Positions 1-64,000 of a stretch of 64,000 bases of DNA are shown piece by piece. Position 1 is the stretch's first letter; the number at the start of each line of letters is the position of its first letter. Below the pieces are notes generated by a model, which was given only the letters and a program-made list of their open reading frames with translations, was not told the origin of the DNA and made no database searches. Origin of the DNA: Candidatus Zixiibacteriota bacterium (GTDB taxonomy: Bacteria > RBG-13-66-14 > B26-G2 > WVWN01); contig JAUWLW010000004.1 in assembly GCA_030613505.1 (NCBI GenBank), positions 1 through 64,000 on the forward strand, in the 5' to 3' direction. The position numbers and the translations under genes were made by a program.

Positions 1-788
1 CGCGCCATCGTGAGCGTCGCCACCGGCGTCGGCGGCAGGTTGGCCAGCTTGTACATCGGGTAGAAGCGCGAGAAGTGCAGCGGCGTCTCGGCGCCCAGGT
101 TGTCCCGCACCCAACGCACTAATTTAGTAATGCCGGAAGGCGCGTCGTTGAGGCCCGGGACGACGAGGTTGGTAACCTCGAGCCAGGTACCCTCCTCGCG
201 GAATATCGTTAGGGCCTTGAGGACCGGCGCGAGGCGGCCGCCGCAGACGTCGCGGTAGTAGTCGTCCGACAAAGATTTTAAATCGACGTTGGCGGCGTCG
301 GACACCTTACATAATTCGCGCAGCGGCGCCGGTTCGATATAGGCCGCGGTGACGAGGACGTTCTTCAGGCCTCGCCGGCGGCCCAGCCGCGACGCCTCCA
401 GCGTATACTCGTAGAATACCATCGGCTCGGAGTAGGTGTAGGCGACGGAGATGCAGCCGGTACGCTCGGCCTCGGCGACGACGCGCGCCGGCTCGAGGTC
501 GACGTTGTGCGCGTCCTCCGGGTCCGTCTGGCTTATCTCCCAGTTCTGGCAGTACTTGCAGTGGAGGTTGCAGCCGGCGGTGGCGATGGAGTAAATCGCG
601 GTTCCGGGGAGGAAGTGGAAGAGCGGCTTCTTCTCGATGGGGTCGACGTGGGTGGCGCAGGGCTTGCCGTAGACCAGCGTGTAGAGGGTCCCGTCGACGT
701 TTATGCGGACGCGGCAGTCGCCGCGTTGATAGTTGGCCAGGACGCAGCGCCGCGGGCACAGCTCGCACTCTACCGCGGGCGCGGTCAT
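1..788 (-). CDS. amrS: AmmeMemoRadiSam system radical SAM enzyme (3' end cut off by the window edge)
   Basis: The reading frame starts at the ATG at 788-786 and runs off the left edge, giving about 262 residues. The start of the visible protein has CELCPRRC, the family signature DPIEKKPLFHFLPG, and the radical SAM cluster CNLHCKYC (CxxxCxxC) that holds the 4Fe-4S/S-adenosylmethionine site; further on AANVDLKSLSDDYYRDVCGG and LHFSRFYPMYK match the same family. AmrS proteins are of unknown reaction and are usually found with AMMECR1 and Memo domain proteins, neither of which is seen here. The start overlaps the stop of the upstream 79-residue ORF as ATGA. Family members carry an EAxYW-type segment just before the CxLCPRxC; here that segment sits in the upstream ORF in another frame, so the gene may be split. 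A second copy lies at 22523-23527. Family call is secure. Confidence 0.9.
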   Translation of the reverse strand, partial: MTAPAVECELCPRRCVLANYQRGDCRVRINVDGTLYTLVYGKPCATHVDPIEKKPLFHFLPGTAIYSIATAGCNLHCKYCQNWEISQTDPEDAHNVDLEPARVVAEAERTGCISVAYTYSEPMVFYEYTLEASRLGRRRGLKNVLVTAAYIEPAPLRELCKVSDAANVDLKSLSDDYYRDVCGGRLAPVLKALTIFREEGTWLEVTNLVVPGLNDAPSGITKLVRWVRDNLGAETPLHFSRFYPMYKLANLPPTPVATLTMA

Positions 789-1024
789 TGCGGCGCTTCC
801 TCCTCGGTCGCGGCGGCCTCGAGGGGGCGCCAGTACTTCGCCTCCTCGAAGGAGAGGTTCCCCTCGGCCATGGCCTTCTCGAACGCCTTCTTGCGCGCGG
901 CCTCATCCGCGGCGCCGGGCGCGCGCGCGGATATAATGCCCTGGATGCCGAGGTAGGTCGCGACGGCGAGGCAGGCCGCGACAATTATAGTCAGCGCGAT
1001 ACCCGCTTTACTTGGCTTCTTCAT
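785..1024 (-). CDS. Small membrane-anchored ORF, probably the displaced N-terminus of the adjacent AmrS
   Basis: The 79-residue product has a Lys-rich start and one hydrophobic segment at about residues 9-30, followed by a charged helix and the sequence NLSFEEAKYWRPLE at residues 55-68. That last part resembles the region just before the CxLCPRxC motif of AmrS proteins; the second AmrS of this window has NRQEVEASYWHAV at the equivalent place. The ORF overlaps the HAD gene upstream by 17 bases and ends in an ATGA overlap with amrS, whose frame is -1 relative to it. Read together the two would make one AmrS with an N-terminal membrane anchor. Alternatives are a true separate small membrane protein coupled by termination-reinitiation, or a sequencing frameshift. 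Confidence 0.6.
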   Translation of the reverse strand: MKKPSKAGIALTIIVAACLAVATYLGIQGIISARAPGAADEAARKKAFEKAMAEGNLSFEEAKYWRPLEAAATEEEAPQ

Positions 1025-1697
1025 TTAACTCGTCGACGATGCGGACGACGTCGGCTAAGTCGTCGACGGCGTAGTCCGTCTCGGCGCAGCGCTCGCCGCT
1101 AGTGTCGCCGTAGCGGGCGTAGACGGTCCTGATGCCCAGCGCGCGGGCGCCCTCGACGTCGCGAGCCGGCCAGTCGCCCACCATCAGCGCCTCCTCGGGT
1201 TGCACGTCGAGCTCCTTGAGGATGAAGAGGAAGGGCTCGGGGGCGGGTTTGCGGACGCCGGTGTCCTCGTACGTAACGACGGCGTCGAAGATGTTGTGCA
1301 GTTGGAGGTACGCCAAACGAAGCCAGGCCTGAAGGCGCGGCGCGTCGGACAGTACACCCAGCTTTATGCCGCGGCGCAACAGCTTGAGCAGCGTGAGGTT
1401 GACGTGGGGGTAGAGCGCCAGCGTCCCTTCCCGGGCGCGCCGGTACGCGACCACCGCGGCGGCGTGTATGCGCGGCTCGAGTTTGCCGTGCACTTCGATG
1501 AGGTAGCGGTCGAAGACGCGCTGGTACTCGATGCCCTCGGCGTCGTAGACCTCTTTAATACCGGTTATTATTTCCTCTTTGGGCCGCGGCAGGCCGGCGT
1601 CGATCATCGCCTCGGCCGCGGCCTCTATAGCCCGCTCCTTCATCTTCATGAAGTCGGTGAGGGTGTTGTCGAGGTCAAATATGACTGCGCGTATCAT
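1008..1697 (-). CDS. HAD-superfamily hydrolase
   Basis: The 229-residue protein starts MIRAVIFDLDNTL, the HAD motif I with the nucleophile Asp9 and the acid/base Asp11. Motif II is the Ser in LGVLSDAPR, the motif III Lys is in TGVRKPAPEPF, and motif IV is the GDWPARDVEGA stretch. The roughly 65-residue helical insertion after motif I is a C1-type cap. These are the features of small phosphatases acting on phosphorylated metabolites; the substrate cannot be told. The gene follows the purine phosphorylase by 12 bases, so the two are probably co-transcribed. Confidence 0.88.
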   Translation of the reverse strand: MIRAVIFDLDNTLTDFMKMKERAIEAAAEAMIDAGLPRPKEEIITGIKEVYDAEGIEYQRVFDRYLIEVHGKLEPRIHAAAVVAYRRAREGTLALYPHVNLTLLKLLRRGIKLGVLSDAPRLQAWLRLAYLQLHNIFDAVVTYEDTGVRKPAPEPFLFILKELDVQPEEALMVGDWPARDVEGARALGIRTVYARYGDTSGERCAETDYAVDDLADVVRIVDELNEEAK

Positions 1698-1709
1698 GTT
1701 TATATTATA

Positions 1710-2519
1710 TCACTTTTCGCCGAGGGCGGGAAGCAGGGTCTCGAGTAAGGTTTTGATTTTTAGGCCGGGTTCCTCGGCGCCGAGTAGGACGCCGTCGTGG
1801 CTCGCGGCGCGGCCGGCGACGTTTGTTACGGCGCACAGCGCCAGAACGCGGAGGTTCGCCTGGCGCGCGACCAGGACCTCGTTGGGAACAGACATGCCGA
1901 CGACGTCGCCGCCCAGGCTCGCGAGGGCGTGTGCCTCCGCGGCGGTCTCGAACTGTGGCCCGGGGACGCCGACGTACAACACGTTTTTGAGCATGAAACC
2001 GAGCGGCTCGGCGAGTTCTTCGGCGCGTTCGCGAAGGTCCGCGTCGTACGCGTCGGCGCCGGCGACGAAGCGCGGGCCGAACTCGTCGTAGTGGCGGCCG
2101 GCGAAGGGCGACGCCGCGGCGAGGTTCACGTGGTCGCGAACGACGGCGACGTTGCCCGGGCCGAGCGCTTCGCGCAGCGAGCCCACGGAACCGGTCAAGA
2201 TGACGGTCCGGCAGCCGAGGCGCGCGAAGAGGCGTATCGGCAGCGTCGCGACGTCGGCGGGTATCCCTTCGTAGAGGTGGATGCGGCCGTCGGCCAGCAC
2301 CACCGGGACGTCGCCGGTGCGGCCAAAGGCGAAGACGCCGCGGTGGCCCTCAACGGTCGGCTTCGTTAAATGCGGTACTTCGACGAAGGGGACCTCGCAC
2401 ACGACGTCGAGCGCCGGCCGCGGCATCCCGGAGCCGAGTACGAGGGCGACGTCGACCTCAACGTCGCATTTGCGGCGGAGGTATCGGTACGACACGTCTA
2501 CGTCTTTGGGGGTTAGCAT
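1710..2519 (-). CDS. Purine nucleoside phosphorylase family protein
   Basis: About 269 residues from the chosen ATG at 2519. It has LVLGSGM (phosphate loop), GHRG, GRIHLYEG, DHVNL, PGPQFET, the VGMS motif that contacts ribose, and AVTNVAG carrying the base-contacting Asn. This is the trimeric PNP/MTAP family, which splits nucleosides with phosphate to free base and ribose-1-phosphate. The usual TNAAGG is replaced by TGSVGSL, a form nearer to methylthioadenosine phosphorylases, so the preferred substrate is uncertain. The frame is open up to a TTG at 2579, but a promoter-like pair overlaps that part, and the ATG at 2519 has GGAAGGTGA upstream and gives the usual distance to LGSG. A GTG at 2540 is the other option. 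Confidence 0.87.
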   Translation of the reverse strand: MLTPKDVDVSYRYLRRKCDVEVDVALVLGSGMPRPALDVVCEVPFVEVPHLTKPTVEGHRGVFAFGRTGDVPVVLADGRIHLYEGIPADVATLPIRLFARLGCRTVILTGSVGSLREALGPGNVAVVRDHVNLAAASPFAGRHYDEFGPRFVAGADAYDADLRERAEELAEPLGFMLKNVLYVGVPGPQFETAAEAHALASLGGDVVGMSVPNEVLVARQANLRVLALCAVTNVAGRAASHDGVLLGAEEPGLKIKTLLETLLPALGEK

Positions 2520-2549
2520 CTTTTCGCGGTCACCTTCCACGGTAATCAT

Positions 2550-2579
2550 ATAATAGGTGTGGTTATTTTTCAAACGCAA
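2550..2579 (-). promoter_or_regulatory. Candidate promoter of the PNP-HAD-amrS unit
   Basis: TTGCGT (2579-2574), an 18-base spacer and TATTAT (2555-2550) on the minus strand. It overlaps the upstream extension of the PNP reading frame and therefore argues for a start at 2540 or 2519. Confidence 0.45.
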
Positions 2580-2637
2580 CCGACGTAAGGCGGTCGACGC
2601 GGGCGCTGGTCGGAGGTCGTCGCTTGAAATTTCGCGG

Positions 2638-2666
2638 TTGACTTCGTGGCGCGATTTTGTTAATAT
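2638..2666 (+). promoter_or_regulatory. Promoter of rpsT
   Basis: TTGACT (2638-2643), 17-base spacer and TAATAT (2661-2666): a near-consensus housekeeping promoter 22 bases before the start codon of rpsT. Confidence 0.75.
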
Positions 2667-2688
2667 CCGCCTTTAGCTGGAGGAATAC

Positions 2689-2964
2689 TTGGCTACCAAG
2701 AGACACGCGAAGAAGAGTCATCGGCAATCCGAACGGCGGCGCGAGCGCAACCGCGCCGTCCGTAGCGCGACGCGCACGGTGGTAAAGAGAGCGGTCGTCG
2801 CCGCTGAGGCCGGCCCGCCGGAGGAGGCGGGCGAGGCTTACCGCCGCGCGCAGCGTGCCATCGACGTCGCCGCGCGCAAGGGCGTAATTCACAAACGCGC
2901 CGCGGCCCGCAAGAAATCGCGCCTCGCCCGACGGGTGCAGAAGGCGGCCGCGCCTAAGGAATAA
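2689..2964 (+). CDS. rpsT: 30S ribosomal protein S20
   Basis: The 91-residue, strongly basic protein begins MATKRHAKKSHRQSERRRERN and ends in an Ala/Lys/Arg-rich helix with HKRAAARKKSRLARRV, as in S20, which binds 16S rRNA in the body of the small subunit. The start is a TTG codon, set by the SD sequence GGAGGAA five bases or so upstream. The gene is monocistronic: it has its own strong promoter and an intrinsic terminator, and faces holA. A rare start codon on rpsT is known from other bacteria and could limit its translation. Confidence 0.95.
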   Translation: MATKRHAKKSHRQSERRRERNRAVRSATRTVVKRAVVAAEAGPPEEAGEAYRRAQRAIDVAARKGVIHKRAAARKKSRLARRVQKAAAPKE

Positions 2965-2991
2965 GGCTGAGCATTCCCGTAGATTTGAAAG

Positions 2992-3017
2992 AAGCCCCCG
3001 ACGGGGGCTTTGTTGTT
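2992..3017. terminator. Intrinsic terminator between rpsT and holA
   Basis: AAGCCCCC (2992-2999), loop GAC, GGGGGCTT (3003-3010), then TGTTGTT. It ends rpsT; the A-rich side upstream could also serve holA, which ends at 3016 on the other strand. Confidence 0.8.
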
Positions 3018-4008
3018 ATGCGGCGGCGCGGGCGGCGAAGAGCTCGAGCGCGAACGCCGCGGGTACGCGGCCCGTCTTGACGCCGCGGTCAAGTTCGGCC
3101 AAGAGGTGGTGCAGCTCGGCCAGGCGCCCGGCGTCGAGCCGTCGGGCGGCGTCGACGTATTCGCTGACGTACAGCGGCGGGACCTTCAGGCGCGCGGCTA
3201 TTTCCGAGGGGCCGAGGCCGGCGCCGTGGAGTTCCTTGGCGAGCCAGATGAAGCGGATCTGGCGCGCGAAAAGGCCGATTAGCGACTCGGGCCGCTCGCC
3301 GGCCAGCGTCAGGCGGCGCAACGCCTCCAGCGCGGGCCCCAACCTGCCTTCGCCGACGTAGCGGACCATGTCGTAGGCTGTTTCGACGCGGCTCGTCGCC
3401 GCGACGTCGACCACTTCGTCGGCCGAGAGCTCCTCGCCGCCGGCGTACGCTTCCAGCTTCTCCAGCTCGCGGACGACGGTGAAGAGGTCCGGCGCCAGCG
3501 CGTAGTCGAGGTACGCAAGGGCCTCGTCCGACAACTTGACGCCCAGTCGTTTCGCCTCGGCGGCGATGCGGCCGCGGCGGGCGCGGCCCGCCAAGTGCTC
3601 GAACGTGTAGACCGCGTCCAACTTGTCGAAGAACTTGAATAGCTTTTTACGCCGGTCCAGCTTCCCCTCGGCCCAGAAGACGACTACGGCGGAAGTCGAT
3701 TGCTCGGCGGCGTACGCGGCGAGCGCGGCCAGGTCGGCGTCGCCGTACTTTTCGACGCCGGTGCCGACCAGCAGCCTCCGCTCGACGAAGAACGGCGCCG
3801 TGCGGGCTAATTCGCATAATTGCGTCGCGGGGAAGTTCTCGAGCCGCTCGAACGCCATATCCTCCGGCGATTCGCCCACGACGGCTTTCTTCAACGCCTC
3901 GAGCGCGCGCAGTTTCCTATATTCGTCGTCGCCCTCGAAGAGATAGGCCGGCTCGAGCCGGCCTTCCTTTATGTCGCGCGCTAAGGCCTTCAGTCGTTCT
4001 TCGGACAT
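3016..4008 (-). CDS. holA: DNA polymerase III subunit delta
   Basis: The 330-residue protein has the HolA layout: an N-terminal AAA+-like domain without a working Walker A site (AYLFEGDDEYRK), FFVERRLLVGTGVEKYG, the middle helical domain (KLSDEALAYLDYALAPDLFTV) and the C-terminal collar domain (RQIRFIWLAKELHGAGL). Delta opens the beta sliding clamp in the clamp-loader complex. It lies six bases after lptE; the lptE-holA adjacency is conserved in many Gram-negative bacteria and supports both calls. Confidence 0.93.
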   Translation of the reverse strand: MSEERLKALARDIKEGRLEPAYLFEGDDEYRKLRALEALKKAVVGESPEDMAFERLENFPATQLCELARTAPFFVERRLLVGTGVEKYGDADLAALAAYAAEQSTSAVVVFWAEGKLDRRKKLFKFFDKLDAVYTFEHLAGRARRGRIAAEAKRLGVKLSDEALAYLDYALAPDLFTVVRELEKLEAYAGGEELSADEVVDVAATSRVETAYDMVRYVGEGRLGPALEALRRLTLAGERPESLIGLFARQIRFIWLAKELHGAGLGPSEIAARLKVPPLYVSEYVDAARRLDAGRLAELHHLLAELDRGVKTGRVPAAFALELFAARAAA

Positions 4009-4014
4009 GGCGGG

Positions 4015-4524
4015 TTACCAACCCTGGAGGGTCCGGTTGACTATCTTACGAGCCAGCTCCTCGGCCAGGCGATCGAAGGCTTCGTCCTCGGTCTCGGCTT
4101 TGGGTCCTATGGCGTAGTACGGTACCGATTCGTACATGGAGGGTTCTTGCCACAGGACCTGATTGTTTATCAGGTCCGTAAAGGTGGCCGAGACGACGAT
4201 GGCGAGGTTATACTCTTTGACGACCTCCTGGACGTCGTAGCTCAGGGCCTCTTTTTTATAGTTTACGATTTCGACTCGCAACTTCGAGTCGGCGACGTCC
4301 TCGCCGGCGACGTCGAGCGTTCCGTCGGCGACGAATTCGTCGATGACGGCGTCGGTCAATACGCGTTCGGCGCCGTACTTGAAGGTCCGGGGGTTTTTGA
4401 ACAGCGGTATAGCTACCGATTTAATATAGCCCGGCACGTTGGGATTGAAGGTATAAGGGCCGCAGCTGATGACGGCTGCGGCCGTAACGGCAATCACGAG
4501 TGCCGCGACGTTGGCTTTCCGCAT
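4015..4524 (-). CDS. lptE: LptE-like LPS-assembly lipoprotein
   Basis: The 169-residue protein has a hydrophobic signal sequence with lipobox AVISC (Cys21), then CGPYTFNPNVPGYIKSVAIP, a typical LptE opening, followed by LFKNPRTFKYG, VLTDAVIDEFV and ADSKLRVEIVNYKKEAL. LptE sits inside the LptD barrel at the outer membrane and takes part in placing lipopolysaccharide on the cell surface. Sequence conservation in this family is weak, but the ADSxL block, the length and the position directly before holA agree. It implies an LPS-type outer membrane. Confidence 0.85.
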   Translation of the reverse strand: MRKANVAALVIAVTAAAVISCGPYTFNPNVPGYIKSVAIPLFKNPRTFKYGAERVLTDAVIDEFVADGTLDVAGEDVADSKLRVEIVNYKKEALSYDVQEVVKEYNLAIVVSATFTDLINNQVLWQEPSMYESVPYYAIGPKAETEDEAFDRLAEELARKIVNRTLQGW

Positions 4525-4537
4525 CTCGGCATCCCCT

Positions 4538-5056
4538 TCAGTCGAGGAAAAGGTATTTTCGCCAACGGACGTTACCGGCGAGGTCCGCGGCGTAGATTTT
4601 TTGGAGGTAGGGGAGGAAGGCGGGCTCCTTGGGCCTACAGAACAGCTTCATCCTCGCTTCCTCCGGCGTGCGGTCAGCCTTGAGGTTATTACAACGCCGG
4701 CAGCACGCGACGATGTTTTCCCAGGCGTGCTTGCCGCCGACCGCGACGGGCACGACGTGGTCGATGGTCAAATCCGACGTCTGGCGACCGCAGTACTGAC
4801 ACCGGAAGCCGTCGCGGCGGAGGACATTTTTACGGTTAAACTTAATCCGACGCCGGGCCGGATTTATATATTGCATAAGGCGCAGTACCGACGGGGCGGG
4901 GAACTCGGAGCTGGGTGACCGCAGCACGACGCCGTTGGTCTCGATCGTCTCCGCCTTCTCCAGGTACAATAAGCCCACGGCGCGCCTTAGGCCCACGATG
5001 GCCATAGGCTCGTAGCTGGCGTTGAGGAGCAGTACGTTGGCGTTTAGGTCGGCCAT
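4538..5056 (-). CDS. HNH endonuclease family protein
   Basis: The 172-residue protein has an N-terminal domain beginning ANVLLLNASYEPM, then two CxxC pairs, CQYCGR and CCRRCNN, that would hold a structural zinc, and the HNH core TIDHVVPVAVGGKHAWENIV. This is the widespread chromosomal HNH family often annotated as restriction endonuclease-like; its cellular role is not known. It is the first gene of the HNH-lptE-holA unit. The consensus promoter ends only 13 bases before its ATG and no SD sequence is present. Confidence 0.88.
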   Translation of the reverse strand: MADLNANVLLLNASYEPMAIVGLRRAVGLLYLEKAETIETNGVVLRSPSSEFPAPSVLRLMQYINPARRRIKFNRKNVLRRDGFRCQYCGRQTSDLTIDHVVPVAVGGKHAWENIVACCRRCNNLKADRTPEEARMKLFCRPKEPAFLPYLQKIYAADLAGNVRWRKYLFLD

Positions 5057-5069
5057 ATTTATAGACTAC

Positions 5070-5098
5070 AATATAATACCTGACTTTAGGAAAATCAA
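5070..5098 (-). promoter_or_regulatory. Promoter of HNH-lptE-holA
   Basis: TTGATT (5098-5093), 17-base spacer, TATATT (5075-5070) on the minus strand. The expected transcript starts about 5-7 bases before the ATG at 5056, with no SD sequence. Confidence 0.6.
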
Positions 5099-5131
5099 GG
5101 CTTTTTTCGCCGTAGGCGGTTTATCGCGGGC

Positions 5132-5160
5132 TTGACATCGTGGCCGGTTCCGGTTACGAT
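5132..5160 (+). promoter_or_regulatory. Promoter of the NHL-repeat gene
   Basis: TTGACA (5132-5137), 17-base spacer, TACGAT (5155-5160). It gives a leader of about 120 bases before the GTG at 5286. Confidence 0.65.
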
Positions 5161-5182
5161 ATACGTGGATTACGAACCCTTG

Positions 5183-5240
5183 GGACCGGAAAAATAATGA
5201 TTGGGTGTTGACGCCGCCGCGGCGTAACGCCGGTCCTTTT
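5183..5240 (+). promoter_or_regulatory. Structured leader, attenuator-like hairpin before the NHL gene
   Basis: GGACCGG (5183-5189) pairs with CCGGTCC (5230-5236), followed by TTTT (5237-5240). Inside, ACGCCG (5211-5216) pairs with CGGCGT (5220-5225). The outer stem plus U-run looks like an intrinsic terminator in the 5' leader. No known riboswitch class is recognised. Confidence 0.45.
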
Positions 5241-5285
5241 ATAGGGGGTTGCGAAACCAAAAAATCGAGAGGGGATGAAGACGGC

Positions 5286-6248
5286 GTGAAGAAATTAATC
5301 GTTTGTGTGGCGTCGGCGGCGTTGGCCGCGGCCACTTGGGGCAGTTGGGTTTACCTGGGCGGTTGGGGTGCCCAAGGGCGCGGCGACGGGGAGTTTTACT
5401 TTCCGCGGAGCGTAGCCTGCGCGCCCAACGGCAACGTTTACGTTTCCGATACCAGCAATCACCGGATCCAGTATTTCACCGCCGACGGCTCGTTCTTGGG
5501 TAAGTGGGGCAAAGGGGGTTCCCTCACGGGCCAGTTTAAAGGCCCGCGGCATCTCGCGGTGAATTCGGGGGGCCACATCTACGTGGCCGACGGCGGCAAC
5601 AGCCGCGTACAATATTTTACGGCGAACGGTTCTTTTCTCGGCGCTTGGGGCTCGTACGGCACCGGCGACGGCGAGTTTAATATCCCCCGCGGCTTGGCGC
5701 TGGCGCCCGGCGGCAACGTATACATAGCCGACACCGATAATTACCGCGTCCAGTACTTTACCTCTTCCGGCTCATTTTTAGGCAAGTGGGGTTCCGAGGG
5801 TAAAGGCGACGGCCAGTTCACTAAGCCGCGCGGCTTGGCGGTCGCTCCTAACGGCGACGTCTACGTGGCCGACAGCCAAAACCACCGGATACAGTACTTT
5901 ACTCCCGCCGGTTCTTTTCTCGGGAAATGGGGGAGTCTCGGCAACGCCGCGGGTAAAATGCAGTCCCTCACGGACGCCGCCGTGGCGGCCGACGGCACCG
6001 TCTTCGTGGCCGACTTGGCTAACTTCCGCATCCAGTACTTCACGGCCACCGGCTCGTTTCTGGGGATGTGGGGGAAGAAAGGGGACGGCCCGGGCGAATT
6101 CAATTATGCGTACGGCGTCGCCGTTTCGGCGGACGGCGGCCGCGTCTATACGGCCGAGATGCGCAACCACCGCGTGCAATATTTCCGGAAATCGGAACCG
6201 GCCGTGCTTCCGACGTCGTTGGGGCGCGTCAAGGCTTTATTTGAATAG
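5286..6248 (+). CDS. Secreted six-repeat NHL beta-propeller protein
   Basis: From the GTG at 5286 the protein has 320 residues. The start was chosen because GAGAGGGGATG lies just upstream and the signal peptide (KKLIVCVASAALAAA) begins there; the open frame reaches back to 5205 without support. After the signal, six repeats of about 47 residues follow the pattern GDGEFxxPRGLAVAPNGxVYVAD, NHRIQYF and GSFLGKWG, which fold as an NHL propeller. Such domains bind protein, RNA or carbohydrate ligands; the ligand here is unknown. The last residues, SLGRVKALFE, are identical to the end of the next gene product. It has its own promoter and structured leader. Confidence 0.85.
   Translation: MKKLIVCVASAALAAATWGSWVYLGGWGAQGRGDGEFYFPRSVACAPNGNVYVSDTSNHRIQYFTADGSFLGKWGKGGSLTGQFKGPRHLAVNSGGHIYVADGGNSRVQYFTANGSFLGAWGSYGTGDGEFNIPRGLALAPGGNVYIADTDNYRVQYFTSSGSFLGKWGSEGKGDGQFTKPRGLAVAPNGDVYVADSQNHRIQYFTPAGSFLGKWGSLGNAAGKMQSLTDAAVAADGTVFVADLANFRIQYFTATGSFLGMWGKKGDGPGEFNYAYGVAVSADGGRVYTAEMRNHRVQYFRKSEPAVLPTSLGRVKALFE
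5365..6192 (+). repeat. Six tandem NHL coding repeats of about 141 bases
   Basis: In-frame repeats within the propeller gene, recognisable by recurring codons for the IQYF, GSFLGxWG and PRGLA blocks. They are diverged at the nucleotide level and match protein repeats, not a CRISPR or satellite. Confidence 0.8.
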
Positions 6249-6297
6249 GCGTCCCGCCGGCGGCGAAGAAGAGAGCGTATTTGCCCTTTATTTTTAG

Positions 6298-6325
6298 TTG
6301 GATATATAATTAGCTATATTACAAT
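6298..6325 (+). promoter_or_regulatory. Promoter of the second tail-bearing secreted protein
   Basis: TTGGAT (6298-6303), 16-base spacer, TACAAT (6320-6325) in an A+T-rich patch. It predicts a leader of about 150 bases before the ATG at 6486. Confidence 0.55.
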
Positions 6326-6337
6326 CAATGCGCGAAG

Positions 6338-6452
6338 GAGGATGACGCCGGGTTTCGAATCCCGGTCCTCATGGGCGAGAGTCGATCGGTCGCGATAATA
6401 TTAACGCCCGGGGGGAGAGCCTTTCGGAAGGATTTGATTTCACAGATCGAGC
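6338..6452 (+). promoter_or_regulatory. Structured 5' leader
   Basis: A two-part hairpin starts at the expected 5' end of the transcript: GAGGA (6338-6342) with TCCTC (6366-6370) and CCGGG (6348-6352) with CCCGG (6361-6365) around an 8-base loop. Further on CCTTTCGGAAGG forms a small hairpin and AAGGA...TCCTT another, followed by TTTT-like sequence. GTCCTTTT followed by TGCGAAACC also occurs in the leader of the NHL gene. No riboswitch class is recognised. Confidence 0.4.
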
Positions 6453-6485
6453 GTCCTTTTGCGAAACCGTAGGGGGTGATGTGCG

Positions 6486-7307
6486 ATGATTAAACGTGTA
6501 ATAATTGTGGTTGCGCCGTTGGCTGCGAGCGTGGCTTTCGCCGGCATGGGGTCATTGGTAGCGTCGTTCCCCAACGCGGGGAAAAGCACCCATTACGGCA
6601 TGGCCGCGGACCGCGATTACCTCTATTCTCTCCACCACGACCTCGTCCGGGGCTATCCGGTAGTCGTCCTCCGGCGGGCGAACGGTTCTTTCGTGCGTTC
6701 GATGGCGGTCCCGTTACCGCCCTTGGAGAAGTCGTACGTACGGGGTATGGGCTACGAGGGCGACGGCTCGATGGGGGAGGGTTATCTCCACTTGAACAAC
6801 TATGGATACCGGTACGTTGCGAAGGTTCGTATAGCCAACGCGAAGTTAGTGGGGTCGTGGCGATGGAGCGGCGGCTCCAACCGGTACGGCCTGTGCGCCG
6901 ACAACGACAAGACGCGAATCGGAACGCTTAGGGGATTCTACCAGAGCCATTTGAGCGGCATATGGTGGCACTCCGATAAAAAGGGCAGCCTGATATCTTC
7001 GTGGCGGTCGCCGACGACGAACTACGCCTACGACCTCGCCTGGGATTACCGCAACAATTTTATCTGGTACGCCAACTCCAGCACGAATTGGGTTTTCGGC
7101 ATGACGACCGCGGGTTCCATCCGGGAGTCGTGGCAGCTTAGGGCCGGCGTCCGGTACCCGTACGGCATCGCCTACTACGCCAACCGGCTGTACGTTAGTA
7201 CGTCGGGCGGTAGTCCGGACGAATACATCTGGGTTTACGACTGCCCGCTCTCTACCGTGGGCGTCGAGCCCGCCTCGCTGGGACGGGTCAAGGCTCTGTT
7301 CGAGTGA
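6486..7307 (+). CDS. Secreted protein of unknown function with the SLGRVKALFE tail
   Basis: The 273-residue protein has a signal peptide (KRVIIVVAPLAASVAFA, cleavage likely after residue 18) and then Trp/Tyr/Ser-rich beta-strand sequence with weak internal repetition, for example SWRWSGG, SSWRSPTTN and RESWQLRAG, suggesting a beta-propeller. No catalytic motif is visible. It ends in SLGRVKALFE exactly like its upstream neighbour, with the preceding residues also similar. The start ATG follows GGGGGTGATGTGCG. The gene has its own promoter and a long leader. It is probably an exported surface or periplasmic protein; the function is unknown. Confidence 0.75.
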   Translation: MIKRVIIVVAPLAASVAFAGMGSLVASFPNAGKSTHYGMAADRDYLYSLHHDLVRGYPVVVLRRANGSFVRSMAVPLPPLEKSYVRGMGYEGDGSMGEGYLHLNNYGYRYVAKVRIANAKLVGSWRWSGGSNRYGLCADNDKTRIGTLRGFYQSHLSGIWWHSDKKGSLISSWRSPTTNYAYDLAWDYRNNFIWYANSSTNWVFGMTTAGSIRESWQLRAGVRYPYGIAYYANRLYVSTSGGSPDEYIWVYDCPLSTVGVEPASLGRVKALFE

Positions 7308-7758
7308 TTTAGGCCGGTCGGTTCGGAGGGGTCTAAATCGATCGTCAGAGGCGGAGTCGGGGGCGGCGTTAGGTTACCGTCGTGCCGGAAGGGTAACGCC
7401 GCGGAGCGCCGAATCGCGTACGGGCTTTGGCCTAACTATTATACTTGGATTTGTACAATTTGTTTTTGAAAGATGGTTCGGCGCGGGGAGCGGCGCCGGG
7501 CGGTTCTTTTCGCTTGACACGTTTCGGAGGGGTATGTTAGCGTGTTGGGCGAAAGGAATCACCAGATAGCGCAAACGAGGCGCGCGGCCGGAGCGAGGTA
7601 AAGGGCCGGGCGCAGCCGAGGTTTTGTATGGATTGGCCTTTAGGAGGTGAACGAGGGTTAAACGAAATACGATAAACGGGTTTTTTAAGCGATTTTCAAC
7701 AACAACGGCGCTGGACGCCAAATTTCCCTACACTTCCGAAAGGGGGTGTCCTCTCAAC
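7308..7758 (+). promoter_or_regulatory. 451-base non-coding leader region before the TonB-receptor-like gene
   Basis: No convincing gene is present. TTGACA at 7514-7519 with TAGCGT 18 bases downstream (7538-7543) is a weak promoter candidate. A hairpin is possible at 7580-7613 (GCGC and GGCC arms around a 14-base loop). AGGGGGTG at about 7740-7747 is the SD for the GTG at 7759. An antisense 115-codon open frame here shows no protein-like features. Confidence 0.4.
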
Positions 7759-10416
7759 GTGCGCGTTAAATATTTAAGGAAGAGCCTCGCCGCGGCGGCG
7801 GTAGTTTTGCTGGCGGCGAGCGTAGCGGGCGCTGTGAATACCGGGACGATTTCAGGTCTGGTGACGGACCAGAACGGCGAGCCCGTATCCGGTGCTTTGG
7901 TCGTCGTGAAGGGTGCGAACCGTTTTGCGACGTCGAACGCCGACGGGTACTACGTCATCACGCCGGTCCCGGTCGGGACTTTCGAAGTTAAAGCGTCGCG
8001 CATAGGCCATAGCGAACAAGTCAGGACGGGCGTTAAGGTCATCGCCGGCTTGAGGACCAATACCTCGTTCCAGCTGGACTCCACGACCACGGGCGTACAC
8101 TACATCCAGTCGGAAACCCCTCTCATCAAGTGGACCGAGACGTATACCGAGAGCATTATCGGTCACGAACAAATCAAGGCGCAGGTCGTCGACGAGTTCG
8201 CCGATATGCTCGTTCGGACGCCCGGCATAGTCTATGAGAACAGCGACGCTTCGACGTTAAACCTCCACATCCGCGGCGGCCGAGGTAACGAGATTGCGTA
8301 CATCGTCGACGGCGTTAACATTACCAACCCCATCGTCGGCGGCGCCGGCATGCAGATCCCGGTCGACGCCATCGAACAGATGAACGTTATCACCGCGGGG
8401 TGGGACGCCGAGTTCGGTAAAGCGCAATCCGGGATTATCAACATCCAAACCAAAGAGGGCCGCGACAAGTACATCGGCCAGGTGGGCGTAACCCAGGAGA
8501 TCTATACAGCCAAGCGGGAGTGGGATTCCAGCAAAGCGCTGGAGTCGACCGGCCTGGAGGACCCCGCGAGCCCGCTCATCACCTGGAACACCGCGACCCG
8601 CGAGACGAATTACTCCAAGTACCGCGGCTCGTTCGGGGGCCCGATTTGGCCCGGCGTTGACCAGCTCGGCTACTTCGTCGCGGGCGACTACACCCGCGAC
8701 TGGACCGTATACCCGTTACCGGATCCCCGCATCCAGTGGAACACCAACGGCAAACTCTCCATCAGGCCTACCGGCCGCTTACGGATGGTGGTGAGCGGCG
8801 GTCGGGCATGGGAGGAGCGCCAACTCTTCTCCAACGAGTACCAATATAACCTCGACGGGTACTACTTCCGCAAAGAGGGGACCAACCGGTTGAGCGCCAA
8901 CTTAACCCACAACGTGACGGACCGCTTCTACTACAGCGTCACCGGCGCAACCTTCAACAACAACCGTTCGCTCATGACGGGCGGGAAACACTGGACCGAT
9001 TATGACCTCAACCGCGTTAAGACCGACCCCACCGGGTGGTTCGTAACTTCCGGCGACTTTCCCGTCTACGAGACGCGGGACCAGGTATATTTCGACGGCA
9101 AGGCCGACTTCCGATACGAGGTCGCCCGCGTAGGCGACAACCGCGCGCTGTCTATGAACGTCATCAAGGGCGGCGTGGGGTTCAAAACCCAGGACGTCGA
9201 CTTCTACCAGGTCCAGACCTACCCGGCCAACGTCTACACCGACATCTTCCACACCTACCCGTTCGAGAGTCACCTCTACCTCCAGGACAAGCTGGAGTAC
9301 TCGGGTATGGTCATCAACATTGGGGCGCGGTTCGACGTCTTCGACCCCAACGCGACGTACCCGGCGGACCCTTTCAACTTCCGGTGGGGTTACTCCCACA
9401 GCCCGATCACCGGCGAAGAGTTTGAGCGTATGAACTCCGATTCGCCGTATCGTAGCTATTGGGAGATGCCGCGGATAGAGGCGGAGAAGTCGTACCAGGT
9501 GAGCCCGCGTGTGGGCATCTCCTACCCGATCTCGGACCGCGACAAGCTCCACTTCTCGTACGGCCACTTCTTCCAGGTGCCGCCGCTGATCTACCTCTAC
9601 CGGAGCATTCAGTCACAATTGACCGGCGCTTACCCCATCATGGGTAACCCGGACCTCTTGCCGCAGAAGACAGTGCAGTACGAGATCGGCGTCGAGCACC
9701 TCTTCACCGACGACCTCAAGGCCAAAGTCTCGGCGTACTTCAAGGATATCAAGGACCTTATAGACACCCAGCGTATCAACTACGAGCAGGGCTGGAACTA
9801 CACCAAGATCATAAACGCCGACTTCGGCTCGGTGCGCGGCATGGAGGTCACCATCGACAAGCGGATGACGAGGCACTTCTCAGGTAACATGGGGTACACG
9901 TTCTCGGTGGCCAAGGGCCTCGCGTCCTCATATTGGCAGGGTTATAACTACGCCTACCGCGGGTGGGACGTACCCAACCGTGAGGACTTACTCAACTGGG
10001 ACCAGACCCACAAACTCGACGTCACCTTGGATTACCGGACCAATTTCGACATCCACAACTTCGGCGCCAACACCACCATCTCGTACGGTTCCGGCATGCC
10101 ATACTCCAAACCGCCGTCGGGAATCGGCCAACCCGATGTCAACTCCGAGCGTATGCCCTGGACGATAAACTGGAACGTCAAGGCCGATTACTCGGTGACG
10201 TACTGGGGCCTGAACTACACCTTGTTCTGCGAAGTCATCAACCTCCTCAACCACGACAACGTCTTTAACTTCGGCGAGGATGAAGGTGACGGCGCGAGCG
10301 CCGACTGGCTGCCGTGGTACTACTTCTACGGCGACGCCGACGGCCCGTATGACGATATGGAATGCTATGGCGACCCGTTGCGTCTGCGCGTCGGGTTGGA
10401 AATAGGGTTCCTCTAA
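7759..10416 (+). CDS. TonB-dependent-receptor-like outer-membrane protein with N-terminal carboxypeptidase-regulatory domain
   Basis: The 885-residue protein has a signal peptide (residues 1-25), a carboxypeptidase-regulatory-like beta-sandwich at about 28-115 (TGTISGLVTDQNGEPVSGA, GYYVITPVPVGTFEVKA), a plug domain at about 130-240 (ADMLVRTPGIV, LHIRGGRGNEIAYIVDGV, IEQMNVITAGWDAEFG, GIINIQTKEG) and a long barrel ending RLRVGLEIGFL. Such proteins are common in Bacteroidota-like and candidate phyla, where they import large ligands or act together with secreted proteins. TonB and ExbBD are not in the window. It starts with GTG after AGGGGGTG, is followed by a strong terminator, and precedes a T9SS-type cargo and a PorV-like protein. 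Confidence 0.88.
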   Translation: MRVKYLRKSLAAAAVVLLAASVAGAVNTGTISGLVTDQNGEPVSGALVVVKGANRFATSNADGYYVITPVPVGTFEVKASRIGHSEQVRTGVKVIAGLRTNTSFQLDSTTTGVHYIQSETPLIKWTETYTESIIGHEQIKAQVVDEFADMLVRTPGIVYENSDASTLNLHIRGGRGNEIAYIVDGVNITNPIVGGAGMQIPVDAIEQMNVITAGWDAEFGKAQSGIINIQTKEGRDKYIGQVGVTQEIYTAKREWDSSKALESTGLEDPASPLITWNTATRETNYSKYRGSFGGPIWPGVDQLGYFVAGDYTRDWTVYPLPDPRIQWNTNGKLSIRPTGRLRMVVSGGRAWEERQLFSNEYQYNLDGYYFRKEGTNRLSANLTHNVTDRFYYSVTGATFNNNRSLMTGGKHWTDYDLNRVKTDPTGWFVTSGDFPVYETRDQVYFDGKADFRYEVARVGDNRALSMNVIKGGVGFKTQDVDFYQVQTYPANVYTDIFHTYPFESHLYLQDKLEYSGMVINIGARFDVFDPNATYPADPFNFRWGYSHSPITGEEFERMNSDSPYRSYWEMPRIEAEKSYQVSPRVGISYPISDRDKLHFSYGHFFQVPPLIYLYRSIQSQLTGAYPIMGNPDLLPQKTVQYEIGVEHLFTDDLKAKVSAYFKDIKDLIDTQRINYEQGWNYTKIINADFGSVRGMEVTIDKRMTRHFSGNMGYTFSVAKGLASSYWQGYNYAYRGWDVPNREDLLNWDQTHKLDVTLDYRTNFDIHNFGANTTISYGSGMPYSKPPSGIGQPDVNSERMPWTINWNVKADYSVTYWGLNYTLFCEVINLLNHDNVFNFGEDEGDGASADWLPWYYFYGDADGPYDDMECYGDPLRLRVGLEIGFL

Positions 10417-10429
10417 TAACGGATAAATT

Positions 10430-10461
10430 GGGGGGTCGCCACGGCTGGTGGCCCCCCCTTT
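10430..10461 (+). terminator. Terminator after the TonB-receptor-like gene
   Basis: GGGGGG and GCCAC (10430-10442) pair with GTGGC and CCCCCC (10448-10458), with a TC bulge and loop GGCTG, followed by TTT. The next gene starts only 34 bases later, so it may be only partly effective. Confidence 0.7.
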
Positions 10462-10494
10462 CCGTATCTCTTCGCGAGAAAGGAGAGAGGAAAG

Positions 10495-12687
10495 TTGAGA
10501 ATTCTAAGACGGATAGGGCCGATACCACGTCTCGTTTTGGCGGGTGTGGTCGCGGCCGGCGCGGTCTTGACATTGACCGCGGCCGTAAAGAAAGGCGCGC
10601 GCGCCGGACCACACGAGATGGATGCGATAGCTTTCGGATACCTCGACGTCGGCAACTTCTGGAATAAAATCTGGAACCGGCTCTACGTCGGCGATCAGTT
10701 TGGTGACGCTAAGTCCGGCACATGGCCTGGCGGCTCCGGCGTAAGCTACTTGTACATCGGCAACTTGTGGTTCGGCACCCTCATAGGCGGTGGTATTTAC
10801 GTCAGCGGCGACTTCCCCTACGCCTCCGGCGGCCCCGAGTGGCACGAGCTTCCGCCTACCGAGAGCGAGCTGCTGATGAGCAATAAAGGCAATTGGGAGC
10901 AGCGGCCAAGCTACGTCAAGACCACCGGCGACCTCGACACGTACGCCATCTGTGACGACTCCGACGCCGGGGAGAAAGGGCCCATACCGGTCGAGGGCGA
11001 GATGCACGCCATCCAATGGTCCGCCCCCGGCCACGACGACTGGATCGTCCTTGAGTGCTGGATAACCAATAAGAACGCGAGCCGGATCGAGGAATGTTAC
11101 GTCTCGCTGGCGTACGACCTCGACATTGGCGGCTCGCTCGACTACATCGACGACCTCGTCGGTTACGACGGTAACGAAATCTACGATTTATGGACCAACC
11201 CGACGAGAGCGGGGGATGAGTGGACTATCGAAGCCCCGGACGGGATAGCCGACGAGTACGACGCGGTTAACTTCACGTCCACCTCCGCCGAAAAGCCGCT
11301 CGATAAGAAAATGAACGGCTGGCCGCGCATGATGGCCTACATGTACGACGAGGGCGGCGACGCCCGCGACGTGCCGGGCTACTGCGGCCTCCGCGTCATG
11401 GGCTGGATGGACGACGACGATAAGGTCGGTTCTCTTATAGAGATCTCGAGCCAGCACTCCTGGGACATCATGAACGACCCCGAGAACGACGCGTATAAGT
11501 ACGGCTACATGATCGACGTCGGCACGTACGAGGAGGTCAACACCGCGTACGACTGGCGCATCGACCCGGTCTTCGGCCCCTTCGAGCTGGAGCCCGACGA
11601 GGTCGTGCATTGGTGGACCGGCGTCATCATGGGCCGGGACCTAAACGGCCTGCGGACAAACTCCGACGCGCTGTACGCTGACTTCCTGGGGCCCGACGGC
11701 CTGCCCGGAACCGACGACGACTGGGAAGTGGTGGCTCCGCCGACGTCGCCCCGCCTGGTGGCGGTGCGCGGCAATAACCAGGTAACGATCCGCTGGAACC
11801 CGCGCTACAAAGCGGGCAAGAACACCGAGACCGACAGGGACCCCCGCTCCGGCCTACGGGACTTCGACGGTTACATCGTGTGGCGCTCGGACGTCGGCTT
11901 CGACTCCGGCTGGGAACCGATCCTCTGGGTCGATAAGCTCAGCAAGAGAAGCTCCGAAAACCCCGACGCCGACAAGAGGTTCTACGCCTGGGGCTGGCGG
12001 GTTTCGACCTTTTCCGAAAAACGCCTTAACGAGCGGGTCCCGAACGGTAAGGTCGTCGCCACCGAACCCAATTTAGAAGGAAAGCCGGCCGTAGCTTTCG
12101 AGAATATCCGCGGCTCGTTCCCGACGAACACCCGCCAGGGCGGCGCGGTGCGTTTGCGTAAGGTCTCCGGTTATTACGAGCTGGTGGACGGCGTGGACGC
12201 GGGCGGCGCCGTAACCGGCGACCTCGCCAACGGCACGCGTTACTACTACGCCGTCGTAGGGTACGATTTCGGCAGAAAAACAAAAACGGGCGGCGACCGC
12301 CCGACCGCGGGCGGAAGGAACGTCAACGCGCTGCAGGTTATTCCCTTACCGCTGGCCGGCAGCGTAATGGACGACATTAGCGTCGTTCCCAACCCGTACA
12401 AGGGCAGCGCGGACTGGGAAGAGTGGACCGGTTCCGGCACGCGCCTCGGCAAGATCTACTTCATGAACCTGCCGGAGAAGTGCACCGTCCGGATCTACAC
12501 TATCGCGGGCGACCTCGTCCGCACGATGGAACATAACGACGTCACCTTCGGCGCCCTGGGCTGGGACCTCACCGGCGAAGCGGGCGTCCAGGTGGCGAGC
12601 GGTATCTACGTCTATCACGTTGACGCGCCCGATTACGGCGAAAAAATAGGAAAATTCGCCGTCTTAGTCGGCCGCCAAAGCCAATAA
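10495..12687 (+). CDS. Large secreted protein with fibronectin-III-like region and T9SS/FlgD-like C-terminal domain
   Basis: The 730-residue protein starts at a TTG preceded by AAGGAGAGAGG. A hydrophobic signal segment covers about residues 6-25. The central part is acidic and aromatic-rich without a recognised enzyme motif. Residues about 415-620 look like a fibronectin-III module (PPTSPRLVAVRGNNQVTIRW, FDGYIVWRS, GTRYYYAVVGYD). The last about 100 residues (VVPNPYKGSADW, CTVRIYTIAGDLVRT, GWDLTGEAGVQVASGIYVYH) are the FlgD-Ig/type A sorting-like domain typical of type IX secretion cargo. The neighbouring PorV-like protein fits that picture. T9SS core genes are not in the window, so the route of secretion is inferred. 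Confidence 0.82.
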   Translation: MRILRRIGPIPRLVLAGVVAAGAVLTLTAAVKKGARAGPHEMDAIAFGYLDVGNFWNKIWNRLYVGDQFGDAKSGTWPGGSGVSYLYIGNLWFGTLIGGGIYVSGDFPYASGGPEWHELPPTESELLMSNKGNWEQRPSYVKTTGDLDTYAICDDSDAGEKGPIPVEGEMHAIQWSAPGHDDWIVLECWITNKNASRIEECYVSLAYDLDIGGSLDYIDDLVGYDGNEIYDLWTNPTRAGDEWTIEAPDGIADEYDAVNFTSTSAEKPLDKKMNGWPRMMAYMYDEGGDARDVPGYCGLRVMGWMDDDDKVGSLIEISSQHSWDIMNDPENDAYKYGYMIDVGTYEEVNTAYDWRIDPVFGPFELEPDEVVHWWTGVIMGRDLNGLRTNSDALYADFLGPDGLPGTDDDWEVVAPPTSPRLVAVRGNNQVTIRWNPRYKAGKNTETDRDPRSGLRDFDGYIVWRSDVGFDSGWEPILWVDKLSKRSSENPDADKRFYAWGWRVSTFSEKRLNERVPNGKVVATEPNLEGKPAVAFENIRGSFPTNTRQGGAVRLRKVSGYYELVDGVDAGGAVTGDLANGTRYYYAVVGYDFGRKTKTGGDRPTAGGRNVNALQVIPLPLAGSVMDDISVVPNPYKGSADWEEWTGSGTRLGKIYFMNLPEKCTVRIYTIAGDLVRTMEHNDVTFGALGWDLTGEAGVQVASGIYVYHVDAPDYGEKIGKFAVLVGRQSQ

Positions 12688-12702
12688 GGGAGGTACAGAC
12701 AG

Positions 12703-13668
12703 ATGCGTAAGATGCTAATAACGTTTGCGGCTTTGGCGATAGTCTGCGCGTCGTGCGCTTTCGCCGTTGGCAAAGAGGGCACCTCCGGCGCCAAGTTCCT
12801 CAACGTCGGGGTAGGCGCTCGCGCCGCGGCGATGGCCGACGCGTACGACCCGATAGCGTCAGGGCCGGAAGCTGTATTCTGGAACGCCGCCGGCCTGGTC
12901 AACGTTGAGAACCAGGGCATCTCGGTCAGCGACAACGAGTGGATAGCCGATACCCGTATGGTCGCGGGCGCGTACGCCCGCCGGTTCGGCTTCGGCACGG
13001 TCGGTTTCATGGTCCAATCCTTGATGTACGGCAATATGGATGAGACCACGGTCGGAAAACCCGACGGCACCGGCAACACCTTCAGCGCTATGGACATGGC
13101 CGCCGGCGTCGCTCTGGGACGACGACTGACCGACCGTTTCTCCGTCGGCGGGGTGGTGAAGTTGGTACGTATGTCGTTCAGCGACGTAGAGGGCGTAGAC
13201 CCGGCGATGGGCGTCGCCTTCGACGTCGGAACGCAGTACATGACCGGCTTCCGCACGCTCCGCATGGCGATCTCGCTCCAAAACCTCGGACCCGAGATGC
13301 AGTACGGCGGGACCTATGGCGAGCTCCCACGAAATCGCGAAGAAGGAGAACGCGAACAGGAAGAATACGAGACCTTCAGCTTGCCAGTCATCGTCCGCTT
13401 GGGCTTAGCCTACGACCCGGCGGAGAACATGACGGTGTGCGTTAACGCCGCCCACCCCAACGACGGCGACGAGACGCTCGACTTCGGCGGCGAGTGGTGG
13501 CCGCTGAAGGTGGTCGCCATCCGCGGGGGCTACAAACTCAACTACGACGAGGCAAAGTACACCGGCGGCGTAGGATTCAAGTTCAGCGGCTTCCGCCCCG
13601 ACCTGTCGTACACCAGCATGGGTCGGCTGGGTTATTCGCTCAAAGCGACCCTGAACTACGACTTCTAA
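12703..13668 (+). CDS. PorV/PorQ-family outer-membrane barrel protein
   Basis: The 321-residue protein has a signal peptide and the family opening SGAKFLNVGVGARAAAMADA, then PEAVFWNAAGLV and a beta-barrel pattern ending GYSLKATLNYDF with a terminal Phe. PorV-type proteins sit in the outer membrane and shuttle type IX cargo in Bacteroidota; in other phyla the family is widespread with less certain role. It is 15 bases after the T9SS-like cargo gene with SD GGAGGT, and is followed by a strong terminator, so cargo and PorV-like protein form a unit. Confidence 0.85.
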   Translation: MRKMLITFAALAIVCASCAFAVGKEGTSGAKFLNVGVGARAAAMADAYDPIASGPEAVFWNAAGLVNVENQGISVSDNEWIADTRMVAGAYARRFGFGTVGFMVQSLMYGNMDETTVGKPDGTGNTFSAMDMAAGVALGRRLTDRFSVGGVVKLVRMSFSDVEGVDPAMGVAFDVGTQYMTGFRTLRMAISLQNLGPEMQYGGTYGELPRNREEGEREQEEYETFSLPVIVRLGLAYDPAENMTVCVNAAHPNDGDETLDFGGEWWPLKVVAIRGGYKLNYDEAKYTGGVGFKFSGFRPDLSYTSMGRLGYSLKATLNYDF

Positions 13669-13687
13669 AAAGCCGCGATAAGCAAAG

Positions 13688-13717
13688 AAACCCCGGGCCC
13701 TTCGCGGCCCGGGGTTT
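13688..13717 (+). terminator. Terminator after the PorV-like gene
   Basis: AAACCCCGGGCC (13688-13699), loop CTTCGC, GGCCCGGGGTTTT (13706-13717): a 12-base-pair G+C-rich stem with a U-run. Confidence 0.9.
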
Positions 13718-13756
13718 TCGTAGGCGCGCGTCGGCGCCGACGTCGACACTTACGGG

Positions 13757-13785
13757 TTGCGAAGGAGGCTGTGATATTTTATAAT
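13757..13785 (+). promoter_or_regulatory. Promoter of the GWxTD-bamD-nadD unit
   Basis: TTGCGA (13757-13762), 17-base spacer, perfect TATAAT (13780-13785), 12 bases before the ATG at 13798. An SD-like AGGAGG lies inside the spacer. Confidence 0.6.
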
Positions 13786-13797
13786 CACCGTCGAATT

Positions 13798-15195
13798 ATG
13801 TTAGGTAAAGTGCTCGAGAACGTGCGGCGTTACGTCGCCGTATGCGCGGCGTTGTTAGTCCCGGCCGTGCCGGCCCAGGCCGACGAGGGGTTCTATTTCG
13901 ACTACGCGTTCTTCTACCCCCGCGCGGGCGAGAAGGTGGTAGTCGAATTCTACGTAGCCGTTCCCCTCGAGCGGCTGGAGGGGGTCGAAACCGCGGAAGG
14001 GACGACGTACAATTTCAACGTCGGCGTACAAGTGACGCGCCCTTCGAGCGGCGCCGTAGTAGCCAACGCCCTCAAGGCGAAGACGGCTCGCATATCCGCG
14101 GGCGAAGACGTCAAAGCGCCGCTGTCGGTGAGCCAATTGGACGTCGCCGTGCCGCCCGGCGACTATCATTTTGAAATAGGCGTGGGGGACCTGGGGGGCG
14201 GCGGCTCCCGCGTAAGCACGCTGGACGTCACCGTTCCCGCGCCCGCGGACGGGCCCTTCGCCTCGGGGATCGAACTGGCCAGCTCCATAGCGCCCGTGGA
14301 CGCGGACGTGGTCGGCGAATTCGTTAAAAACGGCCTAAACGTCATTCCCAACCCTACAAAACTTGTAAACGACGGCGACGGGGCGTTACCAATATATTAC
14401 GAGCTTTACCGGTTGCCGATGGGGGAGGACGGTAAGGCGAATTTCGTGGTTTCGTACGACGTGTCGCAGCTCAACGGCCGCCGTTTCCTCAAAGTCGAAC
14501 GGGCACTGGAAGCCACGGCGCCGGACGTAGTGTGTGCCGAGACGTTGGACCTGAAGGGCGTGCCGCCGGGCAGTTACGAGTTATCGTTGCGTCTCGAGAG
14601 CCGCGGCGGCGATGAGCTGTTGCGGGCGCGGAAGAAGTTCATGGTGTTCCATCACGTCACGGGGAAGGAGCTGGCCGATCTCAAAGGGAAGTTCATGCCT
14701 TATTCCCTGGAAGAGGAGAAACAGAAGCGTCGCGAATTGTCGCTGGTCGCGAGCGACGCCGAGCTGGCGGCTTTCGACGCCCTGTCGACGGAAGAGAAAC
14801 CCATATTCGTCGACAACTTCTGGGCCCGGCGCGACCCCGACCCGGACACGCCCGTCAACGAGATTAAAAACGCTTTTTATACGCGGTACTACTACGTCCA
14901 GGAACGTTATACCACGCCGTTTCGCGAGGGCGTCGACACCGATATGGGCCGGATATATTTAAAGTACGGGGAGCCGGACGAGGTGCTCCGCTCGCCGATG
15001 GGTATGAGGTCCGAAGTAAGCATCAACACGTCGACGTGGCAGTCGAAACCATTCGAGGCTTGGGAATATTTCACCACCGGCGGCGTAGATACTCAATATG
15101 TGTTGTTCGTATTCATAGATGACGAAGGCGACGGCTCCTTCGATCTCGACGCGTCGACCGTCCCCGGCTACGGCCGGCTGATACGCTCGAATTAA
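13798..15195 (+). CDS. GWxTD domain-containing secreted protein
   Basis: From ATG 13798 the product has 465 residues. A signal peptide (VAVCAALLVPAVPAQA) precedes EGFYFDYAFFYPRAGEKV. The C-terminal third holds the GWxTD block: DNFWARRDPDPDTPVNEI, then FYTRYYYVQERYTTPF and GRIYLKYGEPDEV. The family is common in candidate phyla and Bacteroidota-like bacteria; its function is unknown, but an envelope role is likely given the following lipoprotein and bamD. The frame is open back to a GTG at 13771, only two bases after AGGAGG; that spacing is poor and the TATAAT box falls inside that extension, so 13798 is preferred. Confidence 0.82.
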   Translation: MLGKVLENVRRYVAVCAALLVPAVPAQADEGFYFDYAFFYPRAGEKVVVEFYVAVPLERLEGVETAEGTTYNFNVGVQVTRPSSGAVVANALKAKTARISAGEDVKAPLSVSQLDVAVPPGDYHFEIGVGDLGGGGSRVSTLDVTVPAPADGPFASGIELASSIAPVDADVVGEFVKNGLNVIPNPTKLVNDGDGALPIYYELYRLPMGEDGKANFVVSYDVSQLNGRRFLKVERALEATAPDVVCAETLDLKGVPPGSYELSLRLESRGGDELLRARKKFMVFHHVTGKELADLKGKFMPYSLEEEKQKRRELSLVASDAELAAFDALSTEEKPIFVDNFWARRDPDPDTPVNEIKNAFYTRYYYVQERYTTPFREGVDTDMGRIYLKYGEPDEVLRSPMGMRSEVSINTSTWQSKPFEAWEYFTTGGVDTQYVLFVFIDDEGDGSFDLDASTVPGYGRLIRSN

Positions 15196-15245
15196 ACGCT
15201 TCGGGCGGTTGACGCGGTGCGGTACTAACCCGGAGGTAATACGTA

Positions 15246-15893
15246 ATGGAGATATTCAGGCGTAATCTGGCTCCGATATCGGCGCTGGCGGGACTGGCCT
15301 TCTTGGCGGTCGCGTGCGGTAAAGTTACGTACGCGGTCCCCGACGAGTACCTGGGCGACGGGGAATTGCTCGCCGCCTCTATGGAGGTCGCCGCCGTCCA
15401 ACTGGGCGAGAATCGCGTGTTGCAGCCCGAGAACGGTCCCTTCGTGGTGGAGAGCCTGGGCGAGGACGACGGGGAGTACGACTGGTTGTACAGCCGGTTT
15501 GAGGATGTCGTGGCCCAAGAGCTCTCGAGCCGAGGTTTGGAAGTTTTACCTGAGGCGACCGGCGAAGAGACCGCCGTCAAGTATCGATTAATCGAATCGC
15601 GCGTCGTCAACGCTAAAGCGGAACGGGGCCAGGTTAGGCGTATAGGCCGCACCGTAGCGCACATCCGCATATACGGCGTAGACGGCGAACTATTCTGGGC
15701 GGGCGAATACGAGGGCGATTTCGAAAACGTAGTGCCGAAAGGCGTAATAAGCAAGCTCGAGGACGAGCGGATAGAGCAGATCGGGCCCCAACGCCCGGAG
15801 GCCGGCCAGAATCCGTTCGTAGAACCGTTGCTGGTCACGGGTATCACGGGAGCGTTGATATACCTCTTCGCGGTTTCAGCCTCCGCCGAGTAA
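15246..15893 (+). CDS. Lipoprotein of unknown function
   Basis: The 215-residue protein has lipobox LAVAC (Cys24), an acidic middle with SRFEDVVAQELSSRGLEVLP and YRLIESRVVNAK, reminiscent of proteins that report on penicillin-binding or stress lipoproteins of the LpoB/DUF4136 type, and a C-terminal hydrophobic helix (PLLVTGITGALIYLFAVSAS). SD GGAGGTAATACG supports the ATG. It lies between the GWxTD gene and bamD and is likely part of the same envelope unit. No firm family. Confidence 0.7.
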   Translation: MEIFRRNLAPISALAGLAFLAVACGKVTYAVPDEYLGDGELLAASMEVAAVQLGENRVLQPENGPFVVESLGEDDGEYDWLYSRFEDVVAQELSSRGLEVLPEATGEETAVKYRLIESRVVNAKAERGQVRRIGRTVAHIRIYGVDGELFWAGEYEGDFENVVPKGVISKLEDERIEQIGPQRPEAGQNPFVEPLLVTGITGALIYLFAVSASAE

Positions 15894-15899
15894 CGCGAT

Positions 15900-16643
15900 A
15901 TGCGACGCAGGCTCGCGACATTCGGTACGGTGGCCGCGGCGCTGGTTATAATTGCTTGCGCCTCAAAGAAGATTGCGCTCGAATTGAGCGTGGACCAGTT
16001 GCGCGCCACGGGATTAGCCAAACTGGAAGCGGGGGACCAACCCGGGGCGCGGGAGATGTTCGAGGATATGATAACGCGCTCCAGCGCCGTAGCCCCGGAA
16101 GCGTTGTATTATATCGCGGTATCGTACTACGACCAGGGTTTGTACGAAGAAGCGTTTGTGCGTTTCGAACAGATCATCGACCGCTACCCGGCGAGCGAGT
16201 GGTGCGACGACGCGCAGTATATGAAGGCCGAGTCGAGGCTGGCTTCCGCGTTGCCCCTCGACCGGGACCAGACCGCGGTCGACGAAGCGCTTGACGAATT
16301 CGTGACGTTGATCGAGGAATACGAGAACTCGCCTCTCGTACCGGAAGCGCAGGAGGGTATCGCCAAAGCGCGCCGCTTGAAGGCTGCGAAGTTGTTGGCC
16401 ATCGGGAAGTTTTATAAGAAGACGGGCGAGCGCCGGGCGGCCGTTGTCTACTTCGAGAACCTCGCCGCGGATTACCCGGGATATGAACGTTTGGATGAAG
16501 CTGCGTTCCTCGCTGCCGAGTGTTACGGCGCGTTGGGGGATGCCGAGGCGGCCTCCCGAAACTACCGCGTAGTGTTGAGTCGTTTCCCCGAGAGTCCCTT
16601 CGCTGCGGCCGCGGCTTCCCGCCTGGCCGCGCTGGAAGGATAG
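15900..16643 (+). CDS. bamD: Outer-membrane assembly lipoprotein BamD-like
   Basis: The 247-residue protein has a lipobox (VIIAC, Cys20) and about five tetratricopeptide-like repeats: APEALYYIAVSYYDQGLYEEA, FEQIIDRYPASEWCDDAQYM, ALDEFVTLIEEYENSPLVPEA, AKLLAIGKFYKKTGERRAAVV and YRVVLSRFPESPFA. The LAIGKFYxK segment at the fourth repeat is typical of BamD, which is part of the machine that folds barrels into the outer membrane. Length matches the family. YbgF-like TPR lipoproteins are the alternative. It is six bases after the preceding lipoprotein. Confidence 0.78.
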   Translation: MRRRLATFGTVAAALVIIACASKKIALELSVDQLRATGLAKLEAGDQPGAREMFEDMITRSSAVAPEALYYIAVSYYDQGLYEEAFVRFEQIIDRYPASEWCDDAQYMKAESRLASALPLDRDQTAVDEALDEFVTLIEEYENSPLVPEAQEGIAKARRLKAAKLLAIGKFYKKTGERRAAVVYFENLAADYPGYERLDEAAFLAAECYGALGDAEAASRNYRVVLSRFPESPFAAAAASRLAALEG

Positions 16644-16665
16644 CGAAAAAGCGAAAACCGTTTAC

Positions 16666-17274
16666 GTGGAGGACCAACTAGCCAGACTCGACCGCGATAA
16701 GGCGGTCGTAATATTCGGCGGGACGTTCGACCCGCCTCACCTCGGCCACCTCGTCGTGGCCGACGATGTTTATTATCGGCTGGCGCCGGCCGCAATATTA
16801 TTCATTCCGGCGGCTACGCCTCCCCACAAGCAAGGCGAACGCCACACCCCGGCCGAGACGCGGCTACATATGGTACGCTTGGCCGTGGCGGGAGACCGCC
16901 GTTTCGTGGCGTCGTCGTTGGAAGTAGAACGCGGCGGCGTCTCGTATACCGTGGATACGGCGGCGGCTTTGCGCGACGCGGGTTTTTCCAGGATAACCGT
17001 CGCGGTGGGTGCCGATAACCTCGTCGAGGTTCCGACCTGGAAGGATTGGCGACGGTTGCTCGAGGAGGTAAGGCTGGTGGCGTTGACGCGCCCGGGCTAC
17101 GACCTGGGCGACGCCCCGGCCGAACTCGACGGCCGGTTCGAGCCGCTGGAGGTTGCGCCCATCCCCGTTTCATCCACTATGGTGCGAGGCCGCGTTCGCG
17201 CCGGCGAGCCGTTCCGATACCTCGTGCCGCCGGCGGTTTTCGATTTCATTTTATCTTCCCGAATCTACCGATGA
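16666..17274 (+). CDS. nadD: Nicotinate-nucleotide adenylyltransferase
   Basis: The 202-residue protein has VIFGGTFDPPHLGHL, the nucleotidyl-transferase HxGH motif, PPHK, YTVDTAAAL, GADN and the VSSTMVRGR (ISSTxxR) signature, all of NadD. It makes nicotinic acid adenine dinucleotide from nicotinate mononucleotide and ATP in NAD synthesis. The start codon is GTG at 16666; the protein motif begins about 15 residues in, as usual. The stop overlaps the start of the HD protein gene as ATGA. Confidence 0.95.
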   Translation: MEDQLARLDRDKAVVIFGGTFDPPHLGHLVVADDVYYRLAPAAILFIPAATPPHKQGERHTPAETRLHMVRLAVAGDRRFVASSLEVERGGVSYTVDTAAALRDAGFSRITVAVGADNLVEVPTWKDWRRLLEEVRLVALTRPGYDLGDAPAELDGRFEPLEVAPIPVSSTMVRGRVRAGEPFRYLVPPAVFDFILSSRIYR

Positions 17275-17912
17275 GCGCCGCGCCTGATTTCGACGGCCTC
17301 GTGGCGGCATTACGCGGAGCCGACGATTTGAGCTCGGTTTTGGGGACGATTATGCCGCCCGGCAGGTGGCGGCACAGCGACGCGGCGTCGCGCCTCGCAG
17401 CGGAATTAGCAGCGCAGTACCGTTACCCGGCGGCGGACGTAGCCCGGCGGGCCGCGCTCCTCCACGACGTCGGCCGGACGTTGACGACCTCGGCCTTGGC
17501 GGCGATCGTCGATTGGCGCGGGTGGCCCCCCGACGAAGATGAACGTGCGGTGGGGCCGGGTTTGATGCACGGGCCGGCGGGGGCCGCGGTAGCCGCCGCG
17601 GTGGGCCTGGCGGGGGAAGGTGCTGCGGCCATCCGCTACCACGTCACGGGCCGAGCGGATCTTTCTTTGTTGGATAAAATAATAATGGCCGCGGACGCCG
17701 CCGAGGAAACGCGGCGATATCCGTGGGCGGCTACGGCGCGGCGGGCGTTGCAGGAATCGCTCGATCTCGCGGTCGCTTTTTGGATAACGCTTAAAGCGGA
17801 GCAGGTTCGCGCCGCGGGCCGTAAGCTCCATCCGCGCGCGAGCCAAACGCTGGCCTCCCTAGGCTCGAGAATAGCCGCCGAGGCGCGGCGGCTCGTTACC
17901 CCTTTTCTGTAG
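17271..17912 (+). CDS. YqeK-like HD-domain hydrolase
   Basis: The 213-residue protein starts in the ATGA overlap with nadD. RWRHSDAASRLAAELAAQY and RRAALLHDVGRTL carry the first His and the HD pair; HGPAGAAVAAAVG and AAIRYHVTG hold later metal-binding His residues, and LLDKIIMAADAAEE the last Asp. This order is that of YqeK-type HD proteins (symmetric diadenosine tetraphosphate hydrolases), which very often follow nadD; the usual third partner rsfS is here far away at 40077. The C-terminal about 60 residues are variable. The long upstream open frame overlapping nadD is not used. Confidence 0.82.
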   Translation: MSAAPDFDGLVAALRGADDLSSVLGTIMPPGRWRHSDAASRLAAELAAQYRYPAADVARRAALLHDVGRTLTTSALAAIVDWRGWPPDEDERAVGPGLMHGPAGAAVAAAVGLAGEGAAAIRYHVTGRADLSLLDKIIMAADAAEETRRYPWAATARRALQESLDLAVAFWITLKAEQVRAAGRKLHPRASQTLASLGSRIAAEARRLVTPFL

Positions 17913-17918
17913 GGTTGT

Positions 17919-19373
17919 TTATCGGTCGCGCGGACGCCGGCGCAACAAGAAGGCGACGTCGTCGGCGCGGACCGCGCCCGTTAAGAACGCACAGCCGACG
18001 TAGATGACGGCGAGGGTCGGAACCTCGGCGTAGAGAGGCAGCGCGCGCGTGACGTACGTCGCCAACGCCATAGCGGCCGCGGCCGGTACGACCCGGGCGA
18101 GGGTATTAAAGAGGCCGAGACGGCCGAGCCAAAGGCGCAGTAGCGCCAGGCGGGCGACGCCTTGGGTGGATTCCGTGGCGAGGAAGGCCGCCGCGGCCCC
18201 GAGCGGTCCCCACAACGGGATAAGGACGAGGTTGGCGGCGACGTTTACGGCTGCGCCGCCGGCCGCCACCGCGGTGTTAGCGCGCTCCCGTCGCAAGGCG
18301 TTTAGGGTTACCGCCGCCGGGTAGGAGGCGAAGACGAAAGGTAGCGTCAGCGCCAGGACGGCGAGGAGGCGCGCGGCCTCCCCGTACCCGGCGCCGTATG
18401 CGAGGTCGACGATTGCGCCGGCGCGCAGGAATATATAAACCGCCGCTGGGAAGGATAGCAATGCGAGGTAGCGGATCGACCGGGCTGCGACCTTGCCGGG
18501 GTCGCCGTCGGCGCCGGCCGCAAGTCGCGAGAGGTACGGGTAGAGGGCTTGCGTGAGCGCCGACGGGATGAAACACAAGAACGTAACGAGCTTGGCCGCC
18601 GCGGCGTAAACGCCGGTGGCGGCGTCGCCTGCGAAGAAGGATAGAAGGGAGTAGTGGAGCTGCATGTAAATAGTGATGAAGATGCCGTTGAGGCCGAAAG
18701 GTAGGCTCCGCCAGAGTAGGGTAGGGAAGGCTCGAGCCGGCGGCCGCGTGAAGCGTATGCCGAGGCGCCGCCGCACCCAAAAGAAAGCGAACGCTGCGAC
18801 CAGCGTCTCGACTGCCAAGAACCCCCACAGTATGCCGCGCGCGCCGAAGCCGGCGAGCGCTGCGCCGATGCCGACGACGGCGTTCAACGTAACCCGTAAG
18901 ACCCCCAATACCAACACATACGACATCCGCTCGTACGCGTAGAAGAAAGCCCCCACGACGGTTTCCACGCCGGCGACGAAGCTCGTCGTGAGCGCCGCGG
19001 CCAGGACGAGCTCCTGTACCGCGGTGGGCTTTCCGCTTACGCCTATGGTAACCGCCGTCGCCGCCACAACCAGGACACCCATGACGAGTTTAACGGCGAA
19101 GGCCACGGTGAAGTAGAGCGGGCCGTCGTCCTTGTTGACGGCGATCTGGCGGATGATGAGGTCGTTAAGGCCGAGGTGCACCGCCACCGAGAAGAGCGTC
19201 GCGTACGAGAGCGCGAAGGCGTACCGCCCCAGCTCCTCCGCGCCGAGGACGCGGGCGATAACGAAAAATATCGCCATGTTGAGGATGATGCGGTAGGCGT
19301 TCGTCGCCAGTAGATACGCGGCGTTAGCGGCGACTCTTTTGGCGCCGGTTCCGTTTTCGTCGGGTTCTTCCAT
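17919..19373 (-). CDS. Polysaccharide flippase (MOP superfamily, Wzx/RfbX-like)
   Basis: The 484-residue protein has about 12-14 transmembrane segments and the family opening AAYLLATNAYRIILNMAIFF with ARVLGAEELGRYAFALSYA. It belongs to the Wzx/MurJ/MATE superfamily that flips lipid-linked sugars across the inner membrane for O-antigen or capsule assembly. It lies after the terminator of pmbA and converges on the nadD unit with six bases between stop codons. No glycan gene cluster surrounds it; glycosyltransferases occur at 33715 and 42766. Confidence 0.9.
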   Translation of the reverse strand: MEEPDENGTGAKRVAANAAYLLATNAYRIILNMAIFFVIARVLGAEELGRYAFALSYATLFSVAVHLGLNDLIIRQIAVNKDDGPLYFTVAFAVKLVMGVLVVAATAVTIGVSGKPTAVQELVLAAALTTSFVAGVETVVGAFFYAYERMSYVLVLGVLRVTLNAVVGIGAALAGFGARGILWGFLAVETLVAAFAFFWVRRRLGIRFTRPPARAFPTLLWRSLPFGLNGIFITIYMQLHYSLLSFFAGDAATGVYAAAAKLVTFLCFIPSALTQALYPYLSRLAAGADGDPGKVAARSIRYLALLSFPAAVYIFLRAGAIVDLAYGAGYGEAARLLAVLALTLPFVFASYPAAVTLNALRRERANTAVAAGGAAVNVAANLVLIPLWGPLGAAAAFLATESTQGVARLALLRLWLGRLGLFNTLARVVPAAAAMALATYVTRALPLYAEVPTLAVIYVGCAFLTGAVRADDVAFLLRRRPRDR

Positions 19374-19382
19374 TTTAACGTT

Positions 19383-19408
19383 ACAAAAGCGCCACCCGGA
19401 AGGGTGGC
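19383..19408 (-). terminator. Terminator after pmbA
   Basis: On the minus strand GCCACCC, loop TTCC and GGGTGGC (19408-19391) are followed by GCTTTTGT. It closes the long folK-to-pmbA run; the flippase gene begins ten bases after it. Confidence 0.75.
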
Positions 19409-19429
19409 ACGGGGCGACGGCGAGGCCGG

Positions 19430-20743
19430 TTAGCCTTTCGCCGTTATCGTCTGGTCGGCGACGACGACCGTGGGCGCCATGTAACGGCCCTCGGAACGGC
19501 GGGTATCGCTGGAGATCGCGCGGAGCCGCCGACCTAACATTTCGAAAACGTTCCCGCCGAAGATGCAGTCCTTAACGCGTCCTACGATCTCGCCGTTTTC
19601 TATTTTTAGCGCGTACGCGGCGGCGGCGCTTAGTTCGCCGCTGCGGACGTTGCCCATGGAGCCGCCCGCGGCGTGCAGTAACAGGAGCCCTATTTTCGTG
19701 TCCGCTATAAGTTGGGCCGAGGTATTTTCGCCGGGTTCGACTATAACGTTCGAGGCGCCCGGGCTGGGCGGCTGCGTCAGCGTGCGGCGGGCGTGGCCGG
19801 TGGAAGCGGTACCCAGCCGCCACGCCGTCGCAAGGTCCGTCAAGTACGACTTAAGTACGCCCTTCTCTATGACGGCCGTACGCCGGGCGGGCGTGCCCTC
19901 GCCGTCGAAAGAGCCTGCCATAAAGCCGAAGCCGTCCGTGGCGTCGTCGATCATCGTAAAACGCGGGTCTGCGACCTCTTCGCCGAGGCGCCCGGCGAGC
20001 GCCGACGAGTCGTCGGCGACGTACGCGCCGTTGACACAGGTGACTACCGGAAAAAGCAAAGTCGGTACTTCCGCCGGGTCGAATATCAGGTCCATCTTTC
20101 CTGTCGGTACGTCTACTATATCGTCCGCCCATTTAAGCGTTTCCAGCAGGCGTCGCACGATCGCCATCTCGTCGAAGTCGCGCGCTACCGAGGCGTCGTA
20201 GTCGTAGTGGTAGAATATATCGTCTTCGGCTGTGCGCCGTACGATTGCGGCGAAGTCGTAGCCGGTTCTGTCTTGGGAGCGGTCCAGGCCGGCCGTATTG
20301 GCGATTCGCGTCCGGCCGACGGTACGGTCTACCTCGACGTCTACGACGTAACGGCTGTCGGCGCTCATTATCATTTCTAACGCTTGTTCGCCCAGCGCGA
20401 CCATGGCCTCGGGCGAGATCTTCGCCGCGGCGTCGTCGAACGTCTTAACGTCGCCGTATTCGGCCGTGCCGTCCGGGAGCTCGTATTCGGCTTTCCGGCC
20501 GAACTTCGCCGCGGCCAGCGCCCCTTCTACGAGGTCATTGATGTCGCCGAGGTCGGTGGTGCTGGCGTAGCCGACCCGGCCGCCGGCGAAGGCGCGTAGT
20601 CCGGCGCCTCGGCCGTCGATTACCGCCGCCTGGTGCAGCTCGCCGGCCTTGAATTTCACGCTGGTGGTCTCGTATTCGCTGAAGATTACTTCAGCTTTAT
20701 CGGCTTTGCGGCCGGCGCGTTCCAATATCTCTTCGACGACCAC
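19430..20743 (-). CDS. pmbA: PmbA/TldE-family protein (metalloprotease partner subunit)
   Basis: From GTG 20743 the protein has 437 residues. It has the U62/TldD-PmbA fold signs: VKFKAGELHQAAVIDGRGAGL, GRVGYASTTDLGDI, PVVTCVNGAYVADDSSALAGR, GEGTPARR-like loop and GNVRSGELSAAAAYALKIENG near the end. PmbA lacks the HExxxH motif and forms a heterodimer with TldD, which degrades or trims peptides (microcin and other RiPP maturation). The GTG was chosen because GGAGGG lies seven bases before it and it follows the tldD stop by two bases; the longer frame to 20797 would overlap tldD. Confidence 0.9.
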   Translation of the reverse strand: MVVEEILERAGRKADKAEVIFSEYETTSVKFKAGELHQAAVIDGRGAGLRAFAGGRVGYASTTDLGDINDLVEGALAAAKFGRKAEYELPDGTAEYGDVKTFDDAAAKISPEAMVALGEQALEMIMSADSRYVVDVEVDRTVGRTRIANTAGLDRSQDRTGYDFAAIVRRTAEDDIFYHYDYDASVARDFDEMAIVRRLLETLKWADDIVDVPTGKMDLIFDPAEVPTLLFPVVTCVNGAYVADDSSALAGRLGEEVADPRFTMIDDATDGFGFMAGSFDGEGTPARRTAVIEKGVLKSYLTDLATAWRLGTASTGHARRTLTQPPSPGASNVIVEPGENTSAQLIADTKIGLLLLHAAGGSMGNVRSGELSAAAAYALKIENGEIVGRVKDCIFGGNVFEMLGRRLRAISSDTRRSEGRYMAPTVVVADQTITAKG

Positions 20744-20745
20744 CC

Positions 20746-22107
20746 TTATCGCCCTCCTATCTGGACGTTTTTGACAAGCATGTGCGGGCCGCCGCACGAG
20801 ACGGGCAGCGGCGATTGGCCCCCTTTACCGCAGCCGCCCATTCCTTCTTCCGGCATCACGAAATCGTTCGCTACGGCGACGATGTTCTCTAACGTCCGGA
20901 AGAGATTGCCCTGGAGCTTGAGGTCGCGGAGGTGTTTCGTCAACTTGCCGTTTTCTATTAAAAAGCCGTCTTCGGCGGTGAAAGTGAAGGTCTCGCCGCC
21001 GGTACCGCCTTTCGCCCGCCGGGCGTATATCCCTCGCGGTACCGACGCCACCATTTCGTCGAAGCTTATGTCGCCCGGTTCGATATAGGTGGACGTCATC
21101 CGCACCAGCGGCGGGTGGCGGTAGTCGAGCGCCCGGGCGTTGCCCGTAGGCTCGACCGCCATACGGGTCGCCGTCTCGCGGTCGTGCAGTAGGCCCGTCA
21201 ATACGCCTTCCTTGATGAGGTATTTTTTCCGGCCGCGGAGTCCCTCGTCGTCGTACGGGACGTAGCCGTTGTGGCCTTCGTAGGTGGCGTCGTCGACGAT
21301 GGACAGGATCTCCGAGCCGAAGCGGCGCCCGAGCGTCATTATCTCGCGCAGCTTTTCGTCCTGGGCGGCGTCGTCGGCTTCCGCGGTATGGCCGAAAGCT
21401 TCGTGGGCGAAGATGCCCGTTAGTACCGGGTCGGCGACGACGTCGTACGTACCGCCGGTTACCGGTTCCGCGTCGAGTAAGCTCGCCGCGCGCACGGCGA
21501 GCTCTTCCACTTCCGCTTCGCGGCCCAGTACGTGGTCGAAGCCTATTATGCCGCCGTAGTTGTTGATAGCCATTTGCACCACGCCACCCTCGCTAGCGAG
21601 AGGCCTGAGCGAGAGGCCGAGGCGCGGCGTCTTTACCGATACCGCCGTCCCCTCGGTGTTGACGAAGACGCGGTAATCGTGGGAGTCGCGGTACCGCGTA
21701 TCGGTGGACGGTATGCGGTCGTGGCCCAACAGGATGTCGTTATACTTACTGACGACGGCGACCTTTTCGTCCAGGTCGACGCGGTGCGCCGGCCGCGGTA
21801 CGTCGATCTCGACGTCGTCGACGTTGACTTCCGCCGGCGCGAACCCGCCGAAGCTCCCGGCTTTGACCTTCGCCAAGCTCACGGCCTTTTCGAGGTACTC
21901 GGCCGCGCGATCGAGATCTTCGAACGACGCGACGCCGAACTGGCCGTTTACCAGCGCTCGTACGAAGCCGCCGCGGGCGCTGTTTAAAGCTACGTCCTTC
22001 AAACCGTCGCCGTCGAAGACGAGCAGCGTAGAGGTAAATTCCTGGTACCGGAACTCGGCGTAGTCGCACGGCGCGTTAGCCAATACGTTCTGCAAATACG
22101 ATTTCAT
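20746..22107 (-). CDS. tldD: TldD-family metalloprotease
   Basis: The 453-residue protein carries HEAFGHTAEAD at about residue 235, the HExxxH zinc site of TldD, followed by PYDDEGLRGRKKYLIKEG, RALDYRHPPLVRMTSTYIEPG, GGTGGETFTFTAEDGFLIENG and GCGKGGQSPLPVSCGGPHM. TldD with its PmbA/TldE partner forms a chamber that cleaves unfolded peptides or leader peptides. Both genes are adjacent and translationally coupled. No RiPP precursor is recognised nearby. Confidence 0.94.
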   Translation of the reverse strand: MKSYLQNVLANAPCDYAEFRYQEFTSTLLVFDGDGLKDVALNSARGGFVRALVNGQFGVASFEDLDRAAEYLEKAVSLAKVKAGSFGGFAPAEVNVDDVEIDVPRPAHRVDLDEKVAVVSKYNDILLGHDRIPSTDTRYRDSHDYRVFVNTEGTAVSVKTPRLGLSLRPLASEGGVVQMAINNYGGIIGFDHVLGREAEVEELAVRAASLLDAEPVTGGTYDVVADPVLTGIFAHEAFGHTAEADDAAQDEKLREIMTLGRRFGSEILSIVDDATYEGHNGYVPYDDEGLRGRKKYLIKEGVLTGLLHDRETATRMAVEPTGNARALDYRHPPLVRMTSTYIEPGDISFDEMVASVPRGIYARRAKGGTGGETFTFTAEDGFLIENGKLTKHLRDLKLQGNLFRTLENIVAVANDFVMPEEGMGGCGKGGQSPLPVSCGGPHMLVKNVQIGGR

Positions 22108-22113
22108 GCGCGG

Positions 22114-22494
22114 TCAGTTCTCCTCGCCCGGGGTGGCTTCTTCGTCGTCGGGGGGCGTATATTCCCAAAGGTGTGCGTCGATGAACTCACGGAGATTCCG
22201 GCGATATGTTTCGTTTCCCGGGTCCAGCTGCGCTGCTTTGCGGTATTTGTCATACGCCTCTTCCAACTTGCCTTGGGCTTCCAACGCCACGGCCAGGTTG
22301 TTGTGTAGGCGCGCGTCGTCGGGGTCTTCGGCCAACGCTTGGCGGAGGCGGTACTCCGCCTCGCGCCAGAGTCCCTCTTCCTGGGCGCGAATGGCGAAGC
22401 GGTTATAGTCGCTCGTCGTTACGAGCCACGGCGACTTGCAGCTCGCCGCGGCGACGACGAATATCGCCGCTAACGTTAAATAAGCTCGTCTCAT
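22114..22494 (-). CDS. Small TPR lipoprotein
   Basis: From the ATG at 22494 the product has 126 residues with lipobox AAASC (Cys19) and two TPR units (AEYRLRQALAEDPDDARLHN, NLAVALEAQGKLEEAYDKYR, AAQLDPGN), then an acidic tail. The 13 codons upstream in the open frame contain no signal sequence and are left out. It is probably an outer-membrane or periplasmic adaptor. It lies between amrS and tldD with gaps of 28 and 6 bases. Confidence 0.75.
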   Translation of the reverse strand: MRRAYLTLAAIFVVAAASCKSPWLVTTSDYNRFAIRAQEEGLWREAEYRLRQALAEDPDDARLHNNLAVALEAQGKLEEAYDKYRKAAQLDPGNETYRRNLREFIDAHLWEYTPPDDEEATPGEEN

Positions 22495-22522
22495 ATATAC
22501 CCGACGCGGCCGAGCGTCGCAA

Positions 22523-23527
22523 CTATAATACAATCTCGCTGGGCCGGCCGCAATTGTTACATTTCCCGTCTTTTAGGCCTACGACCTCGGCGCTGTAACC
22601 TCGGCGGTTGACGAGGAGGTTTCCGCACTGGGGGCAACTCGTGTCGGTCCCGCCTATCCCGGCGACGTTGCCCAGGTATACGTAGTAGAGGTCGCGGTCG
22701 GCTATTTCCTTGGCGCGGAGGAGGTGGTGGGTCGGCGTGGGCGGTGCGTCCATTTTGAAGTGGGGGAAGTAACGCGAGAAATGTACCGGCGTATCGCGCC
22801 CCAGGTTCTCGAGTACCCACTTGACGAACGCCGCGACTTCGTCTTCGCCGTCGTTCAGATCCGGTACGAGGAGGTGGGTGATTTCCAAGTGAAGGTGTTC
22901 TTTGAAGATAGCGGCGGTGCGCAAAACCGGCTCCAGCCTTCCGCCGCAGTAGTCGCGGTAGAATTCGTCCGACAGCGATTTGATGTCGACGTTCGCGGCG
23001 TCGAGGTACGCGGCTATCTCGCGGGCGGGCTCTTCTTCCAGGAAACCGTTGGTAACGGCGACGTTATACAGGCCGCGGTCGCGCGCCGCCAGGCAGGAGT
23101 CGCGGACGTACTCCCACCAGACGAGCGGTTCGGTGTAGGTGTACGCGATTCCGGGCGAGTCGTGGGCCGCGGCCAGCTGGGCCAACGCCTCCGCGGAGAG
23201 ATAATGGGTCGCCGTTTTATCCTGGGATATCTGGAAGTTCTGGCAGCCGCGGCAACGCAGGTTGCAGCCGTTGGGGCCGGTCGACAACACGTAGTCGCCG
23301 GGGTGGAAGTGGTAGATAGGTTTTTTTTCGATGGGGTCGATGGCGGTCGAGACGAGTTCGCCGTAGGCCGCGGCGTAGAGCGAGCCTCCCCGGTTTTCGC
23401 GCAAGTTGCACTCGCCCCTGTCGCCATCGCATATCACGCAACGTTGGGGGCAGAGGTCGCATTCTACGCGACCGTCGCTCACGGCGTGCCAATACGACGC
23501 CTCGACCTCTTGCCGGTTTAGGTTCAT
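22523..23527 (-). CDS. amrS: AmmeMemoRadiSam system radical SAM enzyme (second copy)
   Basis: The 334-residue protein starts at an ATG overlapping the previous stop (ATGA). It has EVEASYWHAVSDGRVECDLC, CPQRC, DPIEKKPIYHFHPGDY, the CNLRCRGC radical SAM motif, TEPLVWWEYV, AANVDIKSLSDEFYRDYCGG and HFSRYFPHFKM. At the C-terminus two CxxC pairs (CPQCGNLL and CNNCGRP) make an extra zinc-ribbon-like or auxiliary cluster site. The copy at the left window edge has the same core. The substrate of AmrS is unknown. It sits inside the folK-to-pmbA run, with no AMMECR1 or Memo gene beside it. Confidence 0.93.
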   Translation of the reverse strand: MNLNRQEVEASYWHAVSDGRVECDLCPQRCVICDGDRGECNLRENRGGSLYAAAYGELVSTAIDPIEKKPIYHFHPGDYVLSTGPNGCNLRCRGCQNFQISQDKTATHYLSAEALAQLAAAHDSPGIAYTYTEPLVWWEYVRDSCLAARDRGLYNVAVTNGFLEEEPAREIAAYLDAANVDIKSLSDEFYRDYCGGRLEPVLRTAAIFKEHLHLEITHLLVPDLNDGEDEVAAFVKWVLENLGRDTPVHFSRYFPHFKMDAPPTPTHHLLRAKEIADRDLYYVYLGNVAGIGGTDTSCPQCGNLLVNRRGYSAEVVGLKDGKCNNCGRPSEIVL

Positions 23528-24024
23528 TTCGTCAACGTCTCGTAGTAAGGTTGGGCCCAACCTTTGCGCTCCGGGTCGAGCATGTTCGCGAACGCCCGTT
23601 CCGCTTCTTTTTTAGCGTGCGCCGTCTCTTCGTTCATATCGCCCGCGCCTTCGCCGCCGTACAGGGCTTGGATGCGGGAGTACGTTTTATAAACGGAGTA
23701 CCATAAGAGGAAGGCTACGAAGTTATCGCCCCGGTTGGTGAAGTACGGGGCGTATTGTTGCGCCGAGGCGATTTTAGTGTTGGCCGCCAGCGCTTCGATC
23801 GCTCGCTCCTGGACGTCGTCCGACGCGTCGCCTATCGCGGTCGCCAGCGCCTCGATCTCGTCCTCCGACAATCCTTTGGCCGCGGCCTTCGCTAGTAGCT
23901 CTTGGGCCGCCCGGGCCCTCTTCTCGGCGTCTTTGCTGTCGAGCTCTTCGGCCCAATTTTTGGCCCCCGCCCAAGTCGCCGCGAGGGCGACGAGCGTGAG
24001 TACGACGATAATATAGTTTCTCAT
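23524..24024 (-). CDS. Secreted protein of unknown function, HEAT-like helices
   Basis: The 166-residue protein has a signal peptide (MRNYIIVVLTLVALAATWAG) and then helical sequence: WAEELDSKDAEKRARAAQEL and ALATAIGDASDDVQERAIEAL resemble two HEAT repeats. The second half is aromatic (NFVAFLLWYSVYKTYSRI) and may contain an amphipathic or membrane-associated helix. No family is recognised. Its stop overlaps the amrS start, so the two are translationally coupled and may work together. Confidence 0.65.
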   Translation of the reverse strand: MRNYIIVVLTLVALAATWAGAKNWAEELDSKDAEKRARAAQELLAKAAAKGLSEDEIEALATAIGDASDDVQERAIEALAANTKIASAQQYAPYFTNRGDNFVAFLLWYSVYKTYSRIQALYGGEGAGDMNEETAHAKKEAERAFANMLDPERKGWAQPYYETLTK

Positions 24025-24069
24025 TCCGTGACTCCCGAACAGTTTATAACGGGGGTTCCATTTCGCCGT

Positions 24070-25509
24070 CTAGAGGATGTACTTGGCGAGGTCTTCGTCG
24101 CCCGCCAGCGCCGCGAGCTTCCGGTCGACGTACTCCTCGTCTATCGTGATGCTTAGGACCTTCTTTTCGGGGGCGTCGAAGGATAGGTCCTCCAAGAGCG
24201 TCTCCATTACGGTGTGGAGCCGGCGCGCGCCGATATTCTCCAACTTCTCGTTAAGCGTTTGCGAGATCTCCGCTATCTTGCGTAGAGCTGCGTCCTCAAA
24301 ATGCAAGTCGACGCCCTCAGTCGAAAGCAGCGCGCGGTATTGTTTCACGAGGGCGGTTTTAGGTTGCGTGAGGATCTTGTAGAAGTCCTCGGCCGTCAAG
24401 TTCTTGAGTTCGACGCGTATAGGGAAACGTCCCTGGAGTTCCGGTATGAGGTCCGACGGCTTGGCCACGTGGAAGGCGCCGGCGGCGATGAAGAGGGTGT
24501 GATCGGTACGCACCATTCCGTACTTGGTGTTTACGGAGCAACCCTCGACGATGGGCAACAGGTCGCGCTGTACGCCTTCGCGGGATACGTCGGGGCCGGC
24601 GACGGCCTTAGGTCCCACGATTTTATCGAGTTCGTCTACGAAGACGATCCCCGACTGTTCCATGCGCTCGAGGCCGAGGTTGACGGCTTTATCCATATCG
24701 ACTAATTTGGCTGCCTCTTCCTCGGTTAGCATATCCAACGCCTCGGCTGTGGTCACCTTGCGGGTGGCGGTTTTTTTAGGCAGGAATTGGTTGAATATTT
24801 CGCCGAGGTTCATGTCCATCTCTTCGAAGCCCTGGCCGGTGAAGACTTCGACGGTGGGCGATATTTTGGCCTCGACTTCGATTTCGACGGTCCGGTCGTC
24901 GAGCTCGCCGTCGCGCAGCTTCTGTCTAAGAACTTCGCGGGCGCGTTCATACTTGCGCCGCTCGGCTTCTTTTTTTTGCTCGAGTTCGGGGGAGGGCCCT
25001 ACCGGGATCGCCGCGGCGCGTGCCGCCGTGCCCCGCGTCTCCATCGCCGAGCCGGGTTCGCCCGCGACTACGGGCGGCGGCAGCAGTATGTCGAGCAGGC
25101 GTTCTTCGGAGAGCTCCGCGGCCCGCTCTTCCACTTCGGCCATGAACTCCTCCCGCACGGCGGCCACGGCGACGTCGGCCAGGTCGCGGATAATGGCGTC
25201 GACGTCGCGGCCGACGTACCCCACTTCGGTGAACTTCGACGCCTCGACCTTGACGAACGGCGCGTTGGCCAGGCGCGCCAGCCGCCGTGCGATCTCGGTT
25301 TTACCTACGCCGGTGGGCCCTATCATGATGATGTTTTTGGGGGCGATGTCTTCGGCGATCTCGGGGGGAAGTTGGCGCCGGCGCCAACGGTTACGCAACG
25401 CTATGGCCACCGCTTTTTTAGCGGCATCCTGCCCCACGACGTATTTGTCGAGTTCTTCGACGATTTGGCGTGGCGTCAGTTCTCGCGTCTCTCTACGGGC
25501 TGCCTTCAT
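24070..25509 (-). CDS. hslU: ATP-dependent protease ATPase subunit HslU
   Basis: The 479-residue AAA+ protein starts [20 protein letters not shown], with Walker [15 protein letters not shown] (about 64-77), [20 protein letters not shown] (pore loop GYVG), the intermediate domain at about 110-240, Walker [12 protein letters not shown] and sensor-2 region [18 protein letters not shown]. The C-terminal DLAKYIL matches the tail by which HslU docks on and activates HslV. hslV is not in the window; normally it is directly upstream. Confidence 0.95.
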
Positions 25510-25515
25510 CTCGGT

Positions 25516-27138
25516 TTAGAAAACGAGGTTGGCGCCGAAGCGGAAGGACCTTCCCGGCGCCAATACGCCGGCGGCGTCGTAATACTTTTCGTCCGTGATA
25601 TTGTCGGCCGCGGTTGTAACTGATATTCCCGGTTTAAGCATAACAACTATATTCGCGTTGGGGATCCAAGCCGCGGCGAGGGGTTCAGCGGCGGTCGGCA
25701 TGGCGTAGCGTTCGCCCAGAAACGCCGCCTCCACCGAAGCCGAGTGGCCGCGGCCGAATTTGAACGTCAGGCCGGCGGTCCCTTCGTACGTCGGTAGGTA
25801 CGGGAAACGATTTTCCGGCGTTTGGTATAACCTCACGGTTCTGTATTCGGCGCCGGCGTAGTGTTCGACGCGCGCCAGCGCTATGCGGTAGGACGCGTCG
25901 GCGCCGCGAATGCGGGCCCGGCCGGGGTCGTAGTATGTAACGGCGCCGAAGTACGAATCCGCGGCGGCGTATGTCCTTCGAAAGCGTTCCTCGTATGCTG
26001 CGGCCGTTAAACGGCCCAGGCTTTGGAAGTGATAGTTCAAGCCCGCCCGTACGGCGAAGTATTTATCCTCGACAGGACGAAAATCACCGGGCACGGCGTA
26101 ATCGCGGTGGACGTACAATGCCCGGAAGCTCGGCACGTTCAGCTGCGGCCGGTAGTCGATGAAGCACCCCCATCGCGACGTAAGGCGCAGCAGTAGACGT
26201 CCCCTCGGGTAGAAGCGGAATTCGGGTCGGTCGCCGCGGAATAAGTAAGTACCGAAGCCGCCTAGTAAGTACAACCGGTCGGCGATGGGGAAGTCGTTTT
26301 CCAAACTCAGCCTGCCGGTGAGGAATCCTTGTTCCCGTCCTTCAATTTCGTAATTCTCCTGGCTCAACGTGAAAAAGCCCCGCGATAGGTTTTCTCCCAG
26401 CCAGAAGAAGTCGTAGCTCGAGTCCGACGTTATTACCTGGTCGACGACGTTTCGCTCCCGATATTCGCCCTCCGTGAAGGTACCGGAAACCTTGGTGGCG
26501 AATTTGGCCTTGCCCCACAAGTTGCTCCGGAAACCGGCCGAACCTCTGCCGCTCCGGGCCGAGTTGTCGCCCGCTTCGCCGGCGAGGCCGATTTCGTCCC
26601 GGCGTAACTTTTCGGCGTTGCCTTCGTAATCGGCGGCGAAACCGACGGTTGTGCCGGCCTGGTCGGAGAAGGCGACTTCGGCGTCGGCGCGCATGTAATC
26701 TTTGTCGTACGCGCCGTCGCCGCTGGCCTCCCGTTTATCGCGGAACGAAACTGCGGCGTCGACGAACTTAATTTCCCATCCCTGGAAGGCCGCGAGGTCG
26801 AGGCGCCGGGCGGTCCCGCCGCTGATTTCGATTTCAGTAAGGGACCTCGAGCCGGCGCGTTCGCGTTTGCCGGGCTCCGGCGCGCCGCTTGCGCCGCCCT
26901 CGAATAGTTCCGTTACCGCTCCCACAAACGCCTGATTACGGGCCGCGACGTATTCGTCGAAGGACGGCGTTACGAAGCTCGCGGCGCTCTCTTTCCAGGC
27001 CAGCCTTAGATCCGCGTCGGCGAACGAGAACGGCGCGGTCGCGGCCGCAGCCGTACTGACGGCTGACGTCAAAGCCGTTGCTAATACGCGCGCGGTGCGC
27101 GTCAGCGCCCGAGCTCCGCTTTCGCTTTGCGAACCCAT
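25516..27138 (-). CDS. Outer-membrane beta-barrel protein, receptor-like but without a plug domain
   Basis: The 540-residue protein has an N-terminal signal-like segment (LATALTSAVSTAAAATA), about 60 residues of linker with a short region EIEISGGTARRLDL, and then alternating beta-strands to the end. The last part, NITDEKYYDAAGVLAPGRSF followed by RFGANLVF, matches the C-terminal end of TonB-dependent receptors and has a terminal Phe for BAM recognition. No plug domain is visible, so it is not a normal receptor. Its start overlaps the TPR gene upstream by 37 bases, so the pair is probably coupled. A start further in is possible. Confidence 0.75.
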   Translation of the reverse strand: MGSQSESGARALTRTARVLATALTSAVSTAAAATAPFSFADADLRLAWKESAASFVTPSFDEYVAARNQAFVGAVTELFEGGASGAPEPGKRERAGSRSLTEIEISGGTARRLDLAAFQGWEIKFVDAAVSFRDKREASGDGAYDKDYMRADAEVAFSDQAGTTVGFAADYEGNAEKLRRDEIGLAGEAGDNSARSGRGSAGFRSNLWGKAKFATKVSGTFTEGEYRERNVVDQVITSDSSYDFFWLGENLSRGFFTLSQENYEIEGREQGFLTGRLSLENDFPIADRLYLLGGFGTYLFRGDRPEFRFYPRGRLLLRLTSRWGCFIDYRPQLNVPSFRALYVHRDYAVPGDFRPVEDKYFAVRAGLNYHFQSLGRLTAAAYEERFRRTYAAADSYFGAVTYYDPGRARIRGADASYRIALARVEHYAGAEYRTVRLYQTPENRFPYLPTYEGTAGLTFKFGRGHSASVEAAFLGERYAMPTAAEPLAAAWIPNANIVVMLKPGISVTTAADNITDEKYYDAAGVLAPGRSFRFGANLVF

Positions 27139-29639
27139 TCCGGGAAGTCGCGGTAATTCGCCAACACTTTGGTAAAATTAGTACGGCTCGCGGCGTCGTG
27201 GCCCAGGTCGCGTTGGCATACGCCGACGTAATAGTACGACTGGGCGGCGACGGCGCGGTCGCCGGCGGCCGCCGCGGCGTCGAGGTGCGCCAGCGCTTCC
27301 GCCGCTGCGCCCGCGTCCAATAGGTTCAAGCCCATGTAAAGCTTGGCTCGGGGGGCGTATTCGCTCGCCGGCCATTCCCGCGTCAGCGCCGCGAGGGCGG
27401 TATTGGATTCCTTGTACAACTTTGCGGCGCGGAGATATTCGCCGATCTTAAATTGGGCTTTGGCCGTAGCCCGAGTTCGACCGAAGCGGCTGACAACTTC
27501 GCCGTACGTCTCGATGGCGGTACTCTTGTCGCCGGCGCGGCCGTAGATGTCGGCGGCCTTGTAAAGGACGGAAAGTGCGACGTCGTCGTCTTGGGTCGTC
27601 GCGGCCACGGCGACGTATTCGGCAATCGCCTTCGACGTATCGCCGCGGGCCAAGTACACTTCGGCCAGTTTCGTCCGAGCGGCGTTTACCGTCTTTTGGT
27701 CGGCCTCGACCTCCGCTACTGCGGCGAGGTACTTCTGCGCCTGTTCGTAATCGCGCCGGTAGTAGTAATACTCGCCTAATAAGATTAGAAGTTCGCCGTT
27801 GAGAGCGCTGTGGGGGTACATCGCGATGTAGGATTTAGCGAGCTCGATCTGCGACTTGTATCTACCCTGTTTGAAGTTGCAGAGTTCTATCTCGTAGCGG
27901 GCCTCGTCCACCCTCGGCGAATGGGGGTATATTTCGACAAGCTCCGCGTATTTCTCTTTGGCCCGTTTGTAACGCCCCTGGTTGAGGAAGCACTCGCCCA
28001 GAGTGAAGAGCGCGTCGTCGGCAATGTTCGCACGTGGATAATGGCTTAGTAGGGCGGCTAACGTTTCGGCCGCGTCTGCGAATTCGTGCTCCGCGAATTG
28101 GGCTTGGGCGAGGTTGTAAAGGCCGCGCGGCGCGTACGGGCTTGCCGGGAATTCCCGGACCAAGTCCCAGAATGCGGCCGCCGCGGCTCCGAAATTTTTC
28201 TCGTCGAGCAAACTGACGGCGAAGAGGTACGCGGCGGCGTCGGCCAGGCCACGGTCGGCGTAACGACTGGCGAGCAAGGCCAACGTTTTGCGCCCGGCGT
28301 TACCTTTACCCGCGGCGAGCTGCAATTTGCCGAGTCGGAACAACGCATTATCGGCCAAGGGGTGGTCCGGGTAATCGGTAGCGAACGCCGCCAGAGCGTT
28401 ACGCGCTTCGGCGGTATTACCGCCCCGGGCGGCCGCTTCGGCTCCCCAGTACCGTGCGTAGGGTGCTAACTCAACGTCGGCCGTATCGGCCGCCAAGGTC
28501 TCGAACGTCTTTCGCGCTTCCGCGTAATGCTTTGAGACGAAGTGGCACCACCCGAGCCAATACTTCGCCCGGTCGGCAGGGCCGTCGCCGGCGGCGAGCT
28601 CGCCGAAGAACAAGGTAGCAGCCTCGACGTCGCCTTCCTCGAGCGACAGGCGGCCGGCCCAGAGTTTAGCCGGCGTAGCATATGGGTTCTCGGGGCTGGA
28701 TTCGATTAATTTAATAAAGGTTTCGCGTGCGCTGCGGCGGTCGCCGTTCTCCAGCTGTGCCAACGCCAGTACGTAAAGGACCTCTGCCTCCGCCGCGGCG
28801 TCGAGCCGGCCGCGGTTTTTGGCGAGCAGTACTTCTTCAAGGATTTGGGTCCCCCGGCTTGCGTTCCCCGCGGCGACGTAGCTGACCGCGCGCGAGAGGT
28901 CGTACCGGACGGTGTCCCCCGGCGCTTCGGCAAGGCAACGTTCGAAGGCGACCGCGGCTTCCTCAGCTTGTCCGGCTGCGAGCAGCGTGCGGCCGCGGGC
29001 GTCTTCAACGGCGACGACGTCGACTTCCTTCGCTTTTCGCGCCGCAGCGAAATGGGCCGCGCATCGCTCTGCGTCGCCGTCTAAAAAGTAGAGCAACGCC
29101 AGGCGGTAATGTACCGTTCCGGCGGTTTCCTGGTCGGGGAATTCGCGAAGCGATTCCTCGTACGTCTCTTCGGCTTGGGCAACGTCGCCGACGACGAAAT
29201 ACGTTTCTCCTAATTTTAAATAAGCCCGAACCAGGTCGTCCGGGTTCTTGGTTGCGCCCAGGGCACGGTGGTAGGTTTCTATGGCTTTGTCGAAGAGGCC
29301 GAGCGCGGCGTAGCATTCGGCTTTGTTGACGAGCGCCGGTGCGACGAAGGGGGAGGTGGGGTAATTGTTAATAACCCTCCGGTATTCGGCTATAGCCTCG
29401 TTGCAGCTACCCATCTCGTGAAGGGACCGGCCCAGGTAAAATTGGGCCTCGTCGGCCCATTCGCCCGCCGGGTCTTGATCGAGGTAATCGTCGAAGTCGC
29501 GATAGGCGGCTTTGTATAAGCCGCGGTCGAACATCTTGCGGCCGAGCGAGAACGCCTCGTCTTCCACGACAGCGTACGCCGCGCCGGCTACGAGGACCGC
29601 GCCCGTTATTATAACCGCCCCGATGAATACCGCCTTCAT
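27102..29639 (-). CDS. Large TPR-repeat protein, exported or membrane-anchored
   Basis: The 845-residue protein has an N-terminal hydrophobic segment (AVFIGAVIITGAVLVAGAAYA) and then about 20 tetratricopeptide-like repeats of the YbgF/BamD type, e.g. GEWADEAQFYLGRSLHEMG, YRRVINNYPTSPF, YPHSPRVDEARYEIELC and WPASEYAPRAKLYMG. Such solenoids scaffold envelope complexes. It precedes and overlaps the plugless barrel gene, which suggests a periplasm/outer-membrane pair. The function is unknown. Confidence 0.82.
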   Translation of the reverse strand: MKAVFIGAVIITGAVLVAGAAYAVVEDEAFSLGRKMFDRGLYKAAYRDFDDYLDQDPAGEWADEAQFYLGRSLHEMGSCNEAIAEYRRVINNYPTSPFVAPALVNKAECYAALGLFDKAIETYHRALGATKNPDDLVRAYLKLGETYFVVGDVAQAEETYEESLREFPDQETAGTVHYRLALLYFLDGDAERCAAHFAAARKAKEVDVVAVEDARGRTLLAAGQAEEAAVAFERCLAEAPGDTVRYDLSRAVSYVAAGNASRGTQILEEVLLAKNRGRLDAAAEAEVLYVLALAQLENGDRRSARETFIKLIESSPENPYATPAKLWAGRLSLEEGDVEAATLFFGELAAGDGPADRAKYWLGWCHFVSKHYAEARKTFETLAADTADVELAPYARYWGAEAAARGGNTAEARNALAAFATDYPDHPLADNALFRLGKLQLAAGKGNAGRKTLALLASRYADRGLADAAAYLFAVSLLDEKNFGAAAAAFWDLVREFPASPYAPRGLYNLAQAQFAEHEFADAAETLAALLSHYPRANIADDALFTLGECFLNQGRYKRAKEKYAELVEIYPHSPRVDEARYEIELCNFKQGRYKSQIELAKSYIAMYPHSALNGELLILLGEYYYYRRDYEQAQKYLAAVAEVEADQKTVNAARTKLAEVYLARGDTSKAIAEYVAVAATTQDDDVALSVLYKAADIYGRAGDKSTAIETYGEVVSRFGRTRATAKAQFKIGEYLRAAKLYKESNTALAALTREWPASEYAPRAKLYMGLNLLDAGAAAEALAHLDAAAAAGDRAVAAQSYYYVGVCQRDLGHDAASRTNFTKVLANYRDFPEWVRKAKAELGR

Positions 29640-29668
29640 TTTAGCGCGCGCTATATTGCAACCCCCAA

Positions 29669-30016
29669 TTAACCGCGACGCGAGACGACGTCGTTGTTTT
29701 CGTCGAGGTCGAGTTTGCGGGGCGCTGGCGGTTCTTCCGCCAGACCGTAGGCCAAGATAATAAGGCGGTCGCCCACCTGGCCCAGACGCGCCGCGGCGCC
29801 GTTCAGCGTGAAGTCTTTCGAGCCGCGCGCCAGCGGTATGGTGTAAGTCTCGAGGCGATGACCGTTGTTGACGTTGAAGACGTGCACCATCTCGCCCGCC
29901 AAAAGGCCGACGGCGTCCATGAGGTCCTCGTCTATCCCCACGCTACCCTCGTACGTGAGCTTCGTCGCCGTGATCGTCGCTCGGTGTATTTTAGCTATTA
30001 AGAAGCGCCTTAGCAT
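29669..30016 (-). CDS. panD: Aspartate 1-decarboxylase
   Basis: The 115-residue protein has YEGSVGID, where cleavage between Gly24 and Ser25 makes the pyruvoyl group, then [10 protein letters not shown] and [20 protein letters not shown]. PanD makes beta-alanine from aspartate for pantothenate synthesis. Its start overlaps the end of panC. The last about 15 residues are an acidic extension. Confidence 0.96.
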
Positions 30017-30885
30017 GTACTCACCTCAGCTCGGAGGTCTTCTTTACCCAGTATAGTGTTGTCGATGAGCCGCGTTTCGTTGACGAAAGCCGCGACGGCG
30101 GCCACGGCTCCCTCTTCCACCGTCGCCACCGGCGTTAGTTCCTGGGGGTGGATGACCTCCGCGTAGTCGGTACGCACCGCCGGCTGCGCCGCTACGACGG
30201 CCGTCATTTCGTCCACGAATTTCGCGGGCTGCGTTTCCCCCGCGGCGAAGAGCTCCTGCGCCCGGGCCAATGCCCGAAAAAGGCACGTGGCCTGGGGTCG
30301 TTCTTCCGGTTCCAGGTACTGGTTCCGCGACGACACCGCCAGGCCGTCGGCTTCGCGGACGATGGGCAGCACTTCGATCTCGACGTCGAAGTTCAAGTCG
30401 GCGGCCAGCCTTTTAATGACTTGCGCCTGTTGGTAATCCTTCTGGCCGAAATAGGCCGCGGTGGGCCGGCAAATGTTGAAAAGTTTCGCCACGACGGTCG
30501 CTACGCCGCGGAAGTGGCCCGGCCTGCTCGCGCCGCAAAGTCCTTCCGAAAGCCGCTCGATGTCGACGTATGTGGCGTAGCCTTCCGGGTATATGTCCTT
30601 CGCCGCCGGGGCGAATACTATATCTACGCCCTCCGCTGCAGCGAGCTCGCGGTCCCGCTCGAAGTCGCGCGGGTAACGGCCGAGGTCTTCGCTCGGGCCG
30701 AACTGCGTCGGGTTTACGAAGAGGCTTACGACGACCCGTTGGCAATCGGCGCGCGCCCGCCGCATGAGCGAGAGGTGGCCTTCGTGGAAGTACCCCATAG
30801 TCGGCACCAGGCCAAGACTGGAATTTTTACGGCGTAATTCCTCCGCCGTGGTTCGCATTTCACGGGGCGATGTTACGACTTCCAC
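30010..30885 (-). CDS. panC: Pantothenate synthetase
   Basis: The 291-residue protein has [19 protein letters not shown] (the HIGH-type nucleotide-binding site), [62 protein letters not shown] and the KMSKS-like region. PanC joins pantoate and beta-alanine using ATP. It lies three bases after panB and overlaps panD. Confidence 0.97.
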
Positions 30886-30888
30886 GGC

Positions 30889-31746
30889 TTAATCCTCGGC
30901 GGCCTTTTCTAGCCGGGAAACTTCTTTCCAAACGTCTTCGGTTAAAGCCACGGATTCTTCTTGGGCCGGGTACCGGCGGCTGCGGACCAGCTCGCCGTAT
31001 TCCTGGACCGCGTCGCGCATGGCGCCCGTTACGTCCGCTAGTTTACGCACGAACTTCGGGCTGTAGCCGCGGTAGAAGCCGACGAGGTCGTGGAGGACTA
31101 GAATTTGGCCGTCGCATTCGACGCCGGAGCCTATGCCGACGGTGGGAATGCGTAGCGCTCGGGATATCAGGCCGGCGAGTTGCCAAGGGACCATCTCCAA
31201 CACGATCGCGAAGCAACCGGCCTCTTGGAGGGCGAGGGCGTTCTCCAGGATGTCCTTGGCCTGCGCCGCCGTCTTACCACGGACTACGCGGCGGCCGAAG
31301 TAATGCACGCTTTGCGGCGTGTAGCCGAGGTGGCCCATCACCGGGACGCCGGCGCCGATTATTTTACGGGTTCGGGTCAACGTCTCGGGTTGGGCACCCT
31401 CGAGCTTAATCGCTTCGGCGCCGCCTTCTTTGACCATTCTCCCCACGTTGGCCATCGTCTTCTCGTCGCTCTTCTGAAAAGACATGAACGGCATATCCCC
31501 GACCAACATAGGACGCGCGATGGCGCGGCGGACCATCGAGAGGTGGTATACGACGTCGTCGACGGTGACCTTTAGCGTCGTGTCGTGACCCTGTACCACC
31601 ATCCCCAACGTATCGCCGACGAGGATGAGGTCCACGCCGGCCTCCTCCACCGTCGCCGCGGTGGGGAAGTCGTACGCCGTAAGGCAGACGATGGGCGTCC
31701 CTGCGTGCTTCAGCTTAATAATGTCGTTGGCGGTAACTTTAACCAT
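30889..31746 (-). CDS. panB: 3-methyl-2-oxobutanoate hydroxymethyltransferase
   Basis: The 285-residue protein has IVCLTAYDFPTAATVEEAGV, DLILVGDTLGMVVQGHDTTL, GDMPFMSF, EGAEAIKLEGA-type sequence, PVMGHLGYTPQSV, IVLEMVPWQLAG and TVGIGSGVECDGQILV: all PanB signatures. It transfers a hydroxymethyl group from methylenetetrahydrofolate to ketoisovalerate, the first step to pantothenate. The folate link agrees with folK just upstream. Confidence 0.97.
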   Translation of the reverse strand: MVKVTANDIIKLKHAGTPIVCLTAYDFPTAATVEEAGVDLILVGDTLGMVVQGHDTTLKVTVDDVVYHLSMVRRAIARPMLVGDMPFMSFQKSDEKTMANVGRMVKEGGAEAIKLEGAQPETLTRTRKIIGAGVPVMGHLGYTPQSVHYFGRRVVRGKTAAQAKDILENALALQEAGCFAIVLEMVPWQLAGLISRALRIPTVGIGSGVECDGQILVLHDLVGFYRGYSPKFVRKLADVTGAMRDAVQEYGELVRSRRYPAQEESVALTEDVWKEVSRLEKAAED

Positions 31747-31752
31747 AGGACG

Positions 31753-32256
31753 TCAATATTTTTTCTCGTACGACGTGAGTTCGTAAGGTGGGAGCGCCGC
31801 CAGCAGGTCGCTTATGAAAACCCCTTCGCCTGGAATCATAACGTCGTCGGCGACGTCCATCAACGGTTTCAGAAAGAAAGGCCTGTTTTTTAATGCTCCG
31901 TGGGGTATTTTTAGGTCCGCCTCGTCGACTATCGAGTCGTCGTATAAAAGGATGTCGACGTCAATGACGCGGGGGCCTTGACGGCTCCTCCGTTTACGGC
32001 CCAAATCGCTTTCGATTTGCATGCACGTCTCGAGCAATTCGCGCGGGTTGAGCCAGGTTTCGACGACGAGGACGCGGTTGAGGAAATCCGGCTGGTCCTT
32101 TGACCCGACCGCCGGGGATTCGTACGTGGGCGAAGCGCGGTCGAGGTATATTCCCCGAGCGCTTGCCACCGCGGCCTCGCCGGCGTCGAGGTTGGCGAAG
32201 CGGTCGCCCACATTCGAACCAAGGGCGAGGAAAGCACTGATTTTGTCCCGTAACAT
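31753..32256 (-). CDS. folK: 2-amino-4-hydroxy-6-hydroxymethyldihydropteridine pyrophosphokinase
   Basis: The 167-residue protein has FLALGSNVGDRFANLD, YESPAVGSKDQPDFLN and the family signature RQGPRVIDVDILLYDD, then LKIPHGALKNRPFFLKPLMD. FolK pyrophosphorylates the pterin before dihydropteroate formation. It is the first gene of the long minus-strand run and is read from a consensus promoter about 20 bases upstream, with no SD sequence before its ATG. Confidence 0.96.
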   Translation of the reverse strand: MLRDKISAFLALGSNVGDRFANLDAGEAAVASARGIYLDRASPTYESPAVGSKDQPDFLNRVLVVETWLNPRELLETCMQIESDLGRKRRSRQGPRVIDVDILLYDDSIVDEADLKIPHGALKNRPFFLKPLMDVADDVMIPGEGVFISDLLAALPPYELTSYEKKY

Positions 32257-32275
32257 AACGATATTTTATGGTATC

Positions 32276-32304
32276 ATTATAACACCGGGTCAATGGAGCG
32301 TCAA
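32276..32304 (-). promoter_or_regulatory. Promoter of folK-panBCD and following genes
   Basis: TTGACG (32304-32299), 17-base spacer, perfect TATAAT (32281-32276) on the minus strand. Expected leader about 12 bases. Confidence 0.75.
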
Positions 32305-32433
32305 TTAAAACGGTTCCCACGCCGTATCGCGCTCGAGGAAAACGCTGGCCGGCCTTATTATTTCTGCAACGGGCGCCGTCGGCGTATCCGGGTAAGGTGT
32401 GGGGCCTAGCTTTTGACGCGTGGGTTACTAGCG

Positions 32434-33660
32434 ATGGTTGAAGAGAAAAAGGCGACTCCCGAACGCCGCATTACGGTCGGCACCGTGGCCGTAGGCGAAG
32501 ACGGCAAAAAGCGCGTTATGGATGCGCTGAGCCGGGGCCGGATATCGAGCGGTAAATTCGTCCAGGAGTTCGAGGAGGCTTTCGCCGCATACCACAACCT
32601 GAAATACGGCGTCGCCGTTTCGACCGGGACCGACGCCGACGCCGTGGCCGTCGCGGCACTCCTCGAGCGGGGGGCGAGCCGCGGCGACGAAGTGATAGTG
32701 CCCGCGCTGACGTTCATTTCGGTGGCGAACGCCGTTTTGCACGCGGGCCTCGTGCCCCGGTTTGCCGACGTCGATACCGTCAGTTACAATCTGGACCCAG
32801 CCGCGGTCGAGGACGCCATTACGCCGCGGACGCGGGCGATATTGGCGGTGCATAATTTCGGCCGGCCGGCGCCGATGGCCGAACTCGAGGACGTCGCCGC
32901 CCGCCGCGATTTAACGCTGCTCGAGGACGCCGCGGAAGCCCACGGCGCGCGGTACCGCGGCCGGCTCGTCGGGACCTTCGGCGTTATGGCGACTTATTCG
33001 TTCTATGTGGCGCATATATTGACTACCGGCGAGGGCGGGATGGTGATCACCGACGACGCCGAACTGGCGCGGCTTTGTCGCAGTCTGCGGGCCCACGGCC
33101 GCGCTTGCGATTGCAAAATCTGCGTCCTCAACGTCGACTCGAGCTATTGCCCGCTACGCTACAAGTACGGCGAAGATACCGACATACGCTTTCACTTCGA
33201 GCGGGTGGGGTTCTCGAGCAAAATGAACGAACTGGAGGCGGCGCTGGGCATTGAGCAGGTCGCGAAGATGGACGACATCGTCCGGGCGCGGCACGCCCGC
33301 CTGGATTATTTCAACGAGAATATGGCACGGTACGAGGGTTTCCTCGCCCTCTTCCGCGCGGGCCCGGGCGAAGAGATAAGCCCCCTCTGTTATCCGATCG
33401 TGGTCCGCCCGGAAGCTCCCTTCGAACGATTCGAGCTTACGAAGTTCCTGGAGCAGCACGGCGTCGAGACCAGGCCGGCTTTCGGTTGCATACCCACCCA
33501 ACAACCGGCGTACGCGTGGATGGGGTACGGGGAAGGCGACTTCCCGGGCGCGGAGTTCGTGGGCTCGCGAGGGTTTTACATCGGCTGCCACCAGAACATA
33601 ACCGACGACGACGCGGCGTACGTCGTCGGCTTATTCGACGATTTCATGAAGGAGTATTAA
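32434..33660 (+). CDS. RfbH/E1-like PLP- and iron-sulfur-dependent sugar 3-dehydratase candidate (DegT/StrS fold)
   Basis: From ATG 32434 the protein has 408 residues (a TTG at 32413 is also possible). The DegT/DnrJ/EryC1/StrS fold is clear: RGRISSGKFVQEFEEAF, AVSTGTDADAVAVAAL, GDEVIVPALTFISVANAV, VHNFGRPAPM and LLEDAAEAHGA. The PLP lysine of aminotransferases is replaced by His194 in VAHILTTGEGGMV, as in RfbH, CDP-sugar 3-dehydrase E1 and ColD. A Cys cluster C225-D-C227-KI-C230 with C239 matches the [2Fe-2S] site of E1/RfbH. The likely role is removal of a 3-hydroxyl from a nucleotide-4-keto-6-deoxysugar for surface glycans. The next genes are a GT2 and an M23 peptidase. Confidence 0.82.
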   Translation: MVEEKKATPERRITVGTVAVGEDGKKRVMDALSRGRISSGKFVQEFEEAFAAYHNLKYGVAVSTGTDADAVAVAALLERGASRGDEVIVPALTFISVANAVLHAGLVPRFADVDTVSYNLDPAAVEDAITPRTRAILAVHNFGRPAPMAELEDVAARRDLTLLEDAAEAHGARYRGRLVGTFGVMATYSFYVAHILTTGEGGMVITDDAELARLCRSLRAHGRACDCKICVLNVDSSYCPLRYKYGEDTDIRFHFERVGFSSKMNELEAALGIEQVAKMDDIVRARHARLDYFNENMARYEGFLALFRAGPGEEISPLCYPIVVRPEAPFERFELTKFLEQHGVETRPAFGCIPTQQPAYAWMGYGEGDFPGAEFVGSRGFYIGCHQNITDDDAAYVVGLFDDFMKEY

Positions 33661-33714
33661 ACGGCTCATAGCGGCCGTACGTTCCAACCGGGGGCGTCCG
33701 GCGGGCGTCCCATT

Positions 33715-34452
33715 ATGCCATCGGAAATATTAGTCGTTATTCCCACGTACAACGAGCGCGACAACGTCGGCGCGCTATGCGAAGAGCTTCTCGTCCGGCC
33801 GGAGCGCCCGGACGTACTGGTAGTGGACGACAATTCGCCCGACGGCACCGCGGCGGAGGCGGAAGAGGTGGCGCAACGCTACCCCGGTAGGTTGCACGTC
33901 TTACGCCGGGGGGGAAAGGGTGGCCGCGGGGGCGCTGTCCTCGACGGTTTCGCCTGGGGTCTGAGCGGCGGGTACGAGTATTTTTTCGAGATGGACGCCG
34001 ATTATTCGCATAGCCCGGGCGAGATCCCGCGCTTTTTGGAAGCGGCGCGAGGGGCGGACGTCGTCGTAGGCTCGCGGTACTTGCCGGCCTCGCGGATCGT
34101 AAACTGGCCGCGCGCGAGGCGGTTCTTCAGCAGGTTCGCCAACCGCTACGCTCGGTTCTTCTTGCGCATACCTATCACCGACTACACCAACGGCTTCCGT
34201 TGCTACCGCCGGGCCGCGTTGGAAGCGCTCGACGCCGACGCGATAGACGCGTCGGGGTACGTCGTGCTGAGCGAAGTCGCGTACCAACTCTACCGGCGGG
34301 GGTTCCGCTTCGCGGAAGTGCCCACCGAATTCGTAAACCGGCGGCGCGGCGAGTCCAACTTGTCGCCGGGCGAGATAATCTCGGCCTTCGTGGGCGTCTT
34401 GCGCCTCCGCGCCAAGGGCGGCCGCTTCGTAAGTCATGCCGATAAACCTTGA
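33715..34452 (+). CDS. GT2 glycosyltransferase, polyprenol-phosphate mannosyltransferase-like
   Basis: The 245-residue protein has VVIPTYNERDNV, VVDDNSPDGTA, the metal-binding EMDADYSHSPGEIP (DxD in MDAD), VVGSRYLP and YTNGFRCYRR, the set of DPM1-like family 2 enzymes. It should move a sugar from a nucleotide donor to polyprenyl phosphate. No C-terminal membrane domain is present. Membrane GT39-like enzymes such as the one at 42766 use the products of this family, which gives a possible functional link. Confidence 0.9.
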   Translation: MPSEILVVIPTYNERDNVGALCEELLVRPERPDVLVVDDNSPDGTAAEAEEVAQRYPGRLHVLRRGGKGGRGGAVLDGFAWGLSGGYEYFFEMDADYSHSPGEIPRFLEAARGADVVVGSRYLPASRIVNWPRARRFFSRFANRYARFFLRIPITDYTNGFRCYRRAALEALDADAIDASGYVVLSEVAYQLYRRGFRFAEVPTEFVNRRRGESNLSPGEIISAFVGVLRLRAKGGRFVSHADKP

Positions 34453-35417
34453 CGGAACGGCGGGTTTTCGGTAACATATCCGGCGCTGTGGTACGCGAAA
34501 AGAAAAGACCGAAGTCGCGCAAGGCGCCCAGGCGGCGCGTAAACGTTATGGTCGTGCCCCACGGCGGCGGCCGGAGCCGGAACCTATTCGTCCACGGCTT
34601 CGTACTCGTCTTGCTGCTGGTCGCGAGCGGCGCGGTATTGGTATTCGCGGCCCTGATGGTTTCGGATTACTGGAAGAACATCATCAAGCTGTCGCAACTG
34701 GTGGCGTACGAACGTCGAGACCGCGAGGGAGGTTATAAGCTCAAGGTGATGGAGAAAGGTATAGACCAGCTGAATTCCAAAGTCGACGACGTTTCGGGGC
34801 AGTACGATACGTTGGTAGACGGCCATCGTTTGAAGGAAGTCCGGCGACCGGAGGCGTTGCTGCCGGAGGGTGAACCCGAGGGTGGGGCTTCGCTCGGGGA
34901 TATCGAGCGGCGCGTCGCGCGGGTGGAAAAGAACCTGAGGCTCGTACGGCGGCGCTTCGACGAGGACCCGGGCGCGCTCGCCGGCGTTCCCTCCATCCTT
35001 CCTTGCAAGGGTTGGTTGTATCGAGACTTCGGCAACACCGTCTCGCCGTTTACGGGCCGCGTCGAGATGCACCGAGGTTTGGACCTAGCCGCGCCGCGCG
35101 GGACGCCTATCGTCGCCGCGGCCGGGGGCGTCGTGACCGCCGCGGGCTTGGAGGAACACTACGGCCTAACGGTCGAGATCGATCACGGCAACGGCTACGT
35201 CACCCGCTACGCGCATAATATGAGGAACGCCGTCCGCGCCGGCACGCGCGTCAAACGCGGCCAGGTTATCGCGTACGTGGGGAGTACCGGCCGCTCGAGC
35301 TGCACGCATCTCCATTACGAAGTACTGAGAAACGGCGTGGCGTTGAACCCGCGCTATTTTGTGCTTCGCGAACCTTCCTCGCCGTGGCCGGAGAAGGTTT
35401 TCGAAACCAAAACCTAA
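34449..35417 (+). CDS. M23-family metallopeptidase, membrane-anchored
   Basis: The 322-residue protein (TTG start overlapping the previous stop; GTG 34488 is the alternative) has a basic N-terminus, VMVVPHGGGRSRNLFV, a transmembrane helix at about residues 50-75, a short coiled coil, and the LytM domain: HRGLDLAAPRGTPIV, GNGYVTRYAHN and THLHYEVL. His and Asp of HxxxD and the HxH His residues needed for zinc are present, so it should be an active peptidoglycan endopeptidase. A similar protein lies at 58151. It ends at a terminator. Confidence 0.88.
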   Translation: MTERRVFGNISGAVVREKKRPKSRKAPRRRVNVMVVPHGGGRSRNLFVHGFVLVLLLVASGAVLVFAALMVSDYWKNIIKLSQLVAYERRDREGGYKLKVMEKGIDQLNSKVDDVSGQYDTLVDGHRLKEVRRPEALLPEGEPEGGASLGDIERRVARVEKNLRLVRRRFDEDPGALAGVPSILPCKGWLYRDFGNTVSPFTGRVEMHRGLDLAAPRGTPIVAAAGGVVTAAGLEEHYGLTVEIDHGNGYVTRYAHNMRNAVRAGTRVKRGQVIAYVGSTGRSSCTHLHYEVLRNGVALNPRYFVLREPSSPWPEKVFETKT

Positions 35418-35441
35418 AAAGCCGACCGTCAGGTCGGCTTT
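35418..35441. terminator. Terminator shared by the M23 gene and the Trx-like lipoprotein gene
   Basis: AAAGCCGACC (35418-35427), loop GTCA, GGTCGGCTTT (35432-35441). A and T runs on both sides let it work in both directions between convergent genes. Confidence 0.85.
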
Positions 35442-35462
35442 AAAGTTCGCGGCGCAGAAGCG

Positions 35463-36365
35463 TTATTCTGTCTCGCGGGCTTCCGGCCCCTGGGTAAAAG
35501 CCTCCACCGTATCCTTGAACATTGTAAGCTTGCCGAGCTTCTTCTGGGCTTCGTCGGCCTCGGGGGTATCGGGGTAATCGGCTACCACTTTGCGGTACGC
35601 CGCGGCGGCGTCTTCGGCGTCGTCCAGCAGGTGGTAGGCATCCCCCATGTATACGTAGCATTTAGGCGCTTCCGGCGCGTTGGGGTATTTCTCGACGACC
35701 TCCGCGAACATAGCCACGGCGTCGTCGGCCCGGTGCACCGTCAGGTCGGTAAACCCTATTTGGGTAAGCGCGGCCGGGGCGAGACCGGTTTCGTTTTCGG
35801 GGTCTTGGGCAACGATTTTCTCGAAGCGCGGCCGCGCCTTTTCATAGCGGCCCGTCTCCACGTACATTGTACCGACTTCGTACGCCAATTTTAAATCGTC
35901 GGGGTTTGCCTCTTCGCGGGCTAGGAGTTCGCGTACCGTCTCGACCCGGCCCGCGACGACGTCGTCAACCAGTTTTGAAAATTCTTCCGCCGTGACGGCG
36001 CCGACGACGCGCGTTATCTCTTCACCCTCGGACGTGTAGAAAATCGTCGTCGGGTACGCGCCCACGGCGTACGCTTTCGGGGTATCCTCATCCACGTCGG
36101 AGTCGATGTGGACCGCGACGAAGTCGGCGAGTTTCTTCTGGACGTCGGCGTTCTCCAATACGTCGTACTCGAACTGCTCCGACATTTTGCTCCAGTCCGC
36201 GCTGTAGTACACGACGAGGTTTTTATCCTCGGCCTCCGCTCGTTCCTTGCCCTCGTCCATCGAGGAAAGCCACGCTATGCCTTCGCCGCCTTTTTTGCCG
36301 CAGGCCGCCGGCAGGGCTGCGGCGCAGACGAGCGATGCGATAGCGAACGTTCGAGCCAATTTCAT
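35463..36365 (-). CDS. Lipoprotein with thioredoxin-like domain lacking the CxxC, plus TPRs
   Basis: The 300-residue protein has lipobox LPAAC (Cys22), a thioredoxin-fold domain at about 30-145 (KNLVVYYSADWSKMSEQF, FVAVHIDSDVD, VGAYPTTIFYTSEGEEITRV, cis-Pro present) and TPRs at about 155-285 (LAYEVGTMYVETGRYEKA, AEVVEKYPNAPEAPKCYVYM). The redox pair expected after ADW is Ser59-x-x-Ser62 in place of Cys-x-x-Cys. It is therefore probably a binding, not an oxidoreductase, module. It follows the small membrane protein gene by four bases. Confidence 0.85.
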   Translation of the reverse strand: MKLARTFAIASLVCAAALPAACGKKGGEGIAWLSSMDEGKERAEAEDKNLVVYYSADWSKMSEQFEYDVLENADVQKKLADFVAVHIDSDVDEDTPKAYAVGAYPTTIFYTSEGEEITRVVGAVTAEEFSKLVDDVVAGRVETVRELLAREEANPDDLKLAYEVGTMYVETGRYEKARPRFEKIVAQDPENETGLAPAALTQIGFTDLTVHRADDAVAMFAEVVEKYPNAPEAPKCYVYMGDAYHLLDDAEDAAAAYRKVVADYPDTPEADEAQKKLGKLTMFKDTVEAFTQGPEARETE

Positions 36366-36369
36366 ATTA

Positions 36370-36732
36370 TCACTCCTCGCGTCGGAATTTATATGAGACT
36401 AGTAAGCCTATTATTCCCAACGTTATTAACACCGCCGCTAAGACTATGTACGCGGAGGAGACGTTAACGTGGTACTTGTTGTAATACCCTCGCGCGAACC
36501 ATAGGATCGCTATTCCGGTGGCCATGGCCGCTACGCTGAAGCCGAGCCGTTGCAGAAAAGCGCCCTGGTTAACGAGGCGTTCAACGGCCGGGTCCCGGGT
36601 CCTCCGGGCGCGCCGCAATATTCCCCGTTGCTCTTTAATCGTGCTATTATAAATCCATAGTATGGCTAGCAGGCCGCCTATTATGGCCGCGCCGTACGTG
36701 AAGACGTCCAAAGCCTGGAATAACGCCTCCAT
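36370..36732 (-). CDS. Small integral membrane protein of unknown function
   Basis: The 120-residue protein has three predicted membrane segments (YGAAIIGGLLAILWIYN, LGFSVAAMATGIAILWFA and YIVLAAVLITLGIIGLLVSY) separated by a basic cytoplasmic loop (EQRGILRRARRTRD). No family is recognised. It is the first gene of the unit with the Trx-like lipoprotein. The promoter ends nine bases before its ATG and no SD sequence is present. Confidence 0.7.
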   Translation of the reverse strand: MEALFQALDVFTYGAAIIGGLLAILWIYNSTIKEQRGILRRARRTRDPAVERLVNQGAFLQRLGFSVAAMATGIAILWFARGYYNKYHVNVSSAYIVLAAVLITLGIIGLLVSYKFRREE

Positions 36733-36741
36733 AGCCGTACA

Positions 36742-36770
36742 ATTATCGGCACGCGGCCCGCGAAAGTCAA
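36742..36770 (-). promoter_or_regulatory. Promoter of the small membrane protein / Trx-like lipoprotein unit
   Basis: TTGACT (36770-36765), 17-base spacer, GATAAT (36747-36742) on the minus strand. The predicted mRNA starts about 3 bases before the ATG at 36732. Confidence 0.6.
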
Positions 36771-36789
36771 GGCTAAACGGCGTGCCGAT
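36745..36789. repeat. Perfect 10-base inverted repeat spanning the promoter
   Basis: ATCGGCACGC (36745-36754) and GCGTGCCGAT (36780-36789) with 25 bases between. The left arm overlaps the -10 box of the leftward promoter; the right arm ends 11 bases before the GTG of rqcH. It could be an operator or an RNA stem. Confidence 0.55.
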
Positions 36790-36800
36790 TTCGATTTGTC

Positions 36801-38408
36801 GTGGATGAGTTAACGTTGAAAATACTTTTAGCCGAGTTAGGCCCGGCTCTCGCCGGTGCGACGGCGTCGTCCGCGTATCGCCTCCGGCCCGGCGTTATCG
36901 TGCTGGAGCTGAAAACCCGGGACGGGCCGCGGGGCGCGCTCACGTTGGCGCCGGGGGACGGCGGCGCGACGTTTTACGACGCCGACCCGGGCAAGCGCCG
37001 CGGCGAGCGGGTCCGCACGGGCCTGGAGGACGCGGAGCTCGCCGCCGCGGCGCAGTGGCGCGACGACCGTTTGGCGGTATTCGACTTCGCCGCGGGCGGC
37101 GGCCGGGGGCGTTTGGTGGCCGAGTTTTTCGGGCGAGCCGGTGGCCTGTTCATCTTGGAGGACGACGCTGTGGTTGCGGCCTTAGGCGGTCGGCCCCTCG
37201 CGAAAGGAGAAAAATACCCCTGGCCGCCGGATCGGCGGCGAGCGCCGGCCGGAGGCTTTTCTGCCGGCGACATAGCGGCGTATGCCGCGGCTCGCGACGC
37301 CCGGGCGCTCACGCGGGACGGCGCGTTCATGTCGCCGGGGGCGGCGCGGGCGATCGGCGGCGACGGCGACGCCGAGGCCGCGACCAGGCGGCTCGGCGTA
37401 TTCGCCCGGGCCGCGACGGGCGACGACGTACGGCCGGTAGCGGTATCGGCAGACGGCGCGTGGCGTCCTTTTCCATGTGATATCTTCGACGGCGTTCGCG
37501 TCGACGACGTGCGGCTTTTTGAGAGCACTAACGCCGCGGCGGCGTTCGCGTTCCGCGAGAACGAGGGCGTCCGGGAGCTCGCGTTGGGGCGGCGTAATGC
37601 GGAACGACGATTGCTTGCGAAAGTAAAAAGGCTTGAACGACAGTTAAAAGCGCTCGAGCGTCGCCGCGACGAATACGCCAAGTACGACGACTACCGGCGC
37701 ATGGGGGAGGCGCTCAAGTACAACCTGGCCGCGGTGCGGAAGGGTGCGACGACGGCTAAATTGCCGGACCCTTACGGCGCGGGCGATATCGAAATTGAGT
37801 TAAGGCCGGAGCTTTCGCCGGCGGCGAACGCGGGACGGCTTTTCAAACGGTACAAGAAGGCCAAACGGGGTGCCGCGGCGGTGGTTACGCGCCTTAAGGT
37901 CGTCGAAGAGGAACTCGCGCGCGTACGAGACGATTTGGAACGGATGCGCGCGGCGGCGGATCTGGCGGAGCTCGAGCCGTGGCTGGAAGGGTCGAAGGAG
38001 AGGGAAAGGTCGAAGCGCGAACCCGCGGCGAAGGCCGGCCCGGGCCGCCGGTTTGTATCTTCGGAAGGGTTGCTGGTCTTTGTCGGCAGGAGCGCGGCCG
38101 AAAACGACGAGCTTACGTTCAAGTACGCCCGGCCGCACGACCTCTGGCTCCACGCCCAGCAGGCTCACGGTTCTCACGTTATAGTACGCCGACCGGATAA
38201 GAACAAGGCGGTGCCGCGGCGCACGGTCGAGGAGGCCGCGGAACTCGCGGCTCTCTATTCGTCGGACAAGCACGCCGGCGTGGTGCCGGTAGTCGTCGTC
38301 GAGCGGCGCCACGTCCGGCGCGCCAAAGGACCGACCGGCCGCGTTACTTACCGCGGCGGCGACGTCGTCTTCGTCGAGCCGCGGGGGAATTTAAAACCCG
38401 CGCCGTAA
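36801..38408 (+). CDS. rqcH: NFACT-family protein, RqcH-like ribosome quality-control factor
   Basis: The 535-residue protein has the NFACT-N domain at about 1-200, helix-hairpin-helix and long coiled coils (LLAKVKRLERQLKALERRRD and VVTRLKVVEEELARVRDDLE), and the C-terminal NFACT-R domain with DLWLHAQQAHGSHVIVRRP, TVEEAAELAALYSS and VTYRGGDVVFVEPR. RqcH homologues bind split 50S subunits holding stalled peptidyl-tRNA and add alanine tails. The start is GTG at 36801. The gene is monocistronic, with a terminator overlapping its stop codon. Confidence 0.9.
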   Translation: MDELTLKILLAELGPALAGATASSAYRLRPGVIVLELKTRDGPRGALTLAPGDGGATFYDADPGKRRGERVRTGLEDAELAAAAQWRDDRLAVFDFAAGGGRGRLVAEFFGRAGGLFILEDDAVVAALGGRPLAKGEKYPWPPDRRRAPAGGFSAGDIAAYAAARDARALTRDGAFMSPGAARAIGGDGDAEAATRRLGVFARAATGDDVRPVAVSADGAWRPFPCDIFDGVRVDDVRLFESTNAAAAFAFRENEGVRELALGRRNAERRLLAKVKRLERQLKALERRRDEYAKYDDYRRMGEALKYNLAAVRKGATTAKLPDPYGAGDIEIELRPELSPAANAGRLFKRYKKAKRGAAAVVTRLKVVEEELARVRDDLERMRAAADLAELEPWLEGSKERERSKREPAAKAGPGRRFVSSEGLLVFVGRSAAENDELTFKYARPHDLWLHAQQAHGSHVIVRRPDKNKAVPRRTVEEAAELAALYSSDKHAGVVPVVVVERRHVRRAKGPTGRVTYRGGDVVFVEPRGNLKPAP

Positions 38409-38426
38409 CGCGGGTTCAGCCTTTTT
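38395..38426 (+). terminator. Terminator of rqcH
   Basis: AACCCGCG (38395-38402), loop CCGTAA holding the stop codon, CGCGGGTT (38409-38416), then CAGCCTTTTTT. Confidence 0.75.
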
Positions 38427-38447
38427 TAAGGGGATCGGAGTTACAAA

Positions 38448-40076
38448 CTACATGTGCGAGGGCGCGCTCACGCCTAACAGGCGGAGCGCGTTTTTCATCG
38501 TCTGGCCCACGGCGCGGGTGAGGACGAGGCGAGCGCGCAACTCGGCTTCGCTCGGCGCTTGTAGGATCCGGTGATGTTGATAATAGTTGTGGAATAACGC
38601 CGCAAGGTTAGTGGCATACGCGGTAAGGCGGTGCGGCTCACGGCGCGCCGCGGCGCTCGCTACGACTTTGGGGAACTCCCATACCGCCCGGGCCATTAAC
38701 CTCTCTTCGGCCAGGTTCAAGGCCGCCAGGTCCGCCGCCTCGGGCGACGCTTCCGCCGTTTCGGCGCCGGCTTCCTGTTTTACGCTCTCGACGCGCGCGT
38801 GGCAATACTGGGCGTAGTAGACGGGGTTCTCCGGCGTTTGCGTGCGCGCCAGCTCGAGGTCGAAGTCGAGGTGGGCGGCCGGCGTCCTCATTAGGAAGAA
38901 AAACCGGGCCGCGTCGACGCCGATGTTATCCATAACTTCGCGCATCGTGACGAGGTTTCCGGCGCGCTTGGACATCTTTACCTTTTCGCCGCCCTCGAGC
39001 AGGTTGACCTGTTGGGATATGATGATTTCGAGCCAGCCGGCGGGCAACCCCAGCAATTCCGCCATGGCGTACAATTTTTTTACGTGGCCGTGGTGGTCCG
39101 GTCCCAGCACGTCTATCGCTTTCGCAAAACCGCGTTCGTATTTATTGAGGTGATAGGCTATGTCGGCCATGAAGTACGTGGGCCGGCCGTCGGCGCGTAC
39201 GATGACGCGGTCCTCGTCGTCGCCCGCGGCGGTCGTCTTGAGCCACAACGCGCCGTCTTTCTCGTATACGGCGCCTCGTTCCGCGGCGACGCGTTTCGCC
39301 GTTTCGACGTCGGCGGGGTATAGCGAGTCCTCGCAGAACCAAAGGTCGAAATTAACGCCGAAGTCGGCCAGGTCCGCCCTCTGGCGGGCGACGATTTCGG
39401 CGGCGGCGGCCGCGGCAAGTTTGGCGACGTCTTCGCCGTCGGATATTTTCCCCTCTTCGTGCAGCCGGCGGGCGAGGTCGATAACGTATTCGCCGCGATA
39501 CCCGCCGTCCGGGATTTCCGCCTTTTCGCCGCGGAGTTCGGCAAGGCGGGCGCGCACCGATTGCCCCAGAAGGTCCATTTGGGTGCCGACGTTGCAGACG
39601 TAGAACTCGCGTGCAACGTCGTGCCCGGTGAACTCGAGGAGGCGGGCGAGGGCGTCGCCGTAGGCCGCGGCACGGGCGTTGACGGCGTTCAACGGCCCGG
39701 TGGGGTTGGCCGAAACGAACTCGACTTGTACCCGGGCGCCGCGGCCTTCGTCGCCGCGGCCGTAGTCGTTCCCCCGCGCCAGCGCCTCGCGCAGCGAATC
39801 GAATAGTAAGGCATCGGCCAGGCGGATGTTGACGAAACCCGGCCCGGCGACGTCCACGGCGGCCGCGCCCGGCGCTTTACGCAGCTCCTCGGCGACGTTT
39901 TGGGCTAGCTTACGCGGGTCAGCATCCAACTTTTTCGCGAGGACCAACGCGGCGTTAGTCGTAAGGTCGCCGTGTTCGGGGTTCGGGGGGACCGTAAACC
40001 CGGCCTCTTCCTCTGCGCCTTCGCCGCCGAGCTCGGCGAGGGCCTTACGTAAAAGTGTTCGGAGTTTTTCTTCCAT
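38448..40076 (-). CDS. argS: Arginine-tRNA ligase with altered HIGH motif
   Basis: The 542-residue protein has the ArgRS N-terminal Add-1 domain (about 1-85), FVSANPTGPL, EFYVCNVGTQMDLLG, YVIDLARRLHEEGKISDGED, the Tyr/Phe-rich ADIAYHLNKYERGFAKAIDV block, GPDHHGHVKKLYAM, the KMSKR motif in EKVKMSKRAGN and the C-terminal anticodon-binding DALR domain ending in the family's usual Met (PSHM). It charges tRNA-Arg. The first class I signature, normally HVGH or HLGH after ANPTGPL, reads N130-A-V-N133 here. All other regions look intact. It is last in the aminotransferase-rsfS-argS unit. Confidence 0.95.
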   Translation of the reverse strand: MEEKLRTLLRKALAELGGEGAEEEAGFTVPPNPEHGDLTTNAALVLAKKLDADPRKLAQNVAEELRKAPGAAAVDVAGPGFVNIRLADALLFDSLREALARGNDYGRGDEGRGARVQVEFVSANPTGPLNAVNARAAAYGDALARLLEFTGHDVAREFYVCNVGTQMDLLGQSVRARLAELRGEKAEIPDGGYRGEYVIDLARRLHEEGKISDGEDVAKLAAAAAAEIVARQRADLADFGVNFDLWFCEDSLYPADVETAKRVAAERGAVYEKDGALWLKTTAAGDDEDRVIVRADGRPTYFMADIAYHLNKYERGFAKAIDVLGPDHHGHVKKLYAMAELLGLPAGWLEIIISQQVNLLEGGEKVKMSKRAGNLVTMREVMDNIGVDAARFFFLMRTPAAHLDFDLELARTQTPENPVYYAQYCHARVESVKQEAGAETAEASPEAADLAALNLAEERLMARAVWEFPKVVASAAARREPHRLTAYATNLAALFHNYYQHHRILQAPSEAELRARLVLTRAVGQTMKNALRLLGVSAPSHM

Positions 40077-40484
40077 CTACGGCACATCCGGCTCGTACGG
40101 CACTTGAAGCGCGTCGCCCCATAGGCGCTCGAGCTCGTAGTAGTCGCGCGTCTCCGGGTCGAAGATATGGACGACGACGTTATTAAGGTCCATCAGGATC
40201 CACCGCGCCAGCGCGTAGCCTTCGGCGTGATGAACGCCACAACCTTGTTCATCGGCTGTTTCCTCCACGCGGTCCGCGATCCCTCGTAGGTGTCGTTTGG
40301 TTTCGCCGGTGCATATTACGAAATATTCCGCCAACGCCGGAAAAGCCCGGACGTCCAATATCACGACGTCGCGGGCTTTCAGTTCGTAAGCTTCCCGAGC
40401 GGCCAGGATGGCTTTTTGACGCGAATTAATTTGTTCGTCGCCGAAAGTAGTCCCATCCGCCGTACGCTGTTTACGCTGGGCCAC
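40077..40484 (-). CDS. rsfS: Ribosomal silencing factor RsfS
   Basis: The 135-residue protein has KARDVVILDVRAFPALAEYF, VICTGETKRHLRGIADRVEE, the EGYALARWILMDLNNVVVHI core with conserved Trp and Asp, and FDPETRDYYELERLWGDA. It binds ribosomal protein L14 and blocks subunit joining when nutrients are low. It is translated directly after the aminotransferase and ends next to argS. The more common position after nadD-yqeK is not used here. Confidence 0.95.
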   Translation of the reverse strand: MAQRKQRTADGTTFGDEQINSRQKAILAAREAYELKARDVVILDVRAFPALAEYFVICTGETKRHLRGIADRVEETADEQGCGVHHAEGYALARWILMDLNNVVVHIFDPETRDYYELERLWGDALQVPYEPDVP

Positions 40485-41702
40485 TTACGAAATCCGCCCG
40501 GGGTATCGGTTCAACCCTTCGGCCAGGCAGGCCATGGCGCGAGTTAGTTCGTCCTCGTTGAGAACGTACGCGATGCGGGCCTCGCGCAAGCCCAATCCCG
40601 GCGTCGAGTAGAAACCGGCGGCCGGCGCCAACATCGTCGTCTCGCCGTCGAGGGCGAAGTCGGTCAACATCCAAGAGATGAACTTCTCGGCGTCGTCCAC
40701 CGGGAACTCGGGCGTTATGTAGAAAGCGCCCGCGGGTTTGTACGCCACCACGCCGGGCATTTTCGTTAGGGCGTCGTGAACGACGTCGCGCCGCCGCTTA
40801 AAATGCTCTATCATCGGGTGGACGTACTCTTCGGGCGACATTTTAAGGGCGGCGGTGGCGGCGTATTCTTCCACTACGGGGGGCGATAGTCGGGCCTGGC
40901 CGAGCTTGAGGGCGGCCGCGACGACGTCGGCGTTACGAGAGACCAGGCATCCGATGCGCGCGCCGCATACGTTAAACCGTTTGGAAAGGCTATCGGTGAC
41001 GACGACCCTTTCGGCGACGGCGGGTATGCTCAACATGGACGTATGGTCCGGGCCGTCGTAGACGAACTCTCGGTAGACCTCGTCGGCGATGATGAAAAGG
41101 TCGTGTTTTCCGGCCAACTCGGCGATCATATTGAGCTCGTCTTCGCCGTAGACGGTGCCGGTAGGGTTGTTGGGATTACATATGGCTATGGCGCGTGTTT
41201 TCGGGCCGACGGCGGCCTCGACGACCTCACGCGGCGGCAGGTGGTAGCCGGTGACGGGTTCCGTCGCCAGCGGCTTGAGCGTAACGCCCACGAGGGCGGC
41301 GAAGCCGGTGTAGTTGGTGTAGAACGGTTCGAAGACCAGTATTTCGTCGCCGACGCCGGCCACGCAGAAGAACGCGAAGAGCAGCGCCTCGGAGCCGCCG
41401 GTCGTGACCAGGATCTCGTCCGGCGACAGCTCGATGCCGAAGCGGCCGTAATATTCGCAGTACGCTTCGCGTAAGGGTAGCTCGCCTTCCGAGCGGCCGT
41501 ACGCGATGACCTTCGCCGGGTACTCGCGGACGGCTTTGAGAAAGGCTTCCGGTGACGGCACGTCCGGTTGGCCGATATTGAGGTGGTAGACGTGGACGCC
41601 CCGTTTTTTCGCGCCGTCGGCCAGCGGTACGAGTTTACGTATGGGCGACGCGGGCAGAGCGCCGGCCCGCGCCGAAAGAGCGGGTTTTTTCTTTTTTGCC
41701 AT
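40485..41702 (-). CDS. Class I/II aminotransferase, aspartate-aminotransferase-like
   Basis: The 405-residue protein has SPIRKLVPLADGAKKRG, YHLNIGQPDVPSP, YGRSEGELPLREAYCEYYGR, VTTGGSEALLFAFFCVAGVG, CNPNNPTGTVYGEDEL, ADEVYREFVYDG and the PLP-lysine motif SLSKRFNVCGARIGC, then PAGAFYI and REARIAYVL with the carboxylate-binding Arg. It is a fold type I aminotransferase related to the AspC/AAT Ib group; the exact amino donor is unknown. SD GGAG precedes the ATG. Confidence 0.88.
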   Translation of the reverse strand: MAKKKKPALSARAGALPASPIRKLVPLADGAKKRGVHVYHLNIGQPDVPSPEAFLKAVREYPAKVIAYGRSEGELPLREAYCEYYGRFGIELSPDEILVTTGGSEALLFAFFCVAGVGDEILVFEPFYTNYTGFAALVGVTLKPLATEPVTGYHLPPREVVEAAVGPKTRAIAICNPNNPTGTVYGEDELNMIAELAGKHDLFIIADEVYREFVYDGPDHTSMLSIPAVAERVVVTDSLSKRFNVCGARIGCLVSRNADVVAAALKLGQARLSPPVVEEYAATAALKMSPEEYVHPMIEHFKRRRDVVHDALTKMPGVVAYKPAGAFYITPEFPVDDAEKFISWMLTDFALDGETTMLAPAAGFYSTPGLGLREARIAYVLNEDELTRAMACLAEGLNRYPGRIS

Positions 41703-41752
41703 CTCTTATACTCCGCTCGAGGAGGGTACTTGAAAGAACTTTTCGGCTAGAG

Positions 41753-41781
41753 AATATAACCGATATAGCTACGCCGGTCAA
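41753..41781 (-). promoter_or_regulatory. Promoter of the aminotransferase-rsfS-argS unit
   Basis: TTGACC (41781-41776), 17-base spacer, TATATT (41758-41753) on the minus strand. Confidence 0.7.
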
Positions 41782-41813
41782 GCGTAACCGGCGACCTTTA
41801 GGCTACGACGTGC

Positions 41814-41842
41814 TTGACCGTAAGTAGGGAGGCTGTTATAAT
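41814..41842 (+). promoter_or_regulatory. Promoter of the DUF4388 gene
   Basis: TTGACC (41814-41819), 17-base spacer, perfect TATAAT (41837-41842). It is divergent to the aminotransferase promoter; the two -35 regions form a 9-base inverted repeat (41775-41783 and 41812-41820). Confidence 0.75.
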
Positions 41843-41887
41843 CGCAATTAAGGATTGAGGTTTTTTCCATCGAAGCGGTCCGATATT

Positions 41888-42634
41888 ATGGCGGTAATAG
41901 GTAACATACGGGACCTGACGTTGGTCGATCTCTTCCAGATAGTGCAGTTGGGAAGGCGCACCTGCGTCTTGACGGTGGACGACGAGCGCGGCGTTTGGTA
42001 CAGGACGTACTTCGCCGACGGCTTCGTCATTTACGCCGATTCCAATAAACGCTACGCGCCGCTGGGCGAAGACCTCGTCAACGCCGACGCGATAACGCGC
42101 GACCAACTTAAAGCCGCGTTGGCGGAGTACGAAGCCTCGGGCGCTGACCGCCCCCGCTTCGGCACGTTCCTCCTCTACCGGGGCGTCATCGACCGCGAGA
42201 CGCTGGTAGAATTTATACAACACAAGATAAAGATAAAGCTGTTCGACATGTTCCTGATCGAGGACGGGACGTTCACGTACGAACTCGCGCCTTACCGGCT
42301 GGACGAGGACATTACCGTTTCGATATCCGTAACCGAGATCGTTATGGAGTCGACCAAACGGGTCGACGACTACAAGCGGCTGGGTAAAAGGATACCGTCG
42401 GTGGACCTCGTCGTCCGCAAGGAAACTCGGCCTTGGGCCGAACTTTTGCGCGGCGACTATGAGTTTTCCGGCATGGAGAAGGAGGTCCTGGGGCTTGCGG
42501 ACAAGGGTCTGACCATCCGGGAAATGGCGAAAGCCCTCAACATCGACGATCAACTGCATCTATTGAGGATCGTGAACGGCTTTTTGAACCTCGGCCTCGT
42601 CCGGCTGGGGATGCCCGAGCCGGCTTTCGATTGA
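41888..42634 (+). CDS. DUF4388 (PATAN) domain protein
   Basis: From ATG 41888 the protein has 248 residues (a TTG at 41855 is possible). Residues 1-130 form the DUF4388/PATAN domain: GNIRDLTLVDLFQIVQLGRR, CVLTVDDERGVWYRTYFADG and GTFLLYRGVIDRETLVEFIQ. The C-terminal part (GMEKEVLGLADKGLTIREMA, then LLRIVNGFLNLGLV) looks like a winged-helix. Such proteins act in two-component and motility signalling, e.g. in Myxococcales and cyanobacteria; the partner is unknown here. The gene stands alone with its own promoter and terminator. Confidence 0.85.
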   Translation: MAVIGNIRDLTLVDLFQIVQLGRRTCVLTVDDERGVWYRTYFADGFVIYADSNKRYAPLGEDLVNADAITRDQLKAALAEYEASGADRPRFGTFLLYRGVIDRETLVEFIQHKIKIKLFDMFLIEDGTFTYELAPYRLDEDITVSISVTEIVMESTKRVDDYKRLGKRIPSVDLVVRKETRPWAELLRGDYEFSGMEKEVLGLADKGLTIREMAKALNIDDQLHLLRIVNGFLNLGLVRLGMPEPAFD

Positions 42635-42653
42635 CGTAGTAAGGTCAACGCGC

Positions 42654-42683
42654 AAGGGGCGCCCGCGGGGGGCGCCCTTTTTT
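42654..42683 (+). terminator. Terminator after the DUF4388 gene
   Basis: AAGGGGCGCC (42654-42663), loop CGCGGGG, GGCGCCCTT (42671-42679) continuing into a T-run to 42683. Confidence 0.85.
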
Positions 42684-42765
42684 ATCGCTGGTGCTCTTTG
42701 CTGTGTCCGTGCCGGCTTAAATATCGGGGCCCCGCTCAGTTCGCCTCGAGCTCTCGTCTCATCCC

Positions 42766-44373
42766 CTACCGTATGACTCTGCATTCTTCCGGGACCGTTG
42801 CCAACGAGAAGTCCGGGACGCCTTCGCGCCAGCCCGCGCGACGCACGACGACGGTATGGCCCGGGTTCTCGTATATTACGGCGAATTTCTTGTAGGCACC
42901 GTAAAACGATTTTATTTGGCGCCGGGTCTTGTAGTTTACGAATATGGCTATCCGAATTTTATTCCTTTTTAAAATGTACGGCAGGTACCAGAGGTCCCTC
43001 TCTACCTGCCAGGCCGGACATATATAAAAATTAAGCGGGTAGTTGCTATACGCCTGAATGGCGTAGTTGCTGTAGTTATCTTGGTTTTGTTCCATATAAA
43101 CTATTTCATCCGGCGCCAACTTGCCCCGCTGCCACAGGTCGCGCAACTTAAACGCCAGCTCGGCGTCGAGGGTGTGGCTCGTGTAGCACGGCCCGGGATA
43201 GCCGTAGCCGTAGTCCTTGATGGCGCTGTCGAAATAGGCGGTATAGGCGGCGGCGGCCGCGAGGCCCACCGCCAGCGCGACTTTCGCCGGCCGGCCCTTC
43301 GCCAGACGCCACAGCTCGACCACGGCCAGTCCCGTAAACGGGAAGAGCAGCATAAGGACTATCGAGAAGTACCGCTCCGGGGAGAAGCCGACGCCCACGA
43401 CGACCATGACGACCGTGAGGCCTACGAAGAGAGTTACGGTTCCCGCCCATATTATAAGGCGGCCTTCGTTGCGTAGGCGGCGGCGCCAGACCAGTACGGC
43501 GCCGAGCACGCCCAGCGCCGCGGCCACGCGGCCGTCGGCCCACAGGCGCTCGAGGCCGTAGTACGTCCGCCGGTACCAGTGCAAGTTGGTGAGGACCGCC
43601 GCGGTGTCGGCCTTAACGCCGGATAGGGCGGGCCAGAAGCCGGCGCCCGCGCCGAGCAGCGCTTTATGACCCGCGAAGACGCCCACTAACGCGAGCGGAG
43701 CCGCCCACAAAACCCACCCCAACACGTCGCGCGGCCGCGAGCGGAACAGCCGGTACCCGGAATAGAGTACGAGCAAGAGCCCCCCCTCGTAGCGCGACAG
43801 GGTGGCCGCGGCCAGGCACAGGCCAGCGGCCGCGGCGCCCCGCCGGCCGGCCGCGGCGCGGGCGGCCGCGTAAAACGCCGCCGCGGTCCAGAAGAAGAAG
43901 ACGCTCTCGGCCATCCCCTCGGACAGCGTCAGGTTGTGGTGGACCGGCGAGAAGATGAATAGGAGCGCCGCTACGCTGCCCGCCAACGGCCCCGCCAGTT
44001 GCCGCCCGAGTAAATACAAAAACAGCGCCGTACCCGCGCCGGCGGCGACGTTCAGTATCGTGCCGCTCCAATAGATGTCCGGGTACACCTTGAGCAGCGC
44101 CGCCCAAAGCCAAAGGTGGAGCGGTTGGAATTGATGGGGTTGGAAAATGGCGAAGTCGCCGAACGCCAAGTTGTAGGCCTCTATACCGCGCGCCGGGCCG
44201 TCGGCGATGTACGTGAGCCTTATGTAGCGTGGTATATAAACGTAGAGGCAGTATATCGAAACCAGGACTTTCAGAACGAACAAGCCCCAGGGTGCAAAGC
44301 GCTCGAGCCAAAGGCGCCGAACGCTCCGCCGTCCCGAAATACCGCTGTCTTGACCTTCCATAAAACCGAACAC
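42766..44373 (-). CDS. GT39-like membrane glycosyltransferase
   Basis: The 535-residue protein (GTG start; ATG 44361 is possible) has about 10-11 transmembrane helices. The first periplasmic loop GIEAYNLAFGDFAIFQPHQF carries acidic residues as in the ArnT/PMT superfamily, and LSRYEGGLLLVLYSGYR and GFSPERYFSIVLMLLFPF follow. These enzymes use polyprenyl-phosphate sugars to glycosylate lipids or proteins outside the inner membrane. The C-terminal 110 residues are soluble. It lies 69 bases after the SPASM radical SAM gene on the same strand. The acceptor is unknown. Confidence 0.8.
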   Translation of the reverse strand: MFGFMEGQDSGISGRRSVRRLWLERFAPWGLFVLKVLVSIYCLYVYIPRYIRLTYIADGPARGIEAYNLAFGDFAIFQPHQFQPLHLWLWAALLKVYPDIYWSGTILNVAAGAGTALFLYLLGRQLAGPLAGSVAALLFIFSPVHHNLTLSEGMAESVFFFWTAAAFYAAARAAAGRRGAAAAGLCLAAATLSRYEGGLLLVLYSGYRLFRSRPRDVLGWVLWAAPLALVGVFAGHKALLGAGAGFWPALSGVKADTAAVLTNLHWYRRTYYGLERLWADGRVAAALGVLGAVLVWRRRLRNEGRLIIWAGTVTLFVGLTVVMVVVGVGFSPERYFSIVLMLLFPFTGLAVVELWRLAKGRPAKVALAVGLAAAAAYTAYFDSAIKDYGYGYPGPCYTSHTLDAELAFKLRDLWQRGKLAPDEIVYMEQNQDNYSNYAIQAYSNYPLNFYICPAWQVERDLWYLPYILKRNKIRIAIFVNYKTRRQIKSFYGAYKKFAVIYENPGHTVVVRRAGWREGVPDFSLATVPEECRVIR

Positions 44374-44442
44374 GCTCCCCGAATAGCTATCGCCGCATAT
44401 TAATACGTCCCTATTTAGAGCTCAAGGGTTTTACTTTCCGCT

Positions 44443-45588
44443 TTAGTCGCTGAACAGGCCGCAGCAACGGCTGCATCCCGGAAATAGGCGTCGGGAGGCA
44501 AGCTCGGCGCGGAACCGTCGGAACGCCGGCCCATTCCAGATTTCGCTGAACGGTCTTTCGCGCACGTTGCCGACGTCGAGGCCCAGGCACGGCGACACGG
44601 TCCCGTCCGGTAGTACGTCCGTTCGGAGCCAGCGCGAGAAACACGCATTGCGAAAATTACGGCGGGGGTTTGCGTAAAAGGGTTCCAACTCGCTTTCAGC
44701 TAGGTCCGGGTAAAAGTTTACCGGAAAGGGCCAATTTCTATTTTTTATCGCTTTTGCCTCTCGCCGGAGCACGTCGACGTCCACCGGCGGCGTCTCCGTC
44801 GTTACGAAGCCCTGCAAATAGGTCGTGTCCTGGCCGAAGAGTTCCGCGAAGAGAGCGCGCTGCGCGTCGGCGGTCTGTTGGTCCGTAAACCACTGGTGCT
44901 GGAAGGTGAATTCGTCGAGTGGCAAATCCAAGAATAACGTGGGGAGGCTCGCGAGCGAGGCGACGTTGGCGTTCGTGATGGTGCAGGTAATTTTAACGTA
45001 CGGCGTTCGGCCGCGGCGCCGCGCCGCCCGGGCGGCGAGAACCGCGTCGAGGCCTTCCTTCGTCCGGACGAAAGAACCCGGCGAACGACGTTGACCGTCG
45101 TGCACCGCCGGCGGCCCGTCCACCGATACCATTATGCTATCCAAGCCGACGTCGACCAGCGCTTCGGCGTCGCGGCCAAGGAACGTGCCGTTGGTGTTGG
45201 CGCCGCAGCGCAGGCCGCGGCTCTTTACGTACGCGATGAAATCGAGCGCGTCGCGGCGCAGGAACGGCTCGCCGCCGGTTACGCCGATGCGCGGCCGCCA
45301 CCGGGCTATGTCGTCCACTACGTTTTTGAGTTCGCCTAGCGTCAGCTCGTCCCGGGCGAGGAGGTACGCGTCCCCCTCGAGCCGCCGCGAATGTTCGACC
45401 CAGCACATCTCGCAATTGAGGTTGCACCGCCGCGTGAGCCAGAAGCTCACGGCGTACGGCGCGAGAGCCCGGCCTCGGCCGAGCCGCCGCTCGAGCTTGA
45501 GCGCGACGCGGGCGCGTTTTACCGCCTCGCGCAAGAGCTCGCCGGCCGAGCGGCTGATTATCTTCTTAACGTATTGCTCGACAGCCAT
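44443..45588 (-). CDS. Radical SAM protein with SPASM domain
   Basis: The 381-residue protein has the radical SAM cluster CNLNCEMC (about residues 54-61), GVTGGEPFLRRD, ANTNGTFLG and VSVDGPPAVHD. The C-terminal SPASM region has NACFSRWLRTDVLPDGTVSP and CLGLDVGNVRERPFSEIWN, with CSRCC near the end, which would hold an auxiliary 4Fe-4S cluster. Relatives modify peptides or, as in glycan loci, act on sugars or lipids. No peptide substrate is seen. It is transcribed from a consensus promoter ending 12 bases before its ATG, with no SD. Confidence 0.9.
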   Translation of the reverse strand: MAVEQYVKKIISRSAGELLREAVKRARVALKLERRLGRGRALAPYAVSFWLTRRCNLNCEMCWVEHSRRLEGDAYLLARDELTLGELKNVVDDIARWRPRIGVTGGEPFLRRDALDFIAYVKSRGLRCGANTNGTFLGRDAEALVDVGLDSIMVSVDGPPAVHDGQRRSPGSFVRTKEGLDAVLAARAARRRGRTPYVKITCTITNANVASLASLPTLFLDLPLDEFTFQHQWFTDQQTADAQRALFAELFGQDTTYLQGFVTTETPPVDVDVLRREAKAIKNRNWPFPVNFYPDLAESELEPFYANPRRNFRNACFSRWLRTDVLPDGTVSPCLGLDVGNVRERPFSEIWNGPAFRRFRAELASRRLFPGCSRCCGLFSD

Positions 45589-45600
45589 AAATAACGAGGA

Positions 45601-45629
45601 ATATTAACACGGCGCGTCGTCGTCGTCAA
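45601..45629 (-). promoter_or_regulatory. Promoter of the SPASM radical SAM / GT39 unit
   Basis: TTGACG (45629-45624), 17-base spacer, TAATAT (45606-45601) on the minus strand. Predicted leader about 5-6 bases. Confidence 0.7.
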
Positions 45630-45653
45630 TCTGTGCCAAATATCACAAAATGC

Positions 45654-45682
45654 TTGACTTCGGCGCCGAGGTGTGTTATCGA
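45654..45682 (+). promoter_or_regulatory. Candidate promoter of the nuo operon
   Basis: TTGACT (45654-45659), 17-base spacer, TATCGA (45677-45682), 28 bases before the TTG start of nuoA. The -10 box is weak. Confidence 0.5.
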
Positions 45683-45710
45683 GAGGGAAAATTCCACCGA
45701 GGTAAATATA

Positions 45711-46067
45711 TTGCTAACCGACTACGCGTTCGTTGCGTTCTTTATCGTCTTCGGCTGCTTCTTCGTCGCCGCGGCCCTTATCGGCGCCTGGTTTATTCGT
45801 CCTCAGCGGCCCAGCCGGATTAAGGGCGACATCTACGAGTGCGGCGAGACGACCCGCGGCACCTCCTGGGTCCAATACAACGTCCGGTTTTACCTTGTCG
45901 CCTTGGCGTTCGTGATCTTCGACGTCGAGGTGGCTTTTCTTTTACCTTGGGCCGTCGCCGCGAAGAGGCTGGGCCTGTACGCTTTCGTCGAGATGATGAT
46001 ATTCGTCGGCATCCTCCTCGTAGCGCTGGTGTACGCGTGGCGCAAGGGGGCCCTCAAGTGGGCGTAA
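45711..46067 (+). CDS. nuoA: NADH-quinone oxidoreductase subunit A
   Basis: From TTG 45711 the protein has 118 residues, the usual NuoA length, with SD GAGG eight bases upstream; the open frame back to 45633 would add a non-hydrophobic stretch. Three membrane helices, with [20 protein letters not shown] (the conserved quinone-cavity loop) and [20 protein letters not shown] between the first two. It is the first gene of the complex I operon. Confidence 0.93.
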
Positions 46068-46627
46068 TCGCCAGGCTTCCGGTTTATTGGGAGAAGCTGC
46101 CCGGCGGCGGCATCGTTACGACGAACCTCGAGAAGCTTCTCAACTGGTCGCGCGCCTCGAGCGTCTGGTACATGATATTCGGCCTCGCTTGCTGCGCCAT
46201 CGAGATGATGTCGGCGGGCGCGTCGCGCTACGACTTCGACCGCTTCGGCATGATGTTCCGGGCGACGCCGCGCCAATCCGATTTAATGTTTATCTCCGGG
46301 ACCATCACGCTAAAGATGGCGCCGCGCATTCGCCGCTTGTGGGAGCAGCTGGCCGAGCCGCGCTACGTCATCGCCATGGGCTCCTGCGCCATCTCGGGCG
46401 GCGGCTTCTATTATGACGCGTACAGCGTACTTAAAGGTATAGACAAAATAATCCCGGTGGACGTCTACGTCCCCGGCTGCCCGCCCCGGCCCGAAGCGCT
46501 TATGCACGGCTGCCTGAAGCTGCAGGAGAAGATTAAAGGCGAGAGTCTGGTGCAGGCTTTCGGGAGCTTCGACGAAGAGCACACGCCTCGCGAGCGCCTC
46601 GACGGCCGGTGGATTCTGGCGAAGTAA
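46058..46627 (+). CDS. nuoB: NADH-quinone oxidoreductase subunit B
   Basis: The 189-residue protein starts at a GTG within the end of nuoA (10-base overlap). [11 protein letters not shown] (Cys45-Cys46), GSCAISGG and [10 protein letters not shown] supply the four Cys ligands of cluster N2, the last iron-sulfur cluster before quinone. The region [20 protein letters not shown] is also typical. Confidence 0.96.
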
Positions 46628-46687
46628 TCAAGTCGGTTTAATCCTCTCTTTCACTGTTCTTTCGGCTGGTTGAGATTCGGACCGCAT

Positions 46688-47182
46688 ATGGCCGGATTAC
46701 CTCTCGATCATATAGCAGACAAGATCAAGGACGCGGTAGGGGACGTCGTCGTCGAGGTGAACGAGGGCGACCGGGTCCCCTTTGTGAGAGTGGAGGCCAA
46801 CGCCGTCGCCCGGGTGGCGCGCTTCCTGCGCGACGACGGCGAGCTGGCCTTTGATTTCTTGATGTACATAACCGCGGTCGACTTCCCGGACGAAGACAAG
46901 CTCACGCTCGTATATTATTACTTCTCCTACCAGAACCAACAATCGCTGATGGTAAAGGCCGACGTGCCGCGTCAGGGCGGCACGGCGCGGTCGATAGCCC
47001 ACATCTACGCCGCCGCCGATTGGCTCGAGCGCGAGGTCTACGACCTCTTCGGCGTGACCTTCGACGGCCACCCCAACCTCGAGCGCATCCTGACGCCCGA
47101 GGGCTTCGAGGGCCACCCGCTCCTCAAGGATTTTGCGAGCGAGGACTACGTGCCGTTCCCGGATAAGATGCCGGGGAAGTAG
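46688..47182 (+). CDS. nuoC: NADH-quinone oxidoreductase subunit C
   Basis: From ATG 46688 the protein has 164 residues (TTG 46670 possible). FLMYITAVDFPDEDKLTLVY, SIAHIYAAADWLEREVYDLF and GVTFDGHPNLERILTPEGFE, then GHPLLKDF, are the NuoC signature. It is a separate polypeptide, not fused to NuoD. NuoC is part of the peripheral arm next to NuoB, NuoD and NuoI. Confidence 0.95.
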   Translation: MAGLPLDHIADKIKDAVGDVVVEVNEGDRVPFVRVEANAVARVARFLRDDGELAFDFLMYITAVDFPDEDKLTLVYYYFSYQNQQSLMVKADVPRQGGTARSIAHIYAAADWLEREVYDLFGVTFDGHPNLERILTPEGFEGHPLLKDFASEDYVPFPDKMPGK

Positions 47183-47205
47183 CTTAACGTATTTTAGCAA
47201 GTTCT

Positions 47206-48321
47206 ATGGCCACCGATACCGCTATACATACTCAAGAGTTCCAGGTCAACATGGGGCCGCAGCACCCGTCGACGCACGGCGTCTTTCGCATGGTGCTGAC
47301 GATGGACGGCGAGCGCGTCGTCGACTGCGAGCCCCACGTCGGCTTCCTTCACCGCTCGATGGAGAAGATGGCCGAGAACCGCCTCTACATCCAGTTCCTG
47401 CCGATGGCGGACCGCATCGACTACTTGAGCTCGTTGTTCTGCAGCGTGGCGCACTGCCAGGCGGTCGAGCAGCTTATGGAGATCGAGGTGCCGCCGCGGG
47501 CCAAGTACCTCCGCACGATGTTCATGGAACTCAACCGAATAGCCTCGCACTGCATCTTCTTCGGCGTCTTCGCGCTCGACCTGGGCGCCGTGACGCCCTT
47601 CCTATACGGCTTCCGCGAGCGCGAGCTCACCATGGACCTGTTGGAGATGACGACTGGCCAGCGGATAACGTTCAACTACCCGCGCTTCGGCGGCGTGGCG
47701 GCGGACCTGCCCGATTCGTTCTTCGCCGTGGCGGAGAAGTTCCTGAAAGTTTTTCCGGGCAGAATTACCGACTACGAGCGCATCCTAAACGAGAACGAGA
47801 TCTTCCTGGCGCGGACGAAGGGCGTAGGCGTCGTCGACGGCGCGCGGGCTATAAACTACGGCTGGAGCGGTCCTAACCTCCGCGCCTCGGGCGTGAACTT
47901 CGACCTCCGTCAGAATATGCCGTACGAGGCGTACGGCGAGTTGGGGTACGAGGCCGTGGTGCTCTCGAACGGCGATTGCTACGACCGCTACCTGGTCCGC
48001 ATCCTCGAAATGCGCGCCTCCCACGCGCTCATAAAGAAGTGCCTGGAGGGGTTGCCCGACGGGCCGATCGTTAAGGAGAAAGTGTCCAAGTTCCCCAAGG
48101 TCCCGGCGGGCGAGGTCTACGCGCGCGTCGAGTCGCCGCGGGGCGACTACGGCCTGTACCTCGTCTCGGACGGCACCAACAAACCATACCGCTACAAGCT
48201 CCGGACGCCGTCGTTCAACAACCTCTCGATGATACGGGAGATGCTCCCGGGCGTGTACCTGGCGGACGTCGTGCCGATATTCGGCTCGCTGGACGTCATC
48301 TTGCCGGACGTCGACAGGTAG
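47206..48321 (+). CDS. nuoD: NADH-quinone oxidoreductase subunit D
   Basis: The 371-residue protein has the NMGPQHPSTHGVFRMVL opening with the quinone-site His, EPHVGFLHRSMEKMAENR, YLSSLFCSVAHC, LNRIASHCIFFGVFALDLGA and the C-terminal IFGSLDVILPDVDR. It forms the quinone pocket with NuoB. It lacks the four nickel-binding Cys of related hydrogenases (the N-terminal and C-terminal CxxC are absent), so it is a complex I subunit and not a hydrogenase large subunit. Confidence 0.96.
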   Translation: MATDTAIHTQEFQVNMGPQHPSTHGVFRMVLTMDGERVVDCEPHVGFLHRSMEKMAENRLYIQFLPMADRIDYLSSLFCSVAHCQAVEQLMEIEVPPRAKYLRTMFMELNRIASHCIFFGVFALDLGAVTPFLYGFRERELTMDLLEMTTGQRITFNYPRFGGVAADLPDSFFAVAEKFLKVFPGRITDYERILNENEIFLARTKGVGVVDGARAINYGWSGPNLRASGVNFDLRQNMPYEAYGELGYEAVVLSNGDCYDRYLVRILEMRASHALIKKCLEGLPDGPIVKEKVSKFPKVPAGEVYARVESPRGDYGLYLVSDGTNKPYRYKLRTPSFNNLSMIREMLPGVYLADVVPIFGSLDVILPDVDR

Positions 48322-48337
48322 TTATTGCGCGAAGCGT

Positions 48338-49366
48338 ATGATAATTCACCCCGTACTCTCTTGGCTCAACGAATGGTGGCAGGGCGTCGTGGCGACCTAC
48401 GGCCTGCCGTCGTGCTTCGTTCCGGCGGCGCAGATGGTCGTCCACGCGATATTAATAGGCGGCTTCATCGCGGTACTGGTTCTATTCCTCATCTGGCTCA
48501 CGCGCAAGGTTTCGGCACACATCCAGCAGCGCTTCGGCCCCATGCGGGTGGGGTGGCACGGCTCCGTTCAAACCGTCGCCGACGCGCTAAAGCTGATGCA
48601 GAAGGAGGACACGACGCCGCGCAGCTGCGACCGGCCGGTCTTCAACATAGCGCCGTTTTTGGCCTTCGCGCCCACTATCGTGGCCTTCGTCGTCATCCCG
48701 TTCGGCGACGGCGCTATCATCCGCGACCTCAACATCGGCGTGCTATTCCTCTTCGCGATCACGACCATAAACGTCATCGGCGTAATTTCCGGCGGCTGGG
48801 CGTCGGGTTCGAAGTACTCGCTGTTGGGCGGGTTCCGCTCCGCGGCGCAGCTTGTCTCGTACGAGGTCCCGTTGGTGCTCTCGGCGCTGGGCGTCATCAT
48901 GCTCGCCGGCTCCATGAAGATGGGGGCCATCGTCGACGCGCAGAGCCGGATCTGGTTTGTGGCGTACCAGCCGTTGGCGTTCGTTATTTACATTATCGCG
49001 GCCACGGCGGAGGTGAACCGGACGCCGTTCGACATCCCGGAGGCGGAGCAGGAGATCGTCGCGGGGTTCAACGTCGAGTACTCCGGCATGAAGTTCGCGA
49101 TGTTCTTCCTGGCCGAGTTCGCGAACATGTTCCTTATCGCGGCGATAGCGGCCACGCTCTTTCTGGGCGGGTGGCGGGGGCCGTGGCTGCCGGGCGAGTT
49201 CTGGTTTTTAGCGAAATCTTTCGCGATCGTATTGCTGTTGATGTTCTTCAGGTGGACCTATCCCCGGCTGCGCGTCGACCAGCTGATGTCGTTCGCGTGG
49301 AAGTTCTTGCTGCCGCTCGCTTTTCTTAACTTAATAATAACCGGGCTAATCCTCGTTTTAATATAG
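48338..49366 (+). CDS. nuoH: NADH-quinone oxidoreductase subunit H
   Basis: The 342-residue membrane protein has about eight helices, HIQQRFGPMRVGWHGSVQTV, ADALKLMQKEDTTP, the conserved NRTPFDIPEAEQEIVAGFNV and EYSGMKFAMFFLAEFANMF. NuoH links the peripheral arm to the proton-pumping arm and forms the quinone entry site. The charged E-channel residues are present. Confidence 0.96.
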   Translation: MIIHPVLSWLNEWWQGVVATYGLPSCFVPAAQMVVHAILIGGFIAVLVLFLIWLTRKVSAHIQQRFGPMRVGWHGSVQTVADALKLMQKEDTTPRSCDRPVFNIAPFLAFAPTIVAFVVIPFGDGAIIRDLNIGVLFLFAITTINVIGVISGGWASGSKYSLLGGFRSAAQLVSYEVPLVLSALGVIMLAGSMKMGAIVDAQSRIWFVAYQPLAFVIYIIAATAEVNRTPFDIPEAEQEIVAGFNVEYSGMKFAMFFLAEFANMFLIAAIAATLFLGGWRGPWLPGEFWFLAKSFAIVLLLMFFRWTYPRLRVDQLMSFAWKFLLPLAFLNLIITGLILVLI

Positions 49367-49369
49367 AGT

Positions 49370-49831
49370 ATGAGAGTTTTCCGAGCTATCGGTAGGTTGG
49401 TAAAGGGTACGTGGTGGCTGTTCGTCGGCATGGTTACGACGACCAAGCACTTTTTGCGCCGGGCCATTACGATCCAGTATCCCAAGGAGCGGTTCGAGCA
49501 GTGGCCGCGGTTCCGCGGCCGCGTCGCGATGGTCGCGGGCGACGACGGCGGTCATAAATGTACCGCGTGTGCCCAGTGCATTCGAGTATGCCCGGCGGCT
49601 TGCATTACGCTCGAGCGCCACAAAGAAGGGGGCGTCAAAGGTTTCGTCGTCGACGGATACGTTATCGATATCGGCCTCTGTATTTACTGCGGCCTATGCG
49701 TCGAGGTTTGTAACTTCGACGCGTTGGCGATGGTCCCCGAATACGAGATGTCGGTTTACGACAAGGCGGAGTTGGTATACGACATTCCCAAGTTACTCTC
49801 GCGGCAGCTCGAGCCGGAGTTTAAAAAGTAA
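49370..49831 (+). CDS. nuoI: NADH-quinone oxidoreductase subunit I
   Basis: The 153-residue protein has two 8Fe-type motifs, C64-TA-C67-AQ-C70-IRV-C74-P and C104-IY-C107-GL-C110-VEV-C114, for clusters N6a and N6b, preceded by ITIQYPKERFEQWPRFRGR. In this complex I without NuoEFG, NuoI or an unknown input module would receive electrons, possibly from ferredoxin. Confidence 0.96.
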   Translation: MRVFRAIGRLVKGTWWLFVGMVTTTKHFLRRAITIQYPKERFEQWPRFRGRVAMVAGDDGGHKCTACAQCIRVCPAACITLERHKEGGVKGFVVDGYVIDIGLCIYCGLCVEVCNFDALAMVPEYEMSVYDKAELVYDIPKLLSRQLEPEFKK

Positions 49832-49902
49832 ATACCCGGGTTAATTCTCGGAGAAATCGCCGCAGGGGTCGCAACGGTTTAAAAATAAGGGAATAGGTTA
49901 GG

Positions 49903-50436
49903 ATGAGCGCCGAGATGGAAGTGCGGGGAACATTTTTCCAGGTTTTAAAGCAAGTGTTCCCGCATATTAGCGAGATTGTGGGAGAGGATCTGGCGAAGTA
50001 TTTCCGGGATATCGACGGCGAGGCCTGGTACGACGCGGCCCCGTATCTCGCGGCGATAAAATATCTCCGTGACCGTATATCGCCGCAAGTTATGGTTTTA
50101 ATAGGCAACCAGTTGGTGGAAACGATCAGGGAGCAGGTGCGGGATTCGGACGTTACCTCGCCCCAGGAGTTGGCGGAAAAGTTGCCGGAATTGTACGGCA
50201 ACTTCGTTCGGGGGAAAGGCGCGGGAGACTGGCACGTCGAAGAGTTCGCGCCCGGCAGGGCTATTATCGAAGAAACGGGCGTTACGGGTAACGTGGATTT
50301 TAGCGTAGGGGTTATTAAGAGCAGCTTCGAGGCGGTCGGCGCGTACAACGTGCGGGTCGCGGTTATCGACGACCGCACAAAGGGCGCCGACGCCAACCGC
50401 TACCTGGCGGAATGGATGGAGCCCGACGCGGGCTAA
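49903..50436 (+). CDS. Unknown gene in the nuo operon, possibly V4R/DUF2378-like
   Basis: The 177-residue soluble protein has an alpha-helical first half (GTFFQVLKQVFPHISEIVGE, YLRDRISPQVMVLIGNQLVE) and a beta-rich second half (GDWHVEEFAPGRAIIEETG, GVIKSSFEAVGAYNVRVAVI, then RYLAEWM at the end). The order of secondary structure and the ending pattern resemble V4R, haem-NO-binding and DUF2378 proteins, but no Cys or His ligand typical of these is seen. No signal peptide. It sits between nuoI and nuoJ with 71 and 24 bases of spacing. Its function is unknown. Confidence 0.6.
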   Translation: MSAEMEVRGTFFQVLKQVFPHISEIVGEDLAKYFRDIDGEAWYDAAPYLAAIKYLRDRISPQVMVLIGNQLVETIREQVRDSDVTSPQELAEKLPELYGNFVRGKGAGDWHVEEFAPGRAIIEETGVTGNVDFSVGVIKSSFEAVGAYNVRVAVIDDRTKGADANRYLAEWMEPDAG

Positions 50437-50460
50437 GTACGACGCGGCGGCGTTAAAAAT

Positions 50461-50967
50461 ATGACCGACTGGATTTACGTAGTAGCTTTTTACGGCGTCG
50501 CCGGCGTGGCGTTACTCGGCGGCCTGGGCGTGCTTTTCTTTCGGAACCTCTTCCACGCCGGCCTGAGCTTGATTCTCTCGCTCTTCGCCGTAGCCTCGCT
50601 GTTCGTCCTCTTGGGCGCGGAGTTTCTGGCCGGCGTACAGGTGCTGGTCTACGTGGGCGCGGTGGCGGTACTTATTCTCTTCGCCGTAATGTTGACGCAG
50701 CGTATTACGGCCAGGCGCGTCAGGAGGTACACGCGCGCGCTCATACCCGCGGCGTTGGTAACGCTCGGCCTGGCGGTCGTAACCGTGTTCGTGATGGTAA
50801 AGGTCGAGCTGCCGGCGATAGCGCCTATACCCGAGGCCAGCGCCATCGACGAGCTCGCCGACCAGCTGCTCTCGACGTACTTGTTGCCGTTCGAAGTCAT
50901 ATCGTTGCTTCTCTTGGGGGCGCTGGTCGGCGCCATCGTTCTGGCGCGGAAGGAGGAGCGGCGGTGA
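50461..50967 (+). CDS. nuoJ: NADH-quinone oxidoreductase subunit J
   Basis: The 168-residue protein has five membrane helices with the conserved FRNLFHAGLSLILSLFAVAS, GAEFLAGVQVLVYVGAVAVL and ILFAVMLTQR. NuoJ holds the pi-bulge helix near the E-channel. Its stop overlaps nuoK as GTGA. Confidence 0.95.
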   Translation: MTDWIYVVAFYGVAGVALLGGLGVLFFRNLFHAGLSLILSLFAVASLFVLLGAEFLAGVQVLVYVGAVAVLILFAVMLTQRITARRVRRYTRALIPAALVTLGLAVVTVFVMVKVELPAIAPIPEASAIDELADQLLSTYLLPFEVISLLLLGALVGAIVLARKEERR

Positions 50968-51275
50968 CGATAACGCCCCTCCACTTCGTCGGCGTGTCGG
51001 CGCTTCTTTTCGGCATCGGCCTGCTCGTCGTCCTGACCCGGCGCAACGCCATCGGCGTACTCATGGGCATCGAGCTCATGCTCAACGCCGTCAACGTGCA
51101 GCTGGTGACGTTCGACCGCGTTTACGGACCCGAGCGCCTCGACGGGCAACTCTTTTCGTTGTTCGTAATAACGGTCGCGGCGGCCGAGGCCGTCGTCGGC
51201 CTGGCGTTGATACTTGCAGTCTACCGCTCGCGCGGGACCGTCGCCGTTGACGACCTGCACGAGCTGCGAGGGTAA
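50964..51275 (+). CDS. nuoK: NADH-quinone oxidoreductase subunit K
   Basis: The 103-residue protein (GTG start in the overlap with nuoJ) has three helices, LLVVLTRRNAIGVLMGIELM, LNAVNVQLVTFDRV and FVITVAAAEAVVGLALILAV with the conserved buried Glu residues of the proton path. Confidence 0.96.
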   Translation: MTITPLHFVGVSALLFGIGLLVVLTRRNAIGVLMGIELMLNAVNVQLVTFDRVYGPERLDGQLFSLFVITVAAAEAVVGLALILAVYRSRGTVAVDDLHELRG

Positions 51276-51283
51276 GTTCTAAG

Positions 51284-51883
51284 GTGGGGCGGATAATCGC
51301 AGCGGCGGCCTTATGGACGTTCTGCCTTGCGGCGGGCGCCGCCGGCGAGTACGAGTTGTTTACGTACGACGCGCTCGGCGTGGCGCTTACCGTCCCGCCG
51401 GGGTATGAAGTGGACGCGGCCCCGCCGGCCGAAAGCGCTACGGCCGCCGCGGTTCGCTTGAGTTGGCCCGAGGGGCCGTACGCCGACTTGGATGCGTTAA
51501 TAATACGCCGCAAGGCCGCGTACGCGAACGTAATTATCTGGGCCGGCCTTTACCAGCGTCGGCTGGGGGCGTCGGACTCGTTCGAGGCGGAAGCCGACCC
51601 CTTAGGTGGAGCTGAACTCGCGGCGGCTGGCGCGGACGACGGCCTGAGAGGTTCGTACGTCGTCGGGGAGGAAGAGGGGCGGCGGCGCCTCGAGGTGTTA
51701 TTTTTGGCGTCGGCGAAGACATTTTACGTTGTGGAGATCTCGTACCCGGACGTCGTGGAAAGCCGCCTCGCGGCCGCCACGCAAAAAATGTTGAATACGT
51801 TTAAGATATTACCGCCGGTAGAAGATGTGCTATCCGAAGGAAGCGGTAGCACCGATGCCGGGCGGGAACCGCCCTCGGAATAA
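51284..51883 (+). CDS. Secreted unknown protein in the nuo operon, PsbP/Mog1-like
   Basis: The 199-residue protein (GTG start) has a signal peptide (MGRIIAAAALWTFCLAAGAA) and one alpha/beta domain: YELFTYDALGVALTVPPGYE, VRLSWPEGPYADLDALIIRR, GLRGSYVVGEEEGRRRLEVL and YVVEISYPDVVESRL, followed by MLNTFKIL and an acidic tail. The pattern of a sheet starting YDALGVxLxVPPGY and ending LxTFKIL is that of the PsbP/DUF1795 (Mog1-like) fold. It lies between nuoK and nuoL with 8 and 9 bases of spacing, so it is clearly co-transcribed. The role in complex I, if any, is unknown. Confidence 0.65.
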   Translation: MGRIIAAAALWTFCLAAGAAGEYELFTYDALGVALTVPPGYEVDAAPPAESATAAAVRLSWPEGPYADLDALIIRRKAAYANVIIWAGLYQRRLGASDSFEAEADPLGGAELAAAGADDGLRGSYVVGEEEGRRRLEVLFLASAKTFYVVEISYPDVVESRLAAATQKMLNTFKILPPVEDVLSEGSGSTDAGREPPSE

Positions 51884-51892
51884 ACTCGAGCT

Positions 51893-53821
51893 ATGGTCTG
51901 GTTAGCGTCCATAATAATTATCGCGCCTTTGCTGGGCTTTCTAATCGCCATCCTGTGGGGTAAGCGGATGGGCGAGCCCAAGGCCGCGATCGCGCCGGTC
52001 GCGGCGCTGGGCGTGTCCTTCGGTGCCGCGATAGCGCTCTTCGCCGGCACCCTGCTGGGGTACGGCGGCGATTTCTCCTACACCTGGTTCCGGGTGGGCG
52101 ACTTCGCGCTGCAGGTCGGCTTCCTGCTCGACCGCTTCGCCGGCGTAATGGCTCTCGTCGTCGCGACCGTTTCGTTCATGATCCACATCTACTCGACCGG
52201 CTACATGGCCGGCGACAAGCTCTACGGCCGCTACTTCGCGTACCTGAACCTCTTTTCGGCGGCGATGCTCGGGTTGGTTTTGGCCAACAACTTCCTGCAA
52301 GCGTTCATCTTCTGGGAACTGGTCGGCCTAACGTCGTACCTCTTGATCGGCTTCTGGTTCGAGAAGCCGGAGGCGGCCAACGCCGGCATGAAAGCGTTCA
52401 TAACGACGCGGCTGGGCGACGTCGGCCTGTTAGTGGGCATTATACTCATATTCACGTTGACCGGCACGTTCCACTTCGGGACCATCTTCGGCCTGATCGA
52501 GTACGGTGCGCTGGCGCCGGCGATGGTAACGGCGATCGCTATTCTCATCTTCGCGGGCGCGGTGGGGAAGTCGGCGCAGATACCGCTGCATGTCTGGCTC
52601 CCCGACGCGATGGAGGGCCCGACGCCGGTCAGCGCCCTGATCCACGCCGCGACGATGGTGGCCGCGGGCGTCTACCTCGTCGCGCGCTCGTTCCCCATAT
52701 TCGTCGCCGCCGCCGGGGCCTCGGAGGTCGTGGCGTACGTGGGGGCGACCACGGCCCTCATGGCCGCGACCATAGCCGTAGTCCAGATAGACATCAAGCG
52801 CGTGCTGGCGTATTCCACCATAAGCCAGCTCGGCTATATGATGCTCGCGTTGGGGTGCGGCAGCCAGGCCGCGGGGATATTCCACCTCTACACGCACGCG
52901 TTCTTCAAGGCGCTTTTGTTTTTAGGCGCCGGCGCCGTCATCCACGCTTGTCACACCAACGATATGCGCGAGATGGGCGGCCTGGGCCGCCGGATGAAGT
53001 GGACCGCGGCGACCTTCATACTGGCGGCGCTCGCGCTGGCGGGCGTGCCGCCGTTCTCGGGCTTCTTCTCCAAGGACGAGATTCTGGTCGCGGTCGTCGA
53101 CCACGGCGGATGGTACTTGGCCTTCGCCGCTTTCTTCACCGTCTTCCTGACGGCGTTCTACATGTTCCGCGCCATATTCATTACCTTCGGCGGCAAAGCG
53201 GGGGAAAAGGCGGAGCGCGCCCGTGAGGCGCCCTGGAATATGTTGGGGCCGATGGTATTCCTCTGCGTATTCGCGGTCGTGGCCGGATGGATCGGCATAC
53301 CGGGGGTAACGAAGGGCTTCGCGTGGTTGGCCGGCTTCGATGTGCACGGCGAGCACTACGGCATCAACGTCGGCGCCGCGGGCGCGTCGCTCGCTTTGGC
53401 CGCGGGCGGCATCGGGCTGGCGTGGGCTTTGTATAGATTGAAGGTGTACCCGGTCGAAAAGATTTACAGGACCTTCCGGCCGGTGGCGGTTGTGCTCGAG
53501 CGCAAGTACTTCTTCGACGACGTGTACGGCTTCCTGTTCGTTAAGGGTACCGTATTCTTCGCGCGGCTATGGGGCCTGTTCGACAATTACGTAATAGACG
53601 GCGCCGTGAACGGCACCGCCCGGCTTACGGTCCTGTTGTCGAAGTTCAAGGGTTGGTTCGACCTCGCCGTCGTGGACGGCGCGGTCAACTTCACCGGCTG
53701 GATTACGCAAGCTTTCGGTAAAACATTCCGCCGCGTCCAAACGGGCTACGTTCAGGAATATCTAATAGTCCTGGTATGCGGCGTAATCGCGATACTGGTC
53801 GCGGTGCTCGTTATCCTTTAG
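51893..53821 (+). CDS. nuoL: NADH-quinone oxidoreductase subunit L
   Basis: The 642-residue protein has about 16 helices, VSFMIHIYSTGYM, YFAYLNLFSAAMLGLVLANN, the antiporter core FWELVGLTSYLLIGFWF, GAVGKSAQIPLHVWLPDAME, HAATMVAAGVYLVAR and QIDIKRVLAYSTISQLGYMM. The C-terminal region contains the long lateral helix and a repeated VDGAVN-type segment (IDGAVNGTARLTVL and VDGAVNFTGWI). It is a proton-pumping antiporter-like subunit. Confidence 0.96.
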   Translation: MVWLASIIIIAPLLGFLIAILWGKRMGEPKAAIAPVAALGVSFGAAIALFAGTLLGYGGDFSYTWFRVGDFALQVGFLLDRFAGVMALVVATVSFMIHIYSTGYMAGDKLYGRYFAYLNLFSAAMLGLVLANNFLQAFIFWELVGLTSYLLIGFWFEKPEAANAGMKAFITTRLGDVGLLVGIILIFTLTGTFHFGTIFGLIEYGALAPAMVTAIAILIFAGAVGKSAQIPLHVWLPDAMEGPTPVSALIHAATMVAAGVYLVARSFPIFVAAAGASEVVAYVGATTALMAATIAVVQIDIKRVLAYSTISQLGYMMLALGCGSQAAGIFHLYTHAFFKALLFLGAGAVIHACHTNDMREMGGLGRRMKWTAATFILAALALAGVPPFSGFFSKDEILVAVVDHGGWYLAFAAFFTVFLTAFYMFRAIFITFGGKAGEKAERAREAPWNMLGPMVFLCVFAVVAGWIGIPGVTKGFAWLAGFDVHGEHYGINVGAAGASLALAAGGIGLAWALYRLKVYPVEKIYRTFRPVAVVLERKYFFDDVYGFLFVKGTVFFARLWGLFDNYVIDGAVNGTARLTVLLSKFKGWFDLAVVDGAVNFTGWITQAFGKTFRRVQTGYVQEYLIVLVCGVIAILVAVLVIL

Positions 53822-53830
53822 GGGGGCGGG

Positions 53831-54388
53831 TTGAAGACGTTTCCGTTAAACGGGGCGCACGTGAGAAAGGTAGTAGCGCTCCACCGGGCGACGCGGCCTT
53901 GGTGCTACCGGGGTAAAGCCGTCAAAACCGTGCTGCGCGCGTTCTACGACGCGTACGCCAACCGCGACTTCACCGTCGGGACGGTGGCGTTGGAAGAAGA
54001 GGACGTAGTAGGAGTTATGTGCGGCGCGACGGAACGGGCGGGGCCGGCGCGGTGGCTGCGGCAGAGGAGGCGGTGGCGTTCGTTCTGGCCCAGGCTCGCG
54101 GGCGGGGCGGATATGGCGCTCGGTGGTTGGGACGCCGCGACGTTGGCCCGAGCGGCCGAAGGCTTCGAGAGGCCGGCTTACCTCGTTGCCGCGGCGACGG
54201 CGGAAGGATTAGCGGGAGACGGCCTTGCGGCTTTAAGCGACTCGTTCACGGCGGCGGTGGCTTCGCGGGGCGCGACGCATATAGTAGCTCCGGCCACGGC
54301 GCCGGACGAACGGCTGGAACGCGTGGGTTTCGAACCGGCCGGGGCCGAGGGCGGCGGAGCGTTGGTTATTTACGTGAAAAAGTTATGA
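53831..54388 (+). CDS. Unknown gene in the nuo operon, GNAT-like
   Basis: The 185-residue protein (TTG start after GGGGGG) has an opening that resembles GNAT acetyltransferases: LNGAHVRKVVALHRATRPWC, AVKTVLRAFYDAYANRDFTV, then VALEEEDVVGVMCGATE, the second strand of the fold. The usual acetyl-CoA pyrophosphate loop (RxxGxG/A) is not obvious; the middle segment is Arg/Trp-rich and may be a degenerate linker. The C-terminal GATHIVAPATAPDERLERVG and GFEPAG match the end of GNAT folds. It overlaps the next gene as ATGA. A role in the operon is unknown. Confidence 0.55.
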   Translation: MKTFPLNGAHVRKVVALHRATRPWCYRGKAVKTVLRAFYDAYANRDFTVGTVALEEEDVVGVMCGATERAGPARWLRQRRRWRSFWPRLAGGADMALGGWDAATLARAAEGFERPAYLVAAATAEGLAGDGLAALSDSFTAAVASRGATHIVAPATAPDERLERVGFEPAGAEGGGALVIYVKKL

Positions 54389-54984
54389 CGTTCGCGCGAA
54401 AGGAATTAATCGGCGTATTAATAGCTGCGGTTATGGCGACGGCCGCCGCGGCCGATGACGCTATGCCGTACGAGGAGATAATTTCGGCCGACGCTGGCTG
54501 CCGCGAGTACTTCTGGGAAGGGGTCGACGCGATCGGCGGCGGCAAGATGAAGGACGCGCGGGACAAGCTGGATAACGCGGTCAAGGAGGACGCCGATTGT
54601 TTCCTGGCGTACTTGCTGCTGAGCCAGCTCGAGTACGTCGAGGGCAACGACGAGAAGTCCACTGAGTACTTACAACGGGTCGCGGCCGAACCGCCGGAGC
54701 TGTCCGCGCTGTACGAAGAGGTCGCGGCGGCGTTGCGCGCCGACGACTACGAGGCCGTTGCGTCGCAAGCGGAGAAGTTGGTGGCGGCGTATCCCCAGAC
54801 GATGCGAGCTATAGCGGCCCTTCACCTGCTCGGGCGCGCGCAGTACCAATTGGGGCGCCGGACGGAAGCCGCGTTAACGCTGAAAGCGGCCTATATGTAC
54901 TCGGACCTCGCGCCGGGCACGGTACCGGCGTACGGTTCGGAGGCCGAGGCGGAAGAATTGAAGGAATTCGCGGGCGTGCGTTAA
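54385..54984 (+). CDS. Secreted TPR-like protein in the nuo operon
   Basis: From ATG 54385 the protein has 199 residues. The long open frame to 54019 overlaps the GNAT-like gene and is not used. A signal peptide (ELIGVLIAAVMATAAAADD) is followed by helical repeats: CREYFWEGVDAIGGGKMKDA, DNAVKEDADCFLAYLLLSQL, VASQAEKLVAAYPQTMRAIA and LHLLGRAQYQLGRRTEAALT. It is likely periplasmic. It lies 35 bases before nuoM. Function unknown. Confidence 0.7.
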   Translation: MTFARKELIGVLIAAVMATAAAADDAMPYEEIISADAGCREYFWEGVDAIGGGKMKDARDKLDNAVKEDADCFLAYLLLSQLEYVEGNDEKSTEYLQRVAAEPPELSALYEEVAAALRADDYEAVASQAEKLVAAYPQTMRAIAALHLLGRAQYQLGRRTEAALTLKAAYMYSDLAPGTVPAYGSEAEAEELKEFAGVR

Positions 54985-55019
54985 CGGTGGGCCCGCGCGT
55001 ACATATTGTTTAGGAGGCT

Positions 55020-56504
55020 ATGGCGATGGCGTTTCCTATTTTAACTGCAACGGTCTTTACGCCGGTTGTGGGGATGTTGGTAGTCTTGCTCCTCCCCGAA
55101 CGGTGGGTGACCGGCATTCGGGCCGTGGGTGTCGCTTTCACCGCCGTGACGTTGGGTTTCTCGGCGTGGGCGCTCGCCGTATTCGACCCGAGTATAACGG
55201 GCGCGATGCAGTTCGAGGAATTGCACCGGTGGATCCCTTCGGTAAATATTTTCTATCATCTCGGCGTCGACGGCCTCTCGATGCCGCTGCTTATTCTTAC
55301 GACGCTGTTGTCGCTTTTAGCCGCCATCGCCTCTTTCTCTATAAAGGAACGGGTCAAGGAATATTACGCGCTGTATTTATTGCTCGTGGCCGGGATGCTG
55401 GGTGTCTTCGTCTCGCTCGACCTCTTCCTGTTCTACGTCTTCTGGGAAGTCATGTTGGTGCCGATGTACTTCCTCATCGGCATGTGGGGGGGCGAGAGGC
55501 GCGAATACGCCGCCATAAAGTTCTTCCTCTACACGTTGCTGGGAAGCGTCATAATGCTCTTGGGGATATTGGCGCTGTACTTCACCGCTCAGCCCCACAC
55601 CTTCGACATGCTCGAGCTTATGCGGCAGCAGGGGACCTTCCTGCGGACGTTCCAGATCGTCGTTTTCCTGGCGTTCTTCGTGGGCTTCGCGATAAAGGTG
55701 CCGGTCTTCCCCTTCCACACGTGGCTGCCCGACGCCCACGTCGAGGCGCCCACGGCGATATCGGTATTGCTGGCGGGCGTGCTATTGAAGATGGGCGGCT
55801 ACGGCCTGCTCCGCGTTTCGTTCCCGATACTACCGCAGGGCGCCCACTGGTTCGCCTGGCCGCTGGCGATATTGGGCGTGATAAACATCGTGTACGGCTC
55901 GCTGGTCGCCATGGCCCAGAAAGACCTCAAGAAGCTCATCGCGTACTCGTCGGTAGCGCACATGGGTTTCGTGCTTCTGGGCGCGGCGGCCATGACGCCG
56001 ACGGGTCTCAACGGCGCCGTGATGCAGATGGTCTGCCACGGCATCATTACGGGCGCGTTGTTCCTCTTGGTGGGCGTCCTCTACGACCGCGCCCACGTCC
56101 GCGAAATCGACGCCTTCTCGGGCCTCGCCGTCCGCGTGCCGGTGTACTTCGGCATCATGTCGTTTACGATGTTCGCTTCTCTCGGATTGCCCGGTCTCGC
56201 CGGGTTCGTGCCGGAATTTTTATCGCTCGCCGGGGCCTTCCCGGTCTTTCCGGTGCTGGTCATCATCTCGGGCGTCGGCATAGTCATAACCGCGGCTTAC
56301 TTCCTGTGGACCATACGGCGCATGTTCCTGGGGAAATTAATGCCGCGGTGGGAGAATTTACCGGACATCAACTTCCGCGAACTCGTGACGGTGGTGCCGC
56401 TCATGGTCCTCATGGTTCTCATCGGCGTCTATCCGTCTATAATAATTAAATTGATGAACCCGGCTCTCACCGAACTCTCGCGGTTTATGACGGCCCTCAA
56501 GTAG
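55020..56504 (+). CDS. nuoM: NADH-quinone oxidoreductase subunit M
   Basis: The 494-residue protein has 14 helices with GVDGLSMPLLILTTLLSLLA, SLDLFLFYVFWEVMLVPMYF, GFAIKVPVFPFHTWLPDAHV, EAPTAISVLLAGVLLKMGGY and QKDLKKLIAYSSVAHMGFVL, all of the NuoM antiporter-like subunit. The start is the ATG at 55020 after TAGGAGGCT; a second ATG at 55026 is equally possible. Confidence 0.96.
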   Translation: MAMAFPILTATVFTPVVGMLVVLLLPERWVTGIRAVGVAFTAVTLGFSAWALAVFDPSITGAMQFEELHRWIPSVNIFYHLGVDGLSMPLLILTTLLSLLAAIASFSIKERVKEYYALYLLLVAGMLGVFVSLDLFLFYVFWEVMLVPMYFLIGMWGGERREYAAIKFFLYTLLGSVIMLLGILALYFTAQPHTFDMLELMRQQGTFLRTFQIVVFLAFFVGFAIKVPVFPFHTWLPDAHVEAPTAISVLLAGVLLKMGGYGLLRVSFPILPQGAHWFAWPLAILGVINIVYGSLVAMAQKDLKKLIAYSSVAHMGFVLLGAAAMTPTGLNGAVMQMVCHGIITGALFLLVGVLYDRAHVREIDAFSGLAVRVPVYFGIMSFTMFASLGLPGLAGFVPEFLSLAGAFPVFPVLVIISGVGIVITAAYFLWTIRRMFLGKLMPRWENLPDINFRELVTVVPLMVLMVLIGVYPSIIIKLMNPALTELSRFMTALK

Positions 56505-56517
56505 ACGGCCGCGCGTT

Positions 56518-58029
56518 ATGGAATACGACTGGCTTAGCCTCTTACCCCATTTAATACTCGCCGGCGGCGCGGTAGTGCTGGTGGCGGCGGGCGCGGCTTC
56601 GCGGCGCTTCGCCGGCGCCGTGGCGCCTTATTTCACGGTCGCGGTAGCGGCGGCCACGGCCGCCGCGGCGTTGATGCTGTGGCGCGAGCCGGCGTCGTCG
56701 TGGTTCGGCGCGCTTACCGTCGACCCGTTCTTCGTTATCTTCGCCGTCATCTTTGCGGCGACGCTCGCGCTCGTGGCGCTGTTGTCGGCGCGGTACGCGC
56801 CGCTCGACGGTAGCGACCGGCCCGAGTATTACGCCCTCCTCATAATGGTGACGTGCGCCGTGACGTTTATGGCGTCGGCTACCAACCTCGTCCTAATCTA
56901 CGTGGCGATCGAGTTCTCCAGCATACTTTCCTACATCCTCGTCGGGTACGTCCGCGGCGACCGGCTCTCGGGCGAGGCAGGCCTGAAATACTTCCTCTAC
57001 GGCGCGGTCGCTTCCGCGGTGATGTTGTTGGGGTTCGGGCTCCTGTACGCCATGACCGGCGCTACGGACCTGGCGGCGGTGGCGGCGAATTTGCCGCACA
57101 TGGGGCGCTCGTTCGAGACGTGGGGGTACGTTACGGTCGTCACGCCGTCGGGCGGGGCCGCGGCGACGCTTTCGCCGGTGTTTATCTTCTTGGCGTTCGG
57201 GCTTATACTCGTCGGCTTGGGTTACAAAATTTCCGCGGTACCCTTCCACATGTGGGCGCCGGACGCGTACCAGGGGGCGCCCACGCCCGTCGCGGCCTTC
57301 CTCTCGGTGGCGTCGAAGGCGTCGGGATTCGCCGTCATATTGCGCCTGGTGCTGACGCTGCACGGCGCGCTCGACTTGGTATACGGCGGGTGGACCAAAT
57401 ACTTGGCGGCGCTGGCGGTGGCGTCGATGGTCTTCGGCGTCGTCGTCGGCATCGTACAGACGGACGTGCGGCGGCTGTTGGCGTATTCGTCGATCGCCCA
57501 CGCCGGCTTCGCGTTGTTGGGAATCGTCGCCGATACTCAACTCGGCTTTGCATCGGTCATCGTATATCTCGTGCTATACGCGGCGATGAATATCGGCGCT
57601 TTCGGCACGGTGGCCGTCATAGGCCACGTTACCGGCGGCTACGACTTGAAGGATTACGCCGGCATGGGGCGGCGGCACCCGGTACTCGCCGCGGCCCTTG
57701 CAGTCTTCCTGCTCGCGCTGGCCGGGATTCCGCCGTTATCCGGCTTTTTCGCGAAGTTCTACGTATTGGCGGCGCTAATCGACCGGGACTATATTTTCCT
57801 GGCGGTAGTCGCCATTTTGGCGAGCGTCGTCGCGCTTTTCCTGTACGCGCGCGTTATTAAACCGATGTACTTCGGCAAGGCGGAGGGCGAAGATGTCCGG
57901 CGGTTTTCGCCGGCGGCGGCGGTGGCGCTCGTAATATGTTTCCTATTCACGTTGCTCCTGGGCGTTTGGCCGCAACTTCTCGTGGCGTGGGCCAAGGCGG
58001 CGATAATACCCCTTTTACCTAGGATATAG
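56518..58029 (+). CDS. nuoN: NADH-quinone oxidoreductase subunit N
   Basis: The 503-residue protein has 14 helices, VLIYVAIEFSSILSYILVGY, SGEAGLKYFLYGAVASAVML, YKISAVPFHMWAPDAYQGAP, QTDVRRLLAYSSIAHAGFAL and LAGIPPLSGFFAKFYVLAAL. It is the last gene of the operon and ends before a terminator. Confidence 0.96.
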   Translation: MEYDWLSLLPHLILAGGAVVLVAAGAASRRFAGAVAPYFTVAVAAATAAAALMLWREPASSWFGALTVDPFFVIFAVIFAATLALVALLSARYAPLDGSDRPEYYALLIMVTCAVTFMASATNLVLIYVAIEFSSILSYILVGYVRGDRLSGEAGLKYFLYGAVASAVMLLGFGLLYAMTGATDLAAVAANLPHMGRSFETWGYVTVVTPSGGAAATLSPVFIFLAFGLILVGLGYKISAVPFHMWAPDAYQGAPTPVAAFLSVASKASGFAVILRLVLTLHGALDLVYGGWTKYLAALAVASMVFGVVVGIVQTDVRRLLAYSSIAHAGFALLGIVADTQLGFASVIVYLVLYAAMNIGAFGTVAVIGHVTGGYDLKDYAGMGRRHPVLAAALAVFLLALAGIPPLSGFFAKFYVLAALIDRDYIFLAVVAILASVVALFLYARVIKPMYFGKAEGEDVRRFSPAAAVALVICFLFTLLLGVWPQLLVAWAKAAIIPLLPRI

Positions 58030-58053
58030 TTTTCGCTTTATCGTACCCACGTG

Positions 58054-58077
58054 ACCCCGGTGGTGAGCCGGGGTTTT
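58054..58077 (+). terminator. Terminator of the nuo operon
   Basis: ACCCCGG (58054-58060), loop TGGTGAG, CCGGGGT (58068-58074) and TTTT. It closes the 45.7-58.0 kb operon, so no further nuo genes follow. Confidence 0.85.
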
Positions 58078-58096
58078 TCACGGCTTTCGCGAGGCG

Positions 58097-58125
58097 TTGA
58101 TTTAGGGGGCGGTTTCTGATAAAAT
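58097..58125 (+). promoter_or_regulatory. Promoter of the M23-thiDN-cvpA-pdxJ unit
   Basis: TTGATT (58097-58102), 17-base spacer, TAAAAT (58120-58125), then AGGGGTG as SD before the ATG at 58151. Confidence 0.65.
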
Positions 58126-58150
58126 TCAAATTAATAGGGGTGTAGACGCT

Positions 58151-59296
58151 ATGTTTAAACGCGATTATACCTTGATGATATGTTCGCATTCGTCGGGGCG
58201 AACGCGGTCGGTCCATTTGTCGCGGCGGGTTATCGCGGCGCTAGCGGTATTCTTATGCAGCCTCGCCGTAAGTGTGGGCGGCGTCGCGGTGACGTTGTAT
58301 TACAATTACGGCGCTATGGACCGCGCGGTCCGGCCTACGTTCGACCGGAACCGCCGATTGACGGCTGAGAACCGCCGCCTTGGCGGAGAGATGGGGCAGC
58401 GCGATAAAGTCATTTCTAATTTGAGTTTCCGACTTCAAAAGGAGCGCGACGATTACGCGCTCCGCTTGGAGGAGCTCGACGCGGCGTTGAAGAAGCTCGA
58501 TAAGTTCTACACCGACCTCAGGATAATGGCGGGATTTAAGCTCGACGCCGAATCGGCCAAGAAGCTCAGCGCCGGGGGCCCGACGATAAGCGAGGCCGAG
58601 TATTTCGATTCGCTTTACAAGCTGGACGAAGAACGTTTCCGCGCCGAAGCTCGGCGGCACGAGCGAACGTTGCGTACCTATTGCGTCGGTTGCGAAAAGG
58701 AATTCCTTATCCTTCGACGCCTGCTGGAACGCCGCAAGTCTCTCTTGGCGGACGTTCCCGATATGCCGCCGGTGAAGGGTATCATAACGTCGTACTTCGG
58801 CGCGCGGCGTTGGCGCGGCCGCATCCACGGCGGGTTGGACATCGCTGCGCCGCGCGGTACGCCGGTGCGAGCTCCGGCCGAGGGGGTGGTGGTGGTTGCG
58901 GGCCCGTATCCGTACTATGGGAACGTGGTTTTCCTCGACCATGGCGGCGGTTTCTCGACGCGCTACGGCCACCTCGCGAAGGCGGACGTCAAGGTCGGCG
59001 ACCGCCTCGAACGGGGCGACTTAATAGGGCGGGTGGGTGCCACAGGCCTCGCTACCGGCAGCCACGTCCACTACGAAGTCCGTGTCAACAACGTCCCGGT
59101 CGACCCGTACAACTACCTCAACGCCAAGTTGCCGGTTCACATCGTTGACGGCAGCAAGCTTAAAGTGATCGCGATTCCCGACGACGCCGACTTGCTTATC
59201 CCGGACGAGGTTTTCGAAGCGTACGAGAAGAAAGCCTCGGCCGAAGCGGCGAAGGTTCCCGTTGAGAAAGTTCGCGAAGAAGGCGGAACCGAATAA
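58151..59296 (+). CDS. M23-family metallopeptidase with coiled-coil stalk
   Basis: The 381-residue protein has a short cytoplasmic start (KRDYTLMICSHSSGRTRSVH), one transmembrane helix at about 28-50, a coiled coil at about 65-115, and the LytM domain at about 235-335 (HGGLDIAAPRGTPVRAPAEG, GFSTRYGHLAK, GSHVHYEVRVN). The HxxxD and HxH zinc ligands are kept, so it should cut peptidoglycan cross-links. The 50-residue C-terminal tail is charged. A second member lies at 34449. Confidence 0.9.
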   Translation: MFKRDYTLMICSHSSGRTRSVHLSRRVIAALAVFLCSLAVSVGGVAVTLYYNYGAMDRAVRPTFDRNRRLTAENRRLGGEMGQRDKVISNLSFRLQKERDDYALRLEELDAALKKLDKFYTDLRIMAGFKLDAESAKKLSAGGPTISEAEYFDSLYKLDEERFRAEARRHERTLRTYCVGCEKEFLILRRLLERRKSLLADVPDMPPVKGIITSYFGARRWRGRIHGGLDIAAPRGTPVRAPAEGVVVVAGPYPYYGNVVFLDHGGGFSTRYGHLAKADVKVGDRLERGDLIGRVGATGLATGSHVHYEVRVNNVPVDPYNYLNAKLPVHIVDGSKLKVIAIPDDADLLIPDEVFEAYEKKASAEAAKVPVEKVREEGGTE

Positions 59297-60652
59297 ATGA
59301 AGGCTAAAGTTGCGTTGACCATAGGCGGCCTCGACCCTTCGGGCGGCGCCGGCATAACTGCGGACGTCGTTACGTTTTCGGTTATCGGCGTGCACGGCGC
59401 CGCGGTCGCGACCGCTCTTACGTATCAGAACACGCGCGGCGTCTACGGGTTTTGGGCCGTCAGCGAGCGCGACCTGCGGGCGCAAATGGACGCTGTCTTA
59501 GAAGACGTCGACGTGGCCGCGGTGAAACTCGGCATGTTGGCCTCCGACCGCCTGGCGCACGAGCTGGGGCCGTACTTGTCCAAGTTTAAGGGGGACCGCG
59601 TCCCGGTAGTGTTCGACCCTGTAATGAAGGCCGGCGCGGGCCAACCGCTCTACGAGGGCGTGCCCGAGAAGACGTTTGCGGATGTTATACTGCCGCACGT
59701 GTCGCTCGCGACCCCGAATAGCGTCGAGCTCGCGTACCTCGTCGACGACGAACCGGCGCAAAACCAAGGTGAGTTACGGACGCAGGTGCGTGTGTTCCAA
59801 GGGCGGTACGGCCTGGCGGTCTTGGCCACGGGAGGCCACGTGAGCGGTAAAGCGGACGTGGTAGACGTTCTCTTTACGGGCGCGGAGATGCGGGAGTACC
59901 GCCGAGCCCGAGTGGAAGGGCCTATCCACGGTACGGGTTGTCTGGTCGCGGCCGCGGTAACAGCCTATTTAGCATCCGGTATGGACGTTCTGGAAGCGTT
60001 CGAACGCGCGGAGGAATACGTAAGCGCCGCGGTAATAGGCGCCTTCGCGGCCGGGAAGGGGGCCGCGGTACCGGGCCGGACGGCGGCAGTGTTCGGCGAC
60101 GCCGAGCGTTGGCGCGTGTACAATAACTTACTCCGTGCTGTCAACGTCTTCGAGGCGGCGAGCGGTACTTATAAATTGATTCCCGAGGTCGGGACCAATA
60201 TCGCGTACGCGTTACCGGACGCGCGTTCGGGGGACGAGGTTTGCGCCGTGTCCGGGCGGATCGCGCGGGTAGGCGCTGCGGCGCGGGCGTGCGGGACGCC
60301 GGCGTTCGGCGCCAGCGGCCATATGGCGCGTGCCGTTCTGGCGGCGATGAAACACGACGCGTCGGCTCGAGCCGGCATGAACGTCCGGTTCGGCGACGAC
60401 GTGCTCGCCGCGTGCTCGGAGCTGAAATATCGCGGGGCGGGTTTCGACCGGGCCCGCGAGCCGGCGGAGTTCGCCGGCGACGAGGGGCGGACGGTAAAGT
60501 GGGGCGTCGACGAGGCCGTGGCGGGCGTCGGTATAGTCCCCGAGATAATATTCGACCGGGGCGCCGTCGGCAAGGAACCTATGGTGCGTATATTCGGCCG
60601 GGACGCGATGGAAGTTGTCCGGAGGGCGGTCGCGATATCCCGGCGCCTTTAG
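59297..60652 (+). CDS. thiDN: Bifunctional HMP/HMP-P kinase and thiamine-phosphate synthase (ThiD-ThiN)
   Basis: The 451-residue protein begins with the ThiD kinase domain: TIGGLDPSGGAGITADVVTF, VKLGMLASDRL, VVFDPVMKAGAG, TPNSVELAYLV and the ATP motif GPIHGTGCLVAAAVTAYLAS. Residues about 270-451 form the ThiN domain (LIPEVGTNIAYALPDARSGD, GRIARVG, FGASGHMARAVLAAMKHDAS, SELKYRGAGF), the non-homologous replacement of ThiE known from archaea and Thermotoga-type bacteria. The ATG follows the previous stop codon directly (TAAATG). Confidence 0.93.
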   Translation: MKAKVALTIGGLDPSGGAGITADVVTFSVIGVHGAAVATALTYQNTRGVYGFWAVSERDLRAQMDAVLEDVDVAAVKLGMLASDRLAHELGPYLSKFKGDRVPVVFDPVMKAGAGQPLYEGVPEKTFADVILPHVSLATPNSVELAYLVDDEPAQNQGELRTQVRVFQGRYGLAVLATGGHVSGKADVVDVLFTGAEMREYRRARVEGPIHGTGCLVAAAVTAYLASGMDVLEAFERAEEYVSAAVIGAFAAGKGAAVPGRTAAVFGDAERWRVYNNLLRAVNVFEAASGTYKLIPEVGTNIAYALPDARSGDEVCAVSGRIARVGAAARACGTPAFGASGHMARAVLAAMKHDASARAGMNVRFGDDVLAACSELKYRGAGFDRAREPAEFAGDEGRTVKWGVDEAVAGVGIVPEIIFDRGAVGKEPMVRIFGRDAMEVVRRAVAISRRL

Positions 60653-60670
60653 TCGGGGGAGGGCCGGCGA

Positions 60671-61264
60671 GTGCGAAGCGCCGTCGCGATTTTATTGGTA
60701 GCAGCCCTGTCGTCGTGCGGCCCGCCCGAGAAGCGCCCGCCGGCGCGGCCGGAGTACACGCCGGCAAAGACCCTTTATAATTTCAAGTTGGCGTACAACG
60801 CACCGGATTATGAGACGTACGAGGCGCTTTTCTCTCCTGAGACGTTTACGTTGAAGGCCCAGGAGCCGCCGCCCGGGTTCCCCGGGGAATGGGGTAAGCT
60901 CGAGGAAATGGAAGCCACGCGGGCGCTATTCGACGACGCGTATCACGTTGTATTGGAAATGGAGACGGCACCGGGATTAGTGGGAATGCCGCCGGCCGCG
61001 GCGACCGAATTTACGACCAAACCCCTCGACGTCCGCGTACGCGTATGGCGCGAGCCGGCGTATTGTTTTTACGCGCGCGGTAAAGTCACCTTCGGCCTTA
61101 CCCGGCCGGACGCGTCGGCCCCCTGGTTGGTCGCAGAATTGACGGACGGTACCGGCGCTTCGTACGCCGACGTCGCCGCGAACGAGCAAACCTTCCCCTG
61201 TTCGTGGGCCGCTATAAAGTGGTATTATTTACGCCGTAAGCGGGAGGAAGATGCGCGGCATTAA
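60671..61264 (+). CDS. Lipoprotein of unknown function
   Basis: The 197-residue protein (GTG start) has lipobox ALSSC (Cys16) and a Pro-rich linker, then LYNFKLAYNAPDYETYEALF and SPETFTLKAQEPP, which look like a SnoaL/NTF2-like alpha+beta domain used as a binding pocket. The C-terminal CSWAAIKWYYLRRKREEDA is basic and aromatic. It overlaps cvpA by 14 bases. Function unknown. Confidence 0.68.
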   Translation: MRSAVAILLVAALSSCGPPEKRPPARPEYTPAKTLYNFKLAYNAPDYETYEALFSPETFTLKAQEPPPGFPGEWGKLEEMEATRALFDDAYHVVLEMETAPGLVGMPPAAATEFTTKPLDVRVRVWREPAYCFYARGKVTFGLTRPDASAPWLVAELTDGTGASYADVAANEQTFPCSWAAIKWYYLRRKREEDARH

Positions 61265-61862
61265 TTGGGTTGACGCCCTATTGGCGGTGATCGTCGCAGT
61301 CAATTGCGTCTTAGGTATAAAGAGAGGCATCTTCCGCGAGTTCTTCAACCTGGCGGGTATCGCGCTCGGCCTTTTCGCCGGTTTCAGGTTGTACGAGGCG
61401 CTAGGCTGGAATATCGAAGGGTGGCTGGACGCCCGTCCGGCGGTGGCTAATTTAGCGGCCTTCGTGGTGATATTTTGCGTTATCGCTTTCGGCTCGAGCT
61501 GGCTCGGCCACCTCCTCCACCGGGGTGCCAAGAGGCTCTTCGTGGGCTGGTTCGACCGGTTGGCGGGAGGAGCTTTCGGTTTCACCCGGGGCTTAATCTT
61601 CGCCAGCGTTACGGCGTTGGTCTTCGCGCTGTTCCCGTTCTTCCCCAAGGTGGAGAGGGATTTGAACACCAGCTTGCTCGGGCCCCACGTCGTTAAGATC
61701 GCGCCGGCGATCTACGGCGCCGTCATGAAGAAGGTGCGTGGAGAGGACCACAAAGGTTTGGATATCAAGCAATTAGTCGACGAATACCTGCAGGAGGAGG
61801 AAAGTCCCGGGGAAGAGAAGGAAGTTCCCGGCGAAGGCGACGCGGGAGAGAAAATGGAATGA
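61251..61862 (+). CDS. CvpA-family membrane protein
   Basis: The 203-residue protein has four membrane helices: INWVDALLAVIVAVNCVLGI, KRGIFREFFNLAGIALGLFA, VANLAAFVVIFCVIAFGSSW and GGAFGFTRGLIFASVTALVF. The KRGxxRE and GGxxGxxRG motifs are the CvpA signature (colicin V production accessory family), linked in other bacteria to envelope stress. The C-terminal 70 residues are acidic and soluble. It overlaps its neighbours on both sides. Confidence 0.88.
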   Translation: MRGINWVDALLAVIVAVNCVLGIKRGIFREFFNLAGIALGLFAGFRLYEALGWNIEGWLDARPAVANLAAFVVIFCVIAFGSSWLGHLLHRGAKRLFVGWFDRLAGGAFGFTRGLIFASVTALVFALFPFFPKVERDLNTSLLGPHVVKIAPAIYGAVMKKVRGEDHKGLDIKQLVDEYLQEEESPGEEKEVPGEGDAGEKME

Positions 61863-62677
61863 GCGCTGAAGAACGGCAACTCCGTCTTCCGGTGGACCAC
61901 CACGTACATACGCCGTTATGCGGCCACGCCGAGGGCGCGCCCAGGGCGTACGTCGTTGCGGCCGACGGCCTGGCCGGCATCGGCTTCAGCGACCATTTAC
62001 CGTATCTCGAGCCGGCTAAAGCCGACCCCGCGTTGGCGATGTCGTGGGACGAGTTGCCGGTTTATCTCGACGGAATTCAGCGGCTAAAGGGTAAATCGGC
62101 CACGCCGGTCTTATTGGGGATCGAGGCGGACTATTTCCCGGGTCAAGAGACGCGGCTCGAGGCGGTACTTGCGGCGTTGCCGTTGGACTACGTTTGCGGC
62201 GCGATACATTGGGTGGGCGACTGGCCTTTCGACGACTCGCGCCACCTTCGACGATACGAGGGCGCCGACGTGACGGCGTTGTACCGCGATTACTACAGGC
62301 TGGTAGCCGAAATGGCTCGCGCCGGCCTTTTCGACCTCTGGGCGCATCCCGATTTGCCGAAGAAGTTCGGCTATTCGCCGGAGGAAACGGTGCGGGACGC
62401 GGAGGACGAAGCGTTGGCGGCCGTCGCCGCGGCCCGTATGGTCCTGGAGGTGAATACCTCCGGCTTGCGGAAGCCCGTGGGCGAGATTTATCCGTCACTC
62501 GAGTTGCTGCGGCGCGCCCGCGCCCTCGGGATCCCGATAACGTTCGGGTCCGACGCGCACGCGCCGTACGAGGTAGGCCACGAGTTCGAACGGGCGGTGG
62601 CTCAGGCGAAGGAGGCGGGATACCGTACGTACGTAACTTTCTTGCGCCGCGAGAGGATTACCGTCCCGTTGCCTTGA
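61859..62677 (+). CDS. PHP-family histidinol-phosphatase-like protein
   Basis: The 272-residue protein has VDHHVHTPLCGHAEG (the HxH motif), GFSDHLPYLE, LLGIEADYFPG, VCGAIHWVGDWPFDDSR, LWAHPDLPKKFG and LEVNTSG with FGSDAHAPYEVG. These are the metal ligands of the HisJ/HisK-type PHP histidinol phosphatases, last but one in histidine synthesis. No other his gene is near, so another phosphate ester substrate is possible. It overlaps cvpA as ATGA. Confidence 0.88.
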   Translation: MSAEERQLRLPVDHHVHTPLCGHAEGAPRAYVVAADGLAGIGFSDHLPYLEPAKADPALAMSWDELPVYLDGIQRLKGKSATPVLLGIEADYFPGQETRLEAVLAALPLDYVCGAIHWVGDWPFDDSRHLRRYEGADVTALYRDYYRLVAEMARAGLFDLWAHPDLPKKFGYSPEETVRDAEDEALAAVAAARMVLEVNTSGLRKPVGEIYPSLELLRRARALGIPITFGSDAHAPYEVGHEFERAVAQAKEAGYRTYVTFLRRERITVPLP

Positions 62678-62716
62678 AGTACCGGCGCGGTTTTAATATT
62701 CGCGTAAGGAGGAAGT

Positions 62717-63445
62717 ATGCGGTTGGGAGTTAACGTCGACCACGTAGCTACGGTTCGCCAGGCGCGGGGTACTTTCGAACCGGACCCGGTGGCCGCGGCG
62801 TACGCCGCCGAACGGGGGGGCGCCGCCCATATCACGATACATCTCCGCGAGGACCGGCGCCACATCCAGGAGCGCGACCTCGAGATATTGAGCCGGACGG
62901 TGGCCATCGGCATAGACCTCGAGATGGCGGCCACCGGCGATATGGTCGCCGTCGCCTTGAAATATAAACCGGCGTTCGTGACGCTCGTGCCGGAGCGGCG
63001 CGAGGAGCTGACCACGGAAGGCGGCCTCGACGTCGCCGCCGGGCGCAAGCGGTTGGCCGACGTCGTCACCGAACTCGGCGAGGGCGGCGTCCCGGTGAGT
63101 ACTTTCGTGGAGCCGGCGGAGGAACAGATCGCGGCCTCGCGGGAGGTAGGCGCGGCGACGGTCGAGATCCATACCGGCTCGTACGCCAACGCCGCCGCGT
63201 CGGAAAGGCCCGCGCGGCGAGAGGAAATGGCGGCGGCGGCGCGCTTCGCCGCGTCTCTTGGCTTGCGAGTAAGCGCCGGCCACGGCCTCACTTATTACAA
63301 CGTCAAGCCGGCGGCGGCTATCCCCGAGCTGGAGGAACTCAATATCGGGCACAGCATCGTGGCGCGAGCGATGTTCGTAGGCCTGGAAGAAGCCACGAGG
63401 CAAATGTTAGCCTTAATGCGCCAGGCGCGCGTGGGGTTCGAATGA
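62717..63445 (+). CDS. pdxJ: Pyridoxine 5'-phosphate synthase
   Basis: The 242-residue protein has [87 protein letters not shown] and [20 protein letters not shown], then [19 protein letters not shown]. PdxJ condenses 3-amino-1-hydroxyacetone phosphate with deoxyxylulose phosphate. TAAGGAGGAAGT gives a strong SD. The pdxJ-acpS pair is common in bacteria. Confidence 0.97.
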
Positions 63446-63825
63446 CGGCAATAATCGGGATAGGCGTCGATTTGATCGAGGTAAGCCGCGTCGTTCGAGC
63501 GTACGAGCGTTTCGGCGACCGGTTACTGGAGCGCCTGTTTACGCCCGAGGAGAGGGAGTACTGCATGGCGCGCGTCGAATTCGGCTGCGCGCTGGCGGGC
63601 AGGTTTGCGGCCAAGGAAGCGGTAGTCAAAGCCCTCTCGCCGACGGCGCTCATGGGGCTGGCGTACCGCGACGTGGCTGTCAGGGCCGACGGCAATCGGC
63701 CCACGGTCGAGCTCACCGGCGTGGCCGCGGCGCTCGCCGCCGAACGCGGCGTTGAGAACGTTATGGTAACCATAAGCCATGAGAAAGGCTACGCCATGGC
63801 GTTCGCCATGGCGCTCGGGAAATGA
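63442..63825 (+). CDS. acpS: Holo-[acyl-carrier-protein] synthase
   Basis: The 127-residue protein has [45 protein letters not shown] and [14 protein letters not shown]. The Asp of GVDLIE and the Glu of AKEA bind magnesium. It moves phosphopantetheine from CoA onto acyl carrier protein, linking it to the pantothenate genes elsewhere in the window. It overlaps pdxJ and the next gene by ATGA. Confidence 0.97.
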
Positions 63826-64000
63826 AGCTGAAGTTGGGAAAGAAGCAGAAAAGCCGATTGAACCGGGCCAATCTGAAGAAGGTCCCGGCCGAGGTGCGCG
63901 ATGTCGTAGCCACGCTACGGGCCGCGGGTAAGCAGGCGTACCTGGTGGGCGGCTGCGTCCGCGACCTGCTCGCCGGCCTCGACGCCGTAGATTTCGACGT
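63822..64000 (+). CDS. CCA-adding enzyme / poly(A) polymerase family nucleotidyltransferase (5' part only)
   Basis: The ATG overlaps the acpS stop. The visible 59 residues are a basic start and AYLVGGCVRDLLAG with the Asp pair DFDV at the very edge, the class II CCA-transferase/poly(A)-polymerase signature (GGxVRD and DxD). The rest is outside the window. Confidence 0.85.
   Translation, partial: MKLKLGKKQKSRLNRANLKKVPAEVRDVVATLRAAGKQAYLVGGCVRDLLAGLDAVDFD

Follow-up and report, generated by a model that had tools for sequence, protein, structure and literature searches.

Bacterial complex I is usually regarded as a minimal machine of 14 subunits or fewer. To our knowledge, the enzyme of most bacteria needs no dedicated factors beyond these. 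In the window analysed here (64,000 nucleotides from a Candidatus Zixiibacteriota genome), a nuo operon with the order nuoA-B-C-D-H-I-X1-J-K-X2-L-X3-X4-M-N raises the question of what four genes without nuo identity contribute, and in particular what the pair X3-X4 is doing between nuoL and nuoM. The original prediction had described this pair as a degenerate-looking GNAT and a periplasmic helical-repeat protein, encoded by overlapping genes that break the L-M-N order. It had also suggested that the four inserts could be a set of assembly or regulatory factors special to this lineage. The overlap and the interruption were confirmed, as was the count of four non-nuo genes at three sites (I-J, K-L and L-M; Table 1).

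Table 1. Coordinates of the nuo operon genes and their inserts in the window.
Feature	Position	Strand	Remarks
nuoA, B, C, D, H, I, (X1), J, K (upstream part of the operon)	45636..51275	+	ORF list and comparison with relatives; Oxidored_q4 in nuoA
X1, 177 aa, nuoI-nuoJ junction	49903..50436	+	weakly DUF2378/TIGR02265-like
X2, secreted PsbP-fold protein (predicted structure), nuoK-nuoL junction	51284..51883	+	GTG start
nuoL	51893..53821	+	Pfam PF00361 E=6.1e-89; 94-85% identity in congeners
X3, predicted GNAT-fold protein, 185 aa	53831..54388	+	TTG start; orthologues at nuoL-nuoM in 4/4 congeners
X4, predicted secreted TPR protein, 199 aa	54385..54984	+	ATG 54385; TPR_16 E=1.3e-6 (below curated cut-off); order-wide at nuoL-nuoM
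nuoM	55020..56504	+	Pfam PF00361 E=3.1e-81
nuoN	56518..58029	+	Pfam PF00361 E=8.6e-73

The pair is tightly packed into the operon. The start codon of X3 lies 10 nt past the end of nuoL, the overlap between X3 and X4 consists only of ATGA, as in coupled genes, and 35 nt separate X4 from nuoM, which is preceded by a conserved TAGGAGG. A 321-aa ORF (54019-54984) was considered as the X4 gene and rejected; it is the X4 frame extended upstream, and both the orthologues and the signal peptide place the start at the ATG within the ATGA. Judging from the ORF list and the comparison with relatives, the nuo operon of the window contains no nuoE, nuoF or nuoG. The 51-kDa NADH-binding domain occurs in three genes on other contigs of the source genome (C50, C7 and C63; open frames of 1072, 1067 and 438 aa). 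Downstream of the operon, ARAGORN placed a tRNA-Trp on the plus strand (58793-58886); this call falls entirely within a peptidase-like gene (58151-59296) and is probably spurious.

For the comparison with relatives, 14 genomes of the phylum were used, comprising four congeners (the source and three others), one genome from another family of the same order (G004), two from other families of the class (G005 and G006) and seven from the remaining family. When the proteins of the window were searched against the related genomes with tblastn, the same inserts were found at the same places. All three other congeners (loci L088, L089 and L090) carry both X3 and X4 between nuoL and nuoM, with respective identities of 77, 57 and 45% for X3 and 91, 65 and 57% for X4, and the ATGA overlap is preserved in 4/4 congeners. 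In G004 (locus L092), X4 (45% identity) occupies the same junction; X3 is absent from this genome, and a gene for a 536-aa secreted protein stands upstream of X4 in its place. Genetic linkage with the nuo genes was thus constant for X4 in the five genomes of the order and for X3 in the four congeners, each occurring only at nuoL-nuoM. Profile searches of the 14 genomes revealed no second or close copies of either gene elsewhere besides generic TPR or noise hits, and those of the 14 without the operon yielded neither X3 nor X4. Outside the phylum, a search of 131 genomes gave no X3 match at E≤1e-5.

The other two junctions are less uniform. X2-type genes are found order-wide at nuoK-nuoL; in G004 this junction holds three genes for small secreted proteins, and two of these are clearly related to X2. 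Within the order, the X2 family hardly occurs away from this junction. The confinement is not absolute, as G002 carries a remote homologue outside nuo (L112:8840-9311), which adjoins an assembly gap and a gene resembling a permease. X1 is present at nuoI-nuoJ in three of the four congeners and absent in G003. The nuo operon of G002 looks cut at the contig start, its upstream half, including X1 at I-J, being located at another scaffold position that adjoins a gap. X3 is genus-specific; X4 and genes of the X2 type keep their junctions throughout the order. The proposal of a lineage-special set holds with regard to lineage restriction and fixed position, but not as one fixed set, with X1 missing in G003 and X3 replaced in G004.

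Relatives with a clean gene order and the inserts scattered elsewhere were not encountered: G005 and G006 both display a clean L-M-N, and X3 and X4 are absent from them altogether. In the seven genomes of the remaining family, no antiporter-type subunits were detected. The nuo operons of the relatives hold further genes of their own. In that of G005 (L093:3789-8548), the H-I junction is occupied by genes for a PiT-type transporter and a DUF47-like partner, and the K-L junction by one for a 549-aa membrane protein that matched nothing in Pfam; the operon also includes a glycosyltransferase-like gene (the transporter, its partner and this last gene were named by inspection). Two secreted TPR proteins, one lipoprotein-like, are encoded between nuoD and nuoH in G006 (L094:3631-5080), the usual site of E/F/G, and a 134-aa membrane protein with no Pfam match lies between nuoH and nuoI in G004 (L092:6204-6608).

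The L-M junction was also examined in 85 nuo loci that had been collected by nuoL similarity and came mainly from other phyla, a sample with a bias towards relatives of this NuoL. The median L-M gap was 29 bp; gaps of at least 300 bp were found in only four loci, all from this order. Inserts at K-L were slightly commoner (six loci). We also estimated dN/dS by NG86 between the source and G001, obtaining 0.13 for X4, 0.18 for X1, 0.36 for X2 and 0.39 for X3, with 0.07-0.16 for the nuo genes. X3 thus evolves, relative to dS, about three times as fast as most nuo genes. These values demonstrate that X1-X4 are all under purifying selection and behave as functional genes, and that the constraint on X4 is that of core nuo subunits. 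Together with the orthologues at matching sites, they show that the arrangement goes beyond chance, and they rule out artefacts or spurious ORFs. A recent foreign insertion is disfavoured, as GC and GC3 resemble those of the flanks and the site is kept across families.

X3 is basic (pI 9.6; 9.1-9.8 in the orthologues) and has no signal peptide. It matched no GNAT profile in Pfam or NCBIfam, a profile search against solved structures returned nothing credible, and only the fold comparison was informative. An AlphaFold model (pLDDT 70, pTM 0.72, from an alignment of only four sequences) shows the GNAT fold (β-α-α-β-β-β-α-β). When it was compared with solved structures (Foldseek/VIA), the matches listed were GNAT-fold domains, with Z of about 13-14 over 130-169 aligned residues; 843 of the best 999 Foldseek chains had Z of at least 8. 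The motif A loop that holds the acetyl-CoA pyrophosphate (R/Q-x-x-G-x-G/A) is missing in 4/4 orthologues, and the loop preceding helix 129-144 differs from one to the next (EGLAGDG, EELTEDG, DALSDDD and EDLGADQ). As a control, the GNAT at L098 of the class relative G005, which has the same architecture, retains VRGSGA and matches PF00583 at 2.8e-10. Invariant positions of X3 number 52/100 in the N-terminal half, which includes a strongly conserved RPxCYRGK segment, and 17/85 in the CoA half. Judged by its predicted fold, X3 is probably a GNAT that has lost the CoA loop, that is, a pseudo-acetyltransferase, in line with the degenerate appearance noted originally. A binding module on the cytoplasmic side would be the economical reading.

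X4 is acidic (pI 4.4). Its Pfam match to TPR_16 is significant yet below the curated cut-off, and a comparison with a solved TPR protein gave E=2.9e-9. A hydrophobic N-terminal segment of the signal-peptide type is present in 5/5 orthologues. Invariant positions concentrate in the last third (YPQT, LHLL and PGTxPAY), where the C-terminal motif S-x-L-x-PGT-x-PAY does not vary. The TPR profiles and the conserved N-terminal signal identify X4, at the level of sequence, as a predicted periplasmic TPR protein, and the helical-repeat assignment stands.

X2 is also acidic with a signal-like N-terminal segment. It had no match in family libraries, and a profile search against solved structures gave nothing credible. 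Its AlphaFold model (pLDDT 80, pTM 0.74) predicts an exported α/β sandwich of the Mog1/PsbP type. The best solved matches were chain 0 of spinach NDH-PSI (Foldseek E 2.7e-6) and CyanoP (VIA Z 15.3), followed by Arabidopsis and barley NDH-PSI chains (Z 13.6 and 12.5) and, at lower Z, Mog1, DcrB and LpqN. The PsbP fold is widespread among secreted proteins, and the likeness to NDH is therefore a parallel and not proof of shared function. Identity to a PnsL1-type NDH chain is about 10% with no profile match, and the fold alone cannot decide orthology. Chloroplast NDH is a relative of complex I. We infer that the matched NDH-PSI chains are PnsL1 from papers that place the PsbP-like protein PnsL1/PPL2 in the lumenal NDH subcomplex of chloroplasts, where it is vital to NDH stability (PMC3813922, PMC12170339). 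As for X1, the match to DUF2378/TIGR02265 was weak (E 1.6e-4 to 1.6e-3) and limited to the C-terminal half.

The fixed linkage, the overlap and the topology together suggest that X1 and X3, predicted to be cytoplasmic, and X2 and X4, predicted to be periplasmic, are accessory proteins of the membrane arm. We slightly favour the view that X3 and X4, together with X2 and X1, are special to the complex I of this lineage, whose membrane arm they would serve either as supernumerary subunits or as dedicated assembly factors; the assembly or regulatory role first proposed for the inserts would be an interpretation of the same kind. Having lost CoA binding, X3 may use the N-terminal face that it has conserved to dock close to NuoL/NuoM from the cytoplasm. 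X4 would be exported, and its TPR groove and conserved C-terminal motif could cap or guide the periplasmic loops of NuoL/NuoM, X2 doing a similar job beside NuoK/NuoL. Synthesis between L and M would deliver the accessory proteins while the distal antiporter modules insert. Points that count against this reading are the fast evolution of X3 and its replacement in G004, the lack of X1 in G003, and a complex I that in most bacteria does without factors of this kind.

The main rival is that the inserts are hitchhikers, envelope or housekeeping proteins with functions unconnected to complex I, which benefit from nuo being expressed strongly and constitutively and whose position is inherited rather than functional. 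Guilt by association is weakened because the nuo operon of a class relative includes genes that look unrelated. Such genes recur in the class, as the PiT-type transporter and its partner, the 549-aa membrane protein and the two TPR proteins at D-H illustrate. Insert contents also vary between families, and X3 and X2 are fast-evolving. However, X4 and X2-type genes hold their junctions across two families, the X3-X4 overlap is kept, neither X3 nor X4 has a second copy in the phylum, and the L-M junction is otherwise closed in 81/85 loci. We consider hitchhiking rather unlikely.

A second possibility is that X3 works as an acyltransferase, using an unusual CoA site to modify a Nuo subunit or the cytoplasmic precursor of X4. 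The GNAT fold is predicted over its full length, and RPxCYRGK could bind an acceptor, but with the pyrophosphate loop gone from every orthologue, the CoA half the least conserved, and no GNAT profile matched where the intact class GNAT is recognized, activity seems improbable. X3 and X4 might also act together in regulation or sensing, adjusting the expression of nuo or the activity of complex I in response to a signal instead of building the complex. Overlapping genes for a cytoplasmic and a periplasmic partner, and the resemblance of X1 to DUF2378/TIGR02265, would suit such a role; profile searches found no DNA-binding, kinase or transmembrane signalling domain in X1-X4, and we regard it as very improbable.

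If the preferred reading, accessory proteins of the membrane arm, is true, accessory layers of complex I arise repeatedly, with pseudo-enzymes and PsbP folds reused on both membrane-arm faces. In the papers at our disposal, nothing useful was found about the complex I of Coatesbacteria or about nuo-operon TPR factors. Few lineage-specific extras of bacterial complex I are known, among them CI-PIMT, NDUFS4/S6/A12 and MSMEG_2064 (PMC11522691). In a published survey of complex I, hits are grouped under a limit of 250 bp on their spacing (PMC12361115), and nuo clusters with inserts such as these would therefore be split in it.

A more specific version, which we put forward tentatively and think possible though not likely, is that an accessory layer on complex I evolved here independently, with a PsbP-fold and a TPR protein paired in the periplasm and a pseudo-acetyltransferase in the cytoplasm. 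Each would be encoded within the core operon, where the genes of the subunits that it binds meet, and the layer would have converged on the lumenal subcomplex found in plant NDH. Known proteins resemble the single components to different degrees. X4 shares a signal peptide and TPRs with the periplasmic proteins YbgF, BamD, PilW and PrsT, its best named profile matches, but scores far below their curated cut-offs, has its own PGTxPAY motif and is encoded with complex I. X3 resembles GNAT acetyltransferases, including the pseudo-HAT of O-GlcNAcase (3zj0), in predicted fold over its whole length (Z about 13-14), and differs from them in lacking the CoA loop and a Pfam GNAT match. A direct bacterial precedent is CI-PIMT, a catalytically dead PIMT methyltransferase bound to complex I of Paracoccus denitrificans (PMC11522691). 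Its fold is not that of a GNAT, and its binding was proven by cryo-EM; nevertheless, both are lineage-restricted enzyme folds that have lost catalytic and cofactor residues, attached to a bacterial complex I, in X3 presumably so. The lumenal subcomplex of chloroplast NDH is set apart by the low identity of X2 (about 10%), the TPR nature of X4 and the fact that no PsbQ or immunophilin partners were seen in this operon, but X2 has in common with PnsL1/PPL2 that it is a predicted secreted PsbP-fold protein on the p-side of a complex I relative, and its model matches the NDH-PSI chains themselves.
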